This document shows, piece after piece, positions 1-64,000 of a stretch of DNA of 64,000 bases. A program made the translations under genes and the position numbers. Under the pieces are notes generated by a model. The model was given only the letters and a program-made list of their open reading frames with translations. It was not told the DNA's origin and did no database searches. The DNA lies in assembly GCA_016936395.1 (NCBI GenBank), contig JAFGXY010000043.1, positions 62,001 to 126,000 of the forward strand, written 5' to 3'. Each line of letters begins with the position of its first letter. Position 1 is the first letter of the stretch. Source of the DNA: Paracoccaceae bacterium (GTDB lineage: Bacteria > Pseudomonadota > Alphaproteobacteria > Rhodobacterales > Rhodobacteraceae).

Positions 1-157
1 AAGGCGAGGTCCATGGCCGGGAGGCTAGCCGCTTTGTGCCCTGCGATGCAAGGGGGCGGGTCGGGTGTCTCGCTGTGTTACAAACAGGGAATCATTTAAA
101 AGCATAGGCTTGAGGAATTAAATTAACGGTTTGTTCAGACTTTGGGGGTGTCGCGGG

Positions 158-203
158 CCGCCCCCCCCACCCCATCCCTTCCCCACGAGGGGGGAGGGGG
201 CGG
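158..203 (+). repeat. REP-like GC palindrome with C-tract head (copy a)
   Basis: ccgccccccccaccccatcccttccccacgaggggggagggggcgg; same architecture recurs at 338, 28637, 28723, 44034 and 44139. Confidence 0.7.
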
Positions 204-337
204 TCGGTGAATGGGGGTGGGGTTTGGGGCCGGGCCTTGCGCGGCAGCGCCCTGGACCCTGCGGCGCGTCAGACTGGGGTATTTGGTTCGGGCGTGTGCC
301 GCCTTTGTGGTTGGGGGCTGGTGTGGCAGCGCTTGGC

Positions 338-380
338 TGCCCCCCACCCCATCCCGCCCCCACGAGGGGGGCGGGGGCTG
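338..380 (+). repeat. REP-like GC palindrome with C-tract head (copy b)
   Basis: tgccccccaccccatcccgcccccacgaggggggcgggggctg. Confidence 0.7.
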
Positions 381-399
381 TAGCCGGGACCGTGCACCG

Positions 400-2250
400 T
401 CAGGCGGCGGCGGCTTCCAGCTTTTCCTGCGCGGTCAGCCAAAGCGCCTCGGCCTTGTCGAGGCCGTTCATCACCTCGGCGTATTTCTTGTTCCAGGTTT
501 CCAGCTCGCCCACGCGGGCGGCCTCGTAAAGCTCGGGGTCAGCAAGCTTTTTCGCCAGCTTGTCGCGCATGTCGTTCAGCTTGGCCAGCCGTTCCTCGCA
601 TTTGCGGACCTCGGCCTTGAGCGCGAGGATTTCATCCCGGCTGGCTTTCTTTGGCTTTTCCACGGGTTTCGCGGCGGGTTTTTCCACCTCGTCCCCGGCC
701 AGAAGCATGCGGCGATAGGCCTCCAGATCCTCGGTGAAAGGCGTGACCGCGCCGCCCTTGACCAACCAGAGCCGGTCGGCCACCAGCCCCAAGAGGTGCA
801 TGTCGTGGCTGACGAGGATCACGGCACCCGAATATTCGGTCAGCGCCTCGACAAGGGCTTCGCGGGATTCGATGTCCAAGTGGTTGGTCGGTTCGTCGAG
901 GATCAGCAGGTGCGGCGCGTCGATGGTGGCCAGAAGCAGCGAGAGCCGCGCCTTTTGCCCGCCCGAAAGGCGGCCGACGATAGTTTCGGCCTGATCCGCG
1001 CCAAGGCCAAATCCCGCAAGCCGCGCGCGCAGGCGGGGCTGGCCCTCGGCCGGGCGCAGGCGTTGCAGGTGTTGCAGCGGGGTTTCGTCGATGAACAATT
1101 CATCGACCTGATGCTGGGCGAAATAGCCGATCCGCAGTTTCGACGAGCGGGTGATGCGGCCCGCCATGGTTTCGAGTTTGCCCGCCAGCAGCTTTGACAG
1201 GGTCGATTTGCCTTCGCCGTTGCGGCCCAGAAGGGCGATGCGGTCGTCCTGATCAATGCGCAGGGACAGGTTCTTCAGGATGGCCGGGCCGCCATAGCCG
1301 ACGGCGGCGCCTTCCATGTTGATGATCGGCGGCGACAGTTCCTCGGGCGCGGGGAAGGTGAAGACCACCTTCTTGGCATCTTCCGGCGCGGTGATCGTGG
1401 TCATCCGTTCCAGCATTTTCACCCGGCTTTGCGCCTGCACCGCCTTGGACGCCTTGGCCTTGAAGCGGTCGACAAAGCTTTGAAGATGGGCGCGGCGGGC
1501 CTCTTGCTTTTTTGCCTCGGCTTGCAGGACGGCGCGGCGTTCGGCGACTTGCCGCGCGAACTGGTCATAGCCACCCTGCCAATAGGTCAGCTTGCGGTTG
1601 TCAAGGTGCAGGATGCCCTGCACCGCGCGGTTCAGAAGGCCGCGGTCGTGGCTGATGATCAGCACGGTGTGCGGGTATTTCTGAAGGTAGGCCTCCAGCC
1701 ACAGCGCCCCTTCCAGATCCAGATAGTTTGTCGGTTCGTCCAGAAGCAGATAGTCGGGCTGCGCAAACAGCACGCCCGCCAAGGCCACGCGCATCCGCCA
1801 GCCGCCGGAAAAATCGGAACAAGGGCGCTTTTGCGCCTCGGCATCAAAGCCCAGACCGGCAAGGATGCTGGCGGCGCGGCCTTCCGCGCTCCATGCGTCG
1901 ATGTCGGACAGGCGGTGCTGGATTTCGGCGATGCGGTGCGGGTCGTGGGCGTGATCGGCCTCGGCCAGAAGGCTGGTGCGTTCCTCATCGGCTTGCAGCA
2001 CGGTGTCGATGAGCGAGGTGGAGGAGGAGGGCACCTCTTGCGCCACGCCGCCGATGCGGGCGCGGGTGGGCAGGGTGATCGTGCCGCCTTCCAGCGCCAA
2101 TTCGCCCCGGATCAGGCGAAACAGCGTGGTCTTGCCCGCGCCATTGCGCCCGACAAGGCCAACCTTGTGGCCGGTGGGAATGGTGGCCGAGGCCGCTTCG
2201 AACAGCGGTCGGCCTTCGACGTTATAGGTGATGTCTTCGATGCGCAGCAT
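400..2250 (-). CDS. ABC-F family ATP-binding protein (Uup/YheS type)
   Basis: Two ABC domains (GRNGAGKTT, GRNGEGKST; LSGGQKARLSLL; LLLDEPTNYLDL, LILDEPTNHLDI), no TM segments. Confidence 0.93.
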   Translation of the reverse strand: MLRIEDITYNVEGRPLFEAASATIPTGHKVGLVGRNGAGKTTLFRLIRGELALEGGTITLPTRARIGGVAQEVPSSSTSLIDTVLQADEERTSLLAEADHAHDPHRIAEIQHRLSDIDAWSAEGRAASILAGLGFDAEAQKRPCSDFSGGWRMRVALAGVLFAQPDYLLLDEPTNYLDLEGALWLEAYLQKYPHTVLIISHDRGLLNRAVQGILHLDNRKLTYWQGGYDQFARQVAERRAVLQAEAKKQEARRAHLQSFVDRFKAKASKAVQAQSRVKMLERMTTITAPEDAKKVVFTFPAPEELSPPIINMEGAAVGYGGPAILKNLSLRIDQDDRIALLGRNGEGKSTLSKLLAGKLETMAGRITRSSKLRIGYFAQHQVDELFIDETPLQHLQRLRPAEGQPRLRARLAGFGLGADQAETIVGRLSGGQKARLSLLLATIDAPHLLILDEPTNHLDIESREALVEALTEYSGAVILVSHDMHLLGLVADRLWLVKGGAVTPFTEDLEAYRRMLLAGDEVEKPAAKPVEKPKKASRDEILALKAEVRKCEERLAKLNDMRDKLAKKLADPELYEAARVGELETWNKKYAEVMNGLDKAEALWLTAQEKLEAAAA

Positions 2251-2289
2251 GGGCCGTGGCTTGCCTTAGCCGCGCGGGGACGTCAAGCG

Positions 2290-3006
2290 TTAGAGCGACG
2301 GGTTGTGTCTGCGCCATTCCCGATAGGTGAATGAGGCGATGGTGAACGCCGCCCCACCCGCCGCCGCGGCCACGATCAGGTTGCCTTGCAGATTGGCCAC
2401 CACGATGCCGACAAGGGCCCAGACCACGGTCAGGCCATAAAGCGGCATCCGGGGGCGCAGCCATTGCACCAGACTGGCCACCGCGACCACCACGCCGATC
2501 ATCACGAAGGCCGACAGACTGTCACTCAGGATGCCATAGCCTGCCAGCACCACGCCCACCGACACGGCCGATGCCGCCGACAGCCAGCCTGCGTAAATCG
2601 CCAGCGGGGCCGAAAGCAGCCACGGGTCATAATATTCATCGGCTTGCAGAAAGGCGACAAGCGCCGTGGCCAGCATGAACAGGATGCCCACGGTTGCCAG
2701 CAGCGGGAACAGCCCCGCCACCGCCAGCCAGACCGTGCCGATGGCAAGCGAGGTGATCAGCGGTATGCGCACCTCGTCCCAGTCAATGCTGCGGGCGCGG
2801 GCCCAGAAGCCGTAAAGCGCATGGACGATCAGCCACAGATAGATCACCGACCAGATCGCAAAGGCATAGCCCGCGGGCTGCACCGCAGGTTTGGCGATCT
2901 GCACCGGGAATTGCGCCGGGTCAAAGCCGGTGAAGGGTGGCGTCAGAAACGAAGCCACGCCGAAAGCAATGGTGACAAGGATCAGAAGCAATGCGCGCAG
3001 GGTCAT
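2290..3006 (-). CDS. TspO/MBR-like Trp-rich integral membrane protein
   Basis: Multi-TM; GYAFAIWSVIYLWL and FTYREWRRHNPSL resemble TspO-related tryptophan-rich proteins. Confidence 0.65.
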   Translation of the reverse strand: MTLRALLLILVTIAFGVASFLTPPFTGFDPAQFPVQIAKPAVQPAGYAFAIWSVIYLWLIVHALYGFWARARSIDWDEVRIPLITSLAIGTVWLAVAGLFPLLATVGILFMLATALVAFLQADEYYDPWLLSAPLAIYAGWLSAASAVSVGVVLAGYGILSDSLSAFVMIGVVVAVASLVQWLRPRMPLYGLTVVWALVGIVVANLQGNLIVAAAAGGAAFTIASFTYREWRRHNPSL

Positions 3007-3037
3007 GACGGTTCAACTCCCGAAACCAGAAACGGTT

Positions 3038-4327
3038 CTATTCCAACACGCCCGAGGTTGCGATCCGTGTCTTGCCACCCAGATAGGGGTGCAGCACGGC
3101 AGGCAGATCGACCGAGCCATCGGCCTTTTGTCCGTTTTCAAGGACGGCGATCAGGCAGCGACCCACGGCAAGGCCCGACCCGTTCAGCGTAGCGACAAAG
3201 TCTGGCTTGCCGCCTGCGGCACGATAGCGCGCGTTCATCCGGCGGGCCTGAAACTGGCCGCAGGTGGAAACCGAGCTGATCTCGCGGTAGGTGTTCTGGC
3301 CGGGCAACCATGCCTCAAGGTCATGGGTCTTTTGCGCGCCAAAGCCCATGTCGCCGGTGCACAGCACGATGGTGCGGTAGGGGATGCCCAGCTTTTCAAG
3401 GATCGCCTCGGCGCAGCGGGTCATCCGCTCATGCTCGGCCAAAGCGGCCTCAGGCGTGCAGATCGTCACCATCTCGACCTTTTCGAACTGGTGCTGGCGC
3501 AGCATGCCGGTGGTGTCCTTGCCCGCCGACCCCGCCTCGGACCGGAAGCATTGCGAATGCGCGCACATGCGCAGGGGCAAGGTGGCCTCATCCAGAATGT
3601 CACCGGCGACCGAGTTGGTCAGCGTCACCTCGGCGGTGGGGATCAGCCACCAGCCGTTGGTGGTCTGATAGCTGTCCTCGGCAAACTTGGGCAATTGGTT
3701 GGTGCCATACATCGCCTCGTCCTTGACCAGCACGGGCGTCCACATTTCGGTCAGGCCGTGGTCTTGGATATGGGTGTCCAGCATGAACTGCGACAGCGCG
3801 CGGTGCACCCGGATCACAGCGCCTTTCAGCACCACAAAGCGCGAGCCCGAGAGTTTGGCGGCGGTCTGGAAATCCATCCCGGGTTTGACGCCCTCGATGT
3901 CGAAATGTTCACGCGGCGCAAAGTTGAAGCTGCGCGGCGTGCCCCAAGTGCGGATCTCGACGTTGTCCGCCTCATCCCGGCCGTCGGGCACTTCGTCCAG
4001 CGGCAGGTTGGGGATGCGCATCAGCATGTCGCGCAGCGCGTCATCTTCGGCCCCGGCCTCAAGGGTCAGGCGGGCGATGTCGGCCTTGGTTTCGGCCACC
4101 AGCGCGCGCAGGCGGGAAAACTCGGCCTCGTCACCGCGGGCCTTGGCGGCGCCGACGTCCTTGCTGGCCTTGTTCTGCTCGGCCTGCGCCGCCTCGGCCG
4201 CCATGATCTTGGACCGGCGGTCCGCGTCCAGCGCCAATATCTCCAGCGACATCGGCGGCAGACCCCGGCGCGACAGGGCCGCATCAAAGGCGGCGGGGTT
4301 TTCGCGGATGGCTTTGATATCGTGCAT
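3038..4327 (-). CDS. serS: Seryl-tRNA synthetase
   Basis: [23 protein letters not shown] start; class II motifs [51 protein letters not shown]. Confidence 0.97.
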
Positions 4328-4562
4328 GGCGGGCCTCTTGAAGCTGTCGCCCCGGCTTATGCCCGATTTGAAAGGGCGGCGAAAGTGGGGCGGGAAACGC
4401 CGCGTCGAAAACGCTGGCCGCGCCCCTACCATTCCGTGCCCGACCCGCATATATCGCCGAAAGGGGCCACGGGTGCCCCGCTTGCGCCCGCGCAGCCCGG
4501 TCTATAGGGTGCGCGCCGATGACACGCGGGATCACACCCGCCCGACAGTGATGAGGATGCCG

Positions 4563-4889
4563 ATGTTTGCAACCCCCGCCTATGCTCAGGCCGCCACCGG
4601 TGGCGGTGCCGAGATGTTCACCAGTTTTGTGCCGCTGATCCTGATTTTCGGGATCATGTATTTCCTGCTGATCCGCCCGCAGCAGAAAAAACTGAAAGAA
4701 CACAAGGCGATGGTCGAGGCTTTGCGCCGGGGCGACCAGGTGCTGACCCAAGGCGGGATCGTGGGCAAGGTCACCCATGTCAATGAGGACGGCACCGTTG
4801 TGGTGGAAATCGCCGACAACGTGAAGGTCAAGGTCGTCAAGGCGACCATCGTATCGGTGATGAACAAGACCGAACCTGCCGCCGCCTGA
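4563..4889 (+). CDS. yajC: Sec translocon accessory protein YajC
   Basis: MFATPAYAQAA...LILIFGIMYFLLIRPQQKKLKEHKAMVEALRRGDQVLTQGGIVGKV; upstream in-frame ATG at 4551 also possible; followed by secD. Confidence 0.95.
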   Translation: MFATPAYAQAATGGGAEMFTSFVPLILIFGIMYFLLIRPQQKKLKEHKAMVEALRRGDQVLTQGGIVGKVTHVNEDGTVVVEIADNVKVKVVKATIVSVMNKTEPAAA

Positions 4890-4903
4890 AGGGAACCTTC
4901 GCG

Positions 4904-6571
4904 ATGAACTCGATGCCGCTGTGGAAGCGTGTGATCATTCTGGCGATTTGCGCCTGGGGGATCGTCGCGGCTGTTCCGAACCTGAACTACACGGCGGTGG
5001 AGCGCCACAATGACGCCGTGGCCGCAATTGAAGCGGCCGGTGGCACCGCAACCGTCGAACAGGCGGCCGAGCGGGCGCTGTGGCCCGACTGGCTGCCCTC
5101 GGCGCTGGTGAACCTGGGGCTTGACCTGCGCGGCGGCGCGCATCTGCTGGCCGAGGTCAAGGTGGAAGACGTCTACAAGGCCCGGATGGATGCGCTGTGG
5201 CCCGAGGTGCGCGACGCGCTGCGCGACCAGCGCGCGGCGGTCGGCAATGTGCGCCGCCAGCCCAGCCCGGATGGCACGCTGCGGGTGGCGATTTCCAACC
5301 CCGAAGGTATGGCCGCGGCATTGCAGGCCGTTCGTGCCCTTGCCACCCCGGTGGTCAGCCTGACCGGGGTGGGGCAGAACGATATTGATGTGACCGCCGA
5401 AGGGCTGGACCTTGTGGTGCAACTGTCGCAGGCCGAACGGGCCGCCACCGATGACCGGACCTTGCAGCAAAGCCTTGAAATCATTCGCAGGCGTGTCGAT
5501 GAAGTCGGCACCCGCGAACCCACGATCCAGCGTCAGGGTGACGACCGCGTGCTGATCCAGGTGCCGGGCATCGGCTCGGCGGCGGAATTGAAGGCGCTGA
5601 TCGGCACCACCGCCAAGCTGACCTTTAACCCGGTGGTGGGCCGCACCACCGATGCCGGCGCCAGTGCCGGCGCGCGCAATCTGCTGCTGCCGTCGATGGA
5701 CGAGGCAGGCACTTATTACATCGTCGAGGAAACCCCTGTGGTGACCGGCGAGGAACTGGTTGATGCCCAGCCCGCCTTTGACCAGAACGGTCGCCCGGCG
5801 GTGAACTTTCGTTTCAACCCGTCCGGCGCGCGCAAGTTTGGCGATTATACCGCCGCCAATATCGGCGCGCCCTTTGCCATCGTGCTGGACCAAGAGGTGA
5901 TCAGCGCCCCGGTGATCCAAAGCCATATCGCGGGCGGGTCGGGCATCATCACCGGGTCGTTCAGCGTTGAGGAAAGCACCAAACTGGCGGTGCTGCTGCG
6001 GGCAGGGGCCTTGCCGGCCGAAATGGTGTTTCTGGAAGAGCGCACGATCGGGCCCGAACTGGGGCAAGACAGCATTGATGCGGGCAAGATGGCGGCACTG
6101 ATCGCCATGGCCGCGGTGGTGGTGTTCATGATCGCCAGCTACGGGCTGTTCGGAACCTTTGCCACGGTGGCATTGGGGATCAACGTGGCGCTGCTGTTTG
6201 GCCTGCTTGCGACCATCGGCGGCACGCTGACGCTGCCGGGCATCGCCGGGATCGTGCTGACCATCGGCATGGCGGTCGATGCCAATGTGCTGGTGTTCGA
6301 GCGTATCCGTGAGGAGTTGCGCCACGCCAAATCGCCGGGTCGGGCGGTCGAGCTGGGATATGAAAAGGCGCTGTCGGCCATCATCGACGCCAATATCACC
6401 ACCTTCATCACCGCGACTGTGCTGTTTGCCGTCGGCTCGGGCCCGGTGCGCGGCTTTGCCATCACGCTGGGGCTGGGCATCATCACCTCGGTGTTCACCG
6501 CGCTTTACGTGACGCGGGTGTTGGTCGAGATGTGGCTTTCCTGGCGCCGTCCGAAAACCATCGTCGTATAA
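4904..6571 (+). CDS. secD: Protein translocase subunit SecD
   Basis: LGLDLRGGAHLLAEV, TIGPELGQDSIDAGKMA, GMAVDANVLVFERIREEL. Confidence 0.97.
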   Translation: MNSMPLWKRVIILAICAWGIVAAVPNLNYTAVERHNDAVAAIEAAGGTATVEQAAERALWPDWLPSALVNLGLDLRGGAHLLAEVKVEDVYKARMDALWPEVRDALRDQRAAVGNVRRQPSPDGTLRVAISNPEGMAAALQAVRALATPVVSLTGVGQNDIDVTAEGLDLVVQLSQAERAATDDRTLQQSLEIIRRRVDEVGTREPTIQRQGDDRVLIQVPGIGSAAELKALIGTTAKLTFNPVVGRTTDAGASAGARNLLLPSMDEAGTYYIVEETPVVTGEELVDAQPAFDQNGRPAVNFRFNPSGARKFGDYTAANIGAPFAIVLDQEVISAPVIQSHIAGGSGIITGSFSVEESTKLAVLLRAGALPAEMVFLEERTIGPELGQDSIDAGKMAALIAMAAVVVFMIASYGLFGTFATVALGINVALLFGLLATIGGTLTLPGIAGIVLTIGMAVDANVLVFERIREELRHAKSPGRAVELGYEKALSAIIDANITTFITATVLFAVGSGPVRGFAITLGLGIITSVFTALYVTRVLVEMWLSWRRPKTIVV

Positions 6572-6583
6572 GGGACAAAACCC

Positions 6584-7555
6584 ATGGCCTTTCGTCTGCG
6601 TCTTGCGCCCGAACACACCAATATCAACTTCTTTGCCTATCAATGGGCCACGCTGGGCGCGTCGGCCTTCATGGTGGTGGCCTCAATCGCGCTGTGGCTG
6701 GTGATGGGGCTGAACTTCGGGATCGACTTTCGTGGCGGCACCACGATCCGGACCGAATCCTCGACCCCGGTGGATGTTGGCGCCTATCGCGCCGCGCTTG
6801 GCACGCTGGACTTGGGCGATGTGTCGATCACCGAAGTGTTCGATCCGACGTTCCGGGCCGATCAGAATGTGGCGCAAATCCGCATCGCGCCGCAGGACGG
6901 ATCAGAGGCGGTGCTGCCCGAAACCATCGCTGCGATGGAAACAGCGCTGAAGGCAATCGATCCGGCGATCAGCTTTCCGTCCGTCGAATCGGTGGGGCCG
7001 AAAGTGTCGGGCGAGTTGATCTGGAGCGCGATCCTGGCGGTTCTGGGGGCATCTGGCGCGATCATGGTCTATATCTGGCTGCGCTTTGAATGGCAGTATG
7101 CGGTGGGCGCGGTCGCGGCACTGGTGCATGATGTGGTCATTACCATCGGCGTCTTCGCGCTGTTCCAGATCAAGTTCGATCTGGCCATCGTCGCGGCGCT
7201 GCTGACGATCCTGGGCTATTCGATCAACGACACCGTCGTGATCTTTGACCGCCTGCGCGAGAACCTGATCAAATACAAGACCATGCCGCTGCGTGACGTG
7301 ATGAACCTGTCGGCCAATGAAACCCTGAGCCGCACGTTGATGACCACCGGCACCACGCTGATTGCGCTGATCGCCATGCTGATCTTTGGTGGCGATGTGA
7401 TCCGCGGCTTTGTCTTTGCCATCACCTTCGGCATCATCATCGGCACCTATTCCTCGGTCTATGTCGCCAAGAACATCGTGCTGGCGATCGGGCTGGACCG
7501 GTCGGACAAGCCCAACAAGGGCGCGCCGGACGAGTTTGCCAATATCGACGCGTGA
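6584..7555 (+). CDS. secF: Protein translocase subunit SecF
   Basis: FGIDFRGGTTI, ESVGPKVSGEL, GYSINDTVVIFDRLREN. Confidence 0.97.
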   Translation: MAFRLRLAPEHTNINFFAYQWATLGASAFMVVASIALWLVMGLNFGIDFRGGTTIRTESSTPVDVGAYRAALGTLDLGDVSITEVFDPTFRADQNVAQIRIAPQDGSEAVLPETIAAMETALKAIDPAISFPSVESVGPKVSGELIWSAILAVLGASGAIMVYIWLRFEWQYAVGAVAALVHDVVITIGVFALFQIKFDLAIVAALLTILGYSINDTVVIFDRLRENLIKYKTMPLRDVMNLSANETLSRTLMTTGTTLIALIAMLIFGGDVIRGFVFAITFGIIIGTYSSVYVAKNIVLAIGLDRSDKPNKGAPDEFANIDA

Positions 7556-7559
7556 TCCG

Positions 7560-7928
7560 ATGCGCCTGACCGAGATCAGCTATGGCAGCGCCCGGCCCAT
7601 CGAAGGCTATGGACCCGGCTTTTTCCGCATCGGCGGGATCGTGCTGCGCGGGGCCTGCCTGATCACGCCTTGGGATGCCGGGCCCTGGGGGGGCTTGGAA
7701 GATACCGAAACGCCGCTGTCGCTGGTGGGCCAGATCGACGTGCTGTTTCTTGGCATGGGGACCGAGATCGCGCACCCGCCCGCCGCCTTTCGCACCTTGC
7801 TTGAGGCGTCGGGTATCGGGGTCGAGGTGATGAACTCTCCGGCCGCCTGCCGCACCTATAATGTGCTCTTGTCCGAAGGCCGCCGCATCGCCGTGGCCCT
7901 GCTTCCCGTGGACCGCGTCAAGGGCTGA
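7560..7928 (+). CDS. Mth938/DUF498-like domain protein
   Basis: MRLTEISYGSARPIEGYGPGFFRIGGIVLRGACLITPW; small protein directly after secF. Confidence 0.75.
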   Translation: MRLTEISYGSARPIEGYGPGFFRIGGIVLRGACLITPWDAGPWGGLEDTETPLSLVGQIDVLFLGMGTEIAHPPAAFRTLLEASGIGVEVMNSPAACRTYNVLLSEGRRIAVALLPVDRVKG

Positions 7929-7948
7929 CCCGACCTTGCGGCTTGCTG

Positions 7949-7976
7949 CTTTGAAAATACTCCCGCGCGGAGCGCA
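7949..7976 (-). repeat. Degenerate copy of ATATTT/GAAAG motif family
   Basis: Minus strand reads ..ctccgcgcgggagtattttcaaagcag..; weaker match to copies at 10105, 16225, 30775 and 47637. Confidence 0.35.
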
Positions 7977-7995
7977 TCCGCCGCCCGCCCCGCGC

Positions 7996-10077
7996 CTATT
8001 CGGCGGCAATGGTGATCACGGGTTCCATTCCCTGCAACAGATCGTCACTAAGGTGGCATTTGATCTGATGTCCGTCGGCCATCACCTTGACGGGGGGCAA
8101 TTCCCGCTCGCACAAGCCCCCCGGCACTTGCGTCTTCCAGCGGCAGCGGGTCTGGAACGGGCAGCCGGGGGGCGGGTTCATCGCGGAGGGGATGTCGCCC
8201 TCCAGCACGATCCGGCGTTTTTTCACGCGGGTGTCGGCAATCGGCACGGCAGAGAGCAGCGCCTCGGTATAGGGGTGGTAGGGCGGGCTGAACACCTGAT
8301 CGGTGGTGCCCAATTCGACCACATGGCCCAGATACATCACCATCACCCGGTCGCTGAGGTAGCGCACGATCGACAGGTCGTGGCTGATGAACAAGAGCGT
8401 GGTGTGGTTTTCGCGCTGGATATCCATCAAAAGATCGGCGACGGCGGCCTGCACCGATACATCCAGCGCCGACACCGGCTCGTCGGCGACCACGATCTTT
8501 GCCCCGCCGGCGAAGGCGCGCGCGATGCCGACGCGCTGCTTTTGCCCGCCCGACAACTGGCGCGGCATCCGGTCGGCAAAGGCGCGCGGCAGTTTGACCA
8601 TGTCGAGCAGGGTCAGCATCCGCTCGACCCGGTCGGCGTCGGACGTGCCCTGGCGGAAGATTTCCAGCGCCCGGATGATCTGGCGGCCCACGGTCATCGA
8701 CGGGTTCAGCGTGTCAAACGGGTTCTGAAACACCATTTGCAACTTTGACACCATGTCGGGGTTGCGCGCCTGAATAGGGGTGTCTTGCACGTTTTCATCA
8801 AACAGCATGATCTGGCCATCGGTCGCGGTTTCCAGACCCATCAGCACCTTGGCAAGGGTGGATTTGCCGCAACCGGATTCGCCGACGATGGCAAGGGTTT
8901 CATTCTCACGCGCCTCGAAGGACAGCGATTCATTGGCTTTGACCACCTGTTCCGCGCCACCACCAAAGGCGCCTGACGACACCGCATAGTATTTCCGAAG
9001 ATCCTCGAGCTTCAGCACCAGCCGCCCCGGTGCCAGCTTTTCGGTCACCCGCCCGACTTTGGGCGGGGCGGCCCAGTCGATCTCGCCCCAGCGCAGGCAG
9101 CGGGTTTCGTGGCGCAGCTGATCGGGCAGCAGAGCCATCGGCACGGCGGCGGCATCACAGCGCCCCTTTAGGAAATAATCACAGCGCGGGCCGAAGTTGC
9201 AGCCCTTTGGCCGTTCATGCGGCAGCGGGAAATTGCCGGGAATCGCGATCAGTGGCCGGTCGTTCTTGTTGGCGCCGGGCAGCGGGATCGACCGGAACAG
9301 CGCCTGCGTATAGGGGTGGCGCATGCGGTCAAACACCTGCGCCACATTGCCGGTTTCCACCGCCTCGCCGGAATACATCACGCACAATCGGTCGCAGACA
9401 TCAAGGATCAGGCCAAGGTTGTGGCTGATGAACAGCATCGAGGTGCCGTATTTGGCCCCCAGATCCTTGACCAGATCGACGATTCCCGCCTCGACCGTCA
9501 CATCCAGTGCGGTTGTCGGCTCATCCAGGATCAACAGGGCCGGGCGCGCCATCAGCGCCATGGCGATGACGATGCGCTGCTGCTGGCCGCCCGACAACTG
9601 ATGCGGATAGGCGCGCAGGATGCGGTCGGGGTCGGGCAGGCGGACATCGGAAATGATCTGCCGGGCCAGCGCCATGGCGTCGGCGTGGCCCATGTTGCGG
9701 TGGATCATCGGCACCTCGGCCAGTTGCTCGCCCACCCGCATGGCGGGGTTCAGGCTGGCCATCGGTTCTTGGTAGATCATCGCAATTTCCGAGCCGCGGA
9801 TGTGGCGCAGATCGCGGTCGCTCATATGGGTCAGGTCGCGGCCCTTGAACCGGATCGAGCCACCGGTGATGCGGCCGTTGCGACCCAGATCGCGCATCAC
9901 GGCCAGGGCCACGGTGGATTTGCCACAGCCGGATTCGCCCACCAGCCCCATCGACTCCCCGGCCATCACGGTGCAGGAAAAATCCATCACTGCGGGGATT
10001 TCGCGCAGGCGGGTGAAAAAGCTGATCGAGAGGTTCTCGATTTCAAGGATCGGTTGTGAGGGGTCCCATTCGGTCAT
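7996..10077 (-). CDS. Fused dual-ATPase component of dipeptide/oligopeptide ABC transporter (DppD-DppF/GsiA type)
   Basis: Two Walker A (GESGCGKST x2), LSGGQQQR/LSGGQKQR, DEPTTALDVT / DEPVSALDVS, two C-terminal oligopeptide transporter Cys motifs. Confidence 0.93.
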   Translation of the reverse strand: MTEWDPSQPILEIENLSISFFTRLREIPAVMDFSCTVMAGESMGLVGESGCGKSTVALAVMRDLGRNGRITGGSIRFKGRDLTHMSDRDLRHIRGSEIAMIYQEPMASLNPAMRVGEQLAEVPMIHRNMGHADAMALARQIISDVRLPDPDRILRAYPHQLSGGQQQRIVIAMALMARPALLILDEPTTALDVTVEAGIVDLVKDLGAKYGTSMLFISHNLGLILDVCDRLCVMYSGEAVETGNVAQVFDRMRHPYTQALFRSIPLPGANKNDRPLIAIPGNFPLPHERPKGCNFGPRCDYFLKGRCDAAAVPMALLPDQLRHETRCLRWGEIDWAAPPKVGRVTEKLAPGRLVLKLEDLRKYYAVSSGAFGGGAEQVVKANESLSFEARENETLAIVGESGCGKSTLAKVLMGLETATDGQIMLFDENVQDTPIQARNPDMVSKLQMVFQNPFDTLNPSMTVGRQIIRALEIFRQGTSDADRVERMLTLLDMVKLPRAFADRMPRQLSGGQKQRVGIARAFAGGAKIVVADEPVSALDVSVQAAVADLLMDIQRENHTTLLFISHDLSIVRYLSDRVMVMYLGHVVELGTTDQVFSPPYHPYTEALLSAVPIADTRVKKRRIVLEGDIPSAMNPPPGCPFQTRCRWKTQVPGGLCERELPPVKVMADGHQIKCHLSDDLLQGMEPVITIAAE

Positions 10078-10104
10078 GTTTGGTTCCTTTGGGAGGCTTT
10101 GGGA

Positions 10105-10151
10105 CCGGGGGGCAGCCCCCGCACCCCCGGGATACTTGTGGAAACAGAAAG
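10105..10151 (+). repeat. Dispersed hairpin+ATACTT+GAAACAGAAAG motif (copy 1)
   Basis: ggggggcagcccccgcacccccgggatacttgtggaaacagaaag, between permease and ATPase genes. Confidence 0.6.
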
Positions 10152-11306
10152 TCAGTCGCGCATCGATTCTTCGCGCAACCCGTCGGCCAGCAGGTTGAGG
10201 CCGAGAACAAGGCTCATCAGGGCGAGGGCAGGGACGACGGCGGGGTGGGGGTAGATCGCCAGCAGGCGGCGGCCATCGTCGATGGTGCTGCCCCAGTCGG
10301 CGGATTCAGGGCTGACGCCAAGGCCGAAGAAGCCAAGCGTGCCCAGAAGGATGGTGGTATAGCCGATGCGCAGGCAGAAATCGACGATCAGCGGGCCGCG
10401 CGCGTTGGGAAGGATTTCCCACAGCATGATATACCACGGGCCTTCGCCGCGGGTCTGGCCGGCGGCGACGTAGTCGCGGGACTTCAGGTCAAGCACGATG
10501 CCGCGCACGATGCGGAACACGGTGGGGGCGTTGACGAAGACCACCGAGACAAAGACGTTGAGCATGTTGGGGTCCATCGACCACAGCCCGGTCGGGTCCC
10601 TGTTGAAGGCAAGGCCCGAATAGGCCCAGAGGCCAAGCGCAAGGGATGCGCCGACATAGAGGTTGCGACGGGCGGGGTTGGTGAAATAGCGGCTGTTGAG
10701 CAGCACCGCGACAAAGATCACCGGGAACAGGAACAGCACGGCGGCAAGGATGGTGGGGATGCCTGTGACCCGGATCTCGGGCGTGACCAGCAGGTAGAAC
10801 AACAGGATCACCGGGAAGGCGAGCACGAGATTGGCAATGAAGCTGAGGCCGGTATCGATCTTGCCACCGAAATATCCCGCTGGCAGGCCAAGGGTGATGC
10901 CCACCATGAACGCGATCACCGTGGCAGCGGGGGCAATGATCAGCACGCGGCGTGCCCCCATCACCATGCGCGAGAACACGTCGCGGGCCAGGTTGTCACC
11001 GCCCAAGAGATACCATGTTCCTTCGGCGCCTTTGACCGGGGTGCCGGGCAGGGCATTCTTCATGCCCGAAAGCTGGGCCAGCGGATCATGGGTCGCGATC
11101 AGGTCGGCAAAGAGCGCGGTGAACACCCAGAACATCACGATGGCAAAGCCGATCATGCCGACGGAGGAGGCAAACAGCTTGCCATAGAGCCCAAGCCGGC
11201 GGCGATAGTGCCATGACAGCGCGAAGGTCAGGCCAAGCGCGATCCAGACCGGCAGGAACTGCACGGCCATCTTGGCAAGGATCAGGGGCCAGGTAAGCGG
11301 GTCCAT
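10152..11306 (-). CDS. ABC transporter permease (OppC/DppC-like, with insertion)
   Basis: GGDNLARDVFSRMVMGARRVL, DFCLRIGYTTILLGTLGFFGLGV..ADWGSTIDDGR. Confidence 0.9.
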   Translation of the reverse strand: MDPLTWPLILAKMAVQFLPVWIALGLTFALSWHYRRRLGLYGKLFASSVGMIGFAIVMFWVFTALFADLIATHDPLAQLSGMKNALPGTPVKGAEGTWYLLGGDNLARDVFSRMVMGARRVLIIAPAATVIAFMVGITLGLPAGYFGGKIDTGLSFIANLVLAFPVILLFYLLVTPEIRVTGIPTILAAVLFLFPVIFVAVLLNSRYFTNPARRNLYVGASLALGLWAYSGLAFNRDPTGLWSMDPNMLNVFVSVVFVNAPTVFRIVRGIVLDLKSRDYVAAGQTRGEGPWYIMLWEILPNARGPLIVDFCLRIGYTTILLGTLGFFGLGVSPESADWGSTIDDGRRLLAIYPHPAVVPALALMSLVLGLNLLADGLREESMRD

Positions 11307-11316
11307 TGCGTGCCTT

Positions 11317-12459
11317 TCAGCTGAGCCGGATGCGCGGGTTCAGGAAGACATAGCCGATGTCCGAGATCAGCTGTGTCACCAGCACCACCAGCACCGCCAC
11401 CACCGAACAGGCCAGCAGCATTTGAATGTCATTGTTGCTGGCGGCCTGCACCAACGTCCAGCCAAAGCCCTTGTAGTTGAACAGGGTCTCGACAATCACC
11501 ACGCCGTTCAGGAGCCAGGGAAATTGCAGCATGATCACGGTGAAAGGCGCGATCAGCGCGTTGCGCAGCGCGTGTTTCACGATGATCTGGCCGAAGGACA
11601 CGCCCTTGAGCCGCGCGGTGCGGATGTATTGCTGGGTCATCACCTCGGTCATCGACGCCCGTGTCATCCGGGCAATGTAGCCGATGCCATAGAGCGCGAT
11701 GGTGATCACCGGCAGGCCAAAGTTCCAAAAGGTGATCTTGTCCATCGCACTGGTGGCGGTGCCCTGAAACAGGGTGCGGCCTGAAATCCAGCCCCATTCG
11801 GCCAGGATCGGCGATATCCCGGCGGTGGCCGAGCCGAACAGCACGATCAGGATCACGCCCGAGACATATTCCGGGGTGGCGGTGGTGGCGATGGCAAAGG
11901 TCGACAGCACCCGGTCGGTGGTTGTGCCTTCGCGCATCCCCGACAGCACGCCGATCAGCAGGGCGGTGGGCACCATCACCAGCATCACCCACAGCATCAG
12001 CCAGCCGGTATGGCCGAGCGAGCGCGCGAGGATTTCCGACACCGGGCGCTTGAACACCGTGGATTGGCCCCATTCCCCTTGCAGCACGCCACAGCGCGCA
12101 GGTGCCGCCTCGGTGGTGCGGTCGGGTGCGATGCAGCGCCCGGTCACGCGGCCCGACGCGTCGGTATGGGTCCAGCCCGGCACCACACCCAGCCATTCGC
12201 CATAGCGCGCCAGCAGCGGGCGGGTGAAGCCGTGGCTGTCAAGCCAGCTTGCGACCTGATCATCCGACATGCGGACCGAGGCTTCGGATTTGGCAAGCTT
12301 TTCAAGGTTCGGCGTCAGGTTCGTCATGAAGAACACGATGAACGTCAGCGCCAGTGCCGTCAGCAACATGACGCCGGAACGCCGGAGGATGAAGAAAAGC
12401 ATCGTTCTCCTTTCCCATCGGGGCAAGGGAGCAATCTGGCCGAAAGAGTCGACGCGCAC
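11317..12459 (-). CDS. ABC transporter permease (OppB/DppB-like, with periplasmic insertion)
   Basis: RRSGVMLLTALALTFIVFFMTNLTP, YIRTARLKGVSFGQIIVKHALRNALIAPFTVIMLQFPWLLNGVVIVETLFNYKGFG. Confidence 0.9.
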   Translation of the reverse strand: MRVDSFGQIAPLPRWERRTMLFFILRRSGVMLLTALALTFIVFFMTNLTPNLEKLAKSEASVRMSDDQVASWLDSHGFTRPLLARYGEWLGVVPGWTHTDASGRVTGRCIAPDRTTEAAPARCGVLQGEWGQSTVFKRPVSEILARSLGHTGWLMLWVMLVMVPTALLIGVLSGMREGTTTDRVLSTFAIATTATPEYVSGVILIVLFGSATAGISPILAEWGWISGRTLFQGTATSAMDKITFWNFGLPVITIALYGIGYIARMTRASMTEVMTQQYIRTARLKGVSFGQIIVKHALRNALIAPFTVIMLQFPWLLNGVVIVETLFNYKGFGWTLVQAASNNDIQMLLACSVVAVLVVLVTQLISDIGYVFLNPRIRLS

Positions 12460-12491
12460 CCGATGTCGGGCACGCGCCGCGGACCGGTGGA

Positions 12492-14189
12492 TCAGGCGTC
12501 AATCGACCACTTGTAGTGGTGGTGTTCAAAGGTTGCATGCATGTCGCAGCCTTTCACACGGGGGTCGAAATGGCGGAACAGCGAGCGCCAGTAGGGTTGG
12601 ATCATCACGCCTTGCTCTTGCAAGATCTCTTGAATGCGCGCCATCACCACCCGACGGGCGTCGGCATCGGCAATCGCCATCGCCTTGGCCAGCTCGGCAT
12701 CAAACTCGGAATTCGAGAACGCCGTCTCGTTCCAGGCCTCGCCGGTGCGATAGGCAAGGGCCAGAATCTGCACGCCCAAGGGCCGCATGTTCCATTCGGT
12801 GGCCGAGAACGGAAACTTGGTCCAGTCGTTCCAGAACGTCGATCCCGGCAGAACCGTGCGCTTGATATTGATCCCGGCGTCGCGGATCTGGGCGGCAACC
12901 GCGTCACAGGTGGCGGCTTGCCAGGCGTCATCCAGCGAGATCAGCTCGAATTCGAAATCGGCGCGGCCGGCGTCGGCGATCATCTGCCTGGCGGCAGCGG
13001 GATCGACAACCAAGGGCGGCAGTTTGGCATATTCCGGGTGGATCGGGCAGACATGGTGGTTTTCGGCGACGGTGCCCAAGTCGGAATAGCCCAGTTCCAG
13101 CACGACCTTGTTGTCGACCGCCATGGCCAGCGCCTTGCGGACATTCACATCCTGATACTCTTCGGCCAGCTGGTTGAAGCGAACCACCAGCGTCGCAGAG
13201 GTGACGGCTTCGGCTTTGCCCCAGCCCAGACCATCGAGCACGGTGATGAATTCGCCCACAGACTGATAGGTGGCGTCAATCTCGCCCGAACCGGCGGCGG
13301 CCACTTCGGCGGCGGGGTCAGAGCCAAGGTCGATGTATTCGATGCGGTCAAGGTAGGGGCCGCCATAGACGGCCGTGCCCCACCAGGCATGATTGGCATT
13401 GCGCACCAGCACCTGACGCACGCCGACCTCATTCACCTCGGGCAGGAACGGGCCGGTGCCGGGGGTCTGGGTCGGATCGCCATTGTCATACGATGTGTGC
13501 ACCACCGCGGCCGGATAATCGGCAAGACCGGCGATGATGGTGATGTCGGGCGCGTTGAGCTTGAGCACCAGTGTCAGCGGATCAACCACCATCACGGCAC
13601 CTTCGCGCGGTTGCAGCACCTTGACCTCGATGGTCTTGGTCGGATCGGCGGGGTCGGGCCGCGTCTCGGTGATTTCATCGCACAGGGTTGCGACCCGGCC
13701 CGCCATCGAGTTGCCTTCGACCCGGCCATCGCACCAGCGGGCAAAGTTGTGGGCCACGTCAGCGGCGGTGAAATCGTCGCCGTTGTTCCACTTGACGCCG
13801 GGGCGAACCTTCAATGTGTATTCGGTGGCATTGTCATTGGCGGTCCAGCTTTCCAGCAGCATGCCGCGGATCGAGCCGTCGTTGTTGTATTCGACCAGAT
13901 ATTCCAGCCAACCGCGGGTGAAGTTGGAAATCTGGCTCCAGTCCGATGTGCGCGGGTCTTTCAGGCCCTTGGTTTCCATCGACATGCGCAATGTGCCGCC
14001 CATGCTGGGGGTTTGCGCTGCCGCAGGGGCGGCAAGACCCAGCAGGCCATAGGCGCTGGGGACGGCGACACCAAGCGCCGTGGCGCGGGTCAGAAATTCG
14101 CGACGGCTGAGGCTGCCTGCACGCACTTCATCGGCATAGGCTTGCGCTGCCCGATGCACTGGGTAAGCCGTCATCATCCTGTCTGTCAT
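12492..14189 (-). CDS. ABC transporter substrate-binding protein, SBP_bac_5 (Tat-type signal)
   Basis: [34 protein letters not shown] signal; peptide/nickel SBP fold motifs ([26 protein letters not shown]). Start trimmed to MTDRMM. Confidence 0.92.
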
Positions 14190-14421
14190 TGTCATCTCCC
14201 TGCGTGGCATTGCCATCTTGTTGTGTATTTTCGGGCGTTTACCCGGTCGCGCACCGTCGATCGCGGCCCCGCAAGCCCGCATCCAAACGCACACATCTGC
14301 GCGCCGATGGCCCTATAGCGCAACATTTTGCCCGGAAGGTCAACCTCCAGCGGCGACTTAAATTTGAAGGTTTTGCAACGGCGATCTGTATGAAACCGAC
14401 ATTTCGGGGCGAAAAACCGAC

Positions 14422-15225
14422 CTAAACCTCACGCCGAAAGGCGGTGGGCGACCGGCCTGTCAGATGCTGGAACGACCGGGTGAAATAGGCGGGCGAGGTG
14501 AACCCAAGCGCTTCGCCGACCTTGGCCACCGGCAGGTCGGTTTCGCTCAGCAGGCGGCGGGCCTCAAAGATCCGGCGGTCTTGCAGCACCTCGATTGCGG
14601 TCTTGCCACAGGCGATGCGGCAACACCGGGTCAGATGGGTGGGGGTGACGCCAAGGGCCGTGGCAAACTCTCCGACCCCGGTGCCGTTGCGAAACTCACG
14701 CTCCAGCAACGCGGTATAGCGCGCCACCAGCCGACGCGCGGCATCGGGCTTGGGGGCCTCGACGGCGGCCTTGATCGCCTGACGTTCCAGCCAGACACTC
14801 AAAAGCCCAAGATAGTGCCCGGTCGCACGGTCATGCGCCGGAATGTCGCTGTCCATCTCGCGCTGCATGCTGTCGAGCAGCACGTTCACCTCTTGCTGGG
14901 CATGCACTTCGCGGATGCGCAGATGCTGGGGTGTTTCCGGCAAGGTCACGTTGCTGTCGCGCCCGAAGAACACCGCCGTGCCATAGACCTGCGGCCCGAC
15001 TTCAAAGCCGTGCATCACGCCGGGTGGAATGAACACCGCGTTGTGGGCGGTATAGCCGCGTGTCACCCCGGCAATGGTGATCCGGCCCTGGCCCTTGGTG
15101 AACCACAAGAGCAGCGGCTCGGAAATCGCGCGCATCGCTTCCACGCGCCAGCGCCCGCCGACCGCAAGGCGGGGAATCGCAACGATGCGCAACTGTGACA
15201 AGGCGGCTTGCGCGGTCATGTCCAT
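14422..15225 (-). CDS. AraC family transcriptional regulator (cupin + HTH)
   Basis: C-terminal HTH FATALGVTPTHLTRCCRIACGKTAIEVLQDRRIFEARRLL..LGFTSPAYFTRSFQHLTGRSPTAFRRE; ORF remains open to 15375. Confidence 0.9.
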   Translation of the reverse strand: MDMTAQAALSQLRIVAIPRLAVGGRWRVEAMRAISEPLLLWFTKGQGRITIAGVTRGYTAHNAVFIPPGVMHGFEVGPQVYGTAVFFGRDSNVTLPETPQHLRIREVHAQQEVNVLLDSMQREMDSDIPAHDRATGHYLGLLSVWLERQAIKAAVEAPKPDAARRLVARYTALLEREFRNGTGVGEFATALGVTPTHLTRCCRIACGKTAIEVLQDRRIFEARRLLSETDLPVAKVGEALGFTSPAYFTRSFQHLTGRSPTAFRREV

Positions 15226-15291
15226 CCCAAAGTGATACGTCGGCTGCCAGATAAGCCGGTCATACCTCTGAACCCAAGCAGAATTATGACC

Positions 15292-15325
15292 TTGTCCACA
15301 GGCGATCACAGGGGCCTGTGGATAA
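15292..15325. promoter_or_regulatory. Inverted pair of DnaA-box-like 9-mers
   Basis: TTGTCCACA (15292-15300, +) and TTATCCACA (complement 15317-15325), forming TCCACAGGC...GCCTGTGGA. Confidence 0.55.
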
Positions 15326-15350
15326 GTCGAGTCCGTCGGCAGGTCTCCGC

Positions 15351-16217
15351 TCAGCCCGGGGCGATCTTTTGCCAATCGCGCATCCGGTTGCGAAACCAGG
15401 TGCGCTGGCGTTTGGCATATTGCCGGCTGGCCAGTTTGGCCGCGTCCACCGCCGCGTCCAGCGGCACTTGCCCGCGCAAGTATGCCACCAGTTCCGGCGC
15501 GCCGATGGCGCGTGCGCTGGGGCGTGTCGGTTGCCAGGTCGGCAGTTCGCCGCGCACTTCATCCAGCGCGCCTTGCGCCATCATCTGATCGAATCGCCGG
15601 TCGATCCGGGCGTTCAGCCAGGCCACCTCGGGGTGCACCACCAGCGCCTCGGCCTGTGCCCGCGGCAGCAGCGGCGGCGGGGTATGGCCTTGCCAGTCAG
15701 CCAGCCCGCGCCCGGTGGCGCGCAACACCTCCCAGGCGCGCTGCACGCGGGCCGGGTTGGCAAGGTCGATCTGCGCCGCGGTGCGCCCGTCCAGCGCAGC
15801 CAGCATAGCCGCCGGGTCGGCACGCAGCAGCGCATCGCCTTCGGCCCGCACCTCGGGCGGGATCGCGGGCACCTCGGCCAGTCCTTCGGTCAGCGCCCTG
15901 AAATACAATCCTGTTCCGCCGACGATGACCACCGGTCGGTCCAGCCATGCCGCCACATCGCGCAGCCAATGCCCCACCGAATAGGGCTGATCCCGCCCGA
16001 CATGACCATACAGCGCATGCGGCAGGGCGGCTTCCTCTGCAACCGATGGCCGCGCTGTCAGCAGCCGCCAGCAGCCATAGACCTGCATCGCATCGGCGTT
16101 GACGATCACCCGGCCATCGCGCGCCGCAAGCTCCATCGCCAGCGCCGATTTGCCACTGGCTGTCGGCCCGGCCAACAGCACTGGGGCTTCGCGGGACACA
16201 GCGGAAAGGTCCTGCAT
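15351..16217 (-). CDS. miaA: tRNA dimethylallyltransferase
   Basis: [62 protein letters not shown]. Confidence 0.96.
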
Positions 16218-16224
16218 CGCGTTG

Positions 16225-16282
16225 GTTTCCTCTTGGAAAAAATACCCCACGGGGGTGCGGGGGTGTGAAACCCCCGCTCCGG
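16225..16282 (-). repeat. Dispersed hairpin+ATATTT+GAAAGAG motif (copy 2)
   Basis: Complement: gagcgggggtttcacacccccgcacccccgtggggtattttttccaagaggaaac, just upstream of miaA start. Confidence 0.6.
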
Positions 16283-16365
16283 GGCCAGTCACAGGTTGAA
16301 CCCGCCGCCGTTTTGCGACATTTTGCGCCGCAGTCCAACCGCAAAACGAAATACGGGGAACGCCG

Positions 16366-17100
16366 ATGTCCGAAACCGCCCAAGACGGCAGCGTGAAATA
16401 CAAGCGGGTGATGCTGAAGATCTCGGGCGAGGCGCTGATGGGCGATCAGGGCTATGGCCTGCACCCCCCCACGGTGGAACGCGTCGCGCGTGAGGTCAAG
16501 GCGGTGCATGATCTGGGCGTCGAGATCTGCATGGTGATCGGCGGCGGCAACATCTTTCGCGGCCTGCAAGGCAGCGCCCAGGGGATGGAGCGCACCACGG
16601 CCGATTACATGGGCATGCTGGCCACCGTGATGAACGCGCTTGCCATGCAGGCAGCGCTGGAGGCGATCGGAGTCTACACCCGCGTGATCAGCGCCATTCC
16701 GATGGATCAGGTCTGCGAGCCTTACATCCGCCGCCGTGCCGTGCGGCACCTTGAGAAAAAGCGCGTCTGCATCTTTGCCGCAGGCACCGGCAACCCGTAT
16801 TTCACCACCGACACCGCCGCCGCCCTGCGCGCCAGTGAAATGGCCTGCGAGGCGATCTTCATGGGCAAGAATGTCGATGGCATCTATGACAGCGATCCCA
16901 AGACCAACCCCGACGCCAGGCGCTATGGCGCCATCAGCTATGACGATGTGCTGCGGCGGAACCTGAAGGTGATGGATGCCTCGGCGATTGCCTTGTGCCG
17001 TGATAACCGGATGCCGCTGGTGGTGTTTGCGCTGAACGAACCCGGCGGCTTTCGCGGCATCATGGCAGGGCAGGGCACCTATACCCTTGTGCATGACTGA
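16366..17100 (+). CDS. pyrH: UMP kinase
   Basis: [52 protein letters not shown]. Confidence 0.97.
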
Positions 17101-17202
17101 TGGTTTGCCGCAATGCGCGGGGCTATACCGCTGGCCTTGCATCGCATATAGACGCTGCCAAGGTCTCGATGCCACGCATGGGGAAGACGAAGGAAGAAGA
17201 CG

Positions 17203-17766
17203 ATGGCTGATGATTTTGAACTGGATACCGCTGATCTGGAGCGCCGGATGGATGGTGCGATCAACGCGCTGCGCACCGAATTTGCCAGCCTGCGCACCGG
17301 GCGCGCCTCGGGGTCGATGCTGGAGCCCATTCAGGTCGATGCTTACGGCCAGATGACGCCGATCAACCAGCTTGGCACCGTCAACGTGCCCGAGCCCCGG
17401 ATGGTGACGATCAACGTCTGGGACAAGGGCATGGTGAACAAGGTCGAAAAGGCCATTCGCGAATCCGGCCTTGGCATCAATCCGCAGACCAACGGCACCA
17501 TCATCATGTTGCCGATCCCGGAACTGAACGAACAGCGCCGCAAGGAACTGACCAAGGTCGCGGCACAATATGCCGAACATGCCCGCGTCGCGGTGCGCAA
17601 CCTGCGCCGCGACGGGATGGACCAGATCAAGAAGGCGCAAAAGGACGGGTTGTCCGAGGATGACGTGAAGTTCTGGGAAGCCGAGGTGCAAGACATGACC
17701 GACAAGTATATCAAGCTGGTCGATCACACGCTTGACTCCAAGCAGGCCGAGATCATGCAGGTTTGA
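17203..17766 (+). CDS. frr: Ribosome recycling factor
   Basis: [54 protein letters not shown]. Confidence 0.97.
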
Positions 17767-17847
17767 CACCGGCAGTCGATGCAATCCTGGTTTGAACGCT
17801 GACGATATCGGGCCAAGGCCCGAGCACGAACGAGAAGGGGTAGGGGC

Positions 17848-18584
<737 letters not shown>

Positions 18585-18588
<4 letters not shown>

Positions 18589-19385
18589 CCCAAGCCGTGG
18601 CCCGCTGGGAAGACCTGCGCAAACGTCTGATTTCCGGGCTTTTCATGCTGGGCATCGGGGTGGCGGATCTGTGGATCGGCGGGGTGCCGTTCCTGATGCT
18701 GGTGATCGCGCTGACCGGGGTGATGTTTTGGGAACTGTCAAACATGACGGCCCCCGGACAAGGCACAACGCCGTTTGCGATGGCGGCCATTGCCGCGACT
18801 TGCCTGAGCGGTGCGGTGCTGCTGCGCAATGATCTGGCGCCCGCGCTGTTGATGCTGCCGGGGTTTGCGCTGGCGCTGACGCCGCGCCGTGACCGTCGCA
18901 TCGCCACGCTCTATGGCATCGCGATCATGGTGGCGGGCTGGGGGTTCATCGAATTGCGCGCGCCCGGCATGCCCGCGATCCTGTGGCTGGTGGCGATCGT
19001 GATCGTGTCGGATGTGGCGGGGTATTTCGTCGGGCGCATGCTGGGCGGGCCGAAGTTCTGGCCGGCGATCAGCCCGAAGAAGACGTGGTCGGGCACTGTG
19101 GCGGGCTGGATTGGCGCGGTGCTGGTGTCGTTGGTTTTTGTCGCCTTCGGTCACGCCTCTTGGCTGGTGGTGGTGCTGGCGCCTCTGGTGGCCTTTGCCG
19201 GGCAGATGGGCGATATCGCGGAAAGCTGGATCAAGCGCCGCGCTGGGGTCAAGGACAGCTCGCACCTGATCCCGGGCCACGGCGGCTTTCTGGACCGGTT
19301 CGACGCGCTGATTGGCGCGGTTGTGCTGATCATGCTGCTGGGTCTGGTCACGTCGGTGCCGATGCCGGGGCCTGTGGGGGAATGA
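18585..19385 (+). CDS. cdsA: Phosphatidate cytidylyltransferase
   Basis: SDVAGYFVGRMLGGPKFWPAISPKKTWSGTVAGW...GDIAESWIKRRAGVKDSSHLIPGHGGFLDRFD. Confidence 0.95.
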
Positions 19386-20581
19386 GCGTGATGCGGTCGA
19401 TTTCGATTTTCGGGGCCACCGGGTCTATCGGGGAAAACACCTTCGATCTGATCTGCCGCGCGGGCGGGGCCGATGCCTTTCGCACGGTGGCGCTGACGGG
19501 GGGGCGCAATGTGGTGCGGCTGGCCGAGATGGCGCGAGTCCTGCGCGCCGAACTCGCGGTCTGCGCCGATGAGGCCTGTCTGCCCGCGCTGCGCGAGGCG
19601 CTGGCCGGAACCGGCATTGAAACCGCTGCCGGCGCGCAGGCCATTGCCGAGGCCGCCGACCGCCCCGCCGACTGGGTGATGAGCGCGATTGTCGGTGCCG
19701 CCGGTCTGGTGCCCGGTCTGCGCGCCCTGCGGCATGGCCGCACGCTGGCGCTTGCCAACAAGGAAAGTCTGGTCACCGCTGGCCCCTTGCTGATGGCAAC
19801 CGCCGCACAGCATGGCGCGCGCATCCTTCCGGTGGACAGCGAACATTCGGCGATCTTTCAGGGGCTGGTGGGCGAAGATATTGCCACGGTCGAGCGGATC
19901 ATCCTGACCGCGTCGGGGGGGGCCTTGCGCGACTGGCCGCTGGAGGCGCTGGCGCGGGCGACGGTGGCCGAGGCGCTGGCGCATCCGAACTGGTCGATGG
20001 GGCAGCGCATCACCATCGATTCGGCGTCCATGTTCAACAAGGCGCTGGAAGTCATTGAAACGCGCGAATATTTCGGCATAGACCCCGACAAGATCGAGGT
20101 CATCATCCACCCGGAGTCGCTGATTCACTCGATGGTCGGGTTTCAGGATGGCGCGATCATGGCGCATATCGGCGCGCATGACATGCGCCATTCCATCGGC
20201 TACGCCCTGAACTGGCCGCAGCGCGCGCCCCTGCCGGTGGCGCGGCTGGATCTGGCACAGATTGCCACGCTGACCTTTCGCGCGCCGGACCTGGGCCGCT
20301 ATCCTGCCTTGCGGCTGTGCCGCGACGTGATGGCCACCCGTGGCCTTGCGGGGGCCGGGTTCAATGCGGCCAAGGAGATTGCCCTTGACCACTTCTTTTC
20401 CGGCGAAATCGGGTTCATGGACATGGCGGGCGTGGTCGAAACCGCGCTTGCCCGGCTTTCATCCGATCTTTGCCTTGAAACTGACGTGATGACCCTTGAG
20501 GACATCCTTGGTGCGGACCATCTTGCACGGGTGCGCGCGACCGAAGCCGCCGTGGCCCTGGGCCAGACGCGCCACACCTGA
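19382..20581 (+). CDS. dxr: 1-deoxy-D-xylulose-5-phosphate reductoisomerase
   Basis: MSVMRSISIFGATGSIGENTFDL, ALANKESLVTAGPLL, DSEHSAIFQ, NWSMGQRITIDSASMFNKALEVIE. Confidence 0.96.
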   Translation: MSVMRSISIFGATGSIGENTFDLICRAGGADAFRTVALTGGRNVVRLAEMARVLRAELAVCADEACLPALREALAGTGIETAAGAQAIAEAADRPADWVMSAIVGAAGLVPGLRALRHGRTLALANKESLVTAGPLLMATAAQHGARILPVDSEHSAIFQGLVGEDIATVERIILTASGGALRDWPLEALARATVAEALAHPNWSMGQRITIDSASMFNKALEVIETREYFGIDPDKIEVIIHPESLIHSMVGFQDGAIMAHIGAHDMRHSIGYALNWPQRAPLPVARLDLAQIATLTFRAPDLGRYPALRLCRDVMATRGLAGAGFNAAKEIALDHFFSGEIGFMDMAGVVETALARLSSDLCLETDVMTLEDILGADHLARVRATEAAVALGQTRHT

Positions 20582-20622
20582 GGCCGCCCCACCCGGCGGT
20601 GCATGCAACAAAGGAAGACCCC

Positions 20623-21960
20623 TTGGATCTGATCGGCCTTATCCCCAGTTTCGGCGGCCTTGTCTGGACTGTGATCGCTTTTATCGTGGCGCTTTCGATC
20701 ATCGTGGCGATCCACGAATACGGCCACTACATCGTCGGCCGCTGGACCGGGATTCATGCCGAGGTGTTCAGCCTGGGCTTCGGGCCTGTTCTGTATTCTC
20801 GGGTGGACAAGCGCGGCACCCGTTGGCAGGTGGCGGCTTTGCCGTTTGGCGGCTATGTCAAGTTTCTGGGCGACAGCAACGCAGCTTCGGGCGTTGATGG
20901 CGATGCAATCCGCAACATGGCCGAGTCCGAGCGGCGCCACACCATGCACGGCGCACCTTTGTGGGCGCGCGCGCTGACCGTGGCTGCGGGGCCTGCGTTC
21001 AACTTCGCCAGTGCTCTGGTGATCTTCACCGGCATTGTGCTGTGGACAGGCATCGCGACCGATGACCCGATTGTGGGCAAGGTTCCGGCCTTGCCGTTTG
21101 ACGGCCAGCAGTTGCAGGTCGGCGACCGTATCGTCGAACTTGGTGGCACGCCGACACCCGATCTGGCCGCAGTGGCCAAGGTGGCAGAGTCGCTGCCGCC
21201 CAGCCCCTCGGTGGGCTATGTGGTGGAACGGGGCGGGCAGCGGGTCTCGTTTGACGGCCCCTATCCCTATCCGCCGCTTGCGGGCGGGGTGCAGCCGCAA
21301 TCGGCGGCCTTTGACGCCGGGTTGCTGGCGGGGGATGTGATCCTGGCCATCGACGGCACCGCGCTTGTCAGCTTTACGCAGTTGCGTGACATTGTCGGTG
21401 CATCCGAGGGGCGCAGCCTGACGCTGACGGTCTGGCGCGCAGGCCAGACCTTTGACACCACCTTGACGCCGCGCCGGATGGATTTGCCCCTGCCGGAAGG
21501 CGGGTTTGAAACCCGATGGCTGATCGGCCTGAGCGGTGGCATCGGCTTTGAGCCCTTGACCCGCACCCCCGGCCCGCTTGAAGCGGTGGGGATCGCAGCC
21601 GAGCAGACCTGGCGGATCGTCACCACGTCATTGTCCGGCATATGGCACATGGTCACCGGCGCGATTTCCAGTTGCAACCTGCGCGGCCCGATCGGCATTG
21701 CCGAAAGCTCGGGGGCCGCTGCCAGCCAGGGTGTCGAAAGCTTTGTCTGGTTCATCGCCATGCTGTCGGTGGCGGTGGGGTTGATGAACCTGTTCCCGGT
21801 GCCGGTGCTGGATGGCGGGCATCTGGTGTTTTACGCATGGGAGGCCGTGACCGGCAAACCACCGGCCGAGCGGGCCTTGCGGATGATGATGGCCGTCGGG
21901 CTGGCGCTGCTGCTGACCCTGATGGTGTTTGCACTGACCAATGACCTGTTCTGCCCCTGA
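20623..21960 (+). CDS. rseP: RIP metalloprotease RseP
   Basis: HEYGHYIVGRWTGIHAEVFSLGFGP (HExxH-like), PDZ regions, NLFPVPVLDGGHL; TTG start preceded by aaggaag, alternative GTG at 20599. Confidence 0.94.
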   Translation: MDLIGLIPSFGGLVWTVIAFIVALSIIVAIHEYGHYIVGRWTGIHAEVFSLGFGPVLYSRVDKRGTRWQVAALPFGGYVKFLGDSNAASGVDGDAIRNMAESERRHTMHGAPLWARALTVAAGPAFNFASALVIFTGIVLWTGIATDDPIVGKVPALPFDGQQLQVGDRIVELGGTPTPDLAAVAKVAESLPPSPSVGYVVERGGQRVSFDGPYPYPPLAGGVQPQSAAFDAGLLAGDVILAIDGTALVSFTQLRDIVGASEGRSLTLTVWRAGQTFDTTLTPRRMDLPLPEGGFETRWLIGLSGGIGFEPLTRTPGPLEAVGIAAEQTWRIVTTSLSGIWHMVTGAISSCNLRGPIGIAESSGAAASQGVESFVWFIAMLSVAVGLMNLFPVPVLDGGHLVFYAWEAVTGKPPAERALRMMMAVGLALLLTLMVFALTNDLFCP

Positions 21961-22032
21961 CCGCGGGCGGGGGCAGAATGCCTTAAATAAGCCGTATTTT
22001 TTGGCGATGATGCTTGCAACGTGTGAGGTGTC

Positions 22033-22173
22033 ATGATGCAAATGGTCGTCAAGAGCTATGAAGAGCTGTCGTTTCTGGTCTGGATCAATGCCGACCGGAT
22101 CTTCACGCTTGGCACTGTGATCGCGGGGCTTTTGGCCGGGGCGTATTTGGGTCAGGCCATCATGCAGCCCTGA
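22033..22173 (+). CDS. Small single-TM hypothetical protein (46 aa)
   Basis: Own translation: MMQMVVKSYEELSFLVWINADRIFTLGTVIAGLLAGAYLGQAIMQP; below ORF-track length cutoff; between rseP and bamA, followed by a terminator. Confidence 0.55.
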   Translation: MMQMVVKSYEELSFLVWINADRIFTLGTVIAGLLAGAYLGQAIMQP

Positions 22174-22200
22174 ACGGCGCAGGCTTTTGGCTGGCTGCGC

Positions 22201-22228
22201 GCCGGGCTTGGCAGGGTCCCGGCTTTTT
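22201..22228 (+). terminator. Rho-independent terminator
   Basis: gccgggcttggcagggtcccggctttttc: GCCGGG/CCCGGC stem + T5. Confidence 0.7.
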
Positions 22229-22348
22229 CATTGCTGCAAAGCTGCAACGTGTGGCTCTGGGCTGCGCGCCAGACCATGCAACGCTTTGACAAGTCTACCG
22301 CTTCAAGCTAGTGACAACACAACAGTTTGTTGAGGATGGGACGTTGTC

Positions 22349-24733
22349 ATGCACGATACAGCGGGTGGCCGTGTGAAAACCGCACGTGACGGGTGGCCGT
22401 TTCGCAGCCGGGCATTGACCGCGCTTTTCCTTTCCACAGCAACGGTTTCGGCGGCTTTCTTAACGCCACTGTCCGCGCAGGAATACAGCTTCAATCAGGT
22501 GACCATCGAAGGCAACGTTCTGGTCGACAATGCCACGATCCTTGGCTTTGCGGGAATCAAGCGCGGGCAGGTGCTGACGACAGGTGGCCTGAACGATGCC
22601 TATCAGGGTCTGGTCCGGTCCGGGTTGTTCGAGACGGTTGAAATCGTGCCACAAGGCGGCCGGTTGCTGATCCGGGTCGCCGAATACCCCATGGTCAGCA
22701 CCATCAACTTCGAAGGCAACAAGCGCCTGAAGGATGAAGAACTGGCCGACATCATCACGTCAAAGCCGCGTCGGGTCTATTCGCCCAGCACCGCCGAGGC
22801 AGACGCCGCGCTGATCGCCGATGTCTATCGTGCGCGCGGCCGCATCGCCGCTACGGTCACGCCCAAACTGATCCGCCGGGGCGGGGGGCGTGTCGATCTG
22901 GCGTTTGAAATCGCCGAAGGCCGCGTGACCGAGATCGAGCGTCTGTCGTTTGTCGGCAACCGCGCCTTCAGTGACCGCCGGCTGCGGCAGGTGCTGGAAA
23001 CCAAGCAGGCGGGCCTGCTGCGCACCCTTATTCAACGCGACACCTATGTTGCTGAACGGTTTGATCTGGACAAGCAGATGTTGCGCGATTTCTATCTGGC
23101 CCGCGGCTATGTCGACATTCAGGTGACCGACTCTTCGGCAGAGGTCTCGCGCGAGCGTGATGCGGTTTTCGTCAGCTTTTCGCTGCGCGAAGGCCGCCAG
23201 TTCCGCTTTGGCACCATCAGCACGGTGTCCGAGGTCGCCGGCGTTGACGCCGCCGAGTATGAGGCGCTTGCCAAGGTTCGGTCGGGCGTGGTCTATTCGC
23301 CGCTGGTGGTTGAAAACACCATTGCGCGGATGGAAAATCTGGCCCTGCGCAACGGCTTGAATTTCGTCCGGGTCGATCCGCGCATCACCCGCAATGACCG
23401 CGACGGCACGCTGGATGTCGAGTTTGCGTTGGTGCGTGGCGAGCGGGTGTTTGTCGAGCGGATCGACATCGAAGGCAACACCACGACGCTTGATCAGGTG
23501 ATCCGCCGCCAGTTCCGCAGCGCCGAAGGCGACCCGTTCAACCCGCGCGAGTTGCGCCAGTCGGCCGAGCGTATCCGGGCGCTTGGGTTCTTTGCAAACT
23601 CTGATGTCGAGGCGCGCCCCGGGTCTGCCGCCGATCAGGTTGTGGTTGACGTGAACGTCGAAGAGCAACCGACCGGGTCGCTGAGCTTTGGCGCCAGCTA
23701 TGGCGTCAACTCGGGCGTCGGTCTGAACATCGGCTTTTCCGAAACCAACTTCCTTGGCCGTGGTCAGGCGGTTGCGGTCAACTTGTCATCCGGCGTTGAC
23801 AGTGCCAACTCGTCGATCAGCATCACCGAACCGGCGTTTCTGGGGCGTGACCTGTCACTGTCGCTGGGGGCGTTTTACAACGAAACCGATCAGCAGAACG
23901 CGATTTACGACACCGCAAGCGCCGGTGTATCCGCCAGCCTGTCTTTCCCGGTGGGTGAGATCAGCCGGATGGAACTGCGCTACGGGCTGTCGGAAAACAC
24001 CATAAAGGATTACGTCGGCGTCAGCATTGGGGGCACCACGGTTTTTGACCCGACCATCGAGGCCGACGCGTTGCGCGAAGGCGAGCTGATCTCGGCCATC
24101 GGATATTCCTACTCCTACGATACCCGTGCCGGCGGGCTTAGCCCGGACCGGGCGCTGGTGCTGCGCTTCAGTCAGGATTTTGCCGGTCTGGGTGGTGATG
24201 CGCAATATGTCGAGACCCAGGTGCAGGCTTTGGCCGAGCGCAAGGTCCTGAATGAAGACGTGACCTTGCGGGCGATTTTCGAGGCTGGGGCGATTGCGTC
24301 GGTCGGCGATTACAAGACCCGCCTGACTGACCGATATTTTGGCAACGGCAAGATCCGTGGCTTTGAAGGCAATGGCATCGGTCCGCGCGATACGGTGACG
24401 GATGACGCGCTTGGCGGCAACTTCTTTGCCGTGGCCCGCTTTGAGGCTGATTTCCCGCTGGGCCTGCCCGAGGAATATGGCATTACGGGCGGGCTGTTTC
24501 TTGACGTGGGCTCGGTCTGGGGGCTGGACGGGGGAGCAAACACCGCGGTTGATCCGGTCACGGGGGTAAGCACGCCCATTGACACCGGCTTCAACGCCCG
24601 CGCGGCGGTTGGTCTGTCGGTGCTTTGGGATGCACCGATCGGGCCGCTGCGCTTTAACCTGTCCAAGGCGCTGCAGAAAGAAGACTACGACAAGGAGCAG
24701 TCCTTCGATCTGACGATCTCGACGAAATTCTGA
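22349..24733 (+). CDS. bamA: Outer membrane protein assembly factor BamA
   Basis: POTRA repeats (YSFNQVTIEGNVLVDNATIL; INFEGNKRLKDEEL), C-terminal barrel with IRGFEGNGIGPRD and GPLRFNLSKAL. Confidence 0.96.
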   Translation: MHDTAGGRVKTARDGWPFRSRALTALFLSTATVSAAFLTPLSAQEYSFNQVTIEGNVLVDNATILGFAGIKRGQVLTTGGLNDAYQGLVRSGLFETVEIVPQGGRLLIRVAEYPMVSTINFEGNKRLKDEELADIITSKPRRVYSPSTAEADAALIADVYRARGRIAATVTPKLIRRGGGRVDLAFEIAEGRVTEIERLSFVGNRAFSDRRLRQVLETKQAGLLRTLIQRDTYVAERFDLDKQMLRDFYLARGYVDIQVTDSSAEVSRERDAVFVSFSLREGRQFRFGTISTVSEVAGVDAAEYEALAKVRSGVVYSPLVVENTIARMENLALRNGLNFVRVDPRITRNDRDGTLDVEFALVRGERVFVERIDIEGNTTTLDQVIRRQFRSAEGDPFNPRELRQSAERIRALGFFANSDVEARPGSAADQVVVDVNVEEQPTGSLSFGASYGVNSGVGLNIGFSETNFLGRGQAVAVNLSSGVDSANSSISITEPAFLGRDLSLSLGAFYNETDQQNAIYDTASAGVSASLSFPVGEISRMELRYGLSENTIKDYVGVSIGGTTVFDPTIEADALREGELISAIGYSYSYDTRAGGLSPDRALVLRFSQDFAGLGGDAQYVETQVQALAERKVLNEDVTLRAIFEAGAIASVGDYKTRLTDRYFGNGKIRGFEGNGIGPRDTVTDDALGGNFFAVARFEADFPLGLPEEYGITGGLFLDVGSVWGLDGGANTAVDPVTGVSTPIDTGFNARAAVGLSVLWDAPIGPLRFNLSKALQKEDYDKEQSFDLTISTKF

Positions 24734-25326
24734 TGCGGGCTGCGGGCGGTATGGTCGGGCTGCTGGTGGCGGTCGCACTGACCCCGGTGGCGGCCCAAGA
24801 ACCGGCGCCGATGGTTCCGGCGCAAAACCTGCAGGCGTCCTTTGCCACACTGGATCGCGAGCGGTTCTTCGCAGGTTCCTTGATGGGGCAGGCGGCGGAG
24901 CAGCGCTATGAGGCAGCTTCGGCGGAGTTGCTGGCAGAAAACCGTCAGCTGGAAGCCTCGCTGGAAGAGGAAGAGCGGCAGTTGACGCTGCGTCGGGCCA
25001 CGATGCCCGCAGATCAGTTTCGCGCCCTTGCGCAAGAGTTTGACACACGGGTAGAGGAATTGCGCGCCGCGCAAGACAGCAAGAGCCGGTCGCTGACCCG
25101 CCGTCGCGAAGAAGACCAACAGGCGTTTTTCAAGGCAAGCATCCCGGTTCTGGCCGGCTTGATGGAAGATCTGGGCGCTGTGGCGATCATAGACCGCTCT
25201 GCCGTGATCCTGAGCTTTGATCGGGTCGACATCACCGCACAGGCGATTGCCCGGCTGGATGCAGTGTTGGGCGATGGAACCACGCCCGCGCCGCCGCCAG
25301 AGCCGCTGCCCGAACCTGCACCCTAG
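24733..25326 (+). CDS. OmpH/Skp family periplasmic chaperone
   Basis: Signal peptide, coiled coil, [23 protein letters not shown]; directly after bamA. Confidence 0.85.
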
Positions 25327-25438
25327 GCCGGAGCAAACGGCGCGCATCCCTTGCCCCTTGCGGTTTGACTTGTTAGCAACAGGCAAAGCCAAAGCGCGCG
25401 CCGGTCCCGGCGCCGCCCCAAGAACAGGGACAGACCCG

Positions 25439-25909
25439 ATGACCCATGCCGTGCCGCCTGCCGTGACCGAAGCCGATATCGGTTTGATCCAGCGGATATT
25501 GCCGCATCGCTATCCGTTTCTGGTGGTGGACAAGGTGCGCGACATCAAGGTGAACGAGTCTTGTGTCGGCATCAAATGCGTCACGATGAACGAGCCGCAG
25601 TTCACCGGGCATTTCCCTGGCATGCCGGTGTTTCCCGGCGTGATGATCATCGAGGCGATGGCGCAGACCAGCGGTATTCTGGTCGGCATCTCGATGGATC
25701 TGGTCGACAAGAACGCCAAGGTGTTCTTCATGGGCGTCGATGGCGTCAAGTTCCGCCGCATGGTGGTGCCGGGCGATGTGCTGGAATTGCATGTCACCGC
25801 GCTGCGCAGCGGCGGCAAGGTCTGGCGGTTTCAGGGCCGCGCCATGGTGGGGGACGAGGTGGCCTGCGAAGCCACCTTCACCGCCATGTTCGACGTGCCA
25901 AAGGCCTGA
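25439..25909 (+). CDS. fabZ: 3-hydroxyacyl-[ACP] dehydratase FabZ
   Basis: [39 protein letters not shown]. Confidence 0.96.
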
Positions 25910-25912
25910 GCC

Positions 25913-26710
25913 GTGGCGGTTGACCCCACTGCCCGCATCCACCCTTCGGCCATCATCGAGGCCGGGGCGCAGATTGCTGCTGGCGTCGAGGTTGGCCCCT
26001 TTGCCATGATCGGGGCCGGGGTCACGCTGGCGGCGGGGGTCGTGGTCAAATCGCATGCGGTGGTGACCGGCTGGACGCAGATTGGCGAAGGCACGGTGAT
26101 CTTTCCCTTCGCCTGCGTCGGCGAGGTGCCGCAAGACCTGAAGTTCAAGGGCGAACACACGCGGCTGATCGTGGGGGCGCGCTGCAAGATCCGCGAAGGC
26201 GCCACGCTGAACACCGGCACGACAGGCGGTGGCGGGGTGACACGGGTGGGCGACGATTGCCTGTTGATGACCGGCGCGCATGTCGGCCATGATGCCAGCC
26301 TTGGCAACCGGGTGATTTTGGCCAATCAGGCGGCGATTGCCGGGCATTGTCAGCTGGGCGACGATGTGATCGTGGGCGGGCTGTCGGGCGTGCATCAATG
26401 GGTGCGCATCGGGCGTGGGGCGATCATTGGTGCTGTGACGATGGTGACCAATGACGTGCTGCCGCATGGGTTGGTGCAAGGCCCGCGTGGCGTGCTGGAC
26501 GGGCTGAACCTTGTGGGGCTGAAACGGCGCGGGGTGGAACGGTCCGAGATCACCGCCTTGCGCGCGGGCTATCAGATGCTGGCGCAGGGTGAAGGCTCGT
26601 TTGTCGACCGGGCGCGGCGGCTGTCGGAAGAAACCGAAAGCCCGCATGTGCGCGAGATGACCGAATTCATCCTGTCCGCCTCGGACCGCAGTTTCCTGAC
26701 CCCGAAATGA
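25913..26710 (+). CDS. lpxA: UDP-GlcNAc acyltransferase
   Basis: Hexapeptide repeats, IHPSAIIEAGAQI, GLNLVGLKRRGV; GTG start. Confidence 0.95.
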   Translation: MAVDPTARIHPSAIIEAGAQIAAGVEVGPFAMIGAGVTLAAGVVVKSHAVVTGWTQIGEGTVIFPFACVGEVPQDLKFKGEHTRLIVGARCKIREGATLNTGTTGGGGVTRVGDDCLLMTGAHVGHDASLGNRVILANQAAIAGHCQLGDDVIVGGLSGVHQWVRIGRGAIIGAVTMVTNDVLPHGLVQGPRGVLDGLNLVGLKRRGVERSEITALRAGYQMLAQGEGSFVDRARRLSEETESPHVREMTEFILSASDRSFLTPK

Positions 26711-27504
26711 CCCGAACCGCCATCATCGCCGGGGCGGGGCGTTTGCCTGCCGCCGTGGCCGGGGTGCTGGACCGGCCGATGGTCTGTGCGCTGGATGGCT
26801 TTGCGCCCGAAGGCGTGGCGGTGGATGTCGCTTTCCGGGTGGAACGTCTGGTGCCGCTGTTTCGCGCGCTCGAGGATGCGGGGGTCACGACGGTGACCTT
26901 TGCCGGGGCCGTGCAGCGGCCAAGGCTGGACCCGGCGCTGTTTGATGCCGCCACCGCGCAACTGGTGCCGCGGCTGCTGGCGGCGATGGCGCAGGGCGAT
27001 GATGCCACCTTGCGCGCGGTGATTGCACTGTTCGAGGAGGCAGGTTTTTCGGTGGCGGGCACGGCGCAGATTGCGCCCGGTCTGGTGCCGGGGGCGGGGG
27101 TTTTGTGCGGGGCGGTGTCGGACCGCGACAGGGATGATGCGACCCGCGCCGCGGCCATTGTTGCCGCCTTGGGCGCGGTCGATGTGGGGCAGGGCTGTGT
27201 GGTGGCGCAAGGCTTGTGTCTGGCGGTCGAGGCGTTGCCGGGCACCGATGCGATGCTGGCCGGGGTGGCCGGTTTGCCCGTGGCTTTGCGCTCCCTTGGC
27301 ACGCGCGGGCTGTTCTACAAGGCCCCCAAACCGGGGCAGGACATGCGGGTGGATCTGCCGACGCTTGGCCCTGACACGGTGGCGCGGGTGGCCGAAGCGG
27401 GCTTGGGCGGCATTGTCTGGCAGGCGGGCGGCGTGATCTGCCTTGACCTGCCCGAGATGACGCGCGCCGCCAGTGATGCGGGCCTGTTCCTGTGGGCGCG
27501 CTGA
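26707..27504 (+). CDS. lpxI: UDP-2,3-diacylglucosamine pyrophosphatase LpxI
   Basis: DUF1009-type sequence (IIAGAGRLPAAVAG..., TRGLFYKAPKPGQDMRVDLPTLGPDTV) between lpxA and lpxB. Confidence 0.92.
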   Translation: MTRTAIIAGAGRLPAAVAGVLDRPMVCALDGFAPEGVAVDVAFRVERLVPLFRALEDAGVTTVTFAGAVQRPRLDPALFDAATAQLVPRLLAAMAQGDDATLRAVIALFEEAGFSVAGTAQIAPGLVPGAGVLCGAVSDRDRDDATRAAAIVAALGAVDVGQGCVVAQGLCLAVEALPGTDAMLAGVAGLPVALRSLGTRGLFYKAPKPGQDMRVDLPTLGPDTVARVAEAGLGGIVWQAGGVICLDLPEMTRAASDAGLFLWAR

Positions 27505-28634
27505 CGCTGTTTCTGATCGCCGGGGAGCCTTCGGGTGACCGCTTGGGGGCGGCCTTGATGGCGGGGCTGAAAACCCTGTCGCCGGGGGTGACCTTCGCCG
27601 GCGTGGGCGGGCCATTGATGCAGGCCGAAGGGCTGGAGAGCCTGTTCCCGATGGAAGAATTGTCGGTGATGGGGCTGGTCGAGGTGCTGCCGAAGTATTT
27701 CGCCCTGAAGCGCCGCATCGCCCAAGCGGCTCAGGCGGTGCTGGAGTCGGGCGCGCAGGCGCTGATCACCATCGACAGCCCGGATTTTTGCCTGCGGGTG
27801 GCAGGCATCGTCAAGGCCGCGCGGCCCGACTTTCGCACCATCCACTACGTCGCGCCCTCGGTCTGGGCCTGGCGGCCGGGCCGGGCGGCCAAGATGGCGA
27901 AGGTGGTCGATCACGTGCTGGCGCTGTTGCCGTTCGAGCCGCCCTATATGACCGCCGCCGGCATGAGTTGCGATTTCGTCGGGCATCCGGTGGTGGCCGA
28001 GCCTTTGGCCAGCGCCGCCGAGCGCGCCATGATGGCGGGCGAGGGGCCGCTGATCCTTGCCCTGCCGGGGTCGCGCAAGGGCGAGGTATCACGGCTGGCC
28101 CCGGTGCTGGGGCAGGTGCTGGCGCGGGTCAAGGCGGTGCATCCCGACGCACGGGTGGCCTTGCCCACGCTGCGCGGCGTGGCGGGGCTGGTGCGCGATC
28201 TGACTGCCGATTGGCCGATTGTGCCGCAGATCCTCGAAGAGGACGCCACAAAGCGCGCGGCCTTTGCAGCGGCGGATGTGGCGATTGCGGCCTCGGGGAC
28301 GGTGTCGCTGGAACTGGCCGCGAACGGCTGCCCGATGGTGATTGCCTATGACATGAACCCCTTGACGCTGTGGCTGATGCGGCGCGCGGCGCTGATCGAC
28401 ACGGTGACACTGGTCAATCTGGTCTCGGAAAGCCGGCCAATTCCCGAGTTCATCGGCGCGCGCTGCCGTGCCGATCTGATCGCGCCCGAGGTCTTGCGGT
28501 TGCTGGCCGCGGGTGGCGGGGCACAACGGGCGGCGATGCAGGTGACGATGCAGCGGCTGGGACGCGGCGGCGAGGCCCCGGGGTTACGCGCGGCGCGGTC
28601 GGTGTTGGGGGTGTTGGGGTCGCTGACCGCATAA
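27492..28634 (+). CDS. lpxB: Lipid-A-disaccharide synthase
   Basis: LFLIAGEPSGDRLGAALM, GVGGPLMQAEGL, VGHPVVAE, LALPGSRKGEVSRLAP. Confidence 0.95.
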   Translation: MGALTLFLIAGEPSGDRLGAALMAGLKTLSPGVTFAGVGGPLMQAEGLESLFPMEELSVMGLVEVLPKYFALKRRIAQAAQAVLESGAQALITIDSPDFCLRVAGIVKAARPDFRTIHYVAPSVWAWRPGRAAKMAKVVDHVLALLPFEPPYMTAAGMSCDFVGHPVVAEPLASAAERAMMAGEGPLILALPGSRKGEVSRLAPVLGQVLARVKAVHPDARVALPTLRGVAGLVRDLTADWPIVPQILEEDATKRAAFAAADVAIAASGTVSLELAANGCPMVIAYDMNPLTLWLMRRAALIDTVTLVNLVSESRPIPEFIGARCRADLIAPEVLRLLAAGGGAQRAAMQVTMQRLGRGGEAPGLRAARSVLGVLGSLTA

Positions 28635-28636
28635 AT

Positions 28637-28674
28637 GCCCCCCACCCCCAGCCCCTCCCCACAAGGGGGAGGGG
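28637..28674 (+). repeat. REP-like GC palindrome (copy c1)
   Basis: gccccccacccccagcccctccccacaagggggagggg. Confidence 0.75.
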
Positions 28675-28722
28675 AGGCGAGAGGTGGTTGGGGCATTCTC
28701 CCCGCCGCAACCGTTAGGGCAC

Positions 28723-28762
28723 CTCCCTCCCCCCTTGTGGGGGGAGGGATGGGGTGGGGGGC
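28723..28762 (-). repeat. REP-like GC palindrome (copy c2, inverted relative to c1)
   Basis: tccctccccccttgtggggggagggatggggtggggggc; convergent lpxB/dsbA-like 3' ends. Confidence 0.75.
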
Positions 28763-28781
28763 TTGGGCGAGGGAGCGGACC

Positions 28782-29519
28782 TCAGCCCGCGCGCTGACCG
28801 GCGACGATCTGGCGCATGCCATCGAGCGGCACATAGCCGCGCACCATGGTTTCATCGACGATGAAGGTGGGGGTGCCGCTGATGTCCATCATGCTGCCAA
28901 GCGCGTGGTTGGTGGCGATGATCGCCTGCACCTCGGGGGTCAGCATCTTGTCGGCAACGGCAGCCGGATCATGGCCCAGATCGGCGGCCAGCCGCGACAG
29001 GGTTTCCGGGGTCGCATCGCCGCGCAGGGCGATCAGCGCGTCATGCGCGGCCTTGTAGGCGTCGTCGCCATGCAGCAGGCGCACAGCGATGGCAAATTGC
29101 GACGACAGGGTGGATTGTTCGCCTAGGATCGGGAATTCCTTCATCACCAGTTTGATGTTGCCATCGGATTTGACCAGCTCGGTCACCTCGTCATGTGCCT
29201 TGCGGCAATAGCCGCAGCGGTAATCGACAAACTCGACAATGGTGATGTTGCCCTCAAGGTTGCCACCGGCCCAGGAGTTCGGGTCGCGGTAGATCAGATC
29301 GGCGTTGTCGCGCAGCATTTGCAGGTCGCGGTTGGCGGCCTGCTGTTGCTGGCGGGCGTTCAGCACATCCATGGCCTCGATCAGAACCTCGGGTTCTTCC
29401 AGCAGAAAGGCGCGGACCTCGGCGCGGAACGCCGCGCGTTCCTCGGCCGTCATTTCGGCCAGGGCGGCGGTGGAGGTAAGCATCAACGCGGTGATGCCGA
29501 TCAGTGTCTTGCGGATCAT
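28782..29519 (-). CDS. DsbA family thiol:disulfide interchange protein
   Basis: Signal MIRKTLIGITALMLTSTAALAEM; VEFVDYRCGYCRKAHDEV (CxxC), GTPTFIVDETMVRGY. Confidence 0.92.
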   Translation of the reverse strand: MIRKTLIGITALMLTSTAALAEMTAEERAAFRAEVRAFLLEEPEVLIEAMDVLNARQQQQAANRDLQMLRDNADLIYRDPNSWAGGNLEGNITIVEFVDYRCGYCRKAHDEVTELVKSDGNIKLVMKEFPILGEQSTLSSQFAIAVRLLHGDDAYKAAHDALIALRGDATPETLSRLAADLGHDPAAVADKMLTPEVQAIIATNHALGSMMDISGTPTFIVDETMVRGYVPLDGMRQIVAGQRAG

Positions 29520-29607
29520 TGGACGTCCTTGGGGCCTGAATGTCGGGTCGGGGTTGACCTTGCCCCGCGAACCGGGACACTTCGGGGCAAAGCATAGAGG
29601 GGCGGGC

Positions 29608-30759
29608 ATGCGAAGTTCAAGACGGGGTGCGGTTGATCCCTTTATTGTGATGGATGTGATGGAAGAGGCCCGCCAGCTTGAGGCGGCGGGCCGACAGGTC
29701 ATTCACATGGAGGTGGGCCAGCCCGGAACCCCGGCGCCCGGCGCGGCACGCGCGGCGCTGGCCGGGGCGATGGAAAGCGGGGCGCTTGGCTATACGGTTG
29801 CTCTTGGCCTGCCCCAACTGCGGGCGGGGATCGCGCGGCTTTACCAGCGCTGGTATGGTGTGACGCTGGACCCCGAACGGGTTGTGGTGACCTCGGGGTC
29901 GTCGGCGGCATTTCTGCTGGCCTTTACCGCGCTGTTCGAGGCGGGCGACAAGGTCGCCCTGGGCGAGCCGGGATACCCAAGCTATCGCCAGATCCTGCGC
30001 GCGTTGTCGTTGCAGCCGGTGGGGATACCGACCAGCCCGGCCAACCGCTTTCAGCCCACTCCTGCCGATCTGGCCGGCATTGAAATGGCGGGACTGATCG
30101 TCGCATCCCCCGGCAACCCGACCGGCACCATGCTGGACCGCGCCGCACTGACCGCGCTGATCGACCATTGTGCCGGGCGCGGGATCAGTTTTGTCTCGGA
30201 CGAGATTTACCACGGGCTGCACTACGGCGACCGTGCGGTGTCGGCGCTGGAGATCAGCGATGACTGCTATGTGATCAATTCGTTTTCCAAGTATTTCAGC
30301 ATGACCGGCTGGCGGGTTGGCTGGATGGTGGTGCCAAAGGACCATGTGCGTCTGATCGAGCGCCTGGCGCAGAATATGTTCATCTGCCCGCCGCACGCGA
30401 GCCAAGTGGTGGCGCTGGCCGCGCTGGACTGCGTGGATGAGCTGGAGGCCAACCGCGCCACCTATGCGCAAAACCGCCGGCTGATGCTGGACGGCCTGCC
30501 AAGCGCGGGCTTTGCCCGCATCGCGCCGCCCGATGGGGCGTTTTATGTCTATGCCGATGTCTCGGACCGCACCGGGGACAGCCTGGCCTTTGCCCGGCAG
30601 ATCCTGCACGAGACCGGGGTGGCGGTGACGCCGGGGGTGGACTTCGACCCGGTGCGCGGACGGCAGAGCCTGCGGTTTTCCTATGCGCGGGCGACGGCGG
30701 ATATTGTCGAGGGCCTGGCACGGTTGCAGCGCTTTTTCGGGGAGGGGAGCGCAAGATGA
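29608..30759 (+). CDS. PLP-dependent class I/II aminotransferase
   Basis: MEVGQPGTPAP, SPGNPTGTMLD, SFSKYFSMTGWRVGWMV. Confidence 0.93.
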   Translation: MRSSRRGAVDPFIVMDVMEEARQLEAAGRQVIHMEVGQPGTPAPGAARAALAGAMESGALGYTVALGLPQLRAGIARLYQRWYGVTLDPERVVVTSGSSAAFLLAFTALFEAGDKVALGEPGYPSYRQILRALSLQPVGIPTSPANRFQPTPADLAGIEMAGLIVASPGNPTGTMLDRAALTALIDHCAGRGISFVSDEIYHGLHYGDRAVSALEISDDCYVINSFSKYFSMTGWRVGWMVVPKDHVRLIERLAQNMFICPPHASQVVALAALDCVDELEANRATYAQNRRLMLDGLPSAGFARIAPPDGAFYVYADVSDRTGDSLAFARQILHETGVAVTPGVDFDPVRGRQSLRFSYARATADIVEGLARLQRFFGEGSAR

Positions 30760-30774
30760 CGAGGTGCGCCTCCG

Positions 30775-30803
30775 GCGGGGGTATTTGGGCCAAGAGGAAA
30801 TCG
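30775..30803 (+). repeat. Dispersed GGGGGTATTT+AAGAGGAAA motif (copy 3)
   Basis: gcgggggtatttgggccaagaggaaatcg in aminotransferase-amidase junction. Confidence 0.5.
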
Positions 30804-30814
30804 GCGGGGCAGGC

Positions 30815-32017
30815 ATGAGGCTTTGGGGGCTGGTTCTGGCGCTGCTGCTGTGGCCTGTGGTTGTGGCGGGGCAAGAGTTGTCGGCGCTGGCACGGTTGCA
30901 GGCGGGGGCCTCGGCGATCGAGGATCACGACGGCGGGGTGGCGGTCGACCTTGTCGTCAGCCAGGCGGTGCCGTGGCGGGTGCGGCTGCTGGATCAGCCG
31001 CCGCGGCTGGTGCTGGACATGCGCGAGGTCGATTGGTCGGGTCTGGCCGAGGTGCGCAAAAGCAGTGCGGCAATTGTCGGCCTGCGGGCCGGCGTGGTGC
31101 GGCAGGGCTGGTCGCGGCTGGTGCTGGATCTGGCCGGGCCGCATCTGGTGCAGGTGGCCGAGATGCGCATGCAAGAGGCCGGGGCCGTGGTGCGCTTGCG
31201 GCTGGTCCCGGCGACGGCGGCTGACTTTGCCGCCGCAGCGGCACGGCCCGAACCGGCCGAATGGGCCTTGCCGGTGGTGGCAAACGTGCCGCAATCGGTG
31301 CCGCGCGGGGCGGGGCCTTTGGTGGTGGTGATCGACCCCGGCCATGGCGGCATTGATCCGGGGGCGGAACGCGACGGGTTTTTTGAAAAGGATCTGGTGC
31401 TGACCTTTGCCCGCGAGTTGAAGGACCTTTTGTTGCGCGATGGCGACAAGCTGGCCGTGCTGACGCGCGAAGAAGACATCTTCGTGCCGCTGGAAGCGCG
31501 GATTTCGATTGCGCGGGCGGCGGGGGCGGATGTGTTCGTGTCCCTGCACGCCGATGCGCTTGCCGAGGGTGAGGCGGTGGGGGTGACGCTTTACACCCTG
31601 TCGGAAGAGGCAAGCGACGCTGCCGCACAGGCGCTGGCCGAACGCCATGACCGGGCGGACCTGTTGTCCGGCGTGGACCTGACCGCACAGGATGATCTGG
31701 TGGCGACGGTGCTGATGGACATGGCGCGCACCGAAACCCAGCCGCGGATTGACCGGCTGGCGGCGGCGCTGGAAGCCTCGATCAAGGCGGCGGGGGTCAG
31801 GATGCACCGCCGGCCCCGGCAGACGGCGGGGTTTTCGGTGCTGAAATCCCCCGATATTCCGTCGGTGCTGGTGGAACTTGGTTTTCTGTCCTCGGCCCGT
31901 GATCTGGCGCGGCTGACCGATCCGGACTGGCGGGCCCGCATGGCGCTGGCGCTGCGCGATGGCATCAGCGCCTGGGCGGCGGAGGATGCGGCCCTGTCGG
32001 CCTTGCGCCGCCGCTAG
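30815..32017 (+). CDS. N-acetylmuramoyl-L-alanine amidase (AMIN + Amidase_3)
   Basis: VVVIDPGHGGIDPGAERDGFFEKDLVL, FVSLHADAL, PSVLVELGFLSSARDLARL. Confidence 0.94.
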   Translation: MRLWGLVLALLLWPVVVAGQELSALARLQAGASAIEDHDGGVAVDLVVSQAVPWRVRLLDQPPRLVLDMREVDWSGLAEVRKSSAAIVGLRAGVVRQGWSRLVLDLAGPHLVQVAEMRMQEAGAVVRLRLVPATAADFAAAAARPEPAEWALPVVANVPQSVPRGAGPLVVVIDPGHGGIDPGAERDGFFEKDLVLTFARELKDLLLRDGDKLAVLTREEDIFVPLEARISIARAAGADVFVSLHADALAEGEAVGVTLYTLSEEASDAAAQALAERHDRADLLSGVDLTAQDDLVATVLMDMARTETQPRIDRLAAALEASIKAAGVRMHRRPRQTAGFSVLKSPDIPSVLVELGFLSSARDLARLTDPDWRARMALALRDGISAWAAEDAALSALRRR

Positions 32018-32124
32018 GCCGGGGTCGTGACCATTGCGCGAAGCCACGCCGGGGGGGCGGGGATCGTTTTGACCCCATGCCATGCGTCCGGTATAACACA
32101 GCAACATGCGACGGGAGTTCTGGC

Positions 32125-34680
32125 TTGGTTCGGTTCATAGGCTCATTTCTGGGGGGGATATTTACCCTTGTCACCATGGGGGTGCTGTTTGCGGCCCTGT
32201 CGGTCGGCGCGGTTTTCTATATGTATTCCAGTGACTTGCCCAGCCATGAGCGGCTTGCGCAATACACCCCGCCAACGATCAGCCGAATCTATTCGGGCGA
32301 GGGGCGCATCATCGACGAATTCGCCAAGGAACGGCGGCTGTTCGTGCCGGTCGAGGACATTCCCGATCTGGTCAAGCAGGCCTTCATCAGCGCCGAAGAC
32401 AAGAATTTTTACACCCACAACGGCTATGACGTGACCGGCATGGCCGGTGCCTTGCGTGATGCGATTGTCAGCCGGGGCGACAATCTGCGCGGGGCATCCA
32501 CCATCACCCAGCAGGTGATGAAGAACTTCCTGTTGTCGGGCGACCGGACAGGTGAGCGCAAGATCAAGGAGTTGATCCTTGCCAGCCGGTTGGAGGAAAC
32601 CCTGAGCAAGGACAAGATCCTTGAGCTTTACCTGAACGAGATCGACCTTGGCCAACGCAGCTTTGGCGTGGCGGCGGCGGCGCAGTCGTATTTCAACAAG
32701 ACCCTGCTGGAACTGTCGCCCGGCGAGGCGGCCTATCTGGCGGCCTTGCCGAAGTCGCCGGGGCGGGGTCTGCACCCGGTGCGCGATTATGACCGGGCGG
32801 TCGAGCGGCGCAATTATGTGCTGCGTGAGATGTGGCAGAACGGCTATCTGGATCAGGCAACTTATGACGCGCAAAAGGCCCTGCCGCTTAAGACGGTGCA
32901 GAATGGCGACTATCCGTCTTATCGCGAAGCGATGCCCGCGCGCGATTATTTCACTGACGAGATTCGCCGTCAGCTTTCGGGCACCTTTGGCGAGGAAGAG
33001 TTTTTCGGCGGCGGGTTGTCGATCCGCGCCACCGTGGACCCCGAATTGCAAGCCGCCGCCGCGCGGGCGCTGCGCCGCGGGCTGGAACGCTATGACCGGG
33101 GGCTGGGGGTCTGGCGCGGCACTGGCAAGACCATTGCGGTCGACCAGCTGACCTCGGAGGCGGCGTGGCGCGCGGCGCTGTCAGAGGTCGAGGTGCCGCG
33201 CGATGTGGCAGACTGGTTTCCGGCGGTGGTGCTGGAGCTTGGGGACACCTCGGCCCGGATCGGAATCGAGGGTCAGGCCGAAGATGCGGATGGCCACTTC
33301 ATCCCGGCCGCCGATGTGACCTGGGCCCGCAAGCGGCTGCCGGGTGGCAAGCTTGGCAACAAGGCCAAGCGGGCAAGCGATCTGGTCGATGTCGGTGACG
33401 TGGTGCTGGTGAGCGCTGTCACCGATGACAAGACCGGCGATTTCGTGCGCTGGTCACTGCGGCAGGTGCCGCAGGTGCAGGGCGGCTTCATGGCGATGGA
33501 CGTGGTCACCGGCCGGGTTCTGGCGATGCAGGGCGGGTTCTCGTATCAGGATTCAGTGTTCAACCGCGCAACCCAGGCGACACGGCAGCCGGGGTCCAGC
33601 TTCAAGCCCTTTGTCTATGCCGCGGCACTGGACAGCGGCTTTACCCCCGCCACCATCGTGGTCGATGCCCCGATCGAGGTGAACACGCCGCAGGGCCTGT
33701 GGCGGCCCAAGAACGCGTCGAACAAGTTTTATGGCCCGACCACGATCCGCACCGGGATTGAACAGTCGCGCAACCTGATGACGGTGCGGATTGCCGAAGA
33801 GATTGGCATGGAAACGGTCGCGGCCTATGCCGAGCGGTTTGGGGTCTATGACCGGATGAATGCCTTTCTGGCCAATGCGCTGGGGTCACAGGAAACCACG
33901 CTGTTCAAGATGGTGGCGGCCTATGCGATGTTTGCCAATGGCGGCGAGCGGGTAGAGCCGACACTGGTCGACCGGGTGCAGGACCGCTTTGGCCGCACCG
34001 TCTATCGCCACGATCAGCGGCTGTGCACGGATTGCAAGCTTGCCAATCTTGACCCCGGCGCGGGGCTGCACCTGAAATCCAACCGCGAGCGGGTGATGGA
34101 TGCGATCACCGCCTATCAGTTGACCAGCATGATGGAAGGCGTGGTCCAGCGTGGCACGGCGCGCGGCATCAATCTGCCGGTGCCGGTGGCAGGCAAGACC
34201 GGCACCACCAATGATTCCAAGGATGTGTGGTTCATAGGCTATACCAGCAACATCGTGGCGGGCTGCTATATGGGCTATGACCAGCCGCGCACCATGGCCG
34301 GCGCGTCGGGTGGCGGGTTCTGTGGCCCGGTGTTTGAACAGTTCATGCGCACCGCGATCCGGAAATACGGCGGGGCCAGGTTCAAGGTGCCGCCGGGCGG
34401 CTATTTCATCAACATCGACCGTTTCTCGGGGGCGCGGTTGGGCGACGAGGCGACGGGCGACAACGTGGTGGCCGAATACTTCCGCGAAGGCGAAGAGCCG
34501 ATATTTGGCCTTGGCGCGATGGTGGATGGCGGCTTCAGCATGGGCAGCAACCTGCCGCTGTTTGCCGCCGGTGAAACCGATACCGGAAGTTCGGCCACGG
34601 TGACCACCGCCACCGGCGCGCGCAAATCCATTCCAAAGAAGGCCGATTTCGGCACGCTCAGTTCGGGCGGGCTGTATTGA
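32125..34680 (+). CDS. Penicillin-binding protein 1A family
   Basis: GT51 (FISAEDKNFYTHNGYDVTGMAGAL, RGASTITQQVMKNFLLS) and transpeptidase (QPGSSFKPFVYAAAL, AGKTGTTNDSKDVWFIGYT); TTG start proposed. Confidence 0.95.
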   Translation: MVRFIGSFLGGIFTLVTMGVLFAALSVGAVFYMYSSDLPSHERLAQYTPPTISRIYSGEGRIIDEFAKERRLFVPVEDIPDLVKQAFISAEDKNFYTHNGYDVTGMAGALRDAIVSRGDNLRGASTITQQVMKNFLLSGDRTGERKIKELILASRLEETLSKDKILELYLNEIDLGQRSFGVAAAAQSYFNKTLLELSPGEAAYLAALPKSPGRGLHPVRDYDRAVERRNYVLREMWQNGYLDQATYDAQKALPLKTVQNGDYPSYREAMPARDYFTDEIRRQLSGTFGEEEFFGGGLSIRATVDPELQAAAARALRRGLERYDRGLGVWRGTGKTIAVDQLTSEAAWRAALSEVEVPRDVADWFPAVVLELGDTSARIGIEGQAEDADGHFIPAADVTWARKRLPGGKLGNKAKRASDLVDVGDVVLVSAVTDDKTGDFVRWSLRQVPQVQGGFMAMDVVTGRVLAMQGGFSYQDSVFNRATQATRQPGSSFKPFVYAAALDSGFTPATIVVDAPIEVNTPQGLWRPKNASNKFYGPTTIRTGIEQSRNLMTVRIAEEIGMETVAAYAERFGVYDRMNAFLANALGSQETTLFKMVAAYAMFANGGERVEPTLVDRVQDRFGRTVYRHDQRLCTDCKLANLDPGAGLHLKSNRERVMDAITAYQLTSMMEGVVQRGTARGINLPVPVAGKTGTTNDSKDVWFIGYTSNIVAGCYMGYDQPRTMAGASGGGFCGPVFEQFMRTAIRKYGGARFKVPPGGYFINIDRFSGARLGDEATGDNVVAEYFREGEEPIFGLGAMVDGGFSMGSNLPLFAAGETDTGSSATVTTATGARKSIPKKADFGTLSSGGLY

Positions 34681-34776
34681 CCATGCACCTTGGGCGGCGG
34701 CTGGCGGGGCGGCATGCCCTTGCCGGGCCGCCGCCTTTTCGCTATCAGCCGGGGATCAGCCCGAAGGACAAGACCC

Positions 34777-35901
34777 ATGCGCGCCGAGACGCAAAACAAC
34801 GTAGCCGCCATTGAGAAATCGCTGAAACTGCTGGCCCAACGGATGGACTGGGACACCGCCCCGCACCGGTTGGAAGAGTTCAACGCGATGATCGAGGACC
34901 CGAACCTGTGGAACGATCCGGCCAAGGCGCAAAAGCTGATGCGTGAGCGTCAGGCGTTGATGGATGCGGTCGGCACCTACAAGCTGATCGACAGCGGCTT
35001 GCGCGACAATGTCGAGCTGATCGAGATGGGCGAGGCCGAGGGCGACGCCGAGATCGTGTCCGACGCCGAGGCCGCCTTGCGCGATCTGACCAAGCTTGCT
35101 GCCGACAAGGAGCTGGAGGCGTTGCTGGATGGCGAGGCCGATGGCAATGATACGTTCCTTGAGGTGAACGCGGGCGCGGGCGGCACCGAGTCTTGCGATT
35201 GGGCCAGCATGCTGGCGCGGATGTATGTCCGCTGGGCCGAGAAAAAGGGCTACAAGGTCGAGATGCAGTCGGAAACCGCGGGCGAAGAAGCGGGGATCCG
35301 GTCGGTCAGCTACAAGATTTCCGGGCGCAATGCCTATGGCTGGCTGAAATCGGAATCGGGCGTGCATCGTCTGGTGCGGATCAGCCCCTATGATTCAGCC
35401 GCGCGGCGGCATACCTCGTTTTCCTCGGTCTGGGTCTATCCGGTGATCGACGACAACATCGAGATCGACATTCCCGACCGCGATATCCGCATCGACACCT
35501 ACCGGTCGTCGGGCGCGGGCGGCCAGCACGTCAACACCACAGACTCGGCGGTGCGGATCACCCACCTGCCGACCAATATCGTGGTGACCTCCAGCATGAA
35601 ATCACAGCACCAGAACCGCGAAATCTGCATGAACGCGCTGCGGTCGCGGCTGTATCAGATGGAGATGGACAAGCGTAACGCCGCCATCAACGCGGCCTAT
35701 GACAACAAGGGCGAGGCTGGCTGGGGCAACCAGATCCGGTCCTATGTGCTGCAACCCTATCAGATGGTGAAAGACCTGCGCACCGGGGTGGAAACCTCTG
35801 ACACCAGCGGCGTGCTGGATGGCGATCTGGATCAGTTCATGGCGGCCACGCTGGCGATGGATGTCGCCGGCAAAAGCCGGGCCGAAGCCAACGAAGGCTA
35901 G
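34777..35901 (+). CDS. prfB: Peptide chain release factor 2
   Basis: [38 protein letters not shown]-type GGQ motif; uninterrupted reading frame. Confidence 0.96.
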
Positions 35902-36036
35902 TCCTTTGCGCCAGCGGCGCGGGCCCGGTCGGGTGTCGTGCCGTGGCAGATCGGTGGTCTTGCGCCGGGTTGGGGCCGTGCAATCACTGTTGGCCATGCA
36001 CGCAAGCGGACGCGCACCTTGCGACGCCGAATGCAA

Positions 36037-36066
36037 AAGACGCGCCACCAAGGCGCGTCTTGATCC
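36037..36066. terminator. Bidirectional-type terminator hairpin between prfB and bactofilin
   Basis: aagacgcgccaccaaggcgcgtcttgatcctt: 10-bp stem AAGACGCGCC/GGCGCGTCTT. Confidence 0.7.
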
Positions 36067-36086
36067 TTAACTCATAGCGTGAGCCG

Positions 36087-36638
36087 TCAGACGCCATCCG
36101 CGGGCTTGGTGGCCGAATGTGCCGCCGGGGGAGCCTTGGTCGCGGGCGTGGCGGGGGGGGCCAGTTGGGCCTGTTGCAGCGGTGCGGTCAGCCGGCCCTG
36201 GGCCAGCGGGTCATCCTGCCGTTGCACCGAGCCTTCGAAATGCGCACCGGATTCGATGGCGATGGTCTTGTGGATGATGTCGCCCTCAACCCGCGCTGTC
36301 GCGGTCAGGCGCACCTTCAGGCCGCGGACGCGGCCGATGACCCGGCCGTTCACCACGATATCGTCGGCGACAATCTCGCCGCGGATGGTGGCGCTTTCGC
36401 CGACGGTCAGCAGATGGGCGCGGATATCGCCCTCAACCGTGCCTTCGACCTGAACGTCGCCGGTGGTGCGCAGATTGCCGACGATCGTCAGATCGGACGA
36501 CAGGACGGATGCGGAAACTTTGCCCTTGGGGGCGGAAGGCGTAAAGTCCATGCTGGGTTTCGAAGCCTGGGTTTCGGGGGCTTTCGGCTTGTCCTCTGCC
36601 TTGGGCCCGGGTTCATTGATACGGCTCTTAGAAAACAT
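36087..36638 (-). CDS. Bactofilin family polymer-forming cytoskeletal protein
   Basis: SDLTIVGNLRTTGDVQVEGTVEGDIRAHLLTVGESATIRGEIVADDIVVNGRVIGRVRG. Confidence 0.95.
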   Translation of the reverse strand: MFSKSRINEPGPKAEDKPKAPETQASKPSMDFTPSAPKGKVSASVLSSDLTIVGNLRTTGDVQVEGTVEGDIRAHLLTVGESATIRGEIVADDIVVNGRVIGRVRGLKVRLTATARVEGDIIHKTIAIESGAHFEGSVQRQDDPLAQGRLTAPLQQAQLAPPATPATKAPPAAHSATKPADGV

Positions 36639-37968
36639 GGTTCGCTGCCTTTATAAAGGTCATCGGGTTCACGGGTCTGCCGCCGATGCGGATTTCGTAG
36701 TGAAGGTGGGTCCCGGTGGACCTGCCTGAATTGCCCATATCACCGATCCTGTCGCCGCGCGAGACCCTATCGCCAACGTTCACCCGCAGAGTCGATAGGT
36801 GAGCATAGCGCGTTTCGATCCCGAACTCATGCTTTATCTTGATCAGACGGCCATAGCCCGACCCCCAGCCGGCCTCGATCACCACGCCATCGGCGGTGGC
36901 ATAGATCGGCATGCCATAAGCCCCGGCCAGATCGACGCCATCATGCATCCGGGTTCCGGCGCCCTTTGGATCGCGACGATAGCCGAACATGCTGGTCCAG
37001 CGGAACGACCCCTTGACCGGCATGGCGAAGGGCGCCTTGAACGCGGCCAGACGATACAGGTTCATCCGGTCCAGACCTTGCAAAATGGCGTTGGCGCGCA
37101 GCTCATCCGGGTTCGACACCGACCCCGAGGTTGACAGCACCAAGGGCGACAGTGGCCCGCCCTGACCCGAATACCCCCGCTTGACCGCCTTGAGCAGATC
37201 ATCGGGCGACATGCCGGCTTCGCGGAACATCTTGTCCAGCGGTTCCATCGAGACGCTGACCGCCTCTTCCAGCTTGGCAAAAATCTCGTTGTTGCGCGAT
37301 TGCAGCGCCTTCTTCTCGGCCATCACGGCTTCGACCCGCTCGGCCGATTGTTCGGCAGCGCCTTCCATCAGGTCACGTTCCTGCGCGGTGGCGGCCAAGA
37401 CGTCGGCCATGATGTCCAGCGTGTCCATGGCATCCCGGGCGCGTCCGGCATCGGTGTTGGCCACCCCGCCCTGCGAGGCCAGCGCCACATTGGCCTGATC
37501 GGCCAGGGCGCGGGCTTCGTCGCGTTCCTTGATGGTGCGGCGCAGGGTGTTCTGGATCACGTCGATCCCGGTCTCCAACTCACGCCGGCGGTCTTCTGAT
37601 GCCAGCAGGCGGCCTTGCATCTGCGCCACCTGTTCCAGCGCCAGATTGAACCGGTCATGGGCGCGGGCGGCCTCTTCAGCGCGGGCGTCCCGGTCCTGGC
37701 TCAGCGCGTTCAGACGCTGTTCATAAAGGCTTTGCTGGCGTTGCGTCTGCTCGCGACCCGACCCGGCGCTGATCGAGTCCATCAAGATGATCGCGGTGGC
37801 AAGGATCATCCAGCCAAGGGCGATGCCCGCGCCGGACACGGCAAGGGCCTGAGTCACGGGCCGAAGCCGGATGAACCGGGTTTCATTGTCGGATTTCAGG
37901 AACAGGCGTCGTTCGGGAAAGAACCGTTCGAAGCCAAGGTTGATGCGGTGGGAAAGGCGGGTGAGCAC
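36628..37968 (-). CDS. M23 family metallopeptidase (coiled-coil + LytM domain)
   Basis: TRMHDGVDLAGAYGMPIYATADGVVIEAGWGSGYGRLIKIKHEFGIETRYAHLS...HLHYEIRIGGRPVNP; GTG start assumed. Confidence 0.92.
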   Translation of the reverse strand: MLTRLSHRINLGFERFFPERRLFLKSDNETRFIRLRPVTQALAVSGAGIALGWMILATAIILMDSISAGSGREQTQRQQSLYEQRLNALSQDRDARAEEAARAHDRFNLALEQVAQMQGRLLASEDRRRELETGIDVIQNTLRRTIKERDEARALADQANVALASQGGVANTDAGRARDAMDTLDIMADVLAATAQERDLMEGAAEQSAERVEAVMAEKKALQSRNNEIFAKLEEAVSVSMEPLDKMFREAGMSPDDLLKAVKRGYSGQGGPLSPLVLSTSGSVSNPDELRANAILQGLDRMNLYRLAAFKAPFAMPVKGSFRWTSMFGYRRDPKGAGTRMHDGVDLAGAYGMPIYATADGVVIEAGWGSGYGRLIKIKHEFGIETRYAHLSTLRVNVGDRVSRGDRIGDMGNSGRSTGTHLHYEIRIGGRPVNPMTFIKAANHVF

Positions 37969-38161
37969 TGATGGCGTTCCGTTCTTGACCGTTGGGCACT
38001 GAAATTGGATTTGCGCCGCCCGGACCCGGGCAAAGACACGTGTGCTTTTGATAACCAAGCGGTCGCAACGTCGCAACAAATATGACCGGAGCCCCGGGTA
38101 TCTTGCCAGAAACTCAGGCTTTTCGGCGATTTCCCGCCGATCCGCGGGCCGAAACCCCGGT

Positions 38162-38989
38162 TCAGGCCGAGTTCTGCGGCGCGCGATCTTCGGTCAGCGG
38201 CCAATAGAAATCGGGGGGCAAGCCTGCGTCCGCACGCTTTTCCGCGTTGAACGGCGGCTTCAGCGTGCCGTGAAAATAGCGCCGGACAAGGGCATGGAAC
38301 ACGTCCTTGGGGTCTGTCCCGTCGCGCCCGCACAGCCAGTTGAACCACTTTGAGCCGTAAGCGACATGCGCCACCTCCTCGGCATAGATCACTTCCAGCG
38401 CGGCGACGGTGCCTGCCTCTTTGGCCTTTCTGAAAATCTCGATCATGCCGGGGGTCACATCCAGCCCCCGCGCCTCCAGCACCATCGGCACCACTGCCAG
38501 ACGGCCGTGCAGATCGCCCGCGGTGTCGGATGCGGCACGCCACATTCCGTCATGGGCGGGCAGCGCGCCATAATGGCTGCCCATGGCTTCCAGACAATCG
38601 CAGATCAGGCCGAAGTGCTTGGCCTCGTCATCTGCTGCCTTCACCCAGTCGTCGTAAAAGCCCATGGGCATCGGCTGATCCGCGAAGCGGGCGATGATGT
38701 CCCAGTGCAGATCGACCGCGTTCAACTCGATATGTGCCACCGCGTGCAGCAGCGCCTGCCGCCCGATCAGGCTGCCGGGACGGCGGCGCGGCACGCAGCG
38801 CGGGTCCAGCAGTTCGGGCAGGGCAGGCCGGGCCGGAAACGCGGGCGGGGTGGCGTGGCCGATGGGCAGGGCGGTGCCTGCCGCACGGGCGGCAAGCCAC
38901 GCCGCCGCATGCCGGCGGCCAAGGGCACATTTCGCGCGCCCGTCGGCGGTGGACAGAACCTCCACCGCCATGTCAGACAGGGTTTGCAT
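38162..38989 (-). CDS. DUF455 family ferritin-like protein
   Basis: HIELNAVDLHWDIIARFAD, DDEAKHFGLICDCLEAMGSHYG, YAEEVAHVAYGSKWF metal-ligand pattern. Confidence 0.85.
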   Translation of the reverse strand: MQTLSDMAVEVLSTADGRAKCALGRRHAAAWLAARAAGTALPIGHATPPAFPARPALPELLDPRCVPRRRPGSLIGRQALLHAVAHIELNAVDLHWDIIARFADQPMPMGFYDDWVKAADDEAKHFGLICDCLEAMGSHYGALPAHDGMWRAASDTAGDLHGRLAVVPMVLEARGLDVTPGMIEIFRKAKEAGTVAALEVIYAEEVAHVAYGSKWFNWLCGRDGTDPKDVFHALVRRYFHGTLKPPFNAEKRADAGLPPDFYWPLTEDRAPQNSA

Positions 38990-39486
38990 CACAGGGCTTG
39001 CGCTGCGGCCAGAACCGCATCGGCATGGCCCTTGACGCTGACCTTGTTCCAGACCTGAGCGATCTTGCCCGCGCCGTCGATCAGGAACGTGGTGCGTTCG
39101 ACGCCAATATAGGTTTTGCCATACATGCTTTTCTCGACCCAGACGCCATAGTCTTCGCAGGTCCGGCCCGCTTCGTCGCTGACAAGGATGATGCCAAGGC
39201 CGTGCTTCTTGCAAAACTTGTCATGCGCCTTCACGCTGTCCTTGCTGATGCCGATCACGCTGGTGCCCGCGGCGGTGAAATCGGCCAGACGGGCGGTAAA
39301 ATCCTGTGCCTCCAGCGTGCAGCCGGGGGTGTCGTCCTTGGGGTAGAAATACAGCACCACCTTGCCGGGGCGGAAGCCCGACAGGGTGACGGTTTCCCCG
39401 CCATCGCGCGGCAGGCTGAAATCGGGGGCATCGGTGCCGGGCGCAGGGTTTGCGGCAGGGTTTGCAGCAGGGGTCTGGGCGGGCAT
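38989..39486 (-). CDS. bcp: Thioredoxin-dependent peroxiredoxin (BCP type)
   Basis: LYFYPKDDTPGCTLEAQDFTARL, GISKDSVKAHDKFCKKHGL. Confidence 0.94.
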   Translation of the reverse strand: MPAQTPAANPAANPAPGTDAPDFSLPRDGGETVTLSGFRPGKVVLYFYPKDDTPGCTLEAQDFTARLADFTAAGTSVIGISKDSVKAHDKFCKKHGLGIILVSDEAGRTCEDYGVWVEKSMYGKTYIGVERTTFLIDGAGKIAQVWNKVSVKGHADAVLAAAQAL

Positions 39487-39585
39487 GGGCGTCTCCTTGC
39501 TGTATGGGGCTGAGGGCAATCACGACCCTTTGCGTTTTAGCGGCCAATCCGCGAAGATAAAGACAAGTCTGCACCACAAGCAGGC

Positions 39586-42500
39586 ATGGGGTCAGGTTTT
39601 GAGCAAGAGGAGCACGGCGCAGTGACCGAAGCGTCAGCGCAAGGCGACCCGGACCGGAACGCAGAGGCGGAGGCAATCGCCCCGCGCCGCAGTCTTGCGC
39701 GGCGCAGCGCCCATCATGCCGGGAGGGTCACGCTGAAGCTGGTTGTCGTGCTGACCGTGCTGGCCGCGATCACGGGTCTGGCGGTGCTTGCGCTGACCGG
39801 CAAGCCGCTGCGGCTGCCGGTCTGGGCGGTGGCCGAGGTCGAGATGCGCGCCAACACGGCGCTGCGCGGGGTGCTGACGGGGGCTTCGGTGTCAGTGGGC
39901 GCGATCGAAGTGGCCTTTGACGAAGACTGGACCCCGAGCCTGCGGCTGGAAGACACCCGGTTGATGCAAGGGGCGGGCGACACCTTGCTGACCTTGCCCG
40001 ATCTGCGGCTGACCTTTGACGCCACCGCCTTTGTCCGCGAACGCGCGCTGCGCCCGGCAAGCCTGCGCATCGTAGGGGGCGCTGTCAGCTTGCGGCGGCA
40101 GGTCGATGGCAGCTTTGATCTGGGCATCGGTGGCAGCGATGCGGGCCCGCCCGTTTTGGGTCTGGCCGACCTGCTGGCCCGGATCGACACGGCGCTGGAC
40201 CTGCCCGCGCTGTCACGGCTGGACCGGATCAAGGCCGAAGCCACCAGCCTGACAGTGCAGGATCTGCGGCTGAACCGGGTCTGGACGCTGGGCGATGGCC
40301 GGATCACCCTTTTGAACCGCGCCGATGCGCTGGCCGCCGAACTGGGGCTGACGCTGGTGTCTGACGGGGGGACCCCGGCGCAGGCTCTGGTCACGCTGGT
40401 GCGGCCCAAGGGGCAGGACACTGTGCGGATGACCGCCAGCGTGACGGGGATATCGGCCGCGGACATGGCAGCGCAAACCCCGGTTCTGGGCTGGCTTGGC
40501 GTGCTGGATGCGCCGCTGTCGGGCCAGATCGCGGCGCAGATCAGCGATGCCGGCCTGATGTCACTGGATGCGCAGATCTCGCTTGGGGCAGGGGCACTGC
40601 GCCCCGATCCCGCCGCGCGCGCGCTGATGTTTGACAGTGCGGCCCTGACCCTGGGCTATGATCCCGACAAGGGCCGCGTGCTGATCCGCGACCTGAGCGT
40701 GGACAGCCCGACCCTGCGTCTGAAAGCCTCGGGCCAGTCCTATCCGCTGGATGGCGCGGGCACGATCATGACCGGGCCTTTGGGCGGGCGCTTGCCGGCT
40801 GGCTTTGTCGGGCAGGTAGCCGTGGCCGAGGCGCAGGTTGACCCCGAGGGCCTGTTTGAACGCCCGCTTGCCTTTACCAGCGGTGCGATGGACGCGCGGC
40901 TGACGCTGGACCCGTTCCGGCTGGACATCGGTCAGGTGTCGCTGATCGCAGACGGCGGGCAACGGCTTTCGCTGGGTGGATGGGCCGAGGTGCAGCACGA
41001 GGGCTGGGCTTTGGCGGTGGATCTGGGGCTGGATGCCATCGATCATGACCGCTTGCTGCAACTGTGGCCAAAGACGGCGGTGCCGCAGACCCGCGCCTGG
41101 GTGGGGCAGAATGTGGCTCGCGGCCTGTTGACCGATGTCAAGGCCGCGCTGCGGGTGGCGCCGAACGTTGAGACACGGCTGTCGCTGGGCTATGAATTTG
41201 CCGATGCCGAGGTGCGCTTGCTGCGCACGCTGCCGCCGATCACCCAAGGCAGGGGGCGGTCGTCGATCGAGGACAACGCCTATACCGTGGTGCTGGATGT
41301 CGGGCAGGTCGAGCCGCCGCTTGGCGGGCCGATTGACATTGCGGGTTCGGTGTTCCGGGTGCCGGATGTCACGGCTAAGCCGCCGATGGCCGAGATGCGG
41401 CTGCGCAGTGACAGCTCGTTGACCGCCGCCTTGTCTTTGCTGGACCTGCCGCCGTTCGGCTTCATGGCCAAGGCCGGGCGCACGCCCGAGATCGGACAGG
41501 GCCACGCGGTGGTGGATACCAGGCTGTCACTGCCGATGGTGCGGCGGGTGGAATTGAAGGATGTCCGCTACACGGTGCAAGGCAGCCTCAGCGGCCTGTC
41601 TTCCGACACGCTGGTCAAGGGCAAGACCGTCACCGCCGAGCAGTTGTCGCTGACCGCCACGCCCGAGGGCCTGATCATCGACGGGCCGGGGCGCATCGGC
41701 AAGGTGCCGTTCAATGTCAGCTTCATACAGGGCTTTGGGGCCTCGGCCGCGGGCAAAAGCCGGATCGAAGGCCAACTGACGCTGTCGCCTGAGACGATTG
41801 CCGAATTCGGGCTGGGCCTGCCCGACGGCCTGCTGCGCGGGGCAGGGCAGGCGCAGGTGCAGATTGATCTGGTGCGGGAAGGCGGTGGCACCCTGCGCCT
41901 GACCTCGAACCTGGCCGGAATCGGGCTGGCGCTGCCCGCGATCGGCTGGAGCAAATCCCCGGCCGATCGGGGCACGCTGGAGGTAGAGGCAAGCCTGGGC
42001 CAGCCGCCGCAGATCAGCCGTCTGGTCGTGTCGGGCGGGGGGCTGACGGCCGAGGGCGACATCAGTGTGCGGGCCGACGGCGGCCTTGACCGCGCGCGGT
42101 TTTCGCGTGTGCAGTTGAACGATTGGCTGGATGGCCCCGTTACCCTGACCGGGCGCGGGGCCGGACGCGCGCCCGATATCAGCCTGCCCGGCGGCACCGT
42201 CGATCTGCGGCGGCTGTCGCTGCCCCCGGGCGGGCAGACGGCGGCGCAGGATGCGGGCGGCCTGTCACTGGCGCTGGACCGGCTGGTGGTCAGTGACGGC
42301 ATCGTGCTGACCGGCTTTCAGGGTGACTTTGCCCAGCGTGGCGGCTTTAACGGCAGCTTTCGCGCCAGCGTCAACGGGGCCGCGCCGGTGACCGGCGTGA
42401 TTGCGCCGTCGCGCCACGGCACGGCGGTGCGGCTGCAATCCACCGATGCCGGGGCGGCGCTGCGGGCGGCGGGTATCTTTCAATCGGCACGCGGCGGCAC

Positions 42501-42999
42501 GCTGAACCTGACCCTGACCCCGCGCGCCACCAAAGGCCATTATGATGGCAGCGCACAGATCGCGCGGTTTCGGGTGCGCAATGCCTCGGTGCTGGCGGAA
42601 TTGCTGTCGGCGATCTCGGTGGTGGGCCTGCTGGAGCAGTTGAATGGCGAAGGGCTGGCGTTTTCGGATGCAGCGGCCGATTTCATCATCACCCCGCAGG
42701 CGATAGAAATCACCAGCGGATCGGCCATCGGCGCCAGCCTTGGCGTGTCACTGGCGGGGGTTTATGGCACGCAGACCAAGCGGCTGGCGATGCAGGGTGT
42801 GGTGTCGCCGGTCTATCTGTTCAATGGCATCGGCGCGATGCTGACCCGGCGGGGTGAAGGTTTGTTCGGTTTCAATTATGACTTGCGCGGCACCGCCGAT
42901 GCGCCGCAGGTGCAGGTCAACCCGCTGTCGATTCTGACGCCCGGCATGTTTCGCGAGATTTTTCGCAGCCCGGCCCCGGTCTTGCGAAAAGGCAACTGA
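39586..42999 (+). CDS. AsmA-like/DUF3971 (YhdP-type) large envelope protein
   Basis: 1137 aa, N-terminal TM, DUF3971-like mid region, C-terminal ..[29 protein letters not shown]. Confidence 0.8.
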
Positions 43000-44030
43000 T
43001 GCAACTTTCCGATTTCGACTTTGACCTTCCCGAAGGCCTGATCGCCACGCGCCCGGCGCGGCCTCGTTCAGCGGCACGCCTGCTGCTGGCCCAAGGCGAT
43101 ACGATCACCGATCTGCACGTGCGCGATCTGCCCGGCCTGTTTCGCCCCGGCGATCGGCTGGTGTTGAACAACACCCGCGTGATCCCGGCGCGTCTGACCG
43201 GGCAGCGCCGTCGTGGCGATGCCGCGGCGAGGGTCGAGATCACCCTGATGGAGCCTGCCGCAACCGGCTGGCGGGCGATGGCCAAGCCGTTGCGCAAGGT
43301 GAACCCGGGCGAGGTCATCACGTTTTCTGCCGATCTGTCGGCAGAGGTGGTCGAGAAATCCGAAACCGACCTGCGGCTGGTGTTCAACCTGACCGGGGAT
43401 GATTTTGACGCGGCTTTGGCACAGGCGGGCGCGATGCCGCTGCCGCCCTATATCGCTGCCCGGCGCGCGCCCGACGCGCAGGACAATGACGATTACCAGA
43501 CCGTTTTCGCCCGCCACAAGGGCGCGGTTGCCGCCCCCACCGCCTCGTTGCATTTCGACGCCGCGTTGCTGGCCGCGCTGCAAGACAAGGGTGTCAGCTT
43601 TACCGAGGTGACCCTGCATGTCGGCGCCGGCACCTTTCTGCCGGTCAAGGTTGAAGACGTGACCACCCACAAGATGCACGCCGAATGGGGGCAGGTCACA
43701 GCGCAGGCGGCCGAACAGATAAACGCCACCCGTGCGGCGGGCGGGCGGGTCATTCCGGTCGGCACCACCGCCTTGCGGCTGATCGAGACCGCGGCGCGAT
43801 CAGGCCGGGTCGAACCCTGGGAGGGGCCGACCGATATTTTCATCTACCCCGGCTTTGCCTTCCACACCACCGATGCGCTGATCACCAACTTTCACCTGCC
43901 GAAATCGACGCTACTGATGCTGGTGTCGGCCCTGATGGGCAAGGACCGGGTGGACCGGATCTATGCGCACGCGATTGCGCAGGGCTATCGGTTCTTCAGC
44001 TATGGCGACGCGTCGCTGCTCATCCCGTGA
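42999..44030 (+). CDS. queA: S-adenosylmethionine:tRNA ribosyltransferase-isomerase
   Basis: [61 protein letters not shown]. Confidence 0.96.
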
Positions 44031-44033
44031 AGC

Positions 44034-44075
44034 GGCCCCCCCCCACCCCATCCCTCCCCCACAAAGGGGGGAGGG
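44034..44075 (+). repeat. REP-like GC palindrome (copy d)
   Basis: ggcccccccccaccccatccctcccccacaaaggggggaggg immediately after queA stop. Confidence 0.75.
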
Positions 44076-44138
44076 TGGTGCTTCGTGCGTGGCCTGAGCA
44101 CCTTTCGGGGTCTGGGCGTTGCACCTGAAATTGCGCGG

Positions 44139-44176
44139 CTCCCCTCCCCCCGTGGGGCGGGGATGGGGGTGGGGGG
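44139..44176 (-). repeat. REP-like GC palindrome (copy e, inverted relative to d)
   Basis: ctcccctccccccgtggggcggggatgggggtgggggg. Confidence 0.75.
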
Positions 44177-44278
44177 ACACTTGCGCCCCCGCCGCTTTCC
44201 CCCGACAGACCGTCGCCTGCGACATGACATTTTTATCCGCCAAGCCTAGTCTGGCAACACCGACCGAAGGAATCCCTC

Positions 44279-45520
44279 ATGCTGACCGTTCTGCGCAACA
44301 CCTGGGCGCTTTTGCTGGGGCTGGGCCTGCTGATGCTGGGCAACGGCATGCAGGGCACCTTGCTGGGCATCCGGGGGGGAATCGAGCAGTTTTCCACCCT
44401 GCAGATGTCCATCGTGATGTCGGCCTATTTCGTTGGCTTCCTGTTCGGCAGCCGGATGGCCCCCGAGATGATCAGGCGCGTAGGCCATGTGCGGGTGTTT
44501 GCAGCGCTTGGCTCGCTGATCTCGGCGGTGCTGATCCTGTATGCCGCCGCCCCTGACTGGATGGTCTGGGCCGCCTTGCGGGTAGTGATCGGGTTTTCCT
44601 TCTCGGGCGTCTATATCGTCACCGAAAGCTGGCTGAACAACGCCTCAAGCAATGAAAACCGTGGACAGGCGCTGTCGCTGTATCTGATCGTGCAGATGGT
44701 CGGCATCATCTCGGCGCAGCTTTTGCTGAACATCGGGGACGCGTCGGGCTATATCCTGTTCGTGATCCCGTCGGTTCTGGTGTCGCTGGCCTTTACCCCG
44801 ATCCTGCTGTCCGCATCGCAAGCGCCCGCGTTTGAAACCACCAAGCCCCTGTCGTTTCGCAGGCTGTATGAAGCCTCGCCCTTGGGATGCGTGGGGGTGT
44901 TCCTGCTGGGCGGCGTGTTTTCGGCGCAATTTGGCATGGCGGCGGTCTGGGGCACCACGGCGGGGCTGTCGGTGCCGGACCTGACGATCTTCGTGGCGGC
45001 GATCTATGTCGGCGGTCTGGTGCTGCAATACCCGATCGGCTGGCTGTCTGACCGGGTTGACCGGCGCTTTGTGGTTCTGGGGCTGGCGGCCTTTGGCGCG
45101 CTGGCCCTGATGGTGCCGGTGCTGTTCGATGTATCCTTTCCGGTTCTGGTGGCGATCGGGGCGATCAGTGGCGCGGTCTCGAACCCGCTGTATTCGCTGC
45201 TGCTGGCCTATGTGAACGATTATTTGGACAAGGCCGACATGGCGGCAGCATCGGCCGGGTTGATGTTCATCAACGGCGTGGGGGCAATTTCCGGCCCGGT
45301 CATCACCGGTTGGCTGATCAGCCAGATCGGCCCATCGGGGTTCTTTTTGTATATGGCGGCACTGTTCGGCCTGCTGGCGGTTTACGCGGCATGGCGGATG
45401 ACACAGCGCCGCGATACCCCAAGCGTGACCTCGGGCTATACGCCGGTGCCACCCACGGCGTCGATCGTCACGGTCGAGTCGGCGGCGATGGTCGATGCCG
45501 AAGATGCAAGGCTGAACTGA
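44279..45520 (+). CDS. MFS transporter
   Basis: 12-TM pattern; GFLFGSRMAPEMIRRVGHVRVFA, GWLSDRVDRR. Confidence 0.9.
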   Translation: MLTVLRNTWALLLGLGLLMLGNGMQGTLLGIRGGIEQFSTLQMSIVMSAYFVGFLFGSRMAPEMIRRVGHVRVFAALGSLISAVLILYAAAPDWMVWAALRVVIGFSFSGVYIVTESWLNNASSNENRGQALSLYLIVQMVGIISAQLLLNIGDASGYILFVIPSVLVSLAFTPILLSASQAPAFETTKPLSFRRLYEASPLGCVGVFLLGGVFSAQFGMAAVWGTTAGLSVPDLTIFVAAIYVGGLVLQYPIGWLSDRVDRRFVVLGLAAFGALALMVPVLFDVSFPVLVAIGAISGAVSNPLYSLLLAYVNDYLDKADMAAASAGLMFINGVGAISGPVITGWLISQIGPSGFFLYMAALFGLLAVYAAWRMTQRRDTPSVTSGYTPVPPTASIVTVESAAMVDAEDARLN

Positions 45521-45571
45521 ATTGCCTTTCCGGTGCGGGCCTGCCACCCTGACGCAAAGCAGGAGGTGCAG

Positions 45572-46156
45572 ATGTCCGACCCGGTCGAAGTTCTGGATTT
45601 CTGGCTGGGCGAGATCGGGCCCGAGGGCTGGTATGCCGGTGGCGAAGACATCGACGCACTGATTGCCGGGCGGTTTGGCGTACTGTGGCAGGCCTTGCAC
45701 AATGACGGATTGGAACACTGGGTGGATGGTGCCGTGGGCACGCTTGCCTATCTTGTTGTGGCTGACCAGTTTTCACGCAACATCCACCGCGGCAGGGCCG
45801 AGGCCTTTGCCACCGATGCCCGTGCCTGCGCCGCGGCACAGCGCGCGCTGGAGGAAGGCTGGGACATGCAGGCCCCGGTGCCGGAACGGCAGTTCTTCTA
45901 CATGCCGTTCGAGCATTCCGAGGACATGGCCGATCAGGACCGCGCCGTGACCCTGATGGCCGAACGGATGGAGGGCGACGCCGAATTGTTGCTGCACGCC
46001 CGCGCGCACCGCGAGGTGATTGCGCGCTTTGGCCGGTTCCCGTTCCGCAACGCAGCCCTTGGCCGCGCCACCACCGCCGAGGAACAGGCGTTTCTGGACG
46101 CCGGGGGCTATGGCGCGCTGGTGCGCGCGATGAAAAGCCATGCGCCGGACGCATAG
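45572..46156 (+). CDS. DUF924 family protein
   Basis: VLDFWLGEIGPEGWY, LVVADQFSRNIHRG, FFYMPFEHSEDMADQ, GRFPFRNAALGR. Confidence 0.9.
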   Translation: MSDPVEVLDFWLGEIGPEGWYAGGEDIDALIAGRFGVLWQALHNDGLEHWVDGAVGTLAYLVVADQFSRNIHRGRAEAFATDARACAAAQRALEEGWDMQAPVPERQFFYMPFEHSEDMADQDRAVTLMAERMEGDAELLLHARAHREVIARFGRFPFRNAALGRATTAEEQAFLDAGGYGALVRAMKSHAPDA

Positions 46157-46229
46157 CCGCCGGGCATTCGCTGCGTTGCCTGATTGCAGATAATGGCTTA
46201 AGGCTGAACTACTTTCCGGGGAGGGAATT

Positions 46230-47627
46230 ATGGCAGGCCAGAGCTTTGATGTGATCGTGATCGGTGCCGGGCCGGGCGGCTATGTCGCCGCAATCCGCGC
46301 CAGCCAGTTGGGCCGGAAGGTCGCAATCATCGAGCGCGAAAACCTTGGCGGCATCTGCCTGAACTGGGGCTGCATCCCGACCAAGGCCATGCTGCGCAGC
46401 GCCGAAGTGTTTCACCTGATGCAGCGCGCCAAGGAGTTCGGCCTTGGTGCCACCGGCGTCAGCTATGACCTGCCCGCTGTCGTTGCGCGGTCGCGCGCGG
46501 TGGCCAAACAGCTTTCGGGCGGCATCGGTCACCTGATGAAGAAGAACAAGGTCACGGTGTTCATGGGTGTGGCGACGCTGCCACGGGCCGGGGTGGTGTC
46601 GGTGACAACCGACAAGGGCGTGGACGAGCTGACCGCCCCCGCTATCATCGTGGCCACCGGGGCCCGCGCCCGCGAATTGCCGGGGCTGGAGGCGGATGGC
46701 GATCTGGTCTGGTCCTATCGCCACGCCTTGATGGCGCCTCGGATGCCGAAAAACCTGCTGGTGATCGGCTCGGGTGCGATCGGGATCGAATTTGCCAGCT
46801 TCTTCAACACGCTGGGGGCCAAGACCACGGTGGTCGAGGTGATGGACCGCATCCTGCCGGTGGAAGACGCCGAAATCAGCGCCTTTGCTCGCAAGCAATT
46901 TGTCAAGCAGGGCATGACCATTCTGGAAAAGGCGACCGTCAAGACGTTGGACCGCAAGCCAGGGCAGGGCGTCACCGCCCATATCGAGGTGGGCGGCAAG
47001 ATCGAAAGCCACGAGTTTGATACCGTGATCTCGGCCGTCGGCATCGTTGGAAACGTCGAGGGGCTGGGGCTGGAGGCGCTGGGGGTCAGGATCGACCGCA
47101 GCCATGTGGTGACGGATGCGTTTTGCCGCACCGGGGTGCCGGGCCTGTTTGCCATCGGCGATATCGCCGGCGCGCCATGGCTGGCGCACAAGGCCAGCCA
47201 TGAAGGCGTGATGGTGGCGGAGCTGATCGCGGGTGGCCATCCGCATCCGATCAAGCCCGGCAGCATCGCTGGCTGCACCTATTGCCAGCCGCAGATCGCA
47301 TCGGTCGGCATGACCGAGGCGCGCGCGCGCGAGGCAGGCCATGACATCAAGGTGGGCCGCTTTCCCTTCATCGGCAACGGCAAGGCAATTGCCTTGGGCG
47401 AATCCGAGGGGCTGATCAAGACCATCTTCGATGCCAAGACCGGCGAGTTGCTGGGCGCGCATATGGTGGGCGCCGAAGTGACCGAACTGATCCAGGGCTA
47501 TGTCATTGGCCGCGCTCTGGAGACGACGGAGCAAGACCTGATGAACACCGTCTTCCCGCATCCGACGCTGTCCGAAATGATGCACGAGGCGGTGCTGGAT
47601 GCCTATGGTCGGGCGTTGCATATGTGA
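46230..47627 (+). CDS. lpdA: Dihydrolipoyl dehydrogenase
   Basis: GGICLNWGCIPTKAMLR (CxxxxC disulfide), FAIGDIAGAPWLAHKASHEG, HPHPTLSEMMHEAVLDAYG-type C-terminus. Confidence 0.95.
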   Translation: MAGQSFDVIVIGAGPGGYVAAIRASQLGRKVAIIERENLGGICLNWGCIPTKAMLRSAEVFHLMQRAKEFGLGATGVSYDLPAVVARSRAVAKQLSGGIGHLMKKNKVTVFMGVATLPRAGVVSVTTDKGVDELTAPAIIVATGARARELPGLEADGDLVWSYRHALMAPRMPKNLLVIGSGAIGIEFASFFNTLGAKTTVVEVMDRILPVEDAEISAFARKQFVKQGMTILEKATVKTLDRKPGQGVTAHIEVGGKIESHEFDTVISAVGIVGNVEGLGLEALGVRIDRSHVVTDAFCRTGVPGLFAIGDIAGAPWLAHKASHEGVMVAELIAGGHPHPIKPGSIAGCTYCQPQIASVGMTEARAREAGHDIKVGRFPFIGNGKAIALGESEGLIKTIFDAKTGELLGAHMVGAEVTELIQGYVIGRALETTEQDLMNTVFPHPTLSEMMHEAVLDAYGRALHM

Positions 47628-47636
47628 TTGCCGCAG

Positions 47637-47704
47637 CGGGGGGCTGTCTGCCCCCCTCGGCCCTGCGGGCCTTACCCCCGAGGATATTTCTAGAAAGAGA
47701 AAGA
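47637..47704 (+). repeat. Dispersed hairpin+GGATATTT+GAAAGAGAAAG motif (copy 4)
   Basis: ggggggctgtctgcccccctcggccctgcgggccttacccccgaggatatttctagaaagagaaaga. Confidence 0.65.
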
Positions 47705-47731
47705 CCGGAGGGCTTGCCTGGGGAAGGAGCG

Positions 47732-48091
47732 TCAGGCCCGGTCGATCTGGCCGCCGCCGGATTTCCAGTCATACAGACCGCCGATGTTGTGCACCTCTGG
47801 GTAGCCATAGCGGGTCAGCATCCGCACCGCCATGCCCGACCGCGCACCGGTGGCGCAGTAGATGGCGACCGGCTTGTCAGCCGGCAACTGGCAGTCCGGC
47901 TTGGACGGATCGGCCCTCAGCGGCAGCAGCGACAGCGGAATGACCACCGCGCCCCGGGCCTTGCCCGAGGCTTTCGCCTCGGCCATGTCGCGCACATCCA
48001 GCAAGGTCATCTCGCCACGGGCGACCATGGCGATGACATCGGCCACGGCCAGGCGCGGTGGCCGGGCCGCAGGGCGAAGGAAGTTGAACAT
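47732..48091 (-). CDS. Rhodanese-like domain protein
   Basis: MFNFLRPAARPP..MTLLDVRDMAEAKASGKARGAVVIPLS..VAIYCATGARSGMAVRML; C-terminal part of a longer spurious ORF frame. Confidence 0.92.
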   Translation of the reverse strand: MFNFLRPAARPPRLAVADVIAMVARGEMTLLDVRDMAEAKASGKARGAVVIPLSLLPLRADPSKPDCQLPADKPVAIYCATGARSGMAVRMLTRYGYPEVHNIGGLYDWKSGGGQIDRA

Positions 48092-48162
48092 GCGGGCACC
48101 TGTGCTGCTATGCGGCATGGATACATTCGAAAAGCCGAATGTGTAAAGCCGGTTTTGCGGAC

Positions 48163-48177
48163 GTTCGCGCAATGTTC
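48163..48177. promoter_or_regulatory. LexA (SOS) box, alphaproteobacterial GTTC-N7-GTTC type
   Basis: GTTCgcgcaatGTTC, 65 nt upstream of the uvrA start. Confidence 0.85.
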
Positions 48178-48241
48178 CATATTTCTCGTTGGAGACTCGG
48201 TTGGAACCGCCTATCTGTTGGGGGATATCACGGGGTGATCC

Positions 48242-51106
48242 ATGGCTGAGCAGAAGTTCATCGAAGTGCGGGGCGCGCGCGAGCACAATTTGAAGAACGT
48301 GGATGTCGATATTCCGCGCGATCAGTTCGTGGTGATCACCGGGCTTTCGGGGTCTGGCAAGTCGAGCCTCGCCTTTGACACCATCTATGCCGAAGGGCAG
48401 AGGCGCTATGTCGAAAGCCTGTCGGCCTATGCCCGGCAGTTTCTGGACATGATGGGCAAGCCCGATGTGGATCATATCTCGGGTCTGTCGCCGGCGATTT
48501 CCATCGAGCAAAAGACCACCAGCAAGAACCCGCGCTCCACCGTTGGCACAGTGACCGAGATCTACGACTATCTGCGCCTGCTGTTTGCCCGTGTCGGCAC
48601 GCCCTACAGCCCGGCCACTGGCCTTCCGATCACCGCGATGCAGGTGCAGGACATGGTCGATGCGGTGATGGCGATGCCCGAGGGCAGCCGCGCCTATCTG
48701 CTGGCGCCGATCGTGCGCGACCGCAAGGGCGAATACCGCAAAGAGTTTCTGGAGCTTCGCAAGCAGGGATTTCAGCGCGTCAAGGTGAATGGCCAGTTCT
48801 ATGAGCTGGAAGACCCGCCTACATTGGACAAGAAGTTTCGCCACAACATCGACGTGGTGGTGGACCGCATCGTGGTGCGCGAAGGTCTGGAGGTGCGGCT
48901 GGCCGACAGCTTCCGCACCGCGCTGAACCTTGCCGATGGCATTGCCGTGGTGGAAACCGCGCCTGCCGAGGGGGAGGGCGAGCCAGAGCGCATCACCTAT
49001 TCGGAAAAATTCGCCTGCCCGGTGTCGGGCTTTACCATCGCCGAAATCGAGCCGCGGTTGTTTTCCTTCAACGCGCCGTTTGGCGCCTGCCCGGTCTGTG
49101 ACGGGTTGGGGGTGGAGCTGTTCTTTGACGAACGGCTTGTGGTGCCGGATCAGGGGTTGACGCTGATGCAGGGCGCAATTGCGCCGTGGTCCAAGTCGAA
49201 AAGTCCGTATTTCACCCAGACCATCGACGCGCTGGCCAGGCACTATGAGTTTGACAAGAAAAAGAAATGGAAAGACTTGCCCGCCCATGTGCAGCAGGTG
49301 TTCCTGCACGGATCCCACGGCGAAGAGATCGACTTTTCCTATGACGAAAGCGGCCGGGTCTACAAGGTGCGCCGGGTGTTCGAGGGCGTGATCCCGAACA
49401 TGGAGCGGCGCTACAAGGAGACCGACAGCACCTGGTCGCGCGAGGAGATGGAGCGCTATCAGAACAACCGCGATTGTGGGGCCTGTGGTGGCTATCGCCT
49501 GCGCCCCGAGGCCTTGGCGGTGAAGATCGCCGGGCTGCACGCGGGCCAAGTGGTGCGGATGTCAATCAAGGAGGCCTATGCCTGGATCGGGACGGTGCCA
49601 GACACGTTGGGCGTGCAGAAGAACGAAATCGCCCGGGCGATTCTGAAGGAAATCCGCGAAAGGCTGGGGTTTTTGGTGAATGTCGGCCTTGATTATTTGA
49701 CCCTGTCGCGCAACGCAGGCACGCTCTCGGGTGGTGAGAGCCAGCGCATCCGGCTGGCCAGCCAGATCGGGTCGGGCCTGACCGGGGTGCTGTATGTGCT
49801 GGACGAGCCATCCATCGGCCTGCACCAGCGTGACAATGACCGGCTGCTGACCACGCTGAAAAACCTGCGCGATGCCGGCAATACCGTGCTGGTGGTCGAG
49901 CATGACGAAGACGCCATCCGTGAGGCGGATTATGTCTTCGACTTCGGCCCCGGGGCCGGGGTGCATGGCGGGCAGGTGGTGTCGCATGGCACACCGGCGC
50001 AGGTGGCAGCGGATCCGGCCAGCCTGACCGGGCAATACCTGTCTGGTGCGCGCGCAATTGCGGTGCCATCGGTGCGGCGCAAGGGCAGCGGAAAAAAGCT
50101 GACGGTCGTGGGGGCTTGCGGCAACAACCTCAAGAACGTGACGGTTGATTTTCCGCTGGGCAAGTTTGTCTGCGTGACCGGGGTTTCGGGGGGTGGAAAG
50201 TCAACGCTGACCATCGAGACGCTGTTCAAGACCGCGGCGGGCAAGCTGAACGGCGCGCGCGAAACGCCCGCGCCCTGTGAGACGATCACCGGGTTTGAGC
50301 ATCTGGACAAGGTGATCGACATCGACCAACGCGCCATTGGCCGCACGCCGCGCAGCAACCCTGCCACCTATACCGGGGCGTTTGGCCCGATCCGCGACTG
50401 GTTCGCCGGTCTGCCGGAATCCAAGGCCCGCGGCTATCAGCCGGGGCGGTTCTCGTTCAACGTCAAGGGTGGGCGGTGTGAGGCCTGTCAGGGTGATGGC
50501 GTCATCAAGATCGAGATGCATTTTCTGCCCGATGTTTACGTGACCTGTGAGACCTGCAAGGGCCATCGCTATAACCGCGAAACCCTGGAAATAAAGTTCA
50601 AGGACAAGAGCATATCGGATGTTCTTGACATGACATGTGAAGATGCGCAGGCATTTTTTCAGGCGGTGCCCAGCATCCGTGACAAGATGGATGCGCTGTG
50701 TCAGGTCGGGCTTGGTTATATCAAGGTCGGGCAGCAGGCGACCACGCTTTCGGGCGGTGAAGCGCAGCGCGTCAAGCTGTCAAAGGAACTGTCGCGCCGG
50801 GCCACTGGCCGCACCCTGTATATCCTGGACGAGCCGACCACCGGCCTGCACTTTGAAGACGTGCGCAAGCTGTTGGACGTGCTGCATGAATTGGTAGAAC
50901 AGGGCAATACGGTGGTGGTGATCGAGCACAATCTTGACGTGATCAAGACCGCCGACTGGATCATCGACATCGGCCCGGAAGGCGGCGATGGCGGGGGTAT
51001 GATCGTGGCAGAAGGCACGCCGGAAGATGTGGCGAAGGTATCAACAAGCCATACCGGGCGCTACCTTGCCGAAATGCTGAAGCCGCGGCGCCATGCGGCG
51101 GAATGA
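48242..51106 (+). CDS. uvrA: Excinuclease ABC subunit A
   Basis: [56 protein letters not shown], zinc-finger Cys clusters. Confidence 0.98.
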
Positions 51107-51216
51107 TGTGATCTTCAACCTGTAAGCCACGGAAAGCATGACGTTTTGCCAACATACCACAGGCAGGGTCAGGTCATGGTGATAGCGGAGCCGCGAAGCC
51201 TGATCACAGGCGCAGC

Positions 51217-51246
51217 AAAAAGCGGCCCCGGGGGGGCCGCTTTTTC
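51217..51246. terminator. Rho-independent terminator between uvrA and DUF2892 gene (bidirectional)
   Basis: aaaaagcggccccgggggggccgcttttt. Confidence 0.85.
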
Positions 51247-51259
51247 CGCCTGAAGCGGC

Positions 51260-51463
51260 TTACTTCTTGACGTCGCAGGTGTTGATGCCCAGCAGCGTGT
51301 AAAGCGCGCAGGTCTGGAAGATGCCGGTCAGCAGCGGCACGATGCCGATCAGATACAGCCAGCTATTGGTGCCACCAGAGTTCAGGAAGAACCCGGCGAT
51401 CAGGGCAAGCCCGACACCGATACGCAAGATACGGTCAATGCCGCCGACATTTTTTTTCAACAT
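51260..51463 (-). CDS. DUF2892 family inner membrane protein (YgaP C-terminal-like)
   Basis: MLKKNVGGIDRILRIGVGLALIAGFF..LIGIVPLLTGIFQTCALYTLLGINTC. Confidence 0.92.
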   Translation of the reverse strand: MLKKNVGGIDRILRIGVGLALIAGFFLNSGGTNSWLYLIGIVPLLTGIFQTCALYTLLGINTCDVKK

Positions 51464-51550
51464 GGCGTTTCCTTTCAGGTCATGCAGGGCCGGAACGGCC
51501 CCAGGACAGATCACACCTATCCTGCCAAGAAGGGTGCGTCTGTGACCTGA

Positions 51551-52234
51551 TCACTCAAGGCGTGCGGCAACATGTCGCAGCGCCTGCGGGTCCAGCAGGC
51601 GCACCGTACCACGGTCCGTGGCCACCCAGCCGGCACGGGCAAAGGCATCCAGCCGCCGCGTCACCACTTCGCGCGCGGATCCGATGCGGGCGGCGAGTTC
51701 GGCCTGGGTCGCGGTTACCAGACTGCCCTCGGCAAGGTCAAGCAGCGCCAAGGCCAGACGGCTTTCGATACGGCCAAAAGCCACCCGCTCCAGCAGCCGC
51801 GTGACATCCTGCATCCGGCGGGCAAAGGTCTGCATGCAATGGGCGCGGAAGGCGGCGTCACTGTCCATCAAGGCAAGGAAAAGCGGGCGGGGGATCAGAA
51901 CCAGCTCGGCGTCGTTGGCCGTGATCGCTTCGGCGGAATAGGGCTCGCCTCCCATCAGGCCAAGCGTGGTCTGCACGCAGGATTGCCCGGGTTCGACCGC
52001 ATAAAGCAGAATCTCGCGCCCCGAAGGTCCGGTAAGGAACACCTCGACGCGGCCGGACAGCACCAGCGGGAATCCGGTAACGGCATCGCCGGGGCGAAAC
52101 AATACCGTGCCGCGGTTCAGCCGGATCGGGGTCAGGGCACCAAGACGGCGGGCTGCAGCGGGTGAGAGGTCGGGCAGGGTTTCGGTCCAGTGTTGCATTG
52201 TATCCAGACGGGTGATTTCAGCGTGATCTGACAT
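51551..52234 (-). CDS. Crp/Fnr family transcriptional regulator
   Basis: cNMP-like domain (VLFRPGDAVTGFPLVLSGRVEVFLTGPSGREILLYAVEPGQSC) and HTH (TQAELAARIGSAREVVTRRLDAFARAGWV). Confidence 0.9.
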   Translation of the reverse strand: MSDHAEITRLDTMQHWTETLPDLSPAAARRLGALTPIRLNRGTVLFRPGDAVTGFPLVLSGRVEVFLTGPSGREILLYAVEPGQSCVQTTLGLMGGEPYSAEAITANDAELVLIPRPLFLALMDSDAAFRAHCMQTFARRMQDVTRLLERVAFGRIESRLALALLDLAEGSLVTATQAELAARIGSAREVVTRRLDAFARAGWVATDRGTVRLLDPQALRHVAARLE

Positions 52235-52395
52235 GGAATGGCGCATGTGCACAACCTGTTGTCCCGGCAGGTAATTCGGCATTCCGTCGATGCCGTATTT
52301 GACAGGACATGGCGATTGCGGTGCCGGTTTTAGAACAATCGACGCGTCAAAGGCGAGAATCTTGCTGAAGTGTAAACAAACACTCAACCCATGCG

Positions 52396-52409
52396 CTTAT
52401 TTGAATAAG
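52396..52409. promoter_or_regulatory. AT-rich inverted repeat in divergent intergenic region
   Basis: CTTATT-TG-AATAAG between Crp/Fnr gene and VPLPA-CTERM gene. Confidence 0.4.
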
Positions 52410-52511
52410 TATGGCGGAAATGTGTTCAAACCAGGGGGAAAGTCTGGCACTTTCTCACTCGTAAAGTGGCGAATAGGCATGTTTGCAAATTAGATTTGGT
52501 CTGTGGAGGGT

Positions 52512-53030
52512 ATGATGACAATTGGAAAGAAAACGGCACGGCTGGCATCGGGCTGCGCTGCTGCGCTGTTGATGACGACGGTCGCTGCGTCTGCTGCGAC
52601 TTATCTTGACACGGTTTCAGGCGGGAACGATCCGTTCCCCGATCCGCTTTTCGAGGGACAGGCGCTGGAATCGCCGGCCTTGGCCAAATGTGATGAAGGG
52701 GTCGATGGTGCTCTTTCGTCCACCTGCTCGACGTGGGTAGACGGTAAGGCGTCGGGTGATTACGCATCTGCGTTCACGCTGACCTACTACTTGGTCGATG
52801 ATGAATACTCTTTTGACTGGACATTTGATCCTACCAAGGTGACGGGCGCGAACAGCGTTCTTTATCCGGCCTATGTGGCCGTGAAGCAGAGCACGTTTTA
52901 CGACATCTGGAAGCTTGGCCCCGGCGAGTCCCTTGGCGGGACCATTGCTTCTGGTCTTGCAGCGATTTCGCATGTCAGCTCTTACGACACCGGAGCGCCG
53001 TCTACCGTGCCGCTGCCTGCCGCAGGTTAG
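52512..53030 (+). CDS. Secreted protein ending at a truncated VPLPA-CTERM motif
   Basis: Signal peptide MMTIGKKTARLASGCAAALLMTTVAASAA; ends ..STVPLPAAG then TAG. Confidence 0.85.
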   Translation: MMTIGKKTARLASGCAAALLMTTVAASAATYLDTVSGGNDPFPDPLFEGQALESPALAKCDEGVDGALSSTCSTWVDGKASGDYASAFTLTYYLVDDEYSFDWTFDPTKVTGANSVLYPAYVAVKQSTFYDIWKLGPGESLGGTIASGLAAISHVSSYDTGAPSTVPLPAAG

Positions 53031-53087
53031 CTGATGGTGGCCGGGCTTGGCGGGTTGGCCGCAGTGCGTCGCCGCAAGCGCGCCTGA
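53031..53087 (+). other. In-frame continuation beyond TAG: TM helix + basic tail of a VPLPA-CTERM sorting signal
   Basis: Own translation after TAG: LMVAGLGGLAAVRRRKRA then TGA. Confidence 0.85.
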
Positions 53088-53106
53088 TCTGCGTCAGAAC
53101 ATCGGG

Positions 53107-53134
53107 AAAGGGCAGCCCTTGGGCCGCCCTTTTT
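53107..53134 (+). terminator. Rho-independent terminator
   Basis: aaagggcagcccttgggccgccctttttc. Confidence 0.8.
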
Positions 53135-53136
53135 CG

Positions 53137-54636
53137 TCAATCCATCTGCTTGAAGTTGAAGGCCGAGCCTTCCTTGATGCCGCTTGGCCAGCGAGAGGTG
53201 ATGGTCTTGGTCCGTGTGTAGAACCGGAACGAATCCGGCCCGTGCTGGTTCAGATCGCCAAAGGATGATTTCTTCCACCCGCCAAAGGTGTGATAGGCCA
53301 GCGGCACCGGGATCGGCACGTTGATCCCGATCATCCCCACATTGACGCGGTTGGCAAAGTCGCGCGCGGTGTCGCCGTCGCGGGTATAGATCGCGGTGCC
53401 ATTGCCGTATTCGTGATCCATCGCCAGTTTCAGCGCGTCTTCATAGGTTTTTGCACGCACGGTCGACAGCACGGGGCCGAAAATCTCGCGCCGGTAGATG
53501 TCCATGTCGGGGGTGACATGGTCAAACAGATGCGGGCCGACAAAGAAGCCATCCTCATAGCCTTGCAGCGCAAAGTTGCGGCCATCGACCACCAGAGTCG
53601 CGCCTTGCTCGATGCCGGATTCGACCAGCCGCAGGATATTGGCCTTGGCGGCGGCGGTGACGACTGGGCCGTAATCGACATCATTGCCCGAGGTGTAGGG
53701 GCCCACTTTCAGCTTTTCGATCCGCGGGATCAGCTTTTCGATCAGCCGGTCGGCGGTTTTATCCCCCACCGGCACTGCGACGGAAATCGCCATGCAGCGC
53801 TCACCCGCAGCGCCATAGCCCGCGCCGATCAGCGCATCGGCGGCCTGATCAAGATCGGCGTCGGGCATGATGATCATGTGGTTCTTGGCGCCGCCAAAGC
53901 ACTGCACGCGCTTGCCGTTGGCACAGCCGCGGCCATAGATGTATTCGGCAATCGGGGTGGACCCGACAAAGCCGATGCCTGCGATCTGCGGGTTGTCAAG
54001 GATGGCGTCGACCGCGTCCTTGTCACCGTTGATGACCTGCAACACGCCATCGGGCAGCCCTGCCTCTTGCATCAGCGCGGCCAGCATCATCGGCACCGAC
54101 GGGTCACGTTCCGACGGTTTCAGGATGAAGGCGTTGCCGCAGGCCAAGGCAGGGCCCAGTTTCCACAGCGGGATCATGGCGGGAAAGTTGAACGGCGTGA
54201 TGCCGGCGGCCACGCCAATCGGTTGGCGCATGGAATACATGTCGATGCCGGGGCCGGCGCTGTCGGTGAACTCCCCCTTCAGCAGATGTGGCGCGCCGAT
54301 GCAGAACTCGATCACCTCCAGCCCGCGCTGGATATCGCCCTTGGCATCGGGCAGGGTCTTGCCGTGTTCCGACGACAGCACCTCGGCCAGCTTGTCCATG
54401 TCGCGGTTCAGAAGGTCGACGAAGCGCATCATCACCCGCGCCCGACGCTGCGGGTTGGTGGCCCCCCATTTGACCTGGGCGCGGGCGGCATCGGCGGTGG
54501 CGGCATCAAGCTCGGCCTTGCTGGCCAATGCCACGCGGGCCTGCACCTCGCCCGTCGCGGGGTTGAAGACATCGGCAAAACGGCCCGAAAGCCCTTGAAC
54601 ATGCTTGCCGTTGATCCAGTGACCGATTTCTTTCAT
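53137..54636 (-). CDS. mmsA: CoA-acylating methylmalonate-semialdehyde dehydrogenase
   Basis: PFNFPAMIPLWKLGPALACGNAFILKPSERDPSVP, GAAGERCMAISVAV, TFGGWKKSSFGDLNQHGPDSFRFYTRTKTITSRW. Confidence 0.95.
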   Translation of the reverse strand: MKEIGHWINGKHVQGLSGRFADVFNPATGEVQARVALASKAELDAATADAARAQVKWGATNPQRRARVMMRFVDLLNRDMDKLAEVLSSEHGKTLPDAKGDIQRGLEVIEFCIGAPHLLKGEFTDSAGPGIDMYSMRQPIGVAAGITPFNFPAMIPLWKLGPALACGNAFILKPSERDPSVPMMLAALMQEAGLPDGVLQVINGDKDAVDAILDNPQIAGIGFVGSTPIAEYIYGRGCANGKRVQCFGGAKNHMIIMPDADLDQAADALIGAGYGAAGERCMAISVAVPVGDKTADRLIEKLIPRIEKLKVGPYTSGNDVDYGPVVTAAAKANILRLVESGIEQGATLVVDGRNFALQGYEDGFFVGPHLFDHVTPDMDIYRREIFGPVLSTVRAKTYEDALKLAMDHEYGNGTAIYTRDGDTARDFANRVNVGMIGINVPIPVPLAYHTFGGWKKSSFGDLNQHGPDSFRFYTRTKTITSRWPSGIKEGSAFNFKQMD

Positions 54637-54848
54637 CTTTGTCTCCCTGAAGATTTGGGCGACCATAGCCGCACGCAAATGCCGGTTAAAGCAGCTTTGT
54701 GACAAGTGGGCATCGAAGTGGTGCCGTCCGCCGATTAACGTTCCGGGCACCCACCGGATCAGGCGTGAGGTGCAGCGACTGGAAGCTTTGACTTGACAGA
54801 ATGTCGCAGGGGGCGGACCCTGAACCCAAGTTCATGGGGAGGAGTGCG

Positions 54849-55283
54849 ATGCTGGTCAGTCAAATCCTGAAATCGAAAGCCGATGATGACGTGGTGACCG
54901 TGCCCACCGGCACCGAAGTCAGCCATGTTGCTGAAATCCTTGCCACACGCAAGATCGGCACCGTGGTGGTGTCAAATGATGGCAAGACCATTCTGGGCAT
55001 CGTGTCCGAGCGTGACATCGTCAAGGATGTCGCGCGCAACGGCACGGTCTGCCTGATCGCCCTGGTCGAGGCGGTGATGACCCACCCGGTGCAGACCTGC
55101 ACAAGGTCGGACCGATCGGACGCGGTGCTGGAGCGGATGACGGTCGGCCGGTTTCGCCACATGCCGGTGGTGGAAGGGGACCGGATGGTGGGCCTGATCT
55201 CTCTGGGTGATGTGGTCAAGGCCCGCCTGTCGCAACTGGCGGTGGAAAATGATGCGCTGGAAGGCATGATCAAGGGCTTTTGA
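54849..55283 (+). CDS. CBS domain protein
   Basis: Two CBS motifs: KIGTVVVSNDGKTILGIVSERDIV, GRFRHMPVVEGDRMVGLISLGDVVK. Confidence 0.92.
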   Translation: MLVSQILKSKADDDVVTVPTGTEVSHVAEILATRKIGTVVVSNDGKTILGIVSERDIVKDVARNGTVCLIALVEAVMTHPVQTCTRSDRSDAVLERMTVGRFRHMPVVEGDRMVGLISLGDVVKARLSQLAVENDALEGMIKGF

Positions 55284-55442
55284 CCCGATGTGTTCTAAGG
55301 CCTGACCGGCGCGTTCACGCGCGTTTGCGGGATGCGCGCGTGTGCGTCTGACAAAACTTGTGCTGCACTGCAGCGCTTTCGGGCTTGCATCCGGGTGCGC
55401 AGTATTGTTGCGTGCGGCCGTCACTTAACGCGGGAGACCCCC

Positions 55443-55943
55443 ATGCGCATCGGCCTTTATCCCGGCACCTTTGATCCTGTCACGCTGGGCCATGTCGATA
55501 TCATCGGGCGCGCGATGGCACTGGTGGATCGTCTGGTGATTGGCGTGGCGATCAACCGCGACAAGGGGCCGCTGTTCAGTCTGGAAGAACGGGTGGCGAT
55601 GGTCGGGGCCGAATGTGCCGCCATCGCCGCGAAAACCGGGGGCGAAATCATCGTGCACCCGTTTGAAAACCTGCTGATCGACTGCGCCCGCGATGTGGGG
55701 GCCACGATCATCGTGCGCGGCCTGCGCGCGGTGGCCGATTTCGAGTATGAGTTTCAGATGGTTGGCATGAACCGCGCGCTGGATGCCAGCATCGAGACGG
55801 TGTTCCTGATGGCCGATGTCAAGCGACAGGCGATCGCGTCGAAACTGGTCAAGGAAATCGCCCGGCTTGGCGGGGATGTGTCGCATTTCGTGACCCCGCC
55901 GGTCGCGGCGGCGCTGCGCAGCCGCTATGCCGGCATGGCATAG
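55443..55943 (+). CDS. coaD: Phosphopantetheine adenylyltransferase
   Basis: RIGLYPGTFDPVTLGHVDIIGRA, RGLRAVADFEYEFQMVGMNRAL. Confidence 0.97.
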   Translation: MRIGLYPGTFDPVTLGHVDIIGRAMALVDRLVIGVAINRDKGPLFSLEERVAMVGAECAAIAAKTGGEIIVHPFENLLIDCARDVGATIIVRGLRAVADFEYEFQMVGMNRALDASIETVFLMADVKRQAIASKLVKEIARLGGDVSHFVTPPVAAALRSRYAGMA

Positions 55944-55984
55944 GAACGAACGACGCCACCACGGCTTTGCCGACTGATGCGCAG

Positions 55985-58543
55985 CTATTTGGGCGCGCGC
56001 AGCACGCCTGTGCCGCGTCCGGGTGCCGCTGCGGCAGCGGTCACTTGCGCCAGCAAGGCCGGATCCAGTGCCACGCCGCGCTTTTCGGCGCTGGCCTTGA
56101 CCGCGCTGCACAATTGCGGGGCTTGGCGCAGCAGGGCGAGAAAGCGCGCTTCCTCCAGTGTCAGCAAGGTGGTGTGGCTGATGGCCCTGACCCGTGCCCG
56201 TCGCGGACGGCGCAACAGAAGCGACAGTTGCCCGAACATCTCGCCGCGGCCCAACATTACCCGGCTTCCGGCCTGTTCCAGCTCGACCGCGCCCGAGGCG
56301 ACAAACCAGACCCGGTCGGGGCGGTCTTCCTTGCGCATCAGAACGTCGCCCGGTTTGGCGTAGACGGTCTTCATCTGTGCCGACAATTGTGCCAGCGACG
56401 CCGGGTCCAGATCAGAAAACAGCGGAAAGCCGCGCACGATATCGGACCGCTGCAACCGCAGGTCCAGCCGGGGGCGGCGGGCAAGGGCGGCGCGCTCGGC
56501 GGCGGTCTGGTCGCGCAGGGACATCCGCAGTTCCGGGCCGATCAGGCCATCGGCGGTCATCTGGTCATATTCGGCCTCTTCGCGTTGCAACACCAGACGG
56601 CGGATCAGACGGCGTTCCAGCCGTTCGGCATAGCCGGGAAACTGGGTGCGCAGCCCCTCCAGCTCATGCGTGGCATCCTCGACCCGGCGCTTGATCAGGT
56701 CATGCAGCAACCCCGCCACCCGGCGGCCATGGATGCGCAGGATGCGGCTTTCGACAAAGCCGGTCAGTGCTCGCAACATCTGGCGCTGTGCCACCAGCAT
56801 CTCGAAGCGGTCTTCGGTGATGCGTTCCAGCGGGGATTTCCGGCGAAACCGGTTGTGCAACCATTCCGCCGCCCGCATCGCCCGTCCCGGCATCAGCGCG
56901 CGGCGCGCCTGCGCGCGATAGCCCGAGCGGCCTTCGGTGCGGGTGGCTTCGATCAGGCGGTCGGCATCGGCCAGCATCTGGTCGGCCAGCCGGGCGGTCA
57001 TCAGGTTTTCCTGAAACGCCTCAAGGATCAGATCGCGTTCATGCCCGGCAAGCGCGACAAGGCCCAGCGTGACCCGGTCCTTGTCCAGAATATCGCGGGC
57101 GTCATCGGCGCGTTCGACCGATGCGTTCAGCCGTTCGCCAAAGCGCACCGCCTCATCGCGCACGATGGCGGGGGTCAGGTCCAACTGGCGCGTGGTCTCG
57201 GCCACGGTTTCGCGCACCTCTTGCAGCGACACCGCCACCACCTGTTCCGACAAGGCGCGGTCCAGCGGCGACAGCCGGTCCAGCCCCAGCCAGGCGATCA
57301 CCGCGCGCAAGGTGGTGCCCTGCACCAGCAAGGTGAACAGCACAAAGCCGGTGGCGATGATGCCGACCTGCCGTTTGGTTTCAACAAAGATCGCCGGGTT
57401 TTCGGTGACAGCCAGCGCCAGGGCAAGAGTCACCGCGCCGCGCAAACCGCCCCACAGGATGGCGATGCGGTAGGGGGCGCTGACCTTGGGCGACAGGCGC
57501 GCGGCGGTCAGCAGCGGCAACAGGCCGTAAAGCACGATCGCCCGCGCGACAAAGGCCGCAATCACCGTGACACCGATCAGCGCCACGTCACTGGGGCGCA
57601 GGAATTGCAGGATGCGCGGCACCAAGAGCGCCGCCAGCACAAAGATCAGCCCCCCCGCCCAATAAGCGATCAGCGCCCAGGCGTCGCGCAATTGCGACAG
57701 GGCAGCCGGTGAAATCCGACCCGGTGCCAGAAGGTTCACCGTCATCCCGGCGGCCACCACCGCCACAACGCCCGAAGCGCCGACCACCTGATCGGCAAGC
57801 AGAAAGGTGATGAACGGCGTGGCAAAGCTGACCGAGACCTGCGCCAGCGGCCAAGGGTTCATCCAGCCCATCAGCCGCACCGCCAGACGGCTGCCAACCC
57901 AGCCCACCACGGCGCCCGCCGCAATCAGCCAGGGCAGGCGCAGCAGGGCGGCGGCAATGTCGGGCTCGGCCTCACGCGCGGCGACGGCGGTCAGGAACAC
58001 CGAAAACAGTGCGATGGCGGCGGCGTCGTTCAGCAGGCTTTCGCCCTCGACGATGCGGGCCAGCCGTTGCGGGGCAGGGGTCGCGCGAAAGATGCTGACC
58101 ACGGCCGAGGGGTCGGTGGTCGAGACAATTGCCCCGATCAGCAGGCAGGCGATCAGCGGCAGGGTGGTAAAGGGGTGCAGCGCCAGACCGATGACAAAGG
58201 TTGCCACCACGACCGCGATCACCGCCAGCACCAGCACCGGCACCCAGTCGTCCAACAGCCGCCGCAGGTTCAGCGTCAGCGAGACCTGAAAGATCAGCAC
58301 CGGCAGAAAGACATAAAGAAACAGATCCGAGTTGATCGGCAGGTTCAGAATGACCTGCGCCACCGGGTTCAGCGCGTCGGTCATTTCGGTCTGCCAGAAC
58401 CATGCGGCCCCGGCACCAATGGCGATACCCACGGTGGCCAAAATCACCGTGACCGGCAGCCGCAGCCGGGCCGCAAGCGGCTCGGACAGGGCGATGACCA
58501 CGAACAGGGCCGACAGGATGGCAATCAGGGCGATAAGGTCCAT
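55985..58543 (-). CDS. CPA1-type Na+/H+ antiporter with C-terminal cyclic-nucleotide-binding-like domain
   Basis: TDPSAVVSIFR, ESLLNDAAAIALF; C-terminal MKTVYAKPGDVLMRKEDRPDRVWFVASGAVEL..GRGEMFGQLSLL. Confidence 0.92.
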   Translation of the reverse strand: MDLIALIAILSALFVVIALSEPLAARLRLPVTVILATVGIAIGAGAAWFWQTEMTDALNPVAQVILNLPINSDLFLYVFLPVLIFQVSLTLNLRRLLDDWVPVLVLAVIAVVVATFVIGLALHPFTTLPLIACLLIGAIVSTTDPSAVVSIFRATPAPQRLARIVEGESLLNDAAAIALFSVFLTAVAAREAEPDIAAALLRLPWLIAAGAVVGWVGSRLAVRLMGWMNPWPLAQVSVSFATPFITFLLADQVVGASGVVAVVAAGMTVNLLAPGRISPAALSQLRDAWALIAYWAGGLIFVLAALLVPRILQFLRPSDVALIGVTVIAAFVARAIVLYGLLPLLTAARLSPKVSAPYRIAILWGGLRGAVTLALALAVTENPAIFVETKRQVGIIATGFVLFTLLVQGTTLRAVIAWLGLDRLSPLDRALSEQVVAVSLQEVRETVAETTRQLDLTPAIVRDEAVRFGERLNASVERADDARDILDKDRVTLGLVALAGHERDLILEAFQENLMTARLADQMLADADRLIEATRTEGRSGYRAQARRALMPGRAMRAAEWLHNRFRRKSPLERITEDRFEMLVAQRQMLRALTGFVESRILRIHGRRVAGLLHDLIKRRVEDATHELEGLRTQFPGYAERLERRLIRRLVLQREEAEYDQMTADGLIGPELRMSLRDQTAAERAALARRPRLDLRLQRSDIVRGFPLFSDLDPASLAQLSAQMKTVYAKPGDVLMRKEDRPDRVWFVASGAVELEQAGSRVMLGRGEMFGQLSLLLRRPRRARVRAISHTTLLTLEEARFLALLRQAPQLCSAVKASAEKRGVALDPALLAQVTAAAAAPGRGTGVLRAPK

Positions 58544-58571
58544 GGGTCGATGCTAAATCCTTTGGCCGGGA

Positions 58572-58610
58572 ACAAAAAGAAAGGGCCGGTCACAAATGGC
58601 GACCGGCCCG
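58572..58610 (-). terminator. Rho-independent terminator of gap
   Basis: Minus strand: gggccggtcgccatttgtgaccggccctttcttttt. Confidence 0.85.
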
Positions 58611-58634
58611 AAACATCGCAACTTTGGCGCGTGA

Positions 58635-59636
58635 TCAGATCAGCTTGCCCATTGCCACAGCCGTGTCGGCCATCCGGTTGGAAAAGCCCCATTCGTTGTC
58701 ATACCACGACAGAACCGAACACAGCGTGCCATCCATGACCTTGGTCTGGTCCATGTGGAAGACGCTGGAATGCGGATCATGGTTGAAGTCCATCGAGACA
58801 TTCTTGAACTCGGTATAGCCAAGGATGCCCTTCAGCTTGCCATCGGCCGCCGATTTGATCGCGGCGTTGATCTCGGCCACGCTGGTTGCGCGCTTGGCGA
58901 TGAACTTCAGGTCCACCACCGAGACGTTGGGGGTGGGCACACGGATGGCAAAACCATCCAGCTTGCCCTTCAGCGCGGGCAGCACCAGACCCACGGCCTT
59001 GGCAGCCCCGGTGCTGGTCGGGATCATCGACAAGGCCGCGGCGCGGCCGCGATACAGATCCTTGTGCATGGTGTCCAAGGTCGGCTGATCGCCGGTATAG
59101 CTGTGGATCGTGGTCATCATGCCGCGTTCGATGCCGATCACCTCGTTCAGCACATAAGCCACCGGCGACAGGCAATTGGTGGTGCACGATGCGTTCGACA
59201 CGATCAGGTCGTCGGCGGTCAGCGTGTCATGGTTCACGCCGAACACGATGGTCTTGTCGGCATCTTCGCCGGGGGCCGAGATCAGCACGCGCTTGGCGCC
59301 GTCTTCCAGATGCGCCCGGCATTTTTCCTTGCTGGTGAAGATGCCGGTGCATTCCATCACGATATCCACATCCGACCACGGCAGATCGGCCGGATTGCGC
59401 AGGGCGGTGACGCGAATGGGGCCACGGCCTGCGTCGATCCAGTCGTCACCGGTGGTCACTACGCCGGGAAAACGGCCATGCACGCTGTCAAAGCGCAACA
59501 GATGCGCGTTGGTTTCCACCGGGCCAAGGTCGTTGATGGCAACAACCTGAATATCCGTGCGCCCCGATTCAATGATCGCGCGCAGCACATTGCGCCCGAT
59601 CCGCCCGAACCCGTTGATGGCAACCTTGACTGTCAT
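58635..59636 (-). CDS. gap: Glyceraldehyde-3-phosphate dehydrogenase, type I
   Basis: [51 protein letters not shown]. Confidence 0.97.
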
Positions 59637-59724
59637 GGCAAACTCCCTTGCACAGCGACTCAATGGTCGAGCTGCGCGTCAAGATGCCCGGATCGACCTG
59701 AAACGCAACGCAAGTTTGCACCGC

Positions 59725-59868
59725 TCAGCGCCAGAACGCCAACCATTCCAGCAAGAAATCAAGCTTGGTCAGCAAGAACAGCATCGCCTGCCCGCCATTG
59801 CCAAGGATATCGGCCAGGATGGCGACGACGACCACGACGCCAAGGGAGAGGGCAATCTTGTCGGTCAT
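59725..59868 (-). CDS. Small hydrophobic protein upstream of gap (47 aa)
   Basis: MTDKIALSLGVVVVVAILADILGNGGQAMLFLLTKLDFLLEWLAFWR. Confidence 0.6.
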   Translation of the reverse strand: MTDKIALSLGVVVVVAILADILGNGGQAMLFLLTKLDFLLEWLAFWR

Positions 59869-60041
59869 GCACGTCCCCAACGCGGCGGGCTGTTTGCCCC
59901 TTGGCACAAACGGCCCATCTGGCCTGATATCGGACTCGATAAAGGATAGACGCGCCCAAGAGAAGCGGCTTGCGTCAGACGGGCTTTGCCTTTGACGATT
60001 TCACAGGCTAGATGCGGCAGATCAGGAACGGAGTGGCGTGC

Positions 60042-61007
60042 ATGAGCGGTTTGCTGGCTTTGCTGGATGACGTGGCGGCGATTGCCAAGGTGGCGGCCAG
60101 TTCGGTCGATGATATCGCGGCGGCGGCGGCCAAGGCGGGCAGCAAGGCCGCAGGCGTGGTGATCGACGATGCCGCCGTCACGCCGAAATATGTCACCGGC
60201 TTTTCGGCCAGCCGTGAGTTGCCGATCATCTGGCGCATTGCCCTTGGGTCAGTGCGCAACAAGCTGGTGATCCTGCTGCCGGCGCTGCTGGCGCTGGATG
60301 CGTTCTTGCCGCAGGCGATCACGCCGCTGTTGATGCTGGGCGGTGCCTATCTGTGCTTTGAAGGCGCGGAAAAGGTCGCCCATGCGCTGTTTCCCCATGC
60401 CGACCCGGTGATCGAGGCGGATTTTGCCACTGGCGATGCAACGCATCTGGAAGAGGCAAAGGTCGCCGGCGCGATCAAGACGGATTTCATCCTGTCGGCC
60501 GAGATCATGACCATCGCCCTTGCCGCCATTCCACAAGGCACCGTCTGGATCGAGGCGGTGACGCTGGCGGTGGTGGGCCTGCTGATCACGGTTGCGGTCT
60601 ATGGCGCGGTGGCGCTGATCGTGAAGATGGATGACATCGGCCTGCACATGGCAGCGGGCGGCACGCGCGTCGGGCGCGCGATCGGGCGCGGGCTGGTGGT
60701 GGGGATGCCAAAGCTGCTGACGCTTTTGTCCACCGTCGGCACGCTGGCGATGCTGTGGGTGGGCGGGTCGATCGTCATTCACGGCATGGAGGAATTGGGT
60801 TTTGGCTGGCTGGGCCATCACATCCACGACCTCGCGGTGCTGGCCGGGCAGGCGGTGCCGCAGGCGCATGGCGCGGTCGAGTGGGGGGCCAAGGCGGCCA
60901 TGGACGGGGTGTTCGGTCTGGCGCTCGGGATGGTCCTGATCCCGCTGGTCACCCGGATCATTGCCCCGTTGTGGGGGCTGGTTGCGGGCCGCAAGGCCGC
61001 ACATTAG
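60042..61007 (+). CDS. DUF808 family membrane protein (YedI-like)
   Basis: MSGLLALLDDVAAIAKVAASSVDDIAAAAAKAGSKAAGVVIDDAAVTPKYV, FEGAEKVAHAL. Confidence 0.93.
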   Translation: MSGLLALLDDVAAIAKVAASSVDDIAAAAAKAGSKAAGVVIDDAAVTPKYVTGFSASRELPIIWRIALGSVRNKLVILLPALLALDAFLPQAITPLLMLGGAYLCFEGAEKVAHALFPHADPVIEADFATGDATHLEEAKVAGAIKTDFILSAEIMTIALAAIPQGTVWIEAVTLAVVGLLITVAVYGAVALIVKMDDIGLHMAAGGTRVGRAIGRGLVVGMPKLLTLLSTVGTLAMLWVGGSIVIHGMEELGFGWLGHHIHDLAVLAGQAVPQAHGAVEWGAKAAMDGVFGLALGMVLIPLVTRIIAPLWGLVAGRKAAH

Positions 61008-61063
61008 CCTTTGCGCGCGCCACGCCCGTGCACGCACCGGGGGCGCCCGGCGCGGATTGCAGG

Positions 61064-61498
61064 TCAGGCGACCCTCAGAATGTCTTCCAGTTCTACATTG
61101 TCGCTCATCAGATCGGCGATCGAAACCTCGTCAAGCTTGGCGTAGAACGCGTCCAGCGCGCCGTTCAGCACGCATTTCAGCCGGCAAGCGGCAAACAGCG
61201 GACAATGGTTGGCACTGGCGGCGAAACATTCGGCAAAGGGCAGCGTGGCCTCCAATGCGCGAAACACCTCGCCCACGCGAATGGTATCGGCCGGACGACC
61301 CAGCATCAACCCACCCGAGCGGCCGCGGATCGTCCGCAGGAAGCCCTTTTGCGCCAGCATGTGAATGACCTGCGCCAAGTGGTTCTCGCTGGCGTTGCAG
61401 GTTTCCGCAACCTCGTGCTTGCGCACGATGCGACCCGGATTTGCGGCACAGAACATCAAGGCTCGCATGGCAAGATTCGTGCGGGTGGTCAAACGCAT
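61064..61498 (-). CDS. Rrf2 family regulator, NsrR-like
   Basis: MRLTTRTNLAMRALMFCAANPG..., HTH, Fe-S motif ECFAASANHCPLFAACRLKC (C-x7-C-x5-C) resembling NsrR. Confidence 0.88.
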   Translation of the reverse strand: MRLTTRTNLAMRALMFCAANPGRIVRKHEVAETCNASENHLAQVIHMLAQKGFLRTIRGRSGGLMLGRPADTIRVGEVFRALEATLPFAECFAASANHCPLFAACRLKCVLNGALDAFYAKLDEVSIADLMSDNVELEDILRVA

Positions 61499-61571
61499 GG
61501 CTGGTCCCTTGGTTAGACGTAGAATCGTAACAATCGTGCAATAAGATGTGTCACTAGGGAAAAGATGAATA

Positions 61572-61585
61572 TGATCCAGATCATC
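61572..61585. promoter_or_regulatory. FNR-like core palindrome (second copy)
   Basis: ATGATCCAGATCAT, shares TGATCCAGATCA with the site at 61654. Confidence 0.45.
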
Positions 61586-61600
61586 TGGGATCAGTTCCGT

Positions 61601-61622
61601 TCACATTAACTTGCATGTGAAA
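61601..61622. promoter_or_regulatory. Inverted repeat, candidate Rrf2/NsrR operator
   Basis: TTCACAT-taacttgc-ATGTGAA. Confidence 0.4.
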
Positions 61623-61653
61623 GGCGACTTTTTGTGCCGTTTGGGCGCTTTAC

Positions 61654-61667
61654 TTGATCCAGATCAA
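61654..61667. promoter_or_regulatory. FNR/FnrL box
   Basis: TTGATCCAGATCAA, exact TTGAT-N4-ATCAA, centred about 62 nt upstream of the flavoprotein ATG. Confidence 0.8.
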
Positions 61668-61722
61668 ATCGCCAGCCAAAGCATACAATCATATACCGGA
61701 ATATGTGCAGGAGGAGTGCGAC

Positions 61723-63090
61723 ATGACACTTTTTTACGACCCCCGGCTTTTGGCCTCGACCCGGCGCGGATTTCTGGGTGCAGCGGCAGGTGGTCTGGCA
61801 GCGGCAGCCATGGTGCGTCCTGCGCGGGCGCAAGCCGTCGCGACCAAAGCCAAGATCGTTATCCTTGGGGCTGGGGCCGGTGGCACCGGTCTTGCCAATA
61901 CGCTGGCCGGACGGCTGGACGGGGCCGAGATCACCATCGTCGATGGCCGCAAGCAGCATTTGTATCAACCGGGGTTCACGCTGATTGCGTCGGGGTTGAA
62001 GCCTGCGTCCTATTCGGTATCGCCCACCGGCGACTGGCTGCCTAAGCAGGTCAAATGGGTGGAAGAATACGCCGCCAACATCGACCCCGAAGCCCAGACC
62101 GTGACCACGACAGGCGGCACCAAGCTGGCCTATGACTATCTGGTTCTGGCCCCCGGCCTGACGCTGAACTGGGACGCGGTCGAAGGCTTTGATCTGGGAA
62201 TGGTCGGCAAGGATGGCATCGGCGCGGTCTATGCCGGCCCCGATCATGCCGCAGCGACATGGACTGCGATGGATGCCTTTACCGACAAGGGCGGTGTCGC
62301 GCTGTTCGGTCGCCCGGCGACGGAAATGAAATGCGCCGGCGCGCCGCTGAAATATACCTTCATCACCGATGATTATCTGCGCCGCAAAGGCACGCGTGAT
62401 CGCTCGCAGATCATCTATGCCGCCAACAACAAGGCGCTGTTCTCGGTCCCGGTGGTGAATGAAAAGCTGAAACTGCTGTTCCGCGACAAGGCGGTTGACG
62501 TGCGTTGGGACCATGTCCTGAAAGGCATCGATGTCGCCACCAAGACAGCCACCTATGTGATCCCGGCCACGCAGACCATCAAGGACGGTGCGATCGTCGA
62601 TACCCCGGCCCGCGAAGAAAAGATCGGCTTCGACTTCATCAACGTGATCCCGCCGATGACCGCGCCAAAGGTTGTCAGAGAGTCGGGTCTGTCCTGGGCC
62701 GACAAATGGGTGGGCGAGGGCTGGATCGAGGTTGACCAGTCGAACCTGCGCCACCTGCGCTATCCCAACATCTTCGGGGTCGGTGACATCAACGGCGTGC
62801 CCAAGGGCAAGACGGCGGCTTCGGTGAAATGGCACATTCCGGTGGTTGTCGATCACCTTGTGGCCTCAATTCAGGGCAAGGAAGGCACCGAGGTGTTCAA
62901 TGGCTATACCTCTTGCCCGATGATCACCAAGATCGGCCGCGCCATGCTGATCGAGTTCGACTACAAGGACAATCTGGTGCCGTCCTTCCCCGGTGTCATC
63001 GCCCCGCTGGAGGAATTGTGGATCAGCTGGCTGATGAAGGAAACCGCCCTCAAGCCCACGTATAACGCCATGCTGCGCGGCAAGGCATAA
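61723..63090 (+). CDS. Tat-exported FAD-dependent oxidoreductase, SQR/FCC-B-like
   Basis: Tat signal ASTRRGFLGAAAGGLAAAAMVRPARAQ; GAGAGGTGLANTLAGRL; EMKCAGAPLKYTF and YTSCPMIT resemble SQR redox Cys motifs; GVGDINGVPKGKTAASV. Confidence 0.85.
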   Translation: MTLFYDPRLLASTRRGFLGAAAGGLAAAAMVRPARAQAVATKAKIVILGAGAGGTGLANTLAGRLDGAEITIVDGRKQHLYQPGFTLIASGLKPASYSVSPTGDWLPKQVKWVEEYAANIDPEAQTVTTTGGTKLAYDYLVLAPGLTLNWDAVEGFDLGMVGKDGIGAVYAGPDHAAATWTAMDAFTDKGGVALFGRPATEMKCAGAPLKYTFITDDYLRRKGTRDRSQIIYAANNKALFSVPVVNEKLKLLFRDKAVDVRWDHVLKGIDVATKTATYVIPATQTIKDGAIVDTPAREEKIGFDFINVIPPMTAPKVVRESGLSWADKWVGEGWIEVDQSNLRHLRYPNIFGVGDINGVPKGKTAASVKWHIPVVVDHLVASIQGKEGTEVFNGYTSCPMITKIGRAMLIEFDYKDNLVPSFPGVIAPLEELWISWLMKETALKPTYNAMLRGKA

Positions 63091-63101
63091 GGAGGATCAC
63101 C

Positions 63102-63455
63102 ATGAAACAACTGACACTGGAAACCCTGATTGCGGTTTGGGAAGAAATGTTCGGCAAGGGCCCGTTCTGGGCGATGGCTGGGGCGGCGATCGTGATCACG
63201 CTGGCCTATCTGTTCGTTCTGGTGCGCGATCGCAGCCTGTCGATGAAGAAGTTTCTTTACGCCCAACTGTCGATGCCCTTTGGCGCGGCGGCGGCCGTGC
63301 TGTTCGTGCAGTCGGTCACCTCATCGGGCTTTTCCGACATCGGCGGCCCGATCGACTGGGTCGTCTTGCTGGGTGTCGCGGCGGCCGGGGCGATGGGCCT
63401 TGCCATTCTGGTCTACACCGCGGAATCCCTCTTGATGCGTAAACAAGAGGCCTGA
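63102..63455 (+). CDS. Small three-TM membrane protein (DUF5368-like)
   Basis: MKQLTLETLIAVWEEMFGKGPFWAMAGAAIVITLAYLFVLVRDRSLSMKKFLYAQLSMPFG...; 11 nt after flavoprotein gene. Confidence 0.7.
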   Translation: MKQLTLETLIAVWEEMFGKGPFWAMAGAAIVITLAYLFVLVRDRSLSMKKFLYAQLSMPFGAAAAVLFVQSVTSSGFSDIGGPIDWVVLLGVAAAGAMGLAILVYTAESLLMRKQEA

Positions 63456-63477
63456 TGCCACCTCTTTAGGCACGACC

Positions 63478-63517
63478 CGCCCCCCACTGCCGTGCCGGCT
63501 GGGGGGCGTTTTATTTT
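63478..63517 (+). terminator. Rho-independent terminator
   Basis: CGCCCCCCA...TGGGGGGCG followed by ttttattttt. Confidence 0.8.
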
Positions 63518-63541
63518 TGACCGAAAGGGCGCGCCGGCCCC

Positions 63542-63555
63542 TCAAAGCGCTTTGA
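63542..63555. promoter_or_regulatory. Perfect 14-bp palindrome, LacI-family-type operator
   Basis: TCAAAGCGCTTTGA with central CG, upstream of glgP. Confidence 0.55.
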
Positions 63556-63734
63556 AGGTGGTAACAAACGGAAATTGTTTTGTTTTATTCACGTGCGTTC
63601 GCCATCTGGGTGCGCTACCACTTGGGTGACGCACAAGGTGCTGCCGCAGCACCAGCCCCGTCGGTGATCAAGGGCGCGCTTGACCCTTCCCTGTATGGGT
63701 CTAGCCTGCTTGCACGCCGTCTTGACCCAAACAT

Positions 63735-64000
63735 GTGGATGCCGATTTGAACGACCTCAGCCTCACCCCGACCACGTTGAAAGCCGATATCCTGCGCCAT
63801 CTGGCGTTTACGCTGGGCAAGGACCCTGATCACGCCAGCACCTATGACTGGCGCATGGCGCTGTCTTACGCCATTCGCGACCGGATCGTCGGCCCGTGGT
63901 TTGAATCGACCCGCAAGACCTGGGACAGCGATCACAAGCGGGTCTATTACCTGTCGATGGAATTCCTGATTGGCCGCATCCTTGAGGATGCCACCGTCAA
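63735..64000 (+). CDS. glgP: Glycogen phosphorylase, N-terminal fragment (truncated by window)
   Basis: Own translation: LNDLSLTPTTLKADILRHLAFTLGKDPDHASTYDWRMALSYAIRDRIVGPWFESTRKTWDSDHKRVYYLSMEFLIGRILEDATV; start GTG 63735 or TTG 63747. Confidence 0.9.
   Translation, partial: MDADLNDLSLTPTTLKADILRHLAFTLGKDPDHASTYDWRMALSYAIRDRIVGPWFESTRKTWDSDHKRVYYLSMEFLIGRILEDATV

Follow-up and report, generated by a model that had tools for sequence, protein, structure and literature searches.

PEP-CTERM proteins are described as carrying a C-terminal signal composed of a short motif, a membrane helix and a cluster of basic residues, the motif being placed on the inner membrane's outer face (Haft et al., PMC1569441). 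In ZepA, a PEP-CTERM protein of Anabaena, the C-terminal signal is apparently cleaved off, and the protein occurs extracellularly (PMC10957091). Alleles that have lost a C-terminal anchor are already well known for LPXTG proteins. In some pneumococci the LPXTG motif of NanA is lost by a frameshift and a premature stop, and the truncated form is secreted and occurs in the supernatant (PMC5817201). For InlA, natural premature stop codons are likewise described (PMC12427964).

The locus described here carries a PEP-CTERM-type signal of the VPLPA-CTERM class that is interrupted by an in-frame TAG. The preferred reading, to which a probability of about three in four is given, is a recent G-to-A nonsense change in the VPLPA-CTERM tail that is real in the organism, and by which the exported protein is most likely released.

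The interrupted gene and its read-through frame

The following features were located in the window, which is the whole stretch of 64,000 nucleotides that was analyzed.

52512..53030, plus strand: truncated ORF of 172 aa, with a signal-peptide-like N terminus and a small secreted domain (ORF; homologues in three other genera, see below)
52512..52598, plus strand: signal-peptide-like N terminus, MMTIGKKTARLASGCAAALLMTTVAASAA (by eye, KK, a hydrophobic core and ASA-A)
53007..53027, plus strand: VPLPAAG, the recognition part of the VPLPA-CTERM signal (TIGR03370 match of the read-through frame)
53028..53030, plus strand: TAG in frame at position 8 of the signal (Trp, TGG, in relatives)
53031..53087, plus strand: rest of the signal in the same frame, with the hydrophobic helix, the RRRKRA tail and the closing TGA (sequence and TIGR03370 match)
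about 53103..53134, no strand assigned: terminator-like hairpin and T run between convergent gene ends
53137..54750, minus strand: aldehyde dehydrogenase, mmsA-type by inspection, serving as synteny marker with the relative L048/L050

The ORF starts with ATG at 52512 and ends in ...STVPLPAAG-TAG. The frame behind the TAG reads LMVAGLGGLAAVRRRKRA and is closed by TGA at 53085-53087. With X set at the stop, the read-through frame matches the VPLPA-CTERM profile TIGR03370 at 35.1 bits (E 9.9e-9, profile positions 1-25 of 25), the curated cut-off being 25.35 bits; since this match is full-length and above the cut-off, the continuation is a complete sorting signal and not a chance reading. The window signal scored 38.9 bits in the signal search of its own genome, with "1 TAG" reported inside, which places the downstream frame far beyond chance. 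The first-pass annotation had described a TAG splitting a VPLPA-CTERM signal, with the helix and basic tail left intact, and this description holds with exact coordinates. The signal is absent from the C terminus of the encoded protein, as the TAG follows VPLPAAG. The annotated 172-aa product matched no NCBIfam or Pfam family in the profile search, and no PDB relative was found. Structure prediction from two sequences gave mostly strands at a quality too low to build on, with a mean pLDDT of 47.7.

A GC-rich hairpin with TTTTT behind it is situated approximately 16 nt 3' of the TGA, with a folding energy of -21.3 kcal/mol by RNA folding; the consensus terminator scan did not list a hairpin at about 53103-53134. 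A terminator behind the TGA had been put forward in the first-pass annotation as a sign that the longer product is ancestral. The hairpin does lie 3' of the TGA, but the argument drawn from it is weak, as the hairpin is common to the convergent mmsA-type gene; because it sits between convergent genes, it is by itself not proof of which stop is ancestral. The divergent upstream gene (51551-52387, minus strand) has by eye the look of a Crp/Fnr-type regulator.

The ancestral codon at the stop

Relatives of the window gene were not found in 15 other genomes of the genus. They are present in three other Rhodobacteraceae genera at 36-47% identity, the best at 47%. One of these is represented twice, L048 and L050 being the same sequence (GenBank JABDLJ010000038.1, a Rhodobacteraceae MAG), and its gene is convergent with an mmsA-type dehydrogenase gene, as in the window. 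This syntenic orthologue reads IPLPAAAW (IPLPAAAWLLIAGLG; longer reading ...IPLPAAAWLLIAGLGTLVAVRRKKRA), and the orthologue L049 reads IPLPAAGW (IPLPAAGWLLLAGLA; longer reading IPLPAAGWLLLAGLAG). L051 reads VPLPASALLLLGG and has Leu at the stop position. The residue at the stop position in orthologues is thus Trp in L048/L050 and L049 and Leu in L051, and the contrary case named in the first-pass annotation, orthologues that all end at VPLPAAG, was not encountered.

Position 8 is Trp in 50 of the 85 distinct VPLPA-type signals from the fetched loci, a sample that leans to high-scoring signals. After [VI]PLPAAG, Trp occupies this position in 44 of 50 signals from these loci, and in the context [VI]PLPAAGxLM it does so, encoded by TGG, in all 13 other sampled signals. 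The nearest look-alikes are paralogues within the genus, such as L022 (VPLPAAGWLMVAGLGGLAALRRRKRA). The step from TGG to TAG is a single G-to-A transition, and the ancestral codon at 53028-53030 is best taken to be TGG, encoding Trp. The first of the options considered earlier, that TGG was very recently mutated to a stop, is therefore favored by the orthologues and by the same-context signals. The change is judged to be recent because the downstream frame is intact.

A difference of one base in an otherwise perfect signal, found in a draft genome of 77 contigs and 91.5% completeness, would also be produced by a sequencing or assembly error, the former being the third option of the first-pass annotation, or by an assembler that fixed a minority strain variant; the gene of the organism would then be intact and ordinary. 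However, single-base substitution errors are rare in consensus contigs, while real nonsense alleles are present in most genomes, and an informal look at the long ORFs of the window revealed no other broken gene. Such an error is considered unlikely, and the base is probably real.

Recurrence of the stop and decoding of TAG

Among 86 VPLPA-CTERM places in 16 genomes of the genus, an internal stop occurs in the window signal only. Internal stops were likewise not found among the approximately 160 best-scoring signals listed from 397 genomes of the family, a set biased to good scores. The pattern VPLPAxx-TAG gave 14 hits in the 397 genomes, which is below the number for the reversed control pattern; 12 of the hits are unrelated sequence, which leaves the window and L116. 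The latter (G393:C45:68-91; VPLPASL-TAG-LLGAAVGEAAGLRR) has TAG at the same signal position and was considered as a second case, but its signal-peptide start lies in another frame and it was set aside as a disrupted remnant of a VPLPA-CTERM gene. Candidates for recurrent interrupted signals in G471, G418 and G433 were also rejected, their stops being ordinary terminal ones after the basic tail. A homologue from another genus (L162, G097:C5:67900-70300) has a TAA near the N terminus (...FVSCE-TAA-NGDK...) and is otherwise intact through its VPLPA-CTERM signal.

The 18 intact codons behind the TAG, with their full sorting signal, are what would be expected of a programmed or suppressed amber, the second option of the first-pass annotation, by which partial read-through would yield a mix of released and sorted protein. 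However, the stop occurs in no orthologue, so that the mark of programmed read-through, a stop shared by orthologues and followed by a conserved frame, was not observed here, and beyond the window only the frame-disrupted L116 continues like a signal among the VPLPAxx-TAG hits. The amber suppressor tRNA that had been proposed as a check did not appear: none of the 37 tRNAs found and typed in the own genome has a CUA anticodon, in a set that is incomplete, the Trp and Tyr tRNAs likewise not being recovered. TAG is an ordinary stop in the window, since 11 of the 43 long ORFs chosen there by a crude rule terminate with it (some may be shadow ORFs). In the sequences compared, nothing points to a programmed stop. 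Amber read-through is regarded as very improbable, and a leaky amber that sets, for one gene, the proportion of released to sorted product is hardly credible.

Exosortase and other VPLPA-CTERM genes

The own genome contains nine other VPLPA-CTERM places, none with an internal stop, and therefore shows no sign of a general tail decay. A search with PF09721 and TIGR04178 gave no exosortase match in this genome, so that the genome search advised in the first-pass annotation succeeded for further VPLPA-CTERM genes and not for the enzyme. The same two profiles found no match in G005 and G006, near-complete members of the genus with VPLPA-CTERM proteins. Exosortase matches do occur in five further genomes of the genus that have many VPLPA-CTERM places, and both genus exosortases examined are XrtD (TIGR04152 at 626-678 bits).

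The lack of a match in the own genome, with XrtD present in relatives of the genus, would agree with an adaptive release allele, in which a lineage devoid of exosortase favors loss of the tail because a tail left unprocessed would keep the protein caught in the membrane. Against this, the nine other signals have kept their tails uninterrupted, and the exosortase may sit in the unassembled 8.5% of the genome. Adaptive release is thus rated as improbable, and an ordinary recent nonsense change is preferred.

VPLPA-CTERM and exosortase co-occur strongly across 338 family genomes, in a list reconstructed from the genome numbering (82 with both, 29 with the signal only, 32 with exosortase only, 195 with neither; Fisher p = 1e-27). 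Among 67 family genomes that are at least 97% complete and have three or more signals, 13 gave no PF09721 match. Signal-bearing genomes in which exosortase was not detected include G005, G006, G123, G144, G150 and G255. Matches to rhombosortase in nine searched genomes were all under the family cut-off, as in control genomes. VPLPA-CTERM proteins in genomes with no detected exosortase would be accounted for by another processing enzyme or by signals that are residual, and such proteins in near-complete genomes without a detected exosortase may merit more attention than the TAG. In G124, the window-gene homologue (L049, G124:C20:25222-26692) is immediately followed by an exosortase gene (25937-26692) in the same orientation.

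Proposed effect on the protein

The ancestral gene would have encoded a small exported Rhodobacteraceae protein with a VPLPA-CTERM sorting signal at its end. At position 8 of this signal the Trp codon would have become TAG by one G-to-A change, and translation would now stop directly behind VPLPAAG, with loss of the membrane helix and the basic tail, the parts expected to hold such proteins for exosortase processing. As both are missing, the product should be exported rather than retained; it is predicted to pass through Sec export and then most likely to be released in soluble form, to the periplasm or the outside. By analogy with ZepA, the short product may resemble the processed form of a PEP-CTERM protein. 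If the base is real, the locus would be a natural "untethered" allele of PEP-CTERM type that has lost nothing but the helix and tail, and a possible control for studies of exosortase sorting.

Comparison with known systems

The closest system is VPLPA-CTERM (TIGR03370) with XrtD (TIGR04152), which is of PEP-CTERM type. The locus resembles it in having the motif, the hydrophobic helix and the basic tail in one frame, in the several further VPLPA-CTERM genes of the own genome, and in the XrtD of genus relatives. It differs in the stop between motif and helix, by which the encoded protein is without two of the three parts, and in that no exosortase was found in the own genome at its 91.5% completeness. 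The TAG is consistent with an ordinary loss of the anchor by recent mutation (or with an assembly error) rather than with new gene control. The LPXTG truncation alleles of InlA and NanA belong to a Gram-positive sortase system and are backed by experiments and population data, whereas the window holds a Gram-negative signal known from the sequence of one genome. The locus is like these alleles in that an early stop codon cuts off the C-terminal anchor but spares the exported domain.
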